Shown here: positions 1 through 33,112 of the stretch, piece by piece
How positions within the stretch are numbered: position 1 is the stretch's first letter
How the letters are laid out: the number at the start of each line of letters is the position of its first letter
IMG/VR virus record: IMGVR_UViG_3300010379_000027
Coordinates: 1-33,112 of that record
Direction: 5' to 3' (one strand)
Length of the DNA stretch: 33,112 bases
Origin: a virus
Translations under genes and position numbers: made by a program
The notes under the pieces: generated by a model
Databases searched by the model: none
The model's input: only the letters and a program-made list of their open reading frames with translations
What the model was told of the DNA's origin: nothing

Positions 1-264
1 AAGGCCAAGCTCGCCCCGCTGGACGCCGACTACGAGACCAAGCGCGCCCCGCTGTACGCCGACTACGAGACCAAGCGCGCCCCGCTGTACGCCGACTACG
101 AGACCAAGCGCGCCCCGCTGTACGCCGACTACGAGGCCAAGCGCGCCCCGCTGGACGCCGACTACAAGGCCAAGCTCGCCCCGCTGGACGCCGACTACAA
201 GGCCAAGCTCGCCCCGCTGGACGCCGACTACAAGGCCAAGCTCGCCTCGCTGGACGCCGAGATT
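1..264 (+). repeat. 33-bp tandem repeats inside a coding region
   Basis: About eight 33-bp units, each encoding 11 residues, lie head to tail. The units fall into two subtypes: one carries gagaccaagcgc and ctgtac, the other aaggccaagctc and ctggac. Neighbouring units tend to share a subtype, which suggests growth by unequal recombination or replication slippage. Confidence 0.9.
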
Positions 265-330
265 TTGGCTTACATCAAATCGAACATTCTAGACTGCGCG
301 TGGAATGGTAAAACGCTGGTTTTCCCGTGA
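1..330 (+). CDS. Protein of tandem 11-residue repeats (5' end outside window)
   Basis: The frame is open from the first base, so the start lies outside the window. The visible 109 residues are about eight copies of an 11-residue unit of the form A-P-L-D/Y-A-D-Y-E/K-x-K-x, followed by a non-repeated tail ending NGKTLVFP and a TGA stop. Charged and hydrophobic positions recur every 11 residues, a hendecad pattern compatible with a long right-handed coiled coil; this is inference. I do not recognise a specific family. The stop codon lies 10 bases before a sequence identical to the right end of the two mobile elements further along, in the same orientation as their cargo genes. The gene may therefore be cargo of a third element whose left end is outside the window. 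Confidence 0.75.
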   Translation, partial: KAKLAPLDADYETKRAPLYADYETKRAPLYADYETKRAPLYADYEAKRAPLDADYKAKLAPLDADYKAKLAPLDADYKAKLASLDAEILAYIKSNILDCAWNGKTLVFP

Positions 331-340
331 CCACAAGATA

Positions 341-371
341 TAGGGCTGTGTGTCTAAACCGGATAAGCATG
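341..371 (+). repeat. Solitary right end of the ASCH-type mobile element (copy 3)
   Basis: These 31 bases are identical to the right ends of the elements at 11071-11101 and 14811-14841, and include the 25-bp terminal inverted repeat (347-371) ending CCGGATAAGCATG. The next eight bases, ACATCAAG (372-379), would be the target duplication if a matching left end lies upstream of the window. The gene before this end is not an ASCH gene but the 11-residue-repeat gene. Confidence 0.85.
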
Positions 372-393
372 ACATCAAGGAAGCGAGTAGAAC

Positions 394-1695
394 ATGGCGC
401 AGCACGCTAAACTCTCACCGTCATCGTCGCATAGGTGGATGAACTGCGCCGGCTCGGTCAAAAAGATCGGCGATGAAAGCTCGTCCGCCGGGCCGGAAGC
501 GATGAAGGGCACGGGCGCACACAAGGTCATCGAGACAATGATGATCGACGGCGAGACGGACAGCGCGCCTTACAAGGGCAAGGTGTGCCTCGTCCATAAG
601 CCGGGCACAGAGGACACAATCATCTGCAAGGCCGATGACAAGATCATCGCGACCAAAGTCGAGCCGGACAGCGGATGGTTTTTGTTTCCAATCGACGACG
701 ACATGCTTTTCGGCGTGCAGATGTTTGTTGATGAAGTCGAGCGCGTGCGCGCCGAGCTTGACACGCCCGACCTGTACACCGAGCGTTATCTCGACATGAC
801 GTGGCTCGACAGCCGTCTCGGCGGCACAGCCGACACGACGCTCGTCGAGTTTCTCGGATGGATACATCTTTTCGATTACAAGAACGGCCGCGTCGTGGTC
901 GATCATCGCGACAACGATCAACTGAAACAATATGCGGTCGGCTTGCTCCATGAGCACTCGGAGTGCCTTGGCGTCGTCTGCCATCTCATTCAACCAAACG
1001 CGGCGCATGAGGAAGGCCAAGTGCGTCCGCCGGTCGCGTACAGCGCCGACGAGCTAAAGCTATACGAAATTCAGATGAAGGAAGCGGCCGATGCGACGAG
1101 CGCGCCCAACGCGGCGCTGCGCGCCGGGGATTGGTGCACGTACTGCCCGGCCAATACGCGGTGCGAGGAATTCGACGGCATGATCGCGGTCGAAGCGGGC
1201 GTCGATTTCAACGACGATCCGTTGCTCGCCGAGCCTGTGGTGCCGACCGACAACACCGAGCTTGCACGCCGCATGAAGTTCATTCCGATCTTCGATGGAT
1301 GGAAGCGCAACATGCTCGCGCAAGCAATGGCAGAGATGGTCGGCGGCCGATCCGTGCCGGGCTGCAAGCTTGTGCGTGGTCGCAGCAATCGGAAGTGGTC
1401 GCCCAATCCTGAGACGGCCAAGGCGGCGTTGATCGCCGAGCACGGTCTCGACGAGACGTTGATGCTCACCGAACCGGAATTAAAGTCACCGGCTCAACTC
1501 GAAAAAGCGCCGTTCCCCGGTCTCAAGAAAAAAGTGCTCAAGGATATTGTCGAGACGCTCACCGTTCGACCGCCCGGCAAGATCGCTGTGGCATTCCGGG
1601 AGGACCCGCGTGAGGAAGTTGACCCGAATGCTCTCGCGGGGGAGGATTTTGCCAACGACGCGCTTGAGGGTGACGAAAGCGACTTCGGAGTGTGA
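394..1695 (+). CDS. DUF2800 family Cas4/AddB-like PD-(D/E)XK nuclease
   Basis: This 433-residue protein matches the phage DUF2800 family, which belongs to the PD-(D/E)XK nuclease superfamily. Visible core: GGTAD with D147, FDYK with D161 and K163, and a Q motif at NDQL (Q176). An iron-sulphur cysteine set is visible as C18 and then C248-x2-C251-x5-C257, the Cas4/AddB arrangement for a 4Fe-4S cluster. The likely role is processing DNA ends during phage recombination or replication, alongside the SSB and polymerase downstream. ATG 394 starts just beyond a mobile-element end and has a GGAAGCGAG-like ribosome site. The C-terminus is acidic and ends ESDFGV, resembling the end of the SSB at 3087-3752. 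Family assignment is strong; biochemical role is inferred. Confidence 0.88.
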   Translation: MAQHAKLSPSSSHRWMNCAGSVKKIGDESSSAGPEAMKGTGAHKVIETMMIDGETDSAPYKGKVCLVHKPGTEDTIICKADDKIIATKVEPDSGWFLFPIDDDMLFGVQMFVDEVERVRAELDTPDLYTERYLDMTWLDSRLGGTADTTLVEFLGWIHLFDYKNGRVVVDHRDNDQLKQYAVGLLHEHSECLGVVCHLIQPNAAHEEGQVRPPVAYSADELKLYEIQMKEAADATSAPNAALRAGDWCTYCPANTRCEEFDGMIAVEAGVDFNDDPLLAEPVVPTDNTELARRMKFIPIFDGWKRNMLAQAMAEMVGGRSVPGCKLVRGRSNRKWSPNPETAKAALIAEHGLDETLMLTEPELKSPAQLEKAPFPGLKKKVLKDIVETLTVRPPGKIAVAFREDPREEVDPNALAGEDFANDALEGDESDFGV

Positions 1696-1696
1696 T

Positions 1697-1831
1697 ATGG
1701 CCTTCATGTTCAAATGCAAATCTGCCGACGCCTATCAGGCGAAGCGCAAGCCACAGTGCAATGACGGTGACGGCTGCGTGATCTGCAACAAAAAGTGGGC
1801 GGCGGCGCAAAAGAAAGCGAAGCGCAAATGA
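1697..1831 (+). CDS. Small Cys/Lys-rich protein
   Basis: This 44-residue protein starts one base after the DUF2800 stop and overlaps the next start in an ATGA arrangement, so it is probably translated by coupling. It has three cysteines, two of them as C-x2-C (CVICNKK), and a very basic C-terminus (KKAKRK). It could be a small zinc- or nucleic-acid-binding protein. I do not recognise a family. The in-frame frame extends further upstream, but that part lies inside the DUF2800 gene. Confidence 0.6.
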   Translation: MAFMFKCKSADAYQAKRKPQCNDGDGCVICNKKWAAAQKKAKRK

Positions 1832-2109
1832 AGCCCGTTCCCACTAAAGGTGAGACCAATCCGTTCGTCAAGCCCGAGGGATGGGACGACGAGCGCGACG
1901 GGCGCTGCGGTGTGCTGTCGGTGCGCGTCGAGACGCACGGCGTCCGCAACTATCACATCTCGACATGGAAGCCGGACGCCGACGAGCTTGCAAAGCTCGC
2001 GAGCGGCGCGTGCGTCGAGCTAACCTGTGTTGGCTTGCAGCCGCCTGTCGCTGTGGCAGTCGGTGACGTGCCAGCACTGCCGGGCGAGGGAAGCCATGGC
2101 TCTCAGTGA
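1828..2109 (+). CDS. Hypothetical protein
   Basis: A 93-residue protein whose ATG overlaps the previous stop (ATGA). The central part, with VRVETHGVRNYHISTWKPDA, could form a small beta-rich fold. There is no signal peptide or membrane segment and no family I recognise. The position in a run of coupled small genes between the nuclease and the SSB suggests an early accessory role, but nothing specific can be said. The end overlaps the next gene by 14 bases. Confidence 0.6.
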   Translation: MKPVPTKGETNPFVKPEGWDDERDGRCGVLSVRVETHGVRNYHISTWKPDADELAKLASGACVELTCVGLQPPVAVAVGDVPALPGEGSHGSQ

Positions 2110-2362
2110 GAATGAGTTGACGTGCGCCGACGTTCGCGCCAATTGCGCGCTCGGTGACAAGTGCCGCTGCGAGGCGCGGGCGGAGCCGTGGCTCTGCAAG
2201 AATTGGGGCCGCTCGTCGTTGTCGGCTCCGCATATCCACAGCGCCTACAAGTCGCCGCTCGACAAGGTGCGCTCGCATAACGCCGAGCAAAACAAAAGAC
2301 TGCGCGACATCCGCCATAGCAACCCGGTGAAGCATCTCGCCAAGAAAGGTGTGAAGGTATGA
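2096..2362 (+). CDS. Hypothetical Cys-containing protein
   Basis: An 88-residue protein starting at ATG 2096 behind a GAGGGAAG ribosome site and overlapping the end of the previous gene. Its N-terminal half has four cysteines (C10, C17, C22, C24) and another near LCKNWG, compatible with a small metal-binding fold. The C-terminal half is basic and ends KHLAKKGVKV. It shares ATGA with the next gene. Function unknown. Confidence 0.6.
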   Translation: MALSENELTCADVRANCALGDKCRCEARAEPWLCKNWGRSSLSAPHIHSAYKSPLDKVRSHNAEQNKRLRDIRHSNPVKHLAKKGVKV

Positions 2363-2535
2363 CCGTGGTCCCGTTTCGCCGCCGCCAATATCGTGACCGG
2401 CCGAAGATGTCGCCGGTTGATCCGCGTGAGTGGCACGACGGCGACCGCCGGCATTGGCTTCCGCTTTTGGCACTCGCGCCGTGGGCGGTGATCGCGCTAT
2501 TCGTGCTTGCCTTTTGCAGTCATCGCGGGCTATAA
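2359..2535 (+). CDS. Small membrane protein
   Basis: A 58-residue frame starting at an ATGA overlap with the previous gene. It has a basic N-terminal half (FRRRQYRDRPK), then one hydrophobic segment (roughly residues 36-52, including LLALAPWAVIALFVLAF) and a very short tail. This is a single-pass inner-membrane topology with a cytoplasmic N-terminus. The ATGA coupling and the membrane segment support it as real. No family recognised. Confidence 0.5.
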   Translation: MTVVPFRRRQYRDRPKMSPVDPREWHDGDRRHWLPLLALAPWAVIALFVLAFCSHRGL

Positions 2536-2567
2536 ACGCGGTCCCCGCCGCAACGTGAGGAAGTCCC

Positions 2568-2912
2568 ATGAGCGACGCAAAACATCGCGAAAATAATCTC
2601 GCGCAAAAATTTCAGGGCATCGCCGACGTTGATTTGCTCGACGAGTTGAAACGTCGCAAGCGTCTCCGTGTCCTCGTCGTCGAGCGGATGTACTACACGG
2701 AGCTTGCGACAGCGGAGCATTATCTCGACGGCATCGACGCGGACATCGCCCGTCTTATTGGTCGCAAGGTGATCGACGACAAGCTCGTCGTCATCGCAGA
2801 TCGCGAAGGCCGCATACCCGGCCAAAATTCACCGATGACTATCCGCGACGCGAAGTTCATCGTCATCACTTCCGAGCAACCAAATGAGAAAGCTGATCCA
2901 ACGCCTGCGTGA
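2568..2912 (+). CDS. Hypothetical charged protein
   Basis: A 114-residue protein with a good ribosome site (GAGGAAG, 6 bases before ATG). It is rich in Asp, Arg and Lys and predicted largely helical in its first 75 residues (LLDELKRRKRLRVLVVERMY). No membrane segment. No recognised family. Its end overlaps the start of the next gene by 29 bases. Confidence 0.65.
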   Translation: MSDAKHRENNLAQKFQGIADVDLLDELKRRKRLRVLVVERMYYTELATAEHYLDGIDADIARLIGRKVIDDKLVVIADREGRIPGQNSPMTIRDAKFIVITSEQPNEKADPTPA

Positions 2913-3090
2913 CTGTAATGGCTGTGCCGAGCGGTCCAAGGCGCTCAACGACACGATGCAAAATCTGTTGCACACATTCGTCGGGCAACACGTGACGCAT
3001 CAAAACCCGAATTCGGTCGAGAGACCGAGTGCGAAGCCGGCGCTTCCGGCGAACATGCCTAGTCCCATCAATCAATCAGAGGATAAATGA
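2884..3090 (+). CDS. Hypothetical small protein
   Basis: A 68-residue frame overlapping the end of the previous gene. It begins MRKLIQRLRDCNGC, then a helical stretch and a Pro/Ser-rich tail. The ribosome site is weak. Support comes from filling the gap between two real genes and from the ATGA overlap of its stop with the SSB start at 3087. Function unknown. Confidence 0.5.
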   Translation: MRKLIQRLRDCNGCAERSKALNDTMQNLLHTFVGQHVTHQNPNSVERPSAKPALPANMPSPINQSEDK

Positions 3091-3752
3091 CAATGGCACA
3101 AGATGGAAAGAGGGTGACGCTTTTGACGCCGCCGTTCCGAGCAAGCTTCGTCGAGGTTTTCGCGAAGCGCGCTTTCCAAGAGGGACAGCCCGGCCGCTAC
3201 AGCGTGGTCGCGTTGTTTGAAGGCTTTGAAGTCGTCAACGGTGTGACGAGCTTCAAGGTGCCGGGCGCGTGGCCCGACAAAGACAAGGAAAAGTGGAACG
3301 CGATCATCGCCGCTTGCGGTAAGGCGTCGATGGAAGCTTTCAAAATGTCCTTTAAGGACTTGTCGCTCAATCGCGCGTACAAGTTCCCGCTCCATCGCGG
3401 CGAGGAAAAGACCTATGCCGGCTACGGCCCCGGCACTGTGTTCTTTACGCTCGCCTCGACCAAGCGGAAGCCCGGTCTCGTTGACCGCAACGGCATTCCG
3501 ATCACGCAAGACGGCGACGAGGAATTCTACGCCGGCTGCTACGCGCGTGCGTCGTGCAATCCCTATGCGTTCAATAACATCGGCAAGGGCATCGCCATCG
3601 GTCTCGGCAATCTGCAAAAGATCAAAGACGGCGAACGGCTCGACGCCTTCACGTCGGCGGAGGACGATTTCGGCGGCGACGCAGCCGAATACGGCGACAG
3701 CGACGACTTGGGCGGCGACGGCACGGATGCCGCCGACGACTTCGGCGTCTAA
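3087..3752 (+). CDS. DUF2815 family single-stranded-DNA-binding protein (T7 gp2.5-like)
   Basis: This 221-residue protein matches DUF2815, phage proteins related to T7 gp2.5 that coat single-stranded DNA during replication. It has the expected N-terminal VTLLTPPFRASFVEVF segment, an OB-fold-length body, and a long acidic Gly/Asp tail ending DDFGV. In gp2.5-type proteins the acidic tail with its terminal aromatic residue contacts polymerase and helicase. ATG 3087 overlaps the previous stop and follows AGAGGA; a second ATG lies two codons later. The polymerase gene follows after one small gene. Family assignment is confident; the tail's partner here is inference. Confidence 0.85.
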   Translation: MTMAQDGKRVTLLTPPFRASFVEVFAKRAFQEGQPGRYSVVALFEGFEVVNGVTSFKVPGAWPDKDKEKWNAIIAACGKASMEAFKMSFKDLSLNRAYKFPLHRGEEKTYAGYGPGTVFFTLASTKRKPGLVDRNGIPITQDGDEEFYAGCYARASCNPYAFNNIGKGIAIGLGNLQKIKDGERLDAFTSAEDDFGGDAAEYGDSDDLGGDGTDAADDFGV

Positions 3753-3877
3753 ACGGTTCGTGCCGGCGGCGGGGCTGCGCAGCCTCGTCGCCGACACGTT
3801 AGCGACACGCAACGGCTTGCCACGTCCCGGCACTGATCGGGGCCTCTAGCCAAGGACCGGGCGTGTGTTCGTGCAGC

Positions 3878-3919
3878 GGGAGGGGCGCTAGTCGTCCATG
3901 GTCATTAGCGACCCCTCCC
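3878..3919 (+). other. Strong hairpin in the gap after the SSB gene
   Basis: GGGAGGGGCGCTA (3878-3890) pairs with TAGCGACCCCTCCC (3906-3919): 13 base pairs with one bulged A and a 15-base loop. It sits in the 191-base gap between the SSB gene and the next small gene. No run of T follows on either strand, so it is not a classical intrinsic terminator. It could be an mRNA-stabilising or processing structure, or part of a small RNA. Confidence 0.6.
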
Positions 3920-3943
3920 AACGCTCGCAACAAGGGTGAGACC

Positions 3944-4135
3944 GTGGCAAGTCCGGCAATCAATACCAAGGTTGAGCGCGCGGTCGAGGCCGTTGAAAGC
4001 CTCGCACGCGCCGCAGCGAATAGCGTGCCCGGTGATCGCGGCACGGAAGCGCACGTCGCGGATGCTCGCGCTGAATGCGCGACAGCGTTCCGCGAGTTGC
4101 TACAGCCAATTCTCCGCGTCGTAGAGGCCGCATGA
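3944..4135 (+). CDS. Hypothetical small helical protein
   Basis: A 63-residue Ala/Glu-rich protein starting at GTG 3944 behind AAGGGTGAG. The heptad-like pattern VERAVEAVESLARAAAN suggests a short helical or coiled-coil protein. The frame stays open upstream to 3863, but that stretch runs through the hairpin and has Cys/Ser-rich non-gene-like composition, so I prefer 3944. No family recognised. Confidence 0.5.
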   Translation: MASPAINTKVERAVEAVESLARAAANSVPGDRGTEAHVADARAECATAFRELLQPILRVVEAA

Positions 4136-4185
4136 AGCCACTCAGCATCGAGAGTGAAGTGGGCAGGGTGACGAGGTTCAAGTGA
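4132..4185 (+). CDS. Possible 17-codon leader peptide before the polymerase
   Basis: A short frame (MKPLSIESEVGRVTRFK) starts inside the end of the previous gene and stops in a GTGA overlap with the polymerase start. It could couple polymerase translation to upstream translation. It is too short to be sure it is a gene. Confidence 0.25.
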   Translation: MKPLSIESEVGRVTRFK

Positions 4186-6710
4186 TTTTCGCCGATTTTG
4201 AAACCCGATCCGTCATCGACGTGACAGAGCTCGGTGCCACGCGCTACGCGATGGACCCGAGCACACAAGTCCTTTGCCTGTGTTGGTCATTCGACGATGA
4301 CGCCGACGTGTTTCTGTGGCATCGCGCGCACCAAGAGGACGGCAAAGAGCCGTGGTGCCAAAAGACGCGACGCCCCGACGAGCTAATCGAGCGCATTCGA
4401 TCCGGGGAGACATTCGAGGCGCACAACGCGGGCTTTGAATTCGCGATCTGGAATGAAGTGCTCACGCGCGAGTTTCCTGAATTCGATGTGAAGCTCAAGC
4501 TTGAGCAAATGCGGTGCAGCGCCGCCAAGGCGTCATGTCTGTCACTGCCGCGCGCATTGGGCGACGCGCTCAAGGCCGCAGGTGCGCCGACCGAGTTCCA
4601 TAAGATGGCCGATGGCCGCCGGCTCATAAACAAACTCAGCAAGCCGCGCTATCGCATCCTGCACATGGACGAGGAAAAGTGGCTCACGTGGGTGCGCTTT
4701 GAAATCTCCGATCTGTACGACGAGGGCGACGACTTCGACCTTGAGACAATGTACAGCATGACCGGCGCGCTTTCCAAATCGCAGCGCGGCTCTATTCGCC
4801 AGATGACGCAGCGATTTTTCCTTGAGCCGGGCCACGCTGAGACGCTCATGCCCGGCGTGTATCGTTGGACAGACAATCCGCCTCCGCCTGCCGAGCGCGA
4901 CATCGAGCGGCCCGCGCCCGCCGAGCGCATCGCTTATTTCGACGAGAGCGAGGAAGATCACCGCAAGAATTGGGAATACTGCGCACAGGACGTGCGCGGC
5001 GAGCGATGGTTGTCGAAGTGGTGCCCGGAGATGACCGAGCGCGAGCTTGATTACTGGCGCATGGATCAACGAATGAACATACGCGGCGTCAAGCTCGATG
5101 TCGCGGGCGTCGAAGCGGCGAACGAGCTTGTCAAGCAAGAGGTAAAACGCCTCAACGCCGAAATGGTGCAGATCACCGAAGGCGCGGTGCAGGGCGGAGG
5201 CAAGCGCGTCGCGTGGCGCAATTGGGCAAACAAACAACTCACCGACTTGAGCGGCGGCTATCTCGCTAACACTAAAGCCGACACACTCTCATTCGCGCTC
5301 TACGGCGTCCCGATCAAGGCCGGCGATCAAGCGCGCGAAGCTGCGAAGCCCGCGCAAGACGAGAAGTGGGGGATGTGGGGCGACGCCGCACTGCCGCTGC
5401 GACGCTCGATGGAAATTTGCTTGGAAGTAAACAAGCCGAGCGTCTCCAAATTCAAGCGCATGACGCAAGCCGTTTGCCCGGATGGCCGCGTGCACGACAT
5501 CATGCTCTACAACGGCGCGGATCGCACCGGGCGATGGGCCGGCAAGGGCATACAGCCGCATAACTTCGTGCGCGGCTACATGGTCGAGATGCCCGAGATT
5601 TGGGGCGAGCTTCTCAGCGTCGAAACTGATTTTGAATTCCTTGAGGCCATCACCGGAGGCGACAAGGCGCTGCACGTTCTCGCCAAAGCGTGTCGCGGCG
5701 CGCTCGTCGCGTCGGATGGCTACGAGCTATACGCGGCCGACTTCAATGCCATCGAGGCGCGCAAGCTCGCGTGGCTGTCCGGCTGCGTTGCGATGCTCAA
5801 CTCGTTCGCACCGGGAGCAACAACCGATCTGTATTGCCAGATGGCAAGCGCGATCTACCGGCGCGAGATAACCAAAAAGGACAAGAGCGAGCGCAATCTC
5901 GGAAAGAAAGCCATTCTCGGTCTCGGCTACGCGATGGGATGGGAAAAATTCCAATCAACGGTGTGGATGGACGAGGGCATTTGGTTGCCCGACGAATTCT
6001 GTCAAGGCGTTGTGAAAATCTACCGCAAGGAAATGTACCCGGAAGTGCCGGCGCTGTGGAAGGCGAGCAACGACGCCGCGATCAACGCAGTCGTCGAGGG
6101 CGGCGAATGGAGTTGCGGCGGCGACGAGATGGGCATCGGCTCGGTGCAGTATTTCGTCGAGGGTCGCTTCCTGCATTGCCGTCTGCCGAGCGGGCGCTTG
6201 CTCGCGTACCTCGACCCGGAAGTGCATCACCGGATCACATGGACGTTCAAAGCAAAGAACGAGCGCGGCACACCGACTGTCGTCCGATTTCCTGCAAAGC
6301 CCGGCGTCGCCTTCAATCGCGTCCGCTATCACGCGGAGAAGCTCGCCGAGAAACAACGCAAGACGCTCACCAATGATCCGCCCGAAAACTTTTCGCAGCC
6401 GCACTTGTCGTTCATGGGCCGCAACATCGTCACGAAAAAGTGGCAACGCTGCGGAGCGCACGGCGGCGTGCTCGTCGAGAATTACGATCAAGCATCGTCG
6501 CGGGACTTGCTCGCCGAAGCGATGTATCGGGTTGACCAGCGCGACCCGTTCCGCCTACTCTTGAGCATCCATGATGAAGTGATTGCAGAGGCACCGATAG
6601 GCACATGCAAGGTCAAAGAATTCGAGGACATCATGGCAGAGGGTCCAAAATGGGCACCGGGGATGCCGATAGCGGCAGAGGGATGGATCGGCCCAAGGTT
6701 GCGAAAGTGA
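4182..6710 (+). CDS. Family A DNA polymerase with 3'-5' exonuclease (phage type)
   Basis: This 842-residue replicative polymerase belongs to the phage branch of the PolI family. The exonuclease domain has motif I DFET (D5, E7), AHNAGFE as motif II and YCAQDVRGE as motif III. Polymerase motif A is ADFNAIEAR (D520), motif B RNLGKKAILGLGYAMG (R571, K575, Y583) and motif C HDE (797-799). All catalytic residues appear intact, though the motif B aromatic position four residues after K575 is Leu. There is no 5'-3' exonuclease domain. GTG 4182 is supported by the position of exonuclease motif I at the very N-terminus and by a GAGG site. It lies downstream of the SSB gene and overlaps the next gene by GTGA. 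It would copy the phage genome; no primase or replicative helicase is visible here. Confidence 0.95.
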   Translation: MIFADFETRSVIDVTELGATRYAMDPSTQVLCLCWSFDDDADVFLWHRAHQEDGKEPWCQKTRRPDELIERIRSGETFEAHNAGFEFAIWNEVLTREFPEFDVKLKLEQMRCSAAKASCLSLPRALGDALKAAGAPTEFHKMADGRRLINKLSKPRYRILHMDEEKWLTWVRFEISDLYDEGDDFDLETMYSMTGALSKSQRGSIRQMTQRFFLEPGHAETLMPGVYRWTDNPPPPAERDIERPAPAERIAYFDESEEDHRKNWEYCAQDVRGERWLSKWCPEMTERELDYWRMDQRMNIRGVKLDVAGVEAANELVKQEVKRLNAEMVQITEGAVQGGGKRVAWRNWANKQLTDLSGGYLANTKADTLSFALYGVPIKAGDQAREAAKPAQDEKWGMWGDAALPLRRSMEICLEVNKPSVSKFKRMTQAVCPDGRVHDIMLYNGADRTGRWAGKGIQPHNFVRGYMVEMPEIWGELLSVETDFEFLEAITGGDKALHVLAKACRGALVASDGYELYAADFNAIEARKLAWLSGCVAMLNSFAPGATTDLYCQMASAIYRREITKKDKSERNLGKKAILGLGYAMGWEKFQSTVWMDEGIWLPDEFCQGVVKIYRKEMYPEVPALWKASNDAAINAVVEGGEWSCGGDEMGIGSVQYFVEGRFLHCRLPSGRLLAYLDPEVHHRITWTFKAKNERGTPTVVRFPAKPGVAFNRVRYHAEKLAEKQRKTLTNDPPENFSQPHLSFMGRNIVTKKWQRCGAHGGVLVENYDQASSRDLLAEAMYRVDQRDPFRLLLSIHDEVIAEAPIGTCKVKEFEDIMAEGPKWAPGMPIAAEGWIGPRLRK

Positions 6711-7024
6711 CCGCCGATCTTGACACGCAAATCGCGCTCGCGCCGGAAGGTCCGGCGTGCGACGCCATGCGTGCGGCACGCGACGCGCTCCGCGACTTGC
6801 AACGTCGTCTGCCATTTGCTAGGGACGAGGCCATCGAGGACCCCGGCCTTGAGGCCACAGGCTACAAAACCGAATTCGATGTGCCGAAGCACGAAATGCG
6901 GATTGCCTTTTATCGCGGAGCCGAGCGCAACGTGCTCGCACGGATGATCCTGAAAAGTCCGGCAGTGTACGACTTCGGCACGCACATGATCCGTAACTAT
7001 GACGACCTTGAAGGAATATCCTAA
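6707..7024 (+). CDS. Hypothetical protein after the polymerase
   Basis: A 105-residue protein, preferred start GTG 6707, which overlaps the polymerase stop (GTGA) like other junctions in this genome. An in-frame ATG at 6683 is an alternative, but its Shine-Dalgarno-like bases touch the start codon. The first half is helical (DAMRAARDALRDLQRRL), the second half mixed (TEFDVPKHEMRIAFYRGAE). No recognised family. Confidence 0.6.
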   Translation: MTADLDTQIALAPEGPACDAMRAARDALRDLQRRLPFARDEAIEDPGLEATGYKTEFDVPKHEMRIAFYRGAERNVLARMILKSPAVYDFGTHMIRNYDDLEGIS

Positions 7025-7669
7025 ATGCGCGTCCCCCGCCGCGTTGCTGCCTTCCTGACAAAACGTCTCATGCGGATCACCAAAGTCCGCGCACCCGACG
7101 AGGTTATCGGTCCCGGCGTGCGGTCGCGACTACGCGACGGCCATGTCCCGGTTGACAAGGCATTCCTGCACCGATGGTTCGTCATCCCAAAAAACAAGTG
7201 GTGCAACATCTACCTCCATTGCTTCACGCACGACGACGACGAGGATCGCGCGCTTCACGATCATCCGTGGTGGAACGTCTCGCTCTTGCTCGATGGATCG
7301 TACATCGAGCACTCGATTGCGAAAGGCGGCGTCCATCATCGGCAAATTCTCATTGCTGGCGATCTGAAATTCCGCGCGCCGTGGGACGCGCATCGCGTCG
7401 AGTGTCTCAAGCGCCGCGTCCCGCGCTGCAAGTCGCGCAATCCTCGCACCATTGAAGCGGCGCTCGCAGTCGGCGATTTCGACTTAGAGCCAATTCCTTG
7501 TTGGTCACTTTTCATCACCGGACCCGTGCAACACGGATGGGGCTTCCATTGTCCCGGCGAGTGGCGCAGTCAAAAAGATTTCGCGGCGAAAGGCGGCTGC
7601 GGAAAAGAGGACTACGCACCGGACGGTCAACTCAGAGGCTACCATCATGACGACATCGTTGCCGACTGA
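7025..7669 (+). CDS. Cupin-like phage protein
   Basis: A 214-residue protein with AAGGA eight bases before ATG. It contains LHDHPWWNVSLLLDGSY, AGDLKFRAPWDAHRVE and CWSLFITGPVQHGWGFHCP. This His-rich pattern, with small-barrel spacing, resembles a family of phage proteins with a cupin-like fold. The HDH and later His residues could bind a metal. Substrate unknown. The C-terminal 25 residues overlap the start of the HD phosphohydrolase gene. Confidence 0.65.
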   Translation: MRVPRRVAAFLTKRLMRITKVRAPDEVIGPGVRSRLRDGHVPVDKAFLHRWFVIPKNKWCNIYLHCFTHDDDEDRALHDHPWWNVSLLLDGSYIEHSIAKGGVHHRQILIAGDLKFRAPWDAHRVECLKRRVPRCKSRNPRTIEAALAVGDFDLEPIPCWSLFITGPVQHGWGFHCPGEWRSQKDFAAKGGCGKEDYAPDGQLRGYHHDDIVAD

Positions 7670-8555
7670 CACGGCTTACAAGGCGGTCGAGTACAACAAG
7701 ACGTACACCGGCCGCATGTTCTACCCGCTGCGGCCCGATCCGGCAGTCGTGTCGATCATCGACATCGCGCATCATCTCTCGCAGCAATGCCGCTATGCCG
7801 GCGCGACGCAAAGTCCGCCCGGCTGTCTCTACTCAACGGCGCAGCATAGCGTCTTGCTCACGGACTACGCGGCTCAAATTCTCAAAGCGAACGCGCTCGA
7901 CTGTCTGCAAATCCTGATCCATGACGGAGCCGAAGCGTACCTCACCGACATCCCGCGCCCGGTCAAGCAATTCTTGCCTGATTATCGCGCATGGGAGTAC
8001 CGCGTGCAGATGGTCATTCGGGAATGGCTGTCAATGCGCGACATCACCCTCCCTCCGTTTCAGGACGAGATTGACAGCCGGATCATCACCGACGAGCACG
8101 ATCAACTATTCATCGACCAAGAGACGCCGCTCGGTCACGATGTCCATCCGCTCGGCATCTTCATCGAGCCATGGACGAGCCGCTACGCAGAGCGCCAATT
8201 CCTCATGCGCTACGCGGCGCTGTCGCACGCGGTATTCGGCGCGCATCAATATCTCGACCGAGATTGGGGCTTGCCGATGAACACCGTCTATTCGACGCAC
8301 AGCGATGTCATGTATCAGTCGCCGGACGAGCCGCCGACGATGAACCCCAATCCCGAGCTAATCACTGATCTTGTGCAAGTCGATCTGCGCGGCGGCGTCG
8401 GTCTCGTCGCAATGCGCGGCCATGACGGCATCATGATCTGCGACACAAAAGCGGGGAGCTTTCCGCGCCCGGCCTACAAGTTCATTCACGGGCGCTTCGA
8501 TCTAACAACAATGGAGCGCCCGTCATGCGTTGGGCCGCCGACAACATCGCCGTAG
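7647..8555 (+). CDS. HD-domain phosphohydrolase (YfbR-like)
   Basis: A 302-residue protein with an HD-type metal site: AHH (41-43), AQH (H67), HDGAEAYLTD (H92, D93, D101). The family includes 5'-nucleotidases and dNTP phosphohydrolases that remove phosphate from nucleotides; phages carry them to adjust nucleotide pools. The HD domain ends near residue 205. Residues about 225-302 form an extra C-terminal region (DLVQVDLRGGVGLVAMRGHDG) without a match I know. The start overlaps the cupin-like gene by 23 bases. Exact substrate is not readable from sequence. Confidence 0.8.
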   Translation: MTTSLPTDTAYKAVEYNKTYTGRMFYPLRPDPAVVSIIDIAHHLSQQCRYAGATQSPPGCLYSTAQHSVLLTDYAAQILKANALDCLQILIHDGAEAYLTDIPRPVKQFLPDYRAWEYRVQMVIREWLSMRDITLPPFQDEIDSRIITDEHDQLFIDQETPLGHDVHPLGIFIEPWTSRYAERQFLMRYAALSHAVFGAHQYLDRDWGLPMNTVYSTHSDVMYQSPDEPPTMNPNPELITDLVQVDLRGGVGLVAMRGHDGIMICDTKAGSFPRPAYKFIHGRFDLTTMERPSCVGPPTTSP

Positions 8556-8812
8556 TTTTCGAGTGTGACGACTGCGGGCAGAAAAAAGCTCTCGACATCG
8601 AGCTTGCTCGTCACGGCGCGACTGACAAGACGCAAACTGACTTCATCACGTGTTGGAATGTGGTGCGGGGCATTGGATGGGTCTCATTCAAGCGTGTCAA
8701 TCAACCGTGGGAGTATTTTTGTCCCGGCTGCGCCGACGCAGCGGAGAAGCGGCACGCGCAACACAAGATCGACGAGGCGGAACGTGAGCGCATCAAATCT
8801 CGCAATTCTTAG
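8525..8812 (+). CDS. Zinc-ribbon-like protein
   Basis: A 95-residue protein with C-x2-C (CDDC, residues 14-17) and C-x2-C (CPGC, about 71-74) at typical zinc-ribbon spacing, then a charged helix (EKRHAQHKIDEAERERIK). ATG 8525 follows GGAG by 8 bases and overlaps the HD gene; its end overlaps the helicase start. It probably binds DNA, RNA or a protein partner. Function inferred only from the metal site. Confidence 0.65.
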   Translation: MRWAADNIAVVFECDDCGQKKALDIELARHGATDKTQTDFITCWNVVRGIGWVSFKRVNQPWEYFCPGCADAAEKRHAQHKIDEAERERIKSRNS

Positions 8813-10247
8813 CGAGGATTGGCACCATCAAGCCCACGAATTCAAGATTGGCAAGGACAAGCGGTCGCGCGCCCTGATATGGCCTATGCGGTCGGGGAAG
8901 TCCCGCGCGTGCCTCAAGAAAGCTGAGTACAACTACAAGCTCAATCGCATTGAGGGCGTCGTGATCGTCGCGCCTAACGGCGTGCACATCAATTGGGTTC
9001 ACACTGAAATTCCGAAGTGGATCACGGTCGAGCATGAAGCGGTCGCGTGGTCAACGCCGCTGCGCGGCGATCCTGATCGGATCGCAGCGTTCAATGAGAT
9101 GTGCGAGTTTCGTGGTCTCAAGTTTTTCGCGGTGAACATGGAGGCGCTAAAGCATCTCGACAATCGCCGGGACGTTCGCAAGTTTATTATGTCGTGCCAT
9201 CGCAAGTTTATGCTGATCGTTTCGGAGGCACATCACTTCGGACGAGCCGGCGCGAAGCGCACATACTTCGCACGTTCATTGGCGAAAAATGCCGCGTTTG
9301 TCCAAACTGAAACCGGCACGCCGATCCTCACGGGGCCGCTGCACGCTTTCTCCCAATACGAGCTTATCAGCGAAGGCGCGCTCGGCTTCACCGATTACAC
9401 GTCGTTCAAGAAACACTATGCGGAGTTTGAGCCATCCCGCCCCGGCTCGCGGCACAAGTACGAAAAGGTTGCACGCTACATCAACCTCGACGAGCTACGC
9501 AGCCGGATCGCTCGATGGACGAGCGTCGTGCTTCGTGAGGACATCCATGACATGCCGGCGCTCGTCCGCACCGAGCGGCCTGTCGTCATGAGCGATGCTT
9601 GCCGGCGGCAATACCTCGACATGGTTGCGCGCTTCACTGCCGAAATCGGCGACGACGTTCTGAAAGTGCCGGACGCCGGACCACGCATGATGAAGCTGCA
9701 ACAGATTTTGCACGGCTACGTGCTCGACACGACAGCCAACAAAATCTTGAGCATCGACGACGAGGCACCGATCTACGATGCACTCATGGACGAGATTGAA
9801 GGCACGCTCCCCGGCAAGGTGCTTGTGTGGTGCCGCTACCGGGAGGACATCAAGCGCGTCATGCGCCGGCTCAATTCGCGCGGATGGAAGTTCCTCGAAT
9901 ACCATGGCGGCTACTCGCAGATCGAGCGCGAGAAAAACCGCCGCCGGTTCCTCATCGACGAGAAGATCGACGGCATCGTCGGAACGCCGGACACGGGCGG
10001 CGAAGGTCTCGACTTTTCGGCGGCCGACGCGGAGATTTTTTTCAGCATCCCGCCCAATGCCCGGATGATTTCACAGGCGGAGGAACGCGCCACGGTCAAG
10101 GGCGGCAAGTCGGTAAGCATAGTGCGACTTAGGCACTACGGGACGGTTGACGACAGGATGTGGCAGATAGTAGATGGCAACGTGACCCTCGCCGACACGA
10201 TCACCGGGCGGGGCTTGCGTGATCTACTCATGAACACGGACATCTAG
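8784..10247 (+). CDS. SNF2/superfamily 2 helicase-like ATPase
   Basis: A 487-residue protein starting at GTG 8784 behind GAGGCGG. The frame is open to 8565, but that part overlaps the zinc-ribbon gene and is out of character. Motif I is MRSGKS (K39). The Walker B position reads SEAHH (147-151) where DEAH or DESH is expected. TGTPI is motif III. The C-terminal domain has VLVWCRYREDIKRV, GTPDTGGEGLDFS and QAEERATVKGG, where family members usually have QxxDRxxRxGQ. It is therefore SNF2-like with altered Walker B and motif VI. Phage replication modules with DUF2800, DUF2815 and PolA often carry such a helicase. Likely role: DNA translocation or remodelling during replication or recombination. Confidence 0.82.
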   Translation: MSASNLAILSEDWHHQAHEFKIGKDKRSRALIWPMRSGKSRACLKKAEYNYKLNRIEGVVIVAPNGVHINWVHTEIPKWITVEHEAVAWSTPLRGDPDRIAAFNEMCEFRGLKFFAVNMEALKHLDNRRDVRKFIMSCHRKFMLIVSEAHHFGRAGAKRTYFARSLAKNAAFVQTETGTPILTGPLHAFSQYELISEGALGFTDYTSFKKHYAEFEPSRPGSRHKYEKVARYINLDELRSRIARWTSVVLREDIHDMPALVRTERPVVMSDACRRQYLDMVARFTAEIGDDVLKVPDAGPRMMKLQQILHGYVLDTTANKILSIDDEAPIYDALMDEIEGTLPGKVLVWCRYREDIKRVMRRLNSRGWKFLEYHGGYSQIEREKNRRRFLIDEKIDGIVGTPDTGGEGLDFSAADAEIFFSIPPNARMISQAEERATVKGGKSVSIVRLRHYGTVDDRMWQIVDGNVTLADTITGRGLRDLLMNTDI

Positions 10248-10249
10248 CG

Positions 10250-10576
10250 ATGCCGATTGACCAAACCGTCAAGGATCGCGCCTACAAGATCGACCCGGAG
10301 GCGTGGCAGAGCTACAGCGGCAAGTCGAAGCCCGAAAAACAATACATCGACGGCCGGCGCAATCTGTCTCTCGCCGCTGCGGCGAGGCAAATTCAGGACG
10401 AGATGGGCAACCCGGTCGAGCGCGTGCGCTACACGCTCCGCAGCTACATTGAGATGCTTCGCGAAGGTCACTCGCTGATCTTGCGCGAGACGGACGGCGA
10501 GGACTACAATGTGAGCGAGGAAGATCAAGAGACCATGCTTATCCGGTTAACGCACACAAACGCTGAGACCTACTAG
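10250..10576 (+). CDS. Hypothetical protein with C-terminus replaced by a mobile element
   Basis: A 108-residue protein starting two bases after the helicase stop. It has an early IDPEAWQSYSGKSKPEKQ stretch and a helical body. The last residues, MLIRLTHTNAETY, are encoded by the left end of the element at 10534. Removing the element and one copy of CAAGAGAC restores a frame ending DQETIACALERGMP with TGA at 11141-11143, which overlaps the GTG of the next gene. The ancestral product would be 105 residues. Function unknown; it may still work because only the tail changed. Confidence 0.7.
   Translation: MPIDQTVKDRAYKIDPEAWQSYSGKSKPEKQYIDGRRNLSLAAAARQIQDEMGNPVERVRYTLRSYIEMLREGHSLILRETDGEDYNVSEEDQETMLIRLTHTNAETY
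10526..10533 (+). repeat. Target-site duplication, left copy (element 1)
   Basis: CAAGAGAC lies directly outside the left end of element 1 and is repeated exactly at 11102-11109. Confidence 0.85.
10534..10558 (+). repeat. Left terminal inverted repeat, copy 1
   Basis: Begins CATGCTTATCCGGTT; the reverse complement of 11077-11101 with 22 of 25 positions matching. It is translated as part of the tail of the interrupted gene. Confidence 0.88.
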
Positions 10577-10593
10577 ATGTGGAGGGCACAAAA

Positions 10594-11067
10594 ATGAAGG
10601 CAATTTCTCTCTGGCAGCCTTGGGCATCACTATGGCTCACGCCAGCAAAGGTTCATGAGACGCGGCATTGGCCTACGTCGCATCGTGGATGGCTGCTTGT
10701 TCACGCTGCCAAGCGGACCATTGATGATTACGAAGGCGACGATGCGCTTGACCAGATTTGCGACCGCATTTTCGGCGCGGGTTGGAGTTCGACGCTTCCT
10801 AGAGGGGCACTCCTTGGCATTGTGAACGTCGTGGATTGCGTCCGAACCGAAAAAATCCTCCAAGGATACCAAGAGCCCGACGATTACGAGTGCGGCGATT
10901 TTTCCGAAGGCCGCTACGGCTGGCGTCGCGACAAGTTCAACGTCTTTGACAACCCGATCCCCTACCGGGGTGCACAAGGCATCTTCAGCGTGCCGGACAC
11001 TTTCTTGCCCGTGAGCCGAACCGTTCTCGGCTTTCCGGGCGATCCTGATCTTGAACTGACCTACTAG
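10594..11067 (+). CDS. ASCH-domain protein (element cargo, copy 1)
   Basis: A 157-residue protein opening MKAISLWQPWASLW, with HETRHWP and RGWLLVHAAKR, the hallmark of the ASCH (ASC-1 homology, PUA-like) fold. Members bind RNA or act on modified nucleosides; the E. coli member YqfB hydrolyses N4-acetylcytidine. The function here is unknown. ATG 10594 has GGAGGG seven bases upstream; an in-frame GTG at 10579 is less likely. It is the only gene of the 568-bp element. Its relative at 14334-14807 has the same length, nearly identical ends (FPGDPDLELTY) and a much diverged middle, which suggests selection on the fold. Confidence 0.88.
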   Translation: MKAISLWQPWASLWLTPAKVHETRHWPTSHRGWLLVHAAKRTIDDYEGDDALDQICDRIFGAGWSSTLPRGALLGIVNVVDCVRTEKILQGYQEPDDYECGDFSEGRYGWRRDKFNVFDNPIPYRGAQGIFSVPDTFLPVSRTVLGFPGDPDLELTY

Positions 11068-11076
11068 CGGTAGGGC

Positions 11077-11101
11077 TGTGTGTCTAAACCGGATAAGCAT
11101 G
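11077..11101 (+). repeat. Right terminal inverted repeat, copy 1
   Basis: Ends AACCGGATAAGCATG. The 31-base right end (11071-11101) is identical to 341-371 and 14811-14841. Confidence 0.9.
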
Positions 11102-11109
11102 CAAGAGAC
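11102..11109 (+). repeat. Target-site duplication, right copy (element 1)
   Basis: CAAGAGAC, identical to 10526-10533. Confidence 0.85.
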
Positions 11110-11139
11110 AATCGCTTGCGCGCTTGAGCGAGGAATGCC

Positions 11140-11433
11140 GTGACCGAGACGCAACCACGTGACGCGCACGGTCGATGGGCCGGCGGCTTGATGGACAGCC
11201 TTGAGCATCAACTCAAGGCGAAGGGCCACAGTGCCGACAAGGCGCACGATCTGGCAATCGAAATCCTTACCAATCGCGGCCACTACGATCCAAAGACACA
11301 GCAACTCACCAAGGCCGGTCAAGAGCGTGAGGACATGAGCCGGCGCGAGCGCCGCGTTGATCGTCACGCGCGCATGACCGGCCACGACGAAACGGAAATC
11401 GGCTACAAGGGCGGAAAGGCGTTCGTCAAATGA
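11140..11433 (+). CDS. Hypothetical basic protein
   Basis: A 97-residue protein starting at GTG 11140, which overlaps the stop codon of the gene interrupted by element 1. It begins TETQPRDAHGRWAGG, an N-terminus seen in many phage small proteins, and is Lys/Arg/His-rich (SRRERRVDRHARM). It may bind nucleic acid. No recognised family. It shares ATGA with the next gene. Confidence 0.65.
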   Translation: MTETQPRDAHGRWAGGLMDSLEHQLKAKGHSADKAHDLAIEILTNRGHYDPKTQQLTKAGQEREDMSRRERRVDRHARMTGHDETEIGYKGGKAFVK

Positions 11434-11549
11434 GCGGGTGCGGCGGAGATTATCTATTCGGCGTCGTCTGCGGCGGCTTGTCTGTCGGCTTTCCTATGCT
11501 ATTATGGGTCATCCTTCTTATTCGGAGGCGCGGGAATGTCGTGGGCTGA
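11430..11549 (+). CDS. Very small membrane protein
   Basis: A 39-residue frame starting at an ATGA overlap. Almost the whole protein is one hydrophobic segment (YLFGVVCGGLSVGFPMLL onward to WVILLI), followed by RRRGN, so a single membrane helix with a positive C-terminal end. Its end overlaps the next start by 14 bases. No family recognised. Confidence 0.5.
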   Translation: MSGCGGDYLFGVVCGGLSVGFPMLLWVILLIRRRGNVVG

Positions 11550-11700
11550 TTGGCACGGATGGATTTGGGCGACACTCGCCGCTTGCACTGCCGCCCCGGT
11601 GTGGTGGGTGCTCAAGGAAATGGGCTACGTTACGTGGTGCCCAATTCAAACTTTCGCGCAGCAATCGGCGCGCACTTTCTCCCGACTTCGGCGTAAGTGA
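11536..11700 (+). CDS. Small Trp-rich membrane-associated protein
   Basis: A 54-residue frame with ribosome site GGAGGCG before ATG 11536. It has six Trp residues and a hydrophobic segment (WIWATLAACTAAPVWWVL), then a basic tail (SRLRRK). Probably membrane-associated; no function assigned. This frame is preferred over a longer overlapping one because of its ribosome site and membrane-like pattern. Confidence 0.5.
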   Translation: MSWADWHGWIWATLAACTAAPVWWVLKEMGYVTWCPIQTFAQQSARTFSRLRRK

Positions 11701-11733
11701 TAACCGCACAATATAGCTTCAATGGGGGCCATC

Positions 11734-12009
11734 ATGGCACGCATCAACTACACGGAAATCAAGGGCACCATCCGCAAACTTTCTGCGCTGCGCCAACTCG
11801 TCGCGACGGCGGAGGCGAAGGTCTCGCGTATGACCATCGCCCGCACCAAAGAGGGCTTGGGCAAGTTGGCCGACGAGGCCGCACGCGAAATCGAAAATAC
11901 TTTTGCGCGCGGCGGCATGGATCGGGACCAACGGCTTTTGAACATCACCAAAACAATTCGCCGGCAACTCGCTACCCTGTGCCAAGGCGAAGCGTTTTGG
12001 GATGATTGA
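11734..12009 (+). CDS. Hypothetical helical protein
   Basis: A 91-residue protein. ATG 11734 is preferred over 11722 because GGGGG lies six bases upstream; the same GGGGGCCATCATG context starts the gene at 14901. It appears all-helical and charged (IKGTIRKLSALRQLVATAE). No recognised family. Confidence 0.65.
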   Translation: MARINYTEIKGTIRKLSALRQLVATAEAKVSRMTIARTKEGLGKLADEAAREIENTFARGGMDRDQRLLNITKTIRRQLATLCQGEAFWDD

Positions 12010-12018
12010 GGAACGCAC

Positions 12019-12519
12019 ATGCTTTGCGCCATCATAGGTGACAGCATCGCAGTCGGAACGGCGGCCGCCGAGAGTTTGCCGGCGAGCTACCGTCTGCCGT
12101 GCTTCATGGACGCGAAAGTTGGAATTCCGAGCGCACAGATCATCGGCCGCGTCCATGACGCCGATGTCGTTGTCGTTTCCGCCGGCTCAAACGATCCACA
12201 CAATCCGAAGCTCGTCGCGAACCTTGAGGCGATCCGCACCAAGATCACCGGCCGCGTGCTGTGGATCGTGCCGCAAGATCGGGTCGCGGCTGCGGCTGTC
12301 CGGTCGGTCGCCGCCAAGCATAGCGATCTGATCGTGACGTTCACCGCCGGTCGAGATGGCGTCCATCCTCACAGCTACGCACCAATCATCGGGGCAGTGC
12401 GGGAATTGATCGAGCCGCCGCTCGTCAAGGTCACGTACTATCAGCGCGTGTGCAGTTGCGTCGAGTGGCAATATCACGCCGGCATTTGCCGCCCCGGCCA
12501 ACGCTATTACGAGTGCTGA
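12019..12519 (+). CDS. SGNH/GDSL-like hydrolase
   Basis: A 166-residue protein with the SGNH blocks in order: GDSI (S9) as block I, SAGSND (54-59, with G56 and N58) for the oxyanion hole, and DGVHP (D113, H116) as the catalytic dyad. The family cleaves ester bonds in lipids, glycans or acylated polysaccharides. No signal peptide is clear. The C-terminal 30 residues add three cysteines (VCSCVEWQYHAGIC). It lies among early accessory genes, next to a second hydrolase-like gene at 13031. Substrate unknown. Confidence 0.78.
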   Translation: MLCAIIGDSIAVGTAAAESLPASYRLPCFMDAKVGIPSAQIIGRVHDADVVVVSAGSNDPHNPKLVANLEAIRTKITGRVLWIVPQDRVAAAAVRSVAAKHSDLIVTFTAGRDGVHPHSYAPIIGAVRELIEPPLVKVTYYQRVCSCVEWQYHAGICRPGQRYYEC

Positions 12520-12522
12520 TCC

Positions 12523-13029
12523 ATGTTCACGCAAGAGCAAGCCCTCGACATCGTTCGCAATCCTGTCATCCGCATTTTCATGTTGCGCGGCTATGTCCCC
12601 AATGTCCGCGACTTCGACGTTAAGAAAGTCGTGGGCTACAGCCGGCACGTTTCCTTCGACGTTGATCCGGGGCGCGTGCCGACGATCTACGTTGACCGCG
12701 ACTTGCAGGAATGGCCTTATCTCTCGAAACCAATCGACTGCACGCGCTTTCTGCTATTGCGTGCTCACGTCGAAAGCTCGTTGATCGCATCGCTGAGAGA
12801 AAGCGACGGTATCGAGCAACAGAGATTGCTCGCGCCCCTCCGCATGACTTCGGCCGACGACAAGCCGCACCTTCATTGCCACGCTGTCGCCATCGCGGCA
12901 GAGGACTACATGGTCGGACTGCAACACGGTGCGAGCGGCATCGCGAGCTACCGACGTTTCATGGCGGCGCAGATCAAGAGTGCGGATCGCATCCGGCTTA
13001 CGCCGCCTGATCTTGACACGGGAGAGTGA
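12523..13029 (+). CDS. Hypothetical protein
   Basis: A 168-residue protein starting four bases after the SGNH stop. It has a His/Cys cluster (HLHCHAVAIAAE) about two thirds along that might bind a metal, and earlier mixed alpha/beta pattern (RVPTIYVDRDLQEWPY). No membrane segment. Family not recognised. Confidence 0.65.
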   Translation: MFTQEQALDIVRNPVIRIFMLRGYVPNVRDFDVKKVVGYSRHVSFDVDPGRVPTIYVDRDLQEWPYLSKPIDCTRFLLLRAHVESSLIASLRESDGIEQQRLLAPLRMTSADDKPHLHCHAVAIAAEDYMVGLQHGASGIASYRRFMAAQIKSADRIRLTPPDLDTGE

Positions 13030-13030
13030 C

Positions 13031-13552
13031 ATGACACGTCAAACAAAAGGCAACCTGATCGCCGGCATCGGCATCGCTGCGTTGCTCGCGCTTACGATGT
13101 TCGCTGCGCGCTCTGCGCCGGCCATCAACGTCACCGCCTACAACGGTTTGATTTATGCCGAGATGGGTCCGCTCGTCTCGGCATTGCAGAAACGGGGAGC
13201 GCACGTCACAACCTTATGGCATGACGCCCAAGCGACGGATACGCGCTGCCCCGACTACATCATCGGACACTCGATGGGCGGCAATGCCGCCATCCGCCAA
13301 GCGGAGAAGTGTCAAGCCGCCGGCCATCCGCCGAAGGTGATCATCGTCATCGACGCCGGCCGCGCGCCGCTCACATTCACCGTTCCGGCGACCGCGAAGT
13401 ACGCTTGCGTGAGCTACTACAATCCGCTGCATCCGATTGGCGGACAGTACGTCGCCGGCAAGTGCACAAACCATCTCGTCACCGGCTACGATCATATCTA
13501 CATGCCTGTTGCGCCGCCCGTCGTAAGGGGCGTGCTCGCTACCGTGAAGTGA
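13031..13552 (+). CDS. Exported or membrane-anchored alpha/beta-hydrolase-like protein
   Basis: A 173-residue protein starting at ATG 13031. Residues 8-28 are a hydrophobic signal peptide or anchor ending near ARSAPA. The mature part has a nucleophile elbow GHSMGG (S81), a candidate acid at VIDAG (D108) and a candidate His in GYDHIYMP (H155), in the order of an alpha/beta-hydrolase triad. It is shorter than most lipases. It could act in the periplasm on lipid or ester substrates. The longer open frame overlaps the previous gene and is not preferred. Confidence 0.7.
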
Positions 13553-13556
13553 GACG

Positions 13557-13586
13557 GTTATACTCAACGCGCGAAATGCGTATAAC
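13557..13586 (+). promoter_or_regulatory. Palindrome upstream of gapR (operator-like)
   Basis: GTTATAC (13557-13563) and GTATAAC (13580-13586) form a perfect 7-bp inverted repeat with a 16-base spacer, in the 46-base gap before gapR. The half-sites are AT-rich in a GC-rich genome, and TATAAC resembles a -10 element. It could be an operator, perhaps for autoregulation by GapR, or a weak hairpin. Confidence 0.45.
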
Positions 13587-13598
13587 AAGGAAGTCCCC

Positions 13599-13862
13599 AT
13601 GAGTGCAGCCAAAGACGAGCAAACCGCGCATCGGTTTGCGAAGGAACAACTCAAAGCGTTCGTCGAGCGTGTTGAGCGCCTTGAGGAAGATAAGAAAGCG
13701 GCGACCGATGACATCAAGGAAGTCTATGCCGAAGCGAAAGGCAATGGCTTCGATGTCAAGACGCTGCGCACCATCGTCCGCTTGCGGAAGATGGACATGA
13801 ACGAGCGCAAGGAAGGCGATGCCATCCTTGAGACCTACATGCACGCGCTCGGAATGATCTAA
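13599..13862 (+). CDS. gapR: GapR-like DNA-binding protein (DUF2312)
   Basis: An 87-residue protein that matches DUF2312/GapR along its whole length: [37 protein letters not shown] and [13 protein letters not shown]. GapR in Caulobacter encircles overtwisted, AT-rich DNA ahead of replication and transcription and helps topoisomerases. A phage copy could support phage replication or alter host chromosome structure. It is one of the best pointers to an alphaproteobacterial host. ATG follows AAGGAAG. A palindrome lies just upstream. The next gene starts in a TAATG overlap. Confidence 0.92.
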
Positions 13863-14014
13863 TGCGTACCGCGATCACCATCGCTCTCATAGCTGCCGCC
13901 TTGTGCGGCGGCTATCTGATCCTCACGCATTGCGATGCCGACGAGGTATGGTATTGGGCGCGCGAATGCGCGCGAATGTGCGTGATGAAGTGTGGGGCTG
14001 CGGGCTGCGTATGA
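13862..14014 (+). CDS. Small exported or membrane-anchored Cys-rich protein
   Basis: A 50-residue frame starting in TAATG with gapR and ending in ATGA with the next gene. The N-terminus ([20 protein letters not shown]) is a signal peptide or membrane helix with a lipobox-like ALCG at residues 13-16. The rest has five Cys residues in WARECARMCVMKCGAAGC. If cleaved it would be a tiny lipoprotein. Coupling on both sides supports it as real. Confidence 0.5.
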   Translation: MRTAITIALIAAALCGGYLILTHCDADEVWYWARECARMCVMKCGAAGCV

Positions 14015-14316
14015 AAGTCGTTTTTGGAAAAATCTACATCCCGCACCTGAATTACACGGTGCATGTGAAGCCGATCAATATGGCGCGCACGCCGGCACGG
14101 ATACACACCGCGCTCGCTTACGTCGAGCGGATCGACAACCGGCTCTGCGAAGTGCACATGCCGCGAAACGATCTGCCCAGCTCGGTTGCGCATGAGCTAA
14201 TTCATGTTCTACAATACATCTGCGAGGCCCGGCACATCGACTTCGTTCAAGAGCAAGAGCACATGAGCTATTTCATGCTTATCCGGTTGACACATACAAA
14301 CGCTAGGACCCACTAG
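14011..14316 (+). CDS. Zincin-like protein truncated by mobile element 2
   Basis: A 101-residue protein starting at ATGA with the previous gene. HELIH (61-65) in VAHELIHVLQY is an HExxH zinc-protease motif, with E81/E83 downstream as possible third ligands. The last residues, MLIRLTHTNARTH, come from the left end of the element at 14274. Removing the element and one AGCTATTT copy restores SYLMQWLMGKILNYDW and a frame of 117 residues, ending at TAG 14938-14940. The present gene therefore lacks its native C-terminal helix. It may be a small metallopeptidase, but the substrate and present activity are unknown. Confidence 0.65.
   Translation: MKVVFGKIYIPHLNYTVHVKPINMARTPARIHTALAYVERIDNRLCEVHMPRNDLPSSVAHELIHVLQYICEARHIDFVQEQEHMSYFMLIRLTHTNARTH
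14266..14273 (+). repeat. Target-site duplication, left copy (element 2)
   Basis: AGCTATTT, repeated exactly at 14842-14849. Confidence 0.87.
14274..14298 (+). repeat. Left terminal inverted repeat, copy 2
   Basis: Begins CATGCTTATCCGGTT; 22 of 25 positions match the reverse complement of 14817-14841. Confidence 0.88.
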
Positions 14317-14333
14317 ATGTTGAGGGCAGAACG

Positions 14334-14807
14334 ATGAAGGCAATTTCACTCTGGCAACCGTGGGCATCCCTTTGGTGCAGCGGACGCAAGCGACACGAAA
14401 CGCGGCACTGGCCGATTAACCATCGCGGCCCACTGATTGTTCATGCAGCCAAGCGATTTGAGAAACGATTTGACGCCGATGATCCTATCCGGGCCATCCT
14501 AGAGGATGAATTTGGTGGCCATTGGGGCATGGACCTGCCGATTGGCGCGCTAATTGGCACGGTCGTGATCGTAGATTGCCATGGAACCATTGGGATGCGG
14601 TTCGCCAAGGACGATGAATGGGAGGATTTTGCTTGCGGAGATTTTTCAGGCGGTCGGTATGCGTGGGAAGCCAAGAATTTCACCGCCTTTTCCGAGCCGA
14701 TCCCCTACCGTGGTCAACAGGGTATTTTCAATGTGCCGGATGAGCTTCTACCGAAGCGCACTGTATTGAGTTTTCCCGGCGATCCTGATCTTGAACTGAC
14801 CTACTAG
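14334..14807 (+). CDS. ASCH-domain protein (element cargo, copy 2)
   Basis: A 157-residue ASCH (PUA-like) protein: MKAISLWQPWASLW, HETRHWP, RGPLIVHAAKR, PIGALIGTVVIVDC, then IPYRGQQGIFNVP. ATG 14334 has TGAGGG upstream. It is the sole gene of element 2. Compared with copy 1, the N-terminus, the YRGxQGIF region and the last 11 residues are conserved, while residues about 42-100 differ heavily. The family binds RNA or processes modified nucleosides. What it does for the element or the phage is unknown. Confidence 0.88.
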   Translation: MKAISLWQPWASLWCSGRKRHETRHWPINHRGPLIVHAAKRFEKRFDADDPIRAILEDEFGGHWGMDLPIGALIGTVVIVDCHGTIGMRFAKDDEWEDFACGDFSGGRYAWEAKNFTAFSEPIPYRGQQGIFNVPDELLPKRTVLSFPGDPDLELTY

Positions 14808-14816
14808 GGGTAGGGC

Positions 14817-14841
14817 TGTGTGTCTAAACCGGATAAGCATG
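14817..14841 (+). repeat. Right terminal inverted repeat, copy 2
   Basis: Identical to the right ends at 347-371 and 11077-11101. Confidence 0.9.
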
Positions 14842-14849
14842 AGCTATTT
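14842..14849 (+). repeat. Target-site duplication, right copy (element 2)
   Basis: AGCTATTT, identical to 14266-14273; followed by the severed C-terminal coding part of the zincin-like gene. Confidence 0.87.
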
Positions 14850-14900
14850 GATGCAGTGGTTGATGGGTAAAATCCTCAACTACGATTGGAGGGGGCCATC

Positions 14901-15059
14901 ATGTCGCCGCTCACCGCGCTCCAAATGTGGATCATCCTAGTTTTGTCGTTCCTGATCGGCGTGACGCTGATCGCGGATCATCCCGGCTTATTCAACGGGC
15001 CGCAGCCGGACACGGCCGCGCCGCCCGCTGCGATGCCGGCAACCGGATGGGGCGGGTGA
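14901..15059 (+). CDS. Small single-pass membrane protein
   Basis: A 52-residue frame with TGGAGGGGG before ATG 14901. One hydrophobic segment (MWIILVLSFLIGVTLI, about residues 9-24) is followed by a Pro/Ala-rich tail. Its start lies inside the reconstructed end of the interrupted zincin-like gene. It ends in TGATG with the next gene. No family recognised. Confidence 0.55.
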   Translation: MSPLTALQMWIILVLSFLIGVTLIADHPGLFNGPQPDTAAPPAAMPATGWGG

Positions 15060-15367
15060 TGAAGCTCGACACGTTCACACTGCCGCCCGGCATCCGACAG
15101 CCAATCCATACCATCGAGCGGCGCTATGGCCCTTACACCGAGCGCGTGACCTTCACCGCCGAAGGGGTCGAGGTTGCCTACACTCCGCCCCTCCCGCCGG
15201 CCCTCAAGGCGCAGATGGTCGCCTATTGGCGAGCGCGGATCGCGGACGCCATGCGACAGGCGGGTTATGGCGGCATGGGCGACGGCGCGCGGGTCCTACA
15301 GGGCCGTCCGGCGGTCACTCCCGGCGCCATTCCGGGGTTCCGGCAGATAGCCCCACGGCGGCTGTAA
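15059..15367 (+). CDS. Hypothetical protein
   Basis: A 102-residue protein starting in a TGATG overlap. It contains RRYGPYTERVTFTAEGVEVAY, a beta-hairpin-like pattern, then a helix (LKAQMVAYWRARIADAMRQ) and a Gly/Pro-rich end. No recognised family. The same frame stays open for 87 codons after its TAA stop (see next entry). An upstream in-frame start at 14927 would overlap the membrane-protein gene and is not preferred. Confidence 0.6.
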   Translation: MKLDTFTLPPGIRQPIHTIERRYGPYTERVTFTAEGVEVAYTPPLPPALKAQMVAYWRARIADAMRQAGYGGMGDGARVLQGRPAVTPGAIPGFRQIAPRRL

Positions 15368-15631
15368 GGGGCTTCCGGCGGATACCCTCTAGGAGCCGTT
15401 TTAAGGCCCGTAGAGCGGGGGTCCGATCCGGCGTCACCGACGCAGCGGCCGGGCGCTGCCAGCGAGCCACGGCGCGGCTCCCGGCGTCCGTTCCCGAGCG
15501 GGAACGAAACCCCCGAAAGCCGCGTGACGGTCGCTCGCTTCGCCGCTGCCACGTTCGGCACGGGCGACACTTTCAAGGGCAAGGCGTTCAATCTGTTACT
15601 GCCCCGGATCGCGGACAAGGTTGCGGCCTAG
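15368..15631 (+). other. Open frame after a stop codon, with no clear start
   Basis: Directly after the TAA of the previous gene, the same frame runs 87 codons to TAG 15629-15631. It lacks ATG; the first plausible start is GTG 15524, giving 35 residues (VTVARFAAATFGTGDTFKGK onward to AFNLLLPRIADKVAA). The last 35 residues look protein-like; the earlier part is Pro/Arg/Gly-rich and less so. A near repeat (ttccggcagata at about 15338 and ttccggcggata at about 15373) spans the stop. It could be a small gene, a decayed gene end, or an untranslated leader before the terminator. The rest of the gap to 15678 holds nothing I can name. Confidence 0.3.
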
Positions 15632-15678
15632 TCCAAACGGAGCGGCACCGCAAGGACGCCGCAACTAGGTCTCAGTCG

Positions 15679-15716
15679 CCCCGGCGGGACGCCCCCTCCC
15701 GCCGGGGTTGACTTTT
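15679..15716 (+). terminator. Rho-independent terminator
   Basis: CCCCGGCGGGA (15679-15689) pairs perfectly with TCCCGCCGGGG (15697-15707), an 11-bp GC-rich stem with a 7-base loop. It is followed by TTGACTTTTT. This is the clearest intrinsic terminator in the window and would end the transcript of the upstream accessory genes. Confidence 0.85.
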
Positions 15717-15736
15717 TGGAGCCGGCCGGCGATACA
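15708..15736 (+). promoter_or_regulatory. Possible sigma-70-type promoter overlapping the terminator
   Basis: TTGACT (15708-15713), a 17-base spacer and GATACA (15731-15736) resemble -35 and -10 elements. The -35 lies in the terminator's T-rich tail and the start codon at 15761 follows with GGAGG. The arrangement would end one transcript and begin the next. The -10 match is only moderate. Confidence 0.4.
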
Positions 15737-15760
15737 ACGGCGCACACGGGAGGCCCCCAC

Positions 15761-15952
15761 ATGCCCCACAATCATGACGACGCCCGTCTGACACGCGCCG
15801 CCACTGAGGCGGAGCTTGTCGGACTTTTTTGCGCGCTCGGCGGCGATTGCATTTGCCGGGACGTGCACGGGAAGCCTGATCCGATCTGTAACCACTACAG
15901 GAAGGCTCACCATGTCCCGGTCCTCGAAACCTCCGAAGCTTCGTCGCTCTAA
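15761..15952 (+). CDS. Small His/Cys protein
   Basis: A 63-residue protein with GGAGG eight bases before ATG 15761; first gene after the terminator. It has HNHDD at the N-terminus and a later set CALGGDCICRDVHGKPDPIC with four cysteines, plus HYRKAHH, compatible with metal binding. Its end overlaps the next gene by 41 bases. Function unknown. Confidence 0.55.
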   Translation: MPHNHDDARLTRAATEAELVGLFCALGGDCICRDVHGKPDPICNHYRKAHHVPVLETSEASSL

Positions 15953-16475
15953 GACGCGACCAACAAAGGCCCTTCGCGATCTAATGCGGACGCCGAGTGT
16001 TCTTGAAGTGAAGCCGGTCAAGCCGGGCAATCCGAAAGATGTGATCGGCATCCGCAAAGTCCCAATGTCAACCCTGTCCGCGCCTGTGCTCGCCGAAGTC
16101 GGCGTCGCGATGCTTGAGGGCGCGCTCAAGTACGGCCGACACAACTATCGCAACTGCGGTGTGCGCGCGAGCGTGTACTACGACGCGACCGTCGCTCGCC
16201 ACATGCAAGCGTGGTGGGAGGGCGAGGACATCGACATTGATAGCGGTCTCAGTCACATCACCAAGGCCATTGCTTCGCTCGTCGTTCTCCGCGACAGCAT
16301 GATCCGGGGCAATTGGGTCGATGATCGGCCGCCGCGTGTCGAGGCCGGATGGCTCGACCCATTGAACAAAAAAGTCGTCGCCCTGATCGAGAAGTATCCA
16401 AACCCGGTTGCACCGTACACGCAAGTCGAGATGGATGAAGGATCGGAGCGCACGCGCAATCCCGGCGAGAACTAA
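15912..16475 (+). CDS. DUF5664 (dATP/dGTP diphosphohydrolase N-terminal domain) protein
   Basis: A 187-residue protein resembling the phage domain DUF5664: NPKDVIGIRKVPMSTLSAPV, LEGALKYGRHNYRNCGVRAS, ARHMQAWWEGEDIDIDSGLSH and HITKAIASLVVLRDS. The family is annotated as dATP/dGTP diphosphohydrolase N-terminal, so a role in controlling nucleotide pools is possible; proof of activity is limited for the family as far as I know. ATG 15912 is preferred over upstream in-frame codons that overlap the previous gene more. The first 35 residues are a basic extension. It ends in a TAATG overlap with the HNH gene. Confidence 0.75.
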   Translation: MSRSSKPPKLRRSKTRPTKALRDLMRTPSVLEVKPVKPGNPKDVIGIRKVPMSTLSAPVLAEVGVAMLEGALKYGRHNYRNCGVRASVYYDATVARHMQAWWEGEDIDIDSGLSHITKAIASLVVLRDSMIRGNWVDDRPPRVEAGWLDPLNKKVVALIEKYPNPVAPYTQVEMDEGSERTRNPGEN

Positions 16476-16882
16476 TGGCTCGCTCTGCTAAACAGCACGC
16501 GCTAGAAGAAAAGACGCGCTATCATAGTTTGACTGCGGCGCAAAAGAAACACCGAAATCGCCGTTATTGGAAATCAGTCAAGCGTCGAGTCCGGGCCAAC
16601 AAGAAATTTGTTAGGTCTTTTCCGTGTTCGCGGTGTGGGGCGACGAGCCACATTGAATGGCATCATTCTGACGGCGCGGGCCACTCAAAAAATAGAGTTG
16701 CAGGAATGCTAAGACGTTCGCGCTCCGCGCTTGAAAAAATTCTACGCGATCTCATTCCTCTGTGCTTAAAGTGTCACCGCAAACTTCATTCCGTTGAACG
16801 CCGGCAAGCGGGAGTTTGGCCGAAGCGGGCACGCCCGGAACGCGAACACACAATTCAAATGTGGGCAAAGAATTATGGCTAG
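16475..16882 (+). CDS. HNH endonuclease
   Basis: A 135-residue protein with CSRCG, HIEWHHSDG and LCLKCHRKLH, the zinc-binding HNH arrangement, and a very basic N-terminus. HNH genes in phages are often homing endonucleases that spread between phages; some assist packaging, but then lie next to terminase genes, which are absent here. Local base composition is more AT-rich than the neighbours, consistent with later acquisition. It starts in TAATG with the DUF5664 gene and overlaps the next gene by 8 bases. Confidence 0.82.
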   Translation: MARSAKQHALEEKTRYHSLTAAQKKHRNRRYWKSVKRRVRANKKFVRSFPCSRCGATSHIEWHHSDGAGHSKNRVAGMLRRSRSALEKILRDLIPLCLKCHRKLHSVERRQAGVWPKRARPEREHTIQMWAKNYG

Positions 16883-17327
16883 GGAAAGTGCTTTGTGGCG
16901 GCGTGTCAAGGACGCGGGCAACGCGGCCTTGATCGCCGGCCGATGTCGCATTGATCTACAGCGCATCGAGAACGATGTCGGCGCGGGCCACCCCGACGTT
17001 GATGGCTGCATCGACGCGGTGCAAGTGTGGATCGAGTTGAAATCGTGCGACCGGCCGAAGCGTCCCTCGACGCCATTGCGCTTGCGGTCCAATCCCAAGA
17101 CGAGAGAGGCACAAAAGACATGGCACGTGCGCCGCGCTGCGGCGGGTTGCCGGCACAATTGGGTTCTGCTACAAGCCGGTGAGGCATACAGCGCCCGGCT
17201 ATACCTCATTCCGGGCACGTTCTATGAGGCATTGGAAAGCCCGGAAGCCGAGCTTGAGCTATTGAGCTTTTGCGATCCGGCCGACAAGATGATCGACGTG
17301 CTGCTAAAGGCTAAAGTCGGATGGTGA
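16875..17327 (+). CDS. PD-(D/E)XK nuclease (VRR-NUC/resolvase-like)
   Basis: A 150-residue protein starting at ATG 16875. Its core is RIENDVGAGHPDVDGC followed by VWIELKS, i.e. G-x-PD and E-x-K as in small phage PD-(D/E)XK nucleases of the VRR-NUC or resolvase type. A later HNWVLLQAG strand fits the fold. It would cut branched or recombination intermediates. Such genes commonly accompany DUF2800, DUF2815, PolA and SNF2 helicase genes in phage replication modules. Confidence 0.75.
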   Translation: MARESALWRRVKDAGNAALIAGRCRIDLQRIENDVGAGHPDVDGCIDAVQVWIELKSCDRPKRPSTPLRLRSNPKTREAQKTWHVRRAAAGCRHNWVLLQAGEAYSARLYLIPGTFYEALESPEAELELLSFCDPADKMIDVLLKAKVGW

Positions 17328-17330
17328 GCA

Positions 17331-17651
17331 ATGAGCGCAATTCCCGTTATGTCGCCGGCTCTCCGTCACTTGTATCAGTGTCGTTACGACACGATCCGGC
17401 TTTTCACCATCGCGCTACTGCGCTTTGTCAATTCCAAAGACGAGGACGGTCGTGACCGTGGTCTCGATTACGAGACGATCCATCGAATGATCCTCCGCAA
17501 ATATCCTGTCGTGTTCTACAGCGGCCCGCGCAAAGGCAAGCCGACATTGATGACGCGCCGGCATGTGTACGAAATTGCGCGCTTGCTCAAGCTCGGCGGC
17601 GAGCGTCTCCCATCCCGCTTCACTGCGTCGCGGCATAAACGTAAAACGTAA
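17331..17651 (+). CDS. Hypothetical protein
   Basis: A 106-residue basic protein three bases after the nuclease stop, with GGTGAG at the start. It has a helical N-terminal half (LRHLYQCRYDTIRLFTIALL) and a C-terminal part with LMTRRHVYEIARLLKLGGER that resembles a helix-turn-helix-like DNA-binding segment, ending SRHKRKT. Possibly a DNA-binding or regulatory protein; not certain. Confidence 0.6.
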   Translation: MSAIPVMSPALRHLYQCRYDTIRLFTIALLRFVNSKDEDGRDRGLDYETIHRMILRKYPVVFYSGPRKGKPTLMTRRHVYEIARLLKLGGERLPSRFTASRHKRKT

Positions 17652-17690
17652 AACGCAAACGGACAAAGCTCGTTGACGCGATACTCAAAA

Positions 17691-18044
17691 ATGACTATCA
17701 AGCAACGTGAGGCGCAGCGGGCGAGGAACCACATTTATTTGCACTCGCCGAAAGGTCTCGCCGCCTACGCACGCTACAATCAATCGCCGAAGGGGAGGGA
17801 GCGCAAGCGGCGCTATCATCTAGGACCGAAGTACATCGCAGCAAAAAATCGCTACCTCAACTCGCCGAAAGGCATCGACACAACATGGAGCTATACCAAT
17901 GAGCGCCGCCACAAAGACGTTTCAAGAGCAACTGTCCGATGCCAACGAAATCATCCGCCGAAAAAATCGGGAGCTAGTCGAGGCGCGGCGCGAAATCAAC
18001 CGGCGATCCGCCGAGCGCGAAAGCGCAGAAAAAGTCCGCACTGA
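17691..18044 (+). pseudogene. SPKG-repeat protein, probable remnant of an HNH endonuclease
   Basis: From ATG 17691 the first ~65 residues are basic and contain SPKG three times at regular spacing (HSPKGLAAYARY, QSPKGRERKRRY, NSPKGID), with GPKY at a fourth. Similar motifs occur before the catalytic part of endonuclease VII-type HNH proteins; the HNH protein at 29042-29557 has QSPRGRQVARAATARW. No HNH catalytic residues follow. From about 17899 the frame runs inside the metallophosphoesterase gene and looks like an out-of-frame shadow. I read it as a DNA-binding half whose catalytic half was lost. Start uncertain; ribosome site weak. Confidence 0.5.
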
Positions 18045-19038
18045 GGTTTTCAATCTCGCCGACTATTCGCCCGAGCCGCCCAAGTGGCTCAATAAAGAGC
18101 CGGGCAAGTCCTCGTCCGGCATTCCGCTCATTTGCTTGAACGATTGGCATTGGGGCGAGACCGTTGACCCGGATCAAGTCGGCGGCGTCAATAAGTTCAG
18201 CCGCCGGATCGCTCGCCAACGTGTGCACACGTTGTTTGATACCGTGAACGATCTGTGCTTCCACCACATGACCAATCCAAATTATCCGGGCGCAGTCGTC
18301 GCCATTCTCGGCGACATGATTACGGGCTGCATCCATGACGATCTGCGCGAGACCAATGACGGGCCGGTGATGTGGTCCGTGCATGAAGTGGAAAACCACA
18401 TCATCGCGTTGCTGCGCGGATGGGCCGACAAGTTCGGCAAGCTCGCGGTGATCTGCGTTCCCGGCAACCACGGCCGCAACACGCCAAAGCCTCGCACCAA
18501 CAACCGCGTCTATGAAAGCTACGAATGGCTGATCTATTGCCACATCGAGCAATTTTTCCGTGACGATCCGCGCGTTAGCGTGTACGTGCCGAATGAAGTC
18601 GATGCTCACTTCACGATCTACGGACATCGCTTCATGGCGACGCACGGCGACACGCTCGGCGTCAAGGGCGGCGACGGACTGATCGGTGCGCTCGGTCCCA
18701 TCGCTCGCGGCACGATGAAGATCGGCAACCAAGCTCGCCGGATCGGCAACGACTTCGACACGCTCGTCATCGGCCACTATCACATCTACTTGCCGCGCGG
18801 CGATGCAACGCCGGTCATCGTCTCGCCGGCATTGATCGGTCATTCGATGTACGGTCATTTGCAACTGCGCGTGCCGCCGGCTCGACCGGCGCAAGCTCTG
18901 TCATTCGTGCATCACCGCTACGGCTTCACGGCGCAGTGGCCGATGTATCTCGACAAGAAACCGCAAGCGCACAAACATACGCCTTGGTTCAATTGGACCG
19001 GCGGTCGCTTGAACACTGACATCGGCCTCGACGCATGA
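17899..19038 (+). CDS. Metallophosphoesterase
   Basis: A 379-residue protein starting behind GGAG (8 bases). An N-terminal coiled-coil-like helix (residues 5-50) precedes the calcineurin-like core: NDWHWGE, GDMITGCIHDD, PGNHGR, THGD and GHYH, the full set of metal ligands. The family hydrolyses phosphomonoesters or phosphodiesters, including DNA ends. Phage members are common and mostly uncharacterised. Position near nucleases suggests DNA or nucleotide processing. It shares ATGA with the next gene. Confidence 0.88.
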   Translation: MSAATKTFQEQLSDANEIIRRKNRELVEARREINRRSAERESAEKVRTEVFNLADYSPEPPKWLNKEPGKSSSGIPLICLNDWHWGETVDPDQVGGVNKFSRRIARQRVHTLFDTVNDLCFHHMTNPNYPGAVVAILGDMITGCIHDDLRETNDGPVMWSVHEVENHIIALLRGWADKFGKLAVICVPGNHGRNTPKPRTNNRVYESYEWLIYCHIEQFFRDDPRVSVYVPNEVDAHFTIYGHRFMATHGDTLGVKGGDGLIGALGPIARGTMKIGNQARRIGNDFDTLVIGHYHIYLPRGDATPVIVSPALIGHSMYGHLQLRVPPARPAQALSFVHHRYGFTAQWPMYLDKKPQAHKHTPWFNWTGGRLNTDIGLDA

Positions 19039-19241
19039 CGTTTGCAGAGGACGGCCGGCGAATGCCCGATGTCGAGCCGGACGAGGCCGGCGACGAATAT
19101 GAGGGTGACATCGCGGCGGATGACCCAATCACCGAGATCGAAGGCTACGTCACCGACGAGCCGGACAATCCCGATAATTGGGAGGAATACGATGAGGGGG
19201 AAGGGGGAAGCTATGGTGACGACGAGGGGGAGGATGATTAG
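19035..19241 (+). CDS. Extremely acidic small protein
   Basis: A 68-residue protein with 29 Asp/Glu and only two Arg, starting in ATGA with the phosphoesterase. It has no hydrophobic core stretch and ends SYGDDEGEDD. Such composition is seen in DNA-mimic inhibitors and in disordered acidic tails. Function unknown; a DNA-mimic role is a guess. It overlaps the next gene by 29 bases. Confidence 0.6.
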   Translation: MTFAEDGRRMPDVEPDEAGDEYEGDIAADDPITEIEGYVTDEPDNPDNWEEYDEGEGGSYGDDEGEDD

Positions 19242-19482
19242 TTTTGCCGTCATGCTGTGGGCGATATTCTGCGTGCTCACAGGACCGGACGGTGAAACGG
19301 TGTACGTCGCGCCGGGCAGTGTGGTGAGCATTCGCGGTCACGGCCGCGCTCTCGGCGGCAACGCCGACACAGTTGTCACCACGACTGAGGGCACGATCTA
19401 CGTGAAGGAAACGGTCGCGACCGTCATTGCTCGATTGCGCGGCGCGAAGGAAGCGGTGAAGCCCATAGGAGACGACAAGTGA
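19213..19482 (+). CDS. Small exported or membrane-anchored protein
   Basis: An 89-residue protein, start ATG 19213 behind GGGGGAAG (ATG 19192 and 19234 are alternatives). Residues about 9-24 (ISFAVMLWAIFCVLTG) form a signal peptide or anchor. The rest is beta-rich (ETVYVAPGSVVSIRG, GTIYVKETVATVIARL). The LTGPDGETVYV region may be the mature start. No family recognised. It ends in TGATG with the next gene. Confidence 0.6.
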   Translation: MVTTRGRMISFAVMLWAIFCVLTGPDGETVYVAPGSVVSIRGHGRALGGNADTVVTTTEGTIYVKETVATVIARLRGAKEAVKPIGDDK

Positions 19483-19994
19483 TGCAAGTCCCCGATCTAG
19501 CAAACGGTTGCTTTGAACTTTTCGGCGGCGTACTCAGTGGTCTCAGTATCCGCCGGCTCTACAGAGACAAAGAGGTTCGCGGCTTCTCGCCGACGCTCAT
19601 GGCCTTCGTGACGCTATGGGGATATTGGAACCTCTATTACTACCCGCACCTGTCGCAGTGGTTTTCTTTTACGGGCGGCGTCTTGCTCGTTGTGAGCAAC
19701 ACCGCTTGGCTCGCGCTGTGCATCTACTATCTGCGGCACCCGCTCCCAACGATCCACTACGGCGGTCCCTACGAGGATGACACGCCTATCGGTGAGCGAT
19801 CTGTCCCGTTTGACCCGGAGCTGCAACGGCAGTTGCGCAAGCTCGCCGTTCATGAGGGTGTGCCCGACTACAGCGACAACGGCGTCGGCCTTGAGACGAT
19901 AGGATACGGGGAGCCGGACGCTTGCGCCGGTCTCGTCCCTTTGAATGAACGCACGACGCGCCATGAAGGTGACAGCCGGCGTCGTGATCGTTAG
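19482..19994 (+). CDS. Phage membrane protein with about three helices
   Basis: A 170-residue protein. The N-terminal 85 residues (NGCFELFGGVLSGLSIRRLYRDK, VRGFSPTLMAFVTLWGYWNLYYYPHL, SFTGGVLLVVSNTAWLALCIYYL) form about three membrane helices and resemble a common phage membrane protein with small-transporter-like layout. The C-terminal half is soluble and acidic, then basic. Function unknown. It is the last gene of the plus-strand block; its TAG overlaps the TAA of the minus-strand gene. Confidence 0.7.
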   Translation: MQVPDLANGCFELFGGVLSGLSIRRLYRDKEVRGFSPTLMAFVTLWGYWNLYYYPHLSQWFSFTGGVLLVVSNTAWLALCIYYLRHPLPTIHYGGPYEDDTPIGERSVPFDPELQRQLRKLAVHEGVPDYSDNGVGLETIGYGEPDACAGLVPLNERTTRHEGDSRRRDR

Positions 19995-20410
19995 TGATCG
20001 GCCGCTTTATCTAAAGGCGAATTCGCGGCCGTGATCTTCGCCTCCGTGTCAACTGCCAAGCGAGTGGCCTCCGTCTTGGCCGTCTGCAGAAGTGCGGTCG
20101 CGGTCTCGGCGGCTACATTGCGGACTTGCAGAGCCACCAACTGCGCCGACAAGATTTTTTGCTTCGCCTCAAGCTTGGCGATCCACCGCATTTTTCGTGC
20201 GGTGCTGTGGCGTGTGTACCAAACTTGAAAGGTTTTGCTCTCGTAGAATTGGAGCGTGTACCATCCGATTGCCATCATACCGCCGATCAACGTCACGATG
20301 CCCGGAAGCCATCCCATGCCGTGCGCGCCAACTGTCGTGAGCCATCCGACTGTGACTGTGGCCGTTGCGCCGACGTTTGGCGTCGGCGGTATTGCCGGTG
20401 CATCAATCAT
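19991..20410 (-). CDS. Membrane protein with coiled-coil tail (lysis region)
   Basis: A 139-residue protein, start ATG 20410 behind AGGGGGA. Residues about 20-50 give one or two membrane helices (WLPGIVTLIGGMMAIGWYTLQF), followed by a long helical, Ala-rich tail with a coiled-coil pattern. Last gene of the minus-strand block, next to holin candidates and the endolysin. It could be a holin accessory or spanin-like factor, though no lipoprotein or SPOR signature is visible. Confidence 0.65.
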   Translation of the reverse strand: MIDAPAIPPTPNVGATATVTVGWLTTVGAHGMGWLPGIVTLIGGMMAIGWYTLQFYESKTFQVWYTRHSTARKMRWIAKLEAKQKILSAQLVALQVRNVAAETATALLQTAKTEATRLAVDTEAKITAANSPLDKAADH

Positions 20411-20440
20411 AGCCGTATCCCCCTGCCCGCGCACGACACA

Positions 20441-20887
20441 TTACTTCGGCACGAAAATCTTGCTGGCAATCGTGGTCACGACCGAGCTTGCCGCGAAGAT
20501 GCCAAAGAAACTCAGAACGACGTAGGTATCCCACGCTTCGATTTGCTTCGGGACTTCGGGGATATTCCAAGTGCACGCTGTATCAAAGAACGCGCACGTG
20601 AGCGATTTGATGTGAATGAGCGCGACGTAGCAACCCGCCGGCATAACAAACAAGCTCCATCCCCACCACCAAATGCGGTGCTGCATCTCCGCCTGCATGA
20701 TGGAGCTAACGGCGTTCTGCCGACTGATTTCGGCTTGGATGACGCCGGTCACGGCTGTTGCTTCAAGCCCGGTTTGAGCTTGCACAACGGCGACGTGTTC
20801 ATTTGACAGCGCCGTCACGATGTTGCTGACAAACGAAAGCGTCGAGCCGGTGAACACTTTGAGGAAAAAGCTTGCGATCCATCCCAT
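20441..20887 (-). CDS. Holin-type membrane protein candidate
   Basis: A 148-residue protein with an amphipathic N-terminal helix, a helical middle, then two membrane helices (RIWWWGWSLFVMPAGCYVAL and the segment around VVLSFFGIFAASSVV). This resembles three-helix phage holins of Proteobacteria. In the lysis cluster with the endolysin. Holin function is inferred from topology and neighbours. Confidence 0.65.
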   Translation of the reverse strand: MGWIASFFLKVFTGSTLSFVSNIVTALSNEHVAVVQAQTGLEATAVTGVIQAEISRQNAVSSIMQAEMQHRIWWWGWSLFVMPAGCYVALIHIKSLTCAFFDTACTWNIPEVPKQIEAWDTYVVLSFFGIFAASSVVTTIASKIFVPK

Positions 20888-20890
20888 GAC

Positions 20891-21181
20891 TTAGTGCCCC
20901 TCGTCGATGCCGCGCGTATGCGGCGACGGAGCGAATTGCTGCACGCCCCATGACGGATCGTCGTGCGTCACCGCCGTCGTCGTGTAGTAGCGGAGCACGC
21001 CGAAGATAACGGTGACGATGCAGATCGTCACGCCGAGCTTTGCGCTGTCGCTCACGAAAAGCCCAAGGATCGGTGAAAGATCGACGGACCCTACCGCGTC
21101 GGCTACGCCAAGCGCGGCGACCCCCGCACCGATTGCAACGGTGCGGAGGCCCTTTGCCGTCTGTCTGAGGCTGTCAAACAC
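20891..21181 (-). CDS. Small two-helix membrane protein, holin candidate
   Basis: A 96-residue protein with two hydrophobic segments (RTVAIGAGVAALGVADAV and KLGVTICIVTVIFGVLRYY) and a charged C-terminus. Two-helix holins have this layout. It lies 9 bases after the Ala/Pro-rich membrane protein stop and 3 bases before the gene at 20441-20887. Which of the cluster is the true holin cannot be told from sequence. Confidence 0.65.
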   Translation of the reverse strand: MFDSLRQTAKGLRTVAIGAGVAALGVADAVGSVDLSPILGLFVSDSAKLGVTICIVTVIFGVLRYYTTTAVTHDDPSWGVQQFAPSPHTRGIDEGH

Positions 21182-21190
21182 CGGAGCACC

Positions 21191-21526
21191 TTACGCCGGG
21201 GAAGCCGGCGCAGCCGCAGCGGCGGCCGCAGCCGCAGCGGGAGCCGCAGCGGCCGGGGCCGCAGCCGCAGCGGGAGCCGCAGCGGCCGGGGCCGCAGCCG
21301 CAGCCGGCGCGGGCTTCGCCTTGGCGATGACCTTCGACACGATGTCGGACTTGGCCACCTTCAAGTCGTTGAGGGCTGCGGTCTCGCTCGCGCCGAGTGC
21401 CGTGCGCAATTCGGACGGGACGCCGTTGATCTTGTCCTTGAGCCACTGTGACGTGAACACGCCGACGAGATAGGCGACGCCCAAGCCGCCGAGAAGCCAA
21501 AAGCCGTCGAGTGCGATCTTTTCCAT
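21191..21526 (-). CDS. Membrane protein with Ala/Pro-rich tail
   Basis: A 111-residue protein, start ATG 21526 behind GGAGTA. One membrane helix at residues about 7-25 (FWLLGGLGVAYLVGVFTS), a charged middle, then some 40 residues of repeated APAAA units. The tail could span the periplasm like other Pro/Ala-rich linkers. It lies just after the endolysin gene; a lysis role is possible. Confidence 0.65.
   Translation of the reverse strand: MEKIALDGFWLLGGLGVAYLVGVFTSQWLKDKINGVPSELRTALGASETAALNDLKVAKSDIVSKVIAKAKPAPAAAAAPAAAAPAAAAAPAAAAPAAAAAAAAAAPASPA
21225..21290 (-). repeat. Two 33-bp tandem repeats encoding the Ala/Pro tail
   Basis: Two identical 33-bp units (21225-21257 and 21258-21290), with a partial third, encode APAAA-type repeats. 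Length variation between related phages is likely here. Confidence 0.85.
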
Positions 21527-21599
21527 TGGGGGTACTCCGTAAGAGGTTAAGAGGTTAAGACGATCTATGGCACGGACGCCCATGCCACAGCAACAGGGA

Positions 21600-22640
21600 T
21601 TAAGGAACGACGCGGCCGACCGTTCCGTTGACCTTCGACATCAAGTCGTGGCGATAGTTCCACACGACATAGGCGACGATGCCAACAAGCACGACGCCGC
21701 CGACAACAAGCGCCAAATCTGCACCGTGAGCCGAGACCCATTGATGCAGTCCGACGTAGATGCCGCCGCCGGCCGGAAGTGATTTGCCGATTGTGGTGCC
21801 AACCTTTTTCAGTTGCGTGTCGCGGTCGAGCGCAGCCTTCGTTGCCGGCCCGACTTCGCCATCGCTTGAGAGGCTCGGGTGAGCGCCTTGGAATTGGCGC
21901 ACCGCTTGCTCGGTCGCGTCGTCGAATGTGCCGGTAGCTGGCACGCCGAGCTTCGTTTGCAGATCGCTCACGTCCGGCCCGGTTGAGCCGTTCTTGAGGA
22001 CGCCGGGGTTCGGCGTCGTCGGCTGCGGCACGTCTGCCGGCGTAACAACGGGCGGCTGCGCCGCCGTCGCGCCCGGATCGGTCGGAAGCGTAGTGAGAAG
22101 ATCGCCGGTCCCGTGGTATGTCTCTTGATTGTGTGCGCCGGGAACAACGACAACCGGCCCGGTGAGGCGGCCGTAACCGCCTGTCGAAATCATGACCCAT
22201 TCGTGTGCGCGGCGATTGACCAAATCTTGCAGCACGCGACCGCCGGCTCGGCACCAACTCTCAAGCGACGCGCGTGCCGCCGACAAGTTGCCTTCCATGA
22301 GCAAGCGCGGCCATGTCGCCTTGCGGATGCCGCCGGTATTGAAATGAAAGCCGCAGCCGGCATCGCACGCACCTTGCGGGTGCGGACACTTGTCGAAGTT
22401 GAGCACACGCTCAACGTCCGGCAGATAATTGGTGCGGAGTGACTTGTAGAGATACCACTCGGCTTGCGCCTCAGTGATGACGAGACCGGGACCGACTTTC
22501 CAAGGAAGGCCCTTGTCGTAATTCGTGAGACCATAGCCCACGGTCCAAACGTGTACCGTGTCTTGATAGGCGCGCAGTGCGCGGCCTTCCTCCATGCGGA
22601 TCGCGTTGAGACCGGGCACGGAGATGTCGGTGACAGTCAT
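21600..22640 (-). CDS. Endolysin: GH24-type lysozyme, peptidoglycan-binding domain and C-terminal membrane helix
   Basis: A 346-residue protein. The lysozyme domain has E18-x8-D27-x5-T33 (MEEGRALRAYQD, WTVGYG), the GH24/T4-type catalytic triad, extending to about residue 150. A Pro/Thr-rich linker leads to a PG_binding_1-like repeat (NGSTGPDVSDLQTKLGV to GPATKAALD, about 215-275). A hydrophobic helix (LALVVGGVVLVGIVAYVVW) lies near 308-328 with a positive end. It cuts the glycan strands of the cell wall at lysis. A C-terminal membrane helix is unusual; no N-terminal signal or SAR helix is seen. Start ATG follows CCGGAGGCTCCCC, as at the glycosyltransferase gene ending at 28054. Confidence 0.88.
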   Translation of the reverse strand: MTVTDISVPGLNAIRMEEGRALRAYQDTVHVWTVGYGLTNYDKGLPWKVGPGLVITEAQAEWYLYKSLRTNYLPDVERVLNFDKCPHPQGACDAGCGFHFNTGGIRKATWPRLLMEGNLSAARASLESWCRAGGRVLQDLVNRRAHEWVMISTGGYGRLTGPVVVVPGAHNQETYHGTGDLLTTLPTDPGATAAQPPVVTPADVPQPTTPNPGVLKNGSTGPDVSDLQTKLGVPATGTFDDATEQAVRQFQGAHPSLSSDGEVGPATKAALDRDTQLKKVGTTIGKSLPAGGGIYVGLHQWVSAHGADLALVVGGVVLVGIVAYVVWNYRHDLMSKVNGTVGRVVP

Positions 22641-22696
22641 TTGGGGAGCCTCCGGTGCGAGGAAAAAGAGGCCGGGCTAGACCACTCTCTATCCAC

Positions 22697-22710
22697 CACG
22701 CCGAAGCGTG
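22697..22710 (-). other. UUCG-type hairpin in the gap before the endolysin
   Basis: On the minus strand CACGC-TTCG-GCGTG forms a short stem with a stable C(UUCG)G tetraloop. It lies in the 130-base gap between the gene at 22771-23502 and the endolysin start. No T-run follows directly, so it may be an mRNA processing or stability element rather than a terminator. Confidence 0.4.
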
Positions 22711-22770
22711 CCAAAGCCTTGTCCGTCTGCCGGCCTAAGCTCCGCGTTTACCATAATCCGTCGAGAGGGG

Positions 22771-23502
22771 TCAAGCCCGGACGCCGTGATGCCCGCGTAG
22801 GACCGGGTGCGCGTCCGGGATGTCGGATTTGAGCCATCCGCCGGTCGGATAGCCGAGATTTTCCCGCGTCCATCCCGACATCGAGCGCACGTAAGGGCGC
22901 AGCGTGTCCCATCGCGAATTCCATCCGCGCTGAAAGCCGTGCGCGGCATTCCACCGCATTTTTCGGGTGATGTGGCCGCCCTCGACCGTCATAGGAATTC
23001 CGCAGCCAATGATATGCGTGTAGCCAAGCTCGCGAGCGATCTTGACCATGAACAAGCCCGACGAGCCTTGCCAATCTTTCGTCCAATCCGTGAACCCGAT
23101 GTAGGATCGGTGCGCCCACTTGCGCGGCGGATCGTTGAGGTTCGCGTTGAGCCGGTGACGCATCCATCCGGGGAATTTATCCGGGTGTAGCGTGACGGCA
23201 TGGTCAATCGGATCGGGGAATATCGCAATCGTGTCGTTGCAAACAAACGTCTGCCACGTCTTGCCGTAGGCGACGCACATGCGGCGCGCGGCCTCATACT
23301 CAGCGAGCGGATCGTTGCCGCCGCCGACACAGAGCGCCACATCGGCCTTGATCGGGTTCTCGGTCATGACAGGTCTCAAGGCGGCGCGAGCAACATAGTC
23401 GTCGATGCCGTTCGTGCTCACGACGAGCCGTCGAAGTTCATCGGTTGAGATTACGCCCGGCAGACGGTGTGCGAGATAATTCTGTGCATCGCGTTGCTTC
23501 AT
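22771..23502 (-). CDS. Rossmann-like protein of the sugar cassette
   Basis: A 243-residue protein, start ATG 23502 in ATGA overlap with glf. It contains ADVALCVGGGNDPLAEYEAA, FVCNDTIAIFPDPIDHAV and GSSGLFMVKIARELGYTHII, a pattern like the DUF115/MptE-like and some sialyltransferase-like Rossmann proteins found in phages. The match is approximate. It may act in nucleotide-sugar or surface-glycan metabolism with its neighbours. The frame is open further upstream but runs inside glf. Confidence 0.6.
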   Translation of the reverse strand: MKQRDAQNYLAHRLPGVISTDELRRLVVSTNGIDDYVARAALRPVMTENPIKADVALCVGGGNDPLAEYEAARRMCVAYGKTWQTFVCNDTIAIFPDPIDHAVTLHPDKFPGWMRHRLNANLNDPPRKWAHRSYIGFTDWTKDWQGSSGLFMVKIARELGYTHIIGCGIPMTVEGGHITRKMRWNAAHGFQRGWNSRWDTLRPYVRSMSGWTRENLGYPTGGWLKSDIPDAHPVLRGHHGVRA

Positions 23503-24599
23503 CGCCACTCGTCCGCGATGTCGAGCGCGCGGGCGATGGTCACGTCCATGTCGATGTACTGAAATGTGCCGAGCCGACCGACGAATGTCACTCGTTCCTC
23601 TTTGGCTGCGAGCGCCTCGTAGCGCGTGAGCGCCTCTTGTGTGCCGGCGAGCCGGATCGGGTAGTAGGGCACGTCGCCTTCCTCCCATTTGCGGCTGTAC
23701 TCTTTGACGACGACGGTGCCCTCAGCCCGGTCCCACGGCGAGAAGTGCTTGTACTCGACGACCCGCGTGTAGGGCACGTGCCGATCACAATAGTTCATCA
23801 CCGGACAGCCTTGCGCGTCGAAAATCTTGTGACGGTCGAGTATGAAATCGAGCGTGCGATACGGGAGTTTGCCGTAGCACCGATCATACCAATCATCGAG
23901 CGGCCCGGAGTAGAACACGTGATCGAAGGCGGCCGCGTCCTTGCGCCGGAACGGGGTATTGAGCCGCAAGGTGATGGCATCGAGCTTTAGCATGTTCTCG
24001 ATGATGGCTGTGTAGCCGTCGCGCGGGATTGCTTGGTGCGGATGATTGAAATAGCTGTCATTGTAATTGAAGCGCAGCGGCAAGCGTTTCAGGATCGACG
24101 CCGGCAACTCGCACGCATTCATGCCCCATTGCTTCTCGGTGTAGCCCTTGAGGAATGCTTCGTACAGATCGGGACCGACCATTGCGAGCGCCTGATCCTC
24201 GAAATTGCGCACGACATTGCCGAGCTTGCACTTGCCCTCGACGAATAGCTCGGCTTGGGTCGGCGAGAATGTCGCGCCGTAGAACTGATTGATCGTGTGC
24301 AAATTGATCGGCATCGAAAAGACTTTGCCGCCGACAGTCGCCTTGACCTTGTGATTGTACGGCACCATCTCGCCAAAACGATTGATGTACTCCCACACGC
24401 GCTCATTCTCGGTGTGGAAGATGTGCGGTCCATACGGGCTAATCATCACGCCCGTCTGCGGATCGCGAACGGTGTGACAGTTGCCGGCGACGTGCGACCG
24501 GCTTTCAAAAACTTCGATTTCGCAGTCGAGCATTCCAAGCTCATGCGCTATCACTGCGCCCGAGAAGCCCGCCCCGACGATTGCGATACGCGCTTCCAT
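23499..24599 (-). CDS. glf: UDP-galactopyranose mutase
   Basis: A 366-residue flavoprotein that converts UDP-galactopyranose to UDP-galactofuranose. It has the FAD-binding VGAGFSGAV (G9, G11, G14), SPYGPHIFHT, YTEKQWG, LPLRFNYNDSYFNHPHQAIP and the C-terminal GRLGTFQYIDMD, all characteristic of the family; length is normal. ATG 24599 puts the FAD motif at the N-terminus. It lies between an epimerase and a Rossmann-like gene. With an epimerase making UDP-galactose it would provide galactofuranose donors for the glycosyltransferases upstream in the operon. Confidence 0.93.
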   Translation of the reverse strand: MEARIAIVGAGFSGAVIAHELGMLDCEIEVFESRSHVAGNCHTVRDPQTGVMISPYGPHIFHTENERVWEYINRFGEMVPYNHKVKATVGGKVFSMPINLHTINQFYGATFSPTQAELFVEGKCKLGNVVRNFEDQALAMVGPDLYEAFLKGYTEKQWGMNACELPASILKRLPLRFNYNDSYFNHPHQAIPRDGYTAIIENMLKLDAITLRLNTPFRRKDAAAFDHVFYSGPLDDWYDRCYGKLPYRTLDFILDRHKIFDAQGCPVMNYCDRHVPYTRVVEYKHFSPWDRAEGTVVVKEYSRKWEEGDVPYYPIRLAGTQEALTRYEALAAKEERVTFVGRLGTFQYIDMDVTIARALDIADEWR

Positions 24600-24603
24600 G
24601 GCT

Positions 24604-25536
24604 TCATCCCCGTGACGTTCCGTTGTAGCCCATGTGCTCCATGAGCCGCCGTGTGCCGTCGTAGAACTGAATTTGCGGGCACCATCCGAGATAGCGCGAG
24701 CACTTCGACGTGTCGGCGAGCGTCTCAGGCATGTCAAAAGCTCGCGGCGCGGTATAGATTTGCTTGTCTGAAATCAGGTTCGCAAGTTCCTGCACGCTGT
24801 AGCTCTTGCCCGTGCCGACGTTGAGCACGACGCCATCCTTGCAAGCATGTGCCTCGAATGCGCGAAGGTTCGCTTCGGCCACATCATCGACGTGCACGAA
24901 ATCGCGGCGTTGCTTGCCGTCGCCATTGATCGTCAACGGCTCGCCCCGGAGGGCTTGCTCGATGAAGATTGACGAGACCATCGCGTACTCGCCGCGCGAC
25001 GGACAGCGCGGCCCGTACACCTGAAAATAGCGGAGGCATACGGTCGGCAGATTGAACATCGCCGAGAATTGTCGGCAATAAAGCTCGCCAACATATTTGC
25101 TCACGCCGTAGGGTGTGTGTGCGGCAACGGGGTCGCCTTCATGCTGCGGAGCCGGGCTGCGGCCGTAGAATGTCGAGCTTGCGCTGTACACGAATTTTTT
25201 GACGCCGCCTTCGGCTGCGGCGACAAGCGCGTTGAGCGTGCCGGTGATATTTGCTTCGGCGGAGCCGAGCGCAGACGCCGGCCCTTTGCCGATTGACGGC
25301 AGAACGCGCGACATCGCGGCGAGATGAAAGATGCCATCCATGCCGGCGGAGAAGTCGCGCATTAGGTCAAGATCGAGCACGCTTCCCTGCATGAACTTGG
25401 CGCGGGTATCAACCCACTCGCGCCGGCCCTGCGACAGATCGTCGATCACCGTCACTTCGTAGCCGCGCTCAAGCGCAGCCTCGACCACGTGTGATCCGAT
25501 GAAACCGGCTCCGCCGGTAACGAGCACCTTTGTCAT
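24604..25536 (-). CDS. NAD-dependent sugar epimerase/dehydratase (extended SDR)
   Basis: A 310-residue extended short-chain dehydrogenase: VTGGAGFIGSH binds NAD (G8, G11, G14), SASS supplies the catalytic Ser/Thr, YGVSK gives Y143 and K147. RYFQVYGPR and DFVHVDDVAEAN are typical of UDP-glucose 4-epimerase-like enzymes. The likely reaction is C4 epimerisation of a UDP-sugar, feeding UDP-galactose to glf next to it, but dehydratase or other epimerase activity cannot be excluded. ATG 25536 has GGAG 7 bases upstream. Confidence 0.87.
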   Translation of the reverse strand: MTKVLVTGGAGFIGSHVVEAALERGYEVTVIDDLSQGRREWVDTRAKFMQGSVLDLDLMRDFSAGMDGIFHLAAMSRVLPSIGKGPASALGSAEANITGTLNALVAAAEGGVKKFVYSASSTFYGRSPAPQHEGDPVAAHTPYGVSKYVGELYCRQFSAMFNLPTVCLRYFQVYGPRCPSRGEYAMVSSIFIEQALRGEPLTINGDGKQRRDFVHVDDVAEANLRAFEAHACKDGVVLNVGTGKSYSVQELANLISDKQIYTAPRAFDMPETLADTSKCSRYLGWCPQIQFYDGTRRLMEHMGYNGTSRG

Positions 25537-25537
25537 G

Positions 25538-26236
25538 TCACGCTCCAAACTCTGTTGTGAACCGTTCGTGTCCGACATCACCGCCCCACTTTAGACGATA
25601 ATAGTCGGCGATGGCAGTCTCAAAGCACCGCGTCTTGCGGCGGAAAAGATCGTCGGACTTGATCGTGGCAGAGCCATGATGGACGACCTTGTAGCCTTCG
25701 TGAATGAGCGCGCCGACGACAGGGCTTTGCGGATACTCACGCTTCGTCTTGAGCGGCACGTCGTCGGTGTTGTAGCCGATGATTTCCCATCCCTTGAGCC
25801 TCATGCGGCGATAGTAATCGTTGTCCGCTTTATATTGGAAAAAGCGAACGTCCCACCATCCGATGTCGCGGATCGCAGCGAGATTGACGCACATGAACAC
25901 ATCGTAGAGCGAGAACAACGCGCCCCACTTGCCGCCCTTCGCATGTTGCTCATACGCGCGGCGGAGCATCATCTCAGCGCCGCCGGGCAGACAGTAGGCG
26001 TCGTTGTGCATGAGGAAGGCCACATCGTCGCCCGCGTCGAGCGAATTTTGCAGCATGAGGTTGATGACCGAGACGGGACCGAGCGGCGGGAGCACGTGCA
26101 TCTCTACGCCGGCATAGTCAACCGGCGCGCAGCCGTCCGCCCATAGATGGATGTTGCCGATTGCGCGCACGCTCTCGACCGCCTGTTGCAACAAGTCGGT
26201 GCGGCTCGCGTAAGGGATATGGAGACGATACTTCAC
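25538..26236 (-). CDS. GT-A-type glycosyltransferase-like protein
   Basis: A 232-residue protein starting at GTG behind AAGGA. An N-terminal YRLHIPYASRTDLLQQAVES and DDVAFLMHNDAY (HND at 77-79 in the DxD position) suggest a family-2-like GT-A fold; WWDVRFFQYKADNDYYRRM fits the acceptor half. It probably transfers a sugar to a phage or host glycan. The metal-binding Asp motif is non-standard (HND), so activity is not certain. One base separates it from the epimerase. Confidence 0.65.
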   Translation of the reverse strand: MKYRLHIPYASRTDLLQQAVESVRAIGNIHLWADGCAPVDYAGVEMHVLPPLGPVSVINLMLQNSLDAGDDVAFLMHNDAYCLPGGAEMMLRRAYEQHAKGGKWGALFSLYDVFMCVNLAAIRDIGWWDVRFFQYKADNDYYRRMRLKGWEIIGYNTDDVPLKTKREYPQSPVVGALIHEGYKVVHHGSATIKSDDLFRRKTRCFETAIADYYRLKWGGDVGHERFTTEFGA

Positions 26237-26251
26237 GACGGTTTCCTTACT

Positions 26252-26971
26252 TCATGCCTTGACCCCCTTGCCGCGCGGAGATTGCGGGAGAGCGCGGGTG
26301 CGGAAGTTGATGCTGCCGGGCTTGAACAGCGTCGGCAACGGCGCGGGGGACGGCGGCACGGGCACCGGGGACGGCGTTGACGGCGAGCGGAGAAGTCGGC
26401 CGGTCGCGGACGGTGTTTCCGGGATCACGTCGGGCCGTGGCACAAGCCAACTGCCCTCACTGTACGTCTTGAGATTTTCTTCACCAAACATCGCATGGAC
26501 GGCCGGAACAATGTCGTCGATGTTGTACGGCGAGTAATCGTGCCCCGCAATCCATCCGCCCGGTGCGACAAGCCGATGCGCCGCGCGAGCGTCGTCGATG
26601 CACGGCTGATAAATGTGCACCGCGTCGATATAGACAAGATCGAAGGATGCGTCGGGAAGGTCCGCAAGCGCCTCCGGGCTGTAGCCCTTGATGACGCGCT
26701 TCAAACTCGGATACTTGCCGCACCGCTGCATGAAGCGGTCATAATGGTCAGGATAGTCGTGCCACGGATCGACGACGGTTACTTCCTCGCACAGCAACAA
26801 AAAGCATTCCGTCGAGACGCCAAGATCGGACCCAAGCTCAAGCACGCGCTTCGGCTTGGCGTACTCAATCATTTCGATTAAGCCGGTTGTGTTGTTAAGA
26901 TCGTGCGTGTACGGCCCATCACTACGACCAGTTGCACGCATACGGTCCAACTCTTGCGTCAAAGTTGTCAT
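26252..26971 (-). CDS. Class I SAM-dependent methyltransferase
   Basis: A 239-residue protein with motif I VLELGSDLG (43-51), VTVVDPWHD after it (D68), FDLVYIDAVHIYQPCIDDAR and PGGWIAGHDY, typical of the Methyltransf_24-like group that often acts on sugars or small molecules. The last ~50 residues are a Pro/Ser-rich disordered tail (SPSTPSPVPVPPSPAPLP). ATG 26971 follows GGGAGAG. In the sugar cassette it may methylate a glycan. Confidence 0.82.
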   Translation of the reverse strand: MTTLTQELDRMRATGRSDGPYTHDLNNTTGLIEMIEYAKPKRVLELGSDLGVSTECFLLLCEEVTVVDPWHDYPDHYDRFMQRCGKYPSLKRVIKGYSPEALADLPDASFDLVYIDAVHIYQPCIDDARAAHRLVAPGGWIAGHDYSPYNIDDIVPAVHAMFGEENLKTYSEGSWLVPRPDVIPETPSATGRLLRSPSTPSPVPVPPSPAPLPTLFKPGSINFRTRALPQSPRGKGVKA

Positions 26972-26998
26972 CACACTCTCCCAAGGAATTTGCGGCGA

Positions 26999-28054
26999 TT
27001 ACGCTTTCACCGATGTCCCGGACGGGCGGCCATGATGGATGCCCGGATGGACGCTACTCGGTCGCGGGACTTGAGGGGGAGGCGCGCGAAATTGCGATCC
27101 GCGACGCGGTGCCCCTGTGGCATTCTCGACCGCGTGGCGCGGCGGAGCGTTCTGATCTTTTTGCTCGCGCGTCGGATCGCGGAGCGGCGCAGTCGGAAGT
27201 GTTTTGGTGATGAAGTCGAGCGGCTTCACGAAACGCTGGTAGTCGGTGATGAAGCCCACCTTGTCGCAGTAGTCGGTTTGTTTGTGGTAGGCGAAGTGGA
27301 TCACGACGGCATCGCCGCAGCGCGCGTTAAGGCGCTTTGCTTTTTCCGGCTCCCACAGAGCGAAATGGCGTTCCTCGTCGATGTGCACGTTCTTGCTCGT
27401 CGCGGCCAAATCCTTGCCGAAGATCGCGAAGCAATTGATCGAGATGTAACCTTCCTCGTAGTTGTCGAATTGGCGCGTCTTGAGCGCGAAGGTCTCGACG
27501 AGGTTGCCGGCGGCGAGCGCGTCGAGCGCCTTGCCGTGCAGAAAGTTGATGAAGTTCTCGCTCGTCCAAGCGATGTTGTTGCACATTTCATTTTTGATTT
27601 CGCCCCACTCGCCGACCGGGATGATGCCCTCGCACTGCATGTGGTACGACGTGCGGACGTTATTGATGATGGTCGGGAACACCGAATACGGCTCCGGGTT
27701 CGCGAGCCGATACTTGACGAGGGTCTCGACCATATTCTCGTCAACGTACACGATGTCATCGTCGAGCCGAATGTACACGGCGTTCTCGTCGATGGTCATG
27801 AATTCGTAGAACGCGGCAATCGTGACCCATTTCACCGCTTCGGCTTTCAACTCGATGATCGAGACCCAATCGCCGAAGTGCTCTTTGATCTGCGCACAGT
27901 AAGTGCGTTCCTCTTTGGTGAAAGTGTTATTGAACAAAACCCACTCGTCGATCTTGCCGGCGTCGTGGTCGCGCTTCACCTGTGAGGCAAGCAAATCCAT
28001 ATATCGCTTCCGACCGACAGGGGTGAATGCGATGACTTTGGTGCCGTCGATCAT
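26999..28054 (-). CDS. GT-A glycosyltransferase
   Basis: A 351-residue protein with VIAFTPVGRKRYMDLLASQV at the N-terminus and YIRLDDDIVYVDENM, a DxD metal-binding motif at D98-D100. The C-terminal ~55 residues are Pro/Arg-rich and disordered (APLRDPTREQKDQNAPPRH). Likely to transfer a nucleotide-sugar in the cassette. Start ATG follows CCGGAGGCTCCC and overlaps the end of the next upstream gene by ATGA. Confidence 0.75.
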   Translation of the reverse strand: MIDGTKVIAFTPVGRKRYMDLLASQVKRDHDAGKIDEWVLFNNTFTKEERTYCAQIKEHFGDWVSIIELKAEAVKWVTIAAFYEFMTIDENAVYIRLDDDIVYVDENMVETLVKYRLANPEPYSVFPTIINNVRTSYHMQCEGIIPVGEWGEIKNEMCNNIAWTSENFINFLHGKALDALAAGNLVETFALKTRQFDNYEEGYISINCFAIFGKDLAATSKNVHIDEERHFALWEPEKAKRLNARCGDAVVIHFAYHKQTDYCDKVGFITDYQRFVKPLDFITKTLPTAPLRDPTREQKDQNAPPRHAVENATGAPRRGSQFRAPPPQVPRPSSVHPGIHHGRPSGTSVKA

Positions 28055-29013
28055 GGGAGCCTCCGGTGTGCTGAATGGGCGTCGAGGAAGGGAAGGATTA
28101 GCTCACGGGCGCGGGGCACGTCAACGTCTTTCGTGCACGGCTTGCGACACGACGACGTGCCGCACTCGCACGGATGGATCGGATCAATGCCCAAATAGGG
28201 CGAGAACTTGCCGCCGTCTGCGTGCCAGATCGCCGGCTCGTAACCGCCGCCGATGCTGATTGTGGGGGTCGAGACCGCCGGCCCGAGCACGGAACCGAAG
28301 CCGCTCGATGTCCATACCAACGACGCCCGCGACGCGAGCGCGGCGAGCATCTCGAAAACAAGCTCGCCGCTGTGAAAGGCAATGTCGGGTTTGAGCGCCG
28401 GGCCGCCGGCAATCCACTCGCGGCCTTGTGCCAGATCGGCGACGGACACAACGAAAAAGCGATCCTTGATGCTCTCGACGAGCAAATTGTAGTCGCGCGG
28501 ATTGGCGTTGCGGATGATGCTGCCACGCCACTCCGGGCGCTCGACGAGCGGCCGGTAGAGCATGATCGGCTTCGATGTGCGCCACGTCGAGATGATGGCG
28601 TCGGCCGCTTGGTGCCACGCCGGCTTGATTGGAAATCGGAAGTCCGCGTCTTTGTAGCGATGCTGAATTCCCGCCGCCTTGAACATCGCTTCAAGAATTG
28701 TGCGCGAAGGCAACGTGCGGATGACGCCGCTCTGATACATGATTTTCATGCGAGCGCAGTGTTGCAATGTCAGTGTTTTGATGTCGGAAAATTTGCTCGC
28801 TTCGCGCTCGGCGTTCTTTAGCTGCGTGCGCAAAGCAACGGGCCTACGGACAATCCGTAAGCCCTCGTCGAGAAGATCGTGATAGGTGCACGCCCAAGAG
28901 GTTTCGAGTATCACGGCCCGGTCCTCCATCAATACGCGAAGGATCGCGCGTTGATGGAGGTTGTCCCCTAGGCCGTGCATACCTTGGACGAGCAAGAGGG
29001 GCTTGCCCGTCAT
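28051..29013 (-). CDS. GT-B glycosyltransferase (heptosyltransferase-like, GT9-like)
   Basis: A 320-residue protein. The N-terminal LLVQGMHGLGDNLHQRAILR resembles the GD-x-hydrophobic motif of ADP-heptose:LPS heptosyltransferases, and the C-terminal SLVWTSSGFGSVLGPAVSTPTISIGGG resembles their donor-site half. Extra cysteines near the end (CECGTSSCRKPC) may bind a metal. The acceptor may be a lipopolysaccharide-like or virion glycan. First gene of the sugar cassette after the HNH gene. Confidence 0.72.
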   Translation of the reverse strand: MTGKPLLLVQGMHGLGDNLHQRAILRVLMEDRAVILETSWACTYHDLLDEGLRIVRRPVALRTQLKNAEREASKFSDIKTLTLQHCARMKIMYQSGVIRTLPSRTILEAMFKAAGIQHRYKDADFRFPIKPAWHQAADAIISTWRTSKPIMLYRPLVERPEWRGSIIRNANPRDYNLLVESIKDRFFVVSVADLAQGREWIAGGPALKPDIAFHSGELVFEMLAALASRASLVWTSSGFGSVLGPAVSTPTISIGGGYEPAIWHADGGKFSPYLGIDPIHPCECGTSSCRKPCTKDVDVPRARELILPFLDAHSAHRRLP

Positions 29014-29041
29014 GATGCACCCGGTTTAACCGACTTGCCGG

Positions 29042-29557
29042 TCATGATGGCTGCTCCGAAGCTGCGGTTTCATATTCGCGGTTGTCCGCCACATGGCGGA
29101 TAGGTTCTCCGTTTCGGAGCAAATACGCAAGAGCACGTTCAAGACCGGCTACATCGTCGCCTAATTGACCGATGCCCATGTTACATTGAAGGCAGAGCCA
29201 TCCGCGAAACTGTCCGGTTTGATGATCGTGATCTAAATGAAGGCGTACGGGCGTCCCACAAAGCTGACACTTGCTGTCATCAGGGGGCGGCGGATAATCA
29301 GTGCAGACGGCATAGCCTTCATTTTTGGCTGTCCATCGGCGCATATAAGCTGCCCACCATTGGCGTTGTGCCTCCGCTTCCTGATCGGCGGTACACGGGG
29401 TCGGGAGGACAGCTTTCGATTTTGGATGTTTCGCTCGCCAACGTGCAGTCGCGGCCCGCGCGACCTGACGGCCTCGCGGGCTTTGCTTGTACGCATCAAC
29501 TTTATCAGGATGCGCAGCGCGGTAATTAGCCGACCGTTGTGCCCGACTTAAACTCAC
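29042..29557 (-). CDS. HNH endonuclease, endonuclease VII-like
   Basis: A 171-residue protein starting at GTG 29557, two bases after the stop of the virion-type gene. Catalytic and metal motif: CQLCGTPVRLHLDHDHQTGQ followed by WLCLQCNMGIGQLGDD, as in recombination endonuclease VII-type proteins. The basic N-terminal half has QSPRGRQVARAATARWR, likely DNA-binding. Its place between a structural gene and the sugar cassette suggests an inserted homing-type gene; a resolvase function is the alternative. Longer frames upstream overlap the preceding gene. Confidence 0.82.
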   Translation of the reverse strand: MSLSRAQRSANYRAAHPDKVDAYKQSPRGRQVARAATARWRAKHPKSKAVLPTPCTADQEAEAQRQWWAAYMRRWTAKNEGYAVCTDYPPPPDDSKCQLCGTPVRLHLDHDHQTGQFRGWLCLQCNMGIGQLGDDVAGLERALAYLLRNGEPIRHVADNREYETAASEQPS

Positions 29558-29559
29558 AA

Positions 29560-29943
29560 TCAACCATGAGTTATGGTCGCCGAAGTGAGCGTCACCGACT
29601 GCCCGGACACGATGGACGTGCTTGACATATTTATGTCGCTCGCCGACGTGCCGACAGTGAGACCGGAGATGATAAGATGGCCGACGCCATCGAGCACTTC
29701 GGCTTCGGCCGCCGTGCCCGTCTGCGCCGCAGACGCGCAGACAAGCGGAGTGCCGCTGAATGTGAGCACACCGCCTGAGACGGTGCCGCACGTCGCTTGG
29801 AAGGTGATCGTGGCGAGCAAGTTTGCGCCGCCGAAACCGCTCGACGTGCCGAAGTTCAACTCGCCCGCGCCGCCGTTGTCAATCGCAGTGACAACCGAAG
29901 TCATGCGAGTGTTTTTCAGCGTCGTGTTGTATGTGACAGACAT
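29560..29943 (-). CDS. Small virion-type structural protein
   Basis: A 127-residue protein, ATG 29943 behind GGGAGA. It is Thr/Ser/Gly-rich and beta-like: MSVTYNTTLKNTRMTSVVTA, ELNFGTSSGFGGANLLATIT, ISGLTVGTSASDINMSSTSI, SGQSVTLTSATITHG. Similar proteins occur near tail genes in many proteobacterial phages. Exact place in the virion unknown. It follows the big fibre protein, with an 87-base gap that shows only GC-rich sequence. Confidence 0.72.
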   Translation of the reverse strand: MSVTYNTTLKNTRMTSVVTAIDNGGAGELNFGTSSGFGGANLLATITFQATCGTVSGGVLTFSGTPLVCASAAQTGTAAEAEVLDGVGHLIISGLTVGTSASDINMSSTSIVSGQSVTLTSATITHG

Positions 29944-30030
29944 GGGGAAATCTCCCGTTGATCGTGGTGCGCGCCGGAAGGGCCCCGCGCCGCGCGTCCG
30001 GGGTATGGTTAATCCAAAAGAGGGCAAGCG

Positions 30031-33000
30031 TCAAGTGATAATCAAGAGACGCCGCTTTCGTGGTGCCGGGACAGGTTTTTGCGTCGGAATAGGAAAGCCG
30101 GCCGATGCCCATCGGCTCGGCGGCTCGGTCGATTGCCACACAGCGGTCACGGCCGCGATGTTGCTCGACGCCCATCGGTCTCGCAATTCCCGCGACGCCC
30201 ATTGTCCGGTTGTTTGCTGCGGCGGGATAAGCCATCCGTTACCGCTCGCGTGATCCTTGGCGTCGGTCGAGGCCCACGTGCAGTGCGCCGGCACAAACGC
30301 CGCCCATCCGGTGCCCCATCCGGGAAGCGCGGTGAACAAGCCATCGTTGGTGCACGTGTCGGCCGCTTCGTGTATCGCAGCCGAAGTCGTGTAGTTCGGC
30401 GGGAAGCCGACCCATCCGCCGGGCGATGCGATGCCGATGGAAGTGAAGTTGCCGACGTGATCCGTCGTGTCCTGCGTCTCGACGGCTGCGAGGACGCCGT
30501 GCGGCGGCACAGGCAAGCCGACCGGGATTGCATCTGCGAGCGCGACCCACGTAGCCGGGTGTGGCGACGCGCCGAATTGTGCGACTTCATTATCGACGAG
30601 ACCGGCGCTAAACAAAAACTCGATTGCGATATTTGCCGGCGGTCCCGCGCTCGACGTATTCAATAGCAAGCCGTTCGTGTTGTCTGTCAAGAATGGTGCG
30701 ACGGTGCCGCTCGCTTCCGACGTGGTGCCATTCGCCGTCATCGCGAGCGTGAGCGTGTTTAAGTTGAGTGTATTGATGTTGCTGATCGAGACTTCGGCAT
30801 CCGCGTTGCTGTGATTGTACGCGGGCAACGACGGGTCGCCGTCCCAAAAGACGTGATCGTATTGGCCGGTCGCGCCGCCGACGCCAAAAATAAGGAAGCT
30901 CACCGTGTCGCCGGCTTGCGTCTCAGTGGTCGAGACCGTGATCGTGTCGTTGTTCGCCGGCTCGGTCGAGAACGCCCACCACACTTCAAGCGCCTGCGTG
31001 CCGGTGTTGTCGGTCACACGCGAGCGCCTCGAGAAGCCGGGCGAGTTGAGCAACTGGCCGACAGTCGCCGAGACGCCCGTCACTTCGCCGAGACCTGTCG
31101 CGCTCTCGATGAACACGACGCACACGTACATCAAGTTATGATTGAACGTCGTGAAGCCGTCAATGAATGCCGAGCCGTTCGCGCCCGACAGCGACAACAC
31201 GGTGTTTGCTCCGCCGTCAAAGTAGAATAGCTGCGGATCGGCTGTGCCGCTATCTGTTGCCGCAACCAAGGCATCGACCATGATGTCGCGGTAGTTATAC
31301 GTGCCGCCGGTTTGGCCGAAAGACACATCCGCGCCACTCTGCGGAAGATTGGTGATCGTGTAGGCGAACGAGGCGTAGTAGGTAAAGCCGTCGTGCTGCG
31401 CCGCGCTGATTGGCCCCGTTTCATAAGTGTACGGAGCCGTGACCGTGCCATTGTCCGGCGTGCCTTGCGAGCCATAGAACGCGATTAGGAAAGCGTTGTC
31501 GGCGTTGGTATGAACCGGGCACGGCGGATTGCCGCTGTTCGTATTCATGTACCATCCCGCCATCGAGTGCGTGTCCCAAGGCGCGACGACATTACAGCCG
31601 GCGACTGCGGCGGCGATCACGTCAATGACGCCCGCGCTCGTCGTGGTGACGGTGATGGCGTCGGCCGACAGGATGTCCGGCGCGTGCGCCCACCAAATCT
31701 CTTGTGACGGATTGCTACTGCCGAAGCCGAGCGCGTAACGCTGATTACGTTTCTGCCAAAACAATCCGGCAGTATCGGAGATGGACACGACGCTCGGCGT
31801 CAATGAGAAGCCGCCGGTCTCAATCATGAGCACGATAATGTCGGCGGCGTTATTCGTCGAGAGAGTGACTTCGCACGTCGTCACCGGGCCGCCGCCGCTG
31901 TCATTGTTGGTCGCATGAGCGGTTGCGTCAAGTGACAGAGGCGGCACGGCGCGACCCGTGCCCGCGAAAGCGTCTTTGGCTTCGGTCGAGTGCCACGGCC
32001 CGAAGGGCGGCACATCGCCGGTAGCGGCCATTATATCGGTGTGCTCGACCGCCGGCATGGTCGCGGTCAACTGCGGATAGCCCGCGCCTGCGAAGGCATC
32101 CTTGGCTTCGGTCGAATGCCACGGGCCGCCGCGCAGATCGCCGCGCGATGCAAACACGTCCTTGGCTTCGGTCGAGGCCCACGCGCCACTAGGCCATCCG
32201 ACCATCGCGTCCGCGTAAATCCATCGGTTGTTCGCGCCGCCGCCCGTCGAAGTAAATTCGACGACGCCGGCCGTGGTCGCGCTCGTCGTCTGCGCGATGC
32301 CGGTTTCGGCTTCGATGGCCCATCCGTCTTTTTCGTTCTTGGTGACGCCCTCAAGGTAGGACGTTAGAAGATCGCTCGGCTCGACGTGGCCGCCGGTCGG
32401 CGTGCCGTTGCTCGCGTAGAAACCGAAAATGAAATTGCCGTCGTTGCTATTCGTCGTGATGTCAACGAGCGCCGGTCCCGATCCGCCGTTGTCAAAGAAC
32501 ACGCCGAGCGGCGAGTGCAAATCCCACGGGTCAAGGTAGTTTGCCGACGCGACTGCGAAAGCGTTGACCGAAATGCCGCCGGTCTTGCCGGCAGTATTGA
32601 CCACGATATTGTACGTGTCGGCGGCCGGCGCGTGCGCCCACCACACTTCCATGTCCATCCGGCTTTCGCTTGGGATGACTTCACTGAAACGCTTTTCCCA
32701 ATGAAGGCCGATGTTGTCGGTGATCGACGAGACAGTGCTGTGATGCCAAAAGCCGCCGGTCGCGATGCACAGCACGATCACGTCGTCGGGGTAGCTCGTC
32801 TCGATGGTGACATTGCCGCTCGTCGTGCCGCTGCCCGACGTGTCGGCTCCGCCGCCGACTGCGTAGCTGTCGAGGCCAAATGCCGGGATGCTGTGCCCGA
32901 CAAAATCCATTACGTCTTTGTTGTCGGTCGAGGCCCACGTCGCGGTGAGCTTCGGATAGCCCGCGCCGGCAAACGTGTCGGCGGCTTCGGTCGAGGCCCA

Positions 33001-33112
33001 CGTGCCGAGCGGAGCCGACTTGCCTGAGAACACGTCCGTCGCTTCCGTCGAGGCCCACGTGCCGAGCGGAGCCGACTTGCCTGAGAACACGTCCGTCGCT
33101 TCCGTCGAGGCC
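30031..33112 (-). CDS. Large repetitive tail-fibre-type protein (5' end outside window)
   Basis: More than 1020 residues are visible and the frame runs off the right edge; an internal GTG (33090) is not the real start because the repeat pattern continues past it. It contains some ten units of about 19-21 residues of the type WASTEAKDVFAGxG, some perfect, some decayed (LAAVETQDTTDHVG, WASRELRDRWASSN). Between them are three related beta-rich domains of about 230 residues with shared VIVLxIxTGGF and VWWAHAP-like signatures. This pattern of small linkers and beta-sandwich domains fits a tail fibre or other receptor-facing virion protein. Thr/Ser richness would suit glycosylation by the nearby cassette, but that is inference. 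Confidence 0.78.
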   Translation of the reverse strand, partial: ASTEATDVFSGKSAPLGTWASTEATDVFSGKSAPLGTWASTEAADTFAGAGYPKLTATWASTDNKDVMDFVGHSIPAFGLDSYAVGGGADTSGSGTTSGNVTIETSYPDDVIVLCIATGGFWHHSTVSSITDNIGLHWEKRFSEVIPSESRMDMEVWWAHAPAADTYNIVVNTAGKTGGISVNAFAVASANYLDPWDLHSPLGVFFDNGGSGPALVDITTNSNDGNFIFGFYASNGTPTGGHVEPSDLLTSYLEGVTKNEKDGWAIEAETGIAQTTSATTAGVVEFTSTGGGANNRWIYADAMVGWPSGAWASTEAKDVFASRGDLRGGPWHSTEAKDAFAGAGYPQLTATMPAVEHTDIMAATGDVPPFGPWHSTEAKDAFAGTGRAVPPLSLDATAHATNNDSGGGPVTTCEVTLSTNNAADIIVLMIETGGFSLTPSVVSISDTAGLFWQKRNQRYALGFGSSNPSQEIWWAHAPDILSADAITVTTTSAGVIDVIAAAVAGCNVVAPWDTHSMAGWYMNTNSGNPPCPVHTNADNAFLIAFYGSQGTPDNGTVTAPYTYETGPISAAQHDGFTYYASFAYTITNLPQSGADVSFGQTGGTYNYRDIMVDALVAATDSGTADPQLFYFDGGANTVLSLSGANGSAFIDGFTTFNHNLMYVCVVFIESATGLGEVTGVSATVGQLLNSPGFSRRSRVTDNTGTQALEVWWAFSTEPANNDTITVSTTETQAGDTVSFLIFGVGGATGQYDHVFWDGDPSLPAYNHSNADAEVSISNINTLNLNTLTLAMTANGTTSEASGTVAPFLTDNTNGLLLNTSSAGPPANIAIEFLFSAGLVDNEVAQFGASPHPATWVALADAIPVGLPVPPHGVLAAVETQDTTDHVGNFTSIGIASPGGWVGFPPNYTTSAAIHEAADTCTNDGLFTALPGWGTGWAAFVPAHCTWASTDAKDHASGNGWLIPPQQTTGQWASRELRDRWASSNIAAVTAVWQSTEPPSRWASAGFPIPTQKPVPAPRKRRLLIIT
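32992..33112 (-). repeat. Perfect 57-bp tandem repeats in the fibre gene
   Basis: 32992-33048 and 33049-33105 are identical 57-bp units encoding 19 residues, and a third begins at 33106. They continue beyond the window. Identity at DNA level points to recent expansion, in contrast to the decayed repeat copies further along the protein. Confidence 0.93.

Follow-up and report, generated by a model that had tools for sequence, protein, structure and literature searches.

A phage contig that opens inside a gene of short tandem repeats, with a copy of a mobile element end directly behind it, raises the question of whether the repeat gene is cargo of that element or an ordinary neighbor. The window analyzed here spans an entire IMG/VR virus record (33,112 bases), whose end coincides with base 1. 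The reading frame at 1-330 (+ strand) is open at the contig start and consists of 33-bp tandem repeats that encode 11 residues each; 109 residues, the 3' part of the repeat gene, are present. Its stop codon (328-330) is followed by 10 bases and then by a 31-base block (341-371) identical to 11071-11101 and 14811-14841, the right ends of two elements carrying ASCH-like genes, whose stop codons end 3 bases before the same block. A sequence-only reading had proposed that a third copy of this end is preceded by a co-oriented hendecad-repeat gene in a layout matching the ASCH copies, and each of these points was reproduced. The right end module spans 331-371 (+ strand; core-group consensus acCACaAgatgTAGGGCTGTGTGTCTAAACCGGATAAGCATG), with a right terminal inverted repeat of approximately 25 bp at 347-371 (+ strand) and the core AACCGGATAAGCATG at 357-371. 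The core occurred five times in the window, compared to a mean of 0.03 in 100 shuffles (up to 2 mismatches allowed). The next 8 bases, ACATCAAG (372-379), are the one visible copy of a target duplication predicted from the 8-bp duplications of other elements. A DUF2800 gene (PDDEXK-like; PF10926, 1.1e-47) at 394-1695 (+ strand) is the phage gene adjoining the third insertion and lies outside the element.

Both ASCH elements are complete, 568 bp long and on the + strand, with exact 8-bp duplications on either side. The first (10534-11101; left module 10534-10583, cargo CDS 10594-11067) lies between copies of CAAGAGAC at 10526-10533 and 11102-11109, and the second (14274-14841; cargo CDS 14334-14807) between copies of AGCTATTT at 14266-14273 and 14842-14849. 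The cargo of cassette 1 matched the ASCH Pfam family with an E-value of 0.03 and that of cassette 2 with 0.003, at 15.4 and 18.7 bits against a gathering cut-off of 21.2, and the proteins are therefore called ASCH-like only. The cargo of cassette 2 also matched phrog_3193 (4.6e-35). Plasmids gave no match to the ASCH cassette. When the gene broken by the first element was joined again, its product had no match in annotated phage records. The window holds just two left ends, both belonging to the ASCH copies; the left end of the third element, expected as CATGCTTATCCGGTT preceded by ACATCAAG, would lie beyond the contig start. No ASCH remnant was seen ahead of position 341. With a contig start that falls within the repeats, the window alone cannot show the repeat gene as cargo.

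A complete counterpart was found in IMG/VR contig 3300048762_000055 (L023:224-909, equal to L113:2911-3596). This 686-bp element has both ends, contains the whole 11-residue-repeat gene (188 aa), and is flanked on either side by an exact 8-bp duplication, AAGTCAAT. Its identity to window positions 3-378 is 92%, and its cargo is 92% identical to the cargo at 1-330. That the repeat gene would sit between a left and a right end was thus borne out in a relative, the left end of the window copy being out of sight. The same junction between repeat gene and element end was present in four further contigs (L009, L028, L041 and L052), and the matches in L041 and L052 run to the contig ends within the repeat gene. 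When the N-terminal part of the L023 protein, which is missing from the window, served as the query, four loci were returned: those on the contigs of L023, L009 and L028, and L116. On the L009 and L028 contigs, the same pair of ends encloses the repeat gene at a single other site common to both, and the flanking 8-mers do not match. The repeat numbers of these two copies (L009:5707-6226 and L028:6322-7072) differ at the same site, unless the assembly collapsed. One of their flanks, GTCTCTTG, reads as the window duplication CAAGAGAC in reverse complement; the surrounding DNA is not homologous to the window, and the resemblance was dismissed as chance. At L116:2980-3866, the repeat gene has no element ends and many more repeats, and it is homologous to the cassette only as far as TGACCACAA, at the element end module; the locus is either source-like or a decayed copy. 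Annotated phage records gave no match to the repeat protein. Its structure, predicted from L023 with no alignment, has a long helix at residues 77-174 and an N-terminal part of low confidence (mean pLDDT 61.5), and was not counted as evidence of function.

To place these copies in a wider family, IMG/VR was scanned with the 20-base end, which returned 63 stretches, and again with a 16-base end. Many contigs in the resulting set are fragments. Sixty distinct elements of 240-2302 bp had both ends and 8-bp duplications, exact in 58 and with one mismatch in two. None of the 1770 pairings of duplications from different elements was equal, and the duplications contained 70% A+T compared to 43% in the flanks. 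Within a core group of 28 cassettes, pairwise identity was 89% over the left 50 bp and 90% over the right 42 bp. The exact end sequence used as search seed inflates the apparent conservation of the outermost 16-20 bases in these values, but affects neither inner positions nor duplications. The interiors (bases 60-100) were 26% identical, the chance level, and the change was abrupt at position 50. The flanks of several two-ended elements (L009/L028, L012, L051 and others) do not match, indicating that some have been rearranged. At L051:1153-2685, two cassettes follow one another; the facing flanks (right of 1878 and left of 2327) are both GAAGGATT and the outer flanks differ, which suggests a rearrangement between elements. 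The 8-mers beside L065:2099-2524, ATATACAT and ATGTATAT, are reverse complements and not direct repeats. At L036:3703-4850, an ORF resembling TnpB (IS605 OrfB-type, by eye) lies between element-type ends with mismatched flanks.

The interiors of the elements were mostly occupied by ORFs, and protein comparison with inspection assigned the cargo of the core group to about 24 families. In the full set, besides the ASCH-like proteins of the window, the cargo included C5 cytosine methylases (L019 and L082), an adenine methyltransferase (L064), a protein matching Mom (L053; 4.6e-33), and NADAR proteins (L030, and L057, whose cargo is 71% identical to that of L030). Weak matches to PAPS-reductase (L039) and radical SAM proteins (L048) were obtained, and many other cargos are unknown. 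Some cargos share their final residues: the tail QTQDVGLCV is common to the L019 methyltransferase and the NADAR proteins of L030 and L057, and the radical-SAM-like cargo ends in QTQAVGLCV. ASCH homologues outside cassettes have C-terminal ends different from those of the cassette copies. The cargo of L015 is unrelated to ASCH, yet its 3' module and last 16 residues are those of the second ASCH copy; by eye this cargo is papain-type and resembles that of L017, and it had no Pfam match. The earlier suggestion that the family may exchange cargo is supported by the 28 near-identical-ended cassettes with unrelated interiors and by the ASCH-type 3' module of L015.

No transposase is encoded in the window. 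Eleven elements longer than 1.5 kb encode one type of transposase, and the proteins of the full-length members L070 and L029 matched NF033547 'IS1595 family transposase' (7.3e-55), PF12762 (8.6e-32) and PF12760 (2.7e-13), that is, a DDE_Tnp_IS1595 transposase with an N-terminal zinc ribbon, as belongs to that family. Further genes can lie between the left end and the transposase, a C5 methyltransferase gene in L070 and a PAPS-reductase-like gene in L109. Cassettes and transposase-bearing elements have similar terminal repeats. Among plasmids, the closest named element was ISAcr1, whose transposase shares 64% amino acid identity with that of L070. As read from L165, ISAcr1 has the terminal repeat CTTGCCTATCCGGTTGACTCCCA, which differs from the AACCGGATAAGCATG core at 2 of 15 positions, and the 8-bp duplication GAATCAGC. 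The terminal repeats of this named element and the AT-rich 8-bp duplications of the 60 elements likewise place the family with IS1595, in which the target duplication is 8 bp (PMC8101967, PMC7835479). ISEc69, another element of the IS1595 family, uses AT-rich 8-bp targets, in agreement with the cassette duplications (PMC7835479), and the title of a paper by Siguier and others, as cited in PMC8101967, sets IS1595 at the border of insertion sequences and transposons. A close transposase (73-87% identity) was also found on 11 of the 42 cassette-bearing contigs, which makes mobilization in trans plausible. Since the window has no transposase of its own, we infer such action here, and movement of the cassettes in trans by a related IS1595 transposase would be the simplest explanation. 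Annotated phage records contained only one match to the transposase, a distant one.

On the evidence of shared ends, target duplications, unrelated cargos, full-length IS1595 relatives and a repeat gene inside a complete element, all read from sequence, window positions 1-371 very probably form the 3' portion of a mobile insertion cassette that belongs to an ISAcr1-like IS1595 transposon, is non-autonomous and would be moved in trans. The fixed end modules (approximately 50 bp on the left and 41 bp on the right, the outer 25 bp inverted) would be recognized by an IS1595 transposase supplied by a full-length relative in the same phage, by a co-infecting phage or by the host cell. The enzyme would insert the cassette into an AT-rich 8-bp target, which is thereby duplicated. 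The interior would be interchangeable cargo, the repeat gene here and ASCH-like genes in the two other copies, exchanged presumably through recombination in the end modules themselves or close beside them. The cargo may be expressed from phage operons with the help of a start codon in the left end, and selection may favor the genes that are useful to the phage.

Three other explanations were weighed. Positions 341-371 might be a solo end, or the end of a decayed ASCH element, with the repeat gene an ordinary phage gene beside it. In its favor, the window shows no left end for this copy, L116 demonstrates that the gene can exist outside an element, and single ends do exist (L111 and L112, described below); however, the complete L023 element joins the same gene to the same right end within an exact 8-bp duplication and is 92% identical to the window copy, the junction recurs in L009, L028, L041 and L052, and no ASCH remnant precedes position 341, so that we regard this explanation as improbable.

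The other two concern how the cargo came to differ. If the ends were recombination sites, integron-like or served by another site-specific recombinase, cargo would be swapped there site-specifically, as might be read from the unrelated single-gene cargos, the uniform ends with their own start and stop codons, and the elements with non-matching flanks. The exact 8-bp duplications at scattered sites are instead footprints of transposition, and the full-length relatives with matching terminal repeats encode an IS1595 DDE transposase, which leaves site-specific exchange very unlikely. Equally unlikely, in our estimate, is that phages produced the cargo diversity only by recombining homologously with one another at resident elements and near them, with transposition contributing little. 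Mismatched 8-mers around some two-ended elements, and the L015 cassette, whose unrelated cargo ends in a 3' module of ASCH type, fit such recombination, but the 8-bp duplications at 60 sites, 58 of them exact, call for many insertions; homologous recombination can add to transposition and not replace it.

The left end may contribute to the expression of the cargo. In 20 of 38 cassettes, the cargo ORF begins with an ATG located at left-end position 44. In both ASCH copies, L023, L058 and one of the L051 cassettes, a short frame from this ATG stops on the cargo start in an ATGA overlap, for which L025 has GTGA. A few cassettes lack the position-44 ATG and have an AGGAG-like motif before their own start. 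In 18 of 21 informative cases, the cargo ran in the same direction as the ORFs on both sides (p=0.0015; longest ORFs were used and not curated gene calls). Read-through transcription from phage operons with translation aided by the left end would account for this arrangement. Alternatively, the ATG may owe its conservation to a transposase binding site that includes it, because CTAGATGTTG recurs inverted in some right ends. We claim no promoter for the left end, where by eye the full-length elements have a TTGACA-17-TAGTAT-like sequence and the cassettes a weak version of it. A broader scheme, to which we give somewhat less than an even chance, is a phage-wide exchange of cassettes in which the IS1595 end modules of approximately 50 and 41 bp supply transposase recognition, the start codon (or an ATGA-coupled leader) and the stop codon. 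If this were true, almost any captured gene could become a transposable, expression-ready unit, and DNA-modification and other accessory genes could spread in this way among environmental phages.

Elements with insertion sequence ends that bracket a cargo other than a transposase, within a target duplication, are known as mobile insertion cassettes, and this structure is present in both ASCH elements and in L023, the third copy showing its right end only. The principle is known from MIC231 and the qnr mic elements (PMC3913671). MIC231, of IS231 from Bacillus cereus (Chen 1999, De Palmenaer 2004), can be mobilized in trans by the IS231A transposase, as reported through PMC3913671 and PMC2266710, and full-length relatives hold additional genes after the left end, ahead of the transposase (PMC2266710). 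The present cassettes are alike in that a cargo gene replaces the transposase between the ends and in having full-length relatives with extra genes. Unlike IS231 (IS4 family, Bacillus), they are of IS1595 type, are carried by phages, have far more varied cargo and hold a start codon in the left end. The terminal repeat of ISAcr1 (IS1595 family, Acidiphilium) closely matches that of the cassettes, and its duplication is likewise 8 bp; its sampled copy is a simple insertion sequence on a bacterial plasmid with a transposase only, in place of which the phage cassettes carry other genes. The qnrD and qnrS2 mic elements also carry cargo between inverted repeats with a target duplication and no transposase, but differ in their resistance cargo and plasmid setting, and qnrD has a 2-bp duplication and no identified transposase (PMC3913671). 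Like MITEs, the cassettes are short and non-autonomous with insertion sequence-type ends, but MITEs have no coding capacity and are ruled out by the ORFs that fill most of the elements. Integron gene cassettes are likewise exchangeable and single-gene, but they move by attC-type recombination with no target duplication and are ruled out by the 8-bp duplications on both sides. Outside most subscription papers and all bioRxiv preprints, the literature searched held no account of such cassettes in phages, and we rate as new the IS1595 type, the phage setting, the range of cargo and the start codon supplied by the end.

Across genomes from 84,980 species, only two Xanthobacteraceae MAGs contained the 20-base end, one single end in each, and no transposase was found in either. 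These lone right ends (L111 and L112) have no left end, and the gene before them is SLOG/DUF2493-like by eye. These two MAGs point weakly to Xanthobacteraceae as the host. Annotated phage records gave no match to window positions 1-1000; with single ends in those two MAGs and no close annotated phage relatives, the family is seen here only in environmental phage contigs. Among the collected loci there was no exactly matching empty site, and relatives sought via the DUF2800 protein gave no loci. A further locus, L162, was found via its DNA polymerase (64% identical to that of the window) and has the DUF2800 gene directly after a different upstream gene with no element ends; it is too distant to provide an exact empty site.

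Phage accessory genes known as morons move between phages, and to our knowledge the entry and exit of single genes is seldom visible. Here the near-identical ends, the target duplications and the unrelated cargos resolve the cassette boundaries to the base. Mom-like proteins, cytosine and adenine methyltransferases and NADAR proteins are classes linked to evading or countering host defense, and for the Mom-like, methyltransferase and NADAR cargos found here such a link is putative. The conserved ends offer a search tag with which uncharacterized phage accessory genes can be harvested. At the other end of the window, 30031-33111 (- strand) encodes a large, probable structural protein with several repeated segments resembling ASTEAKD.
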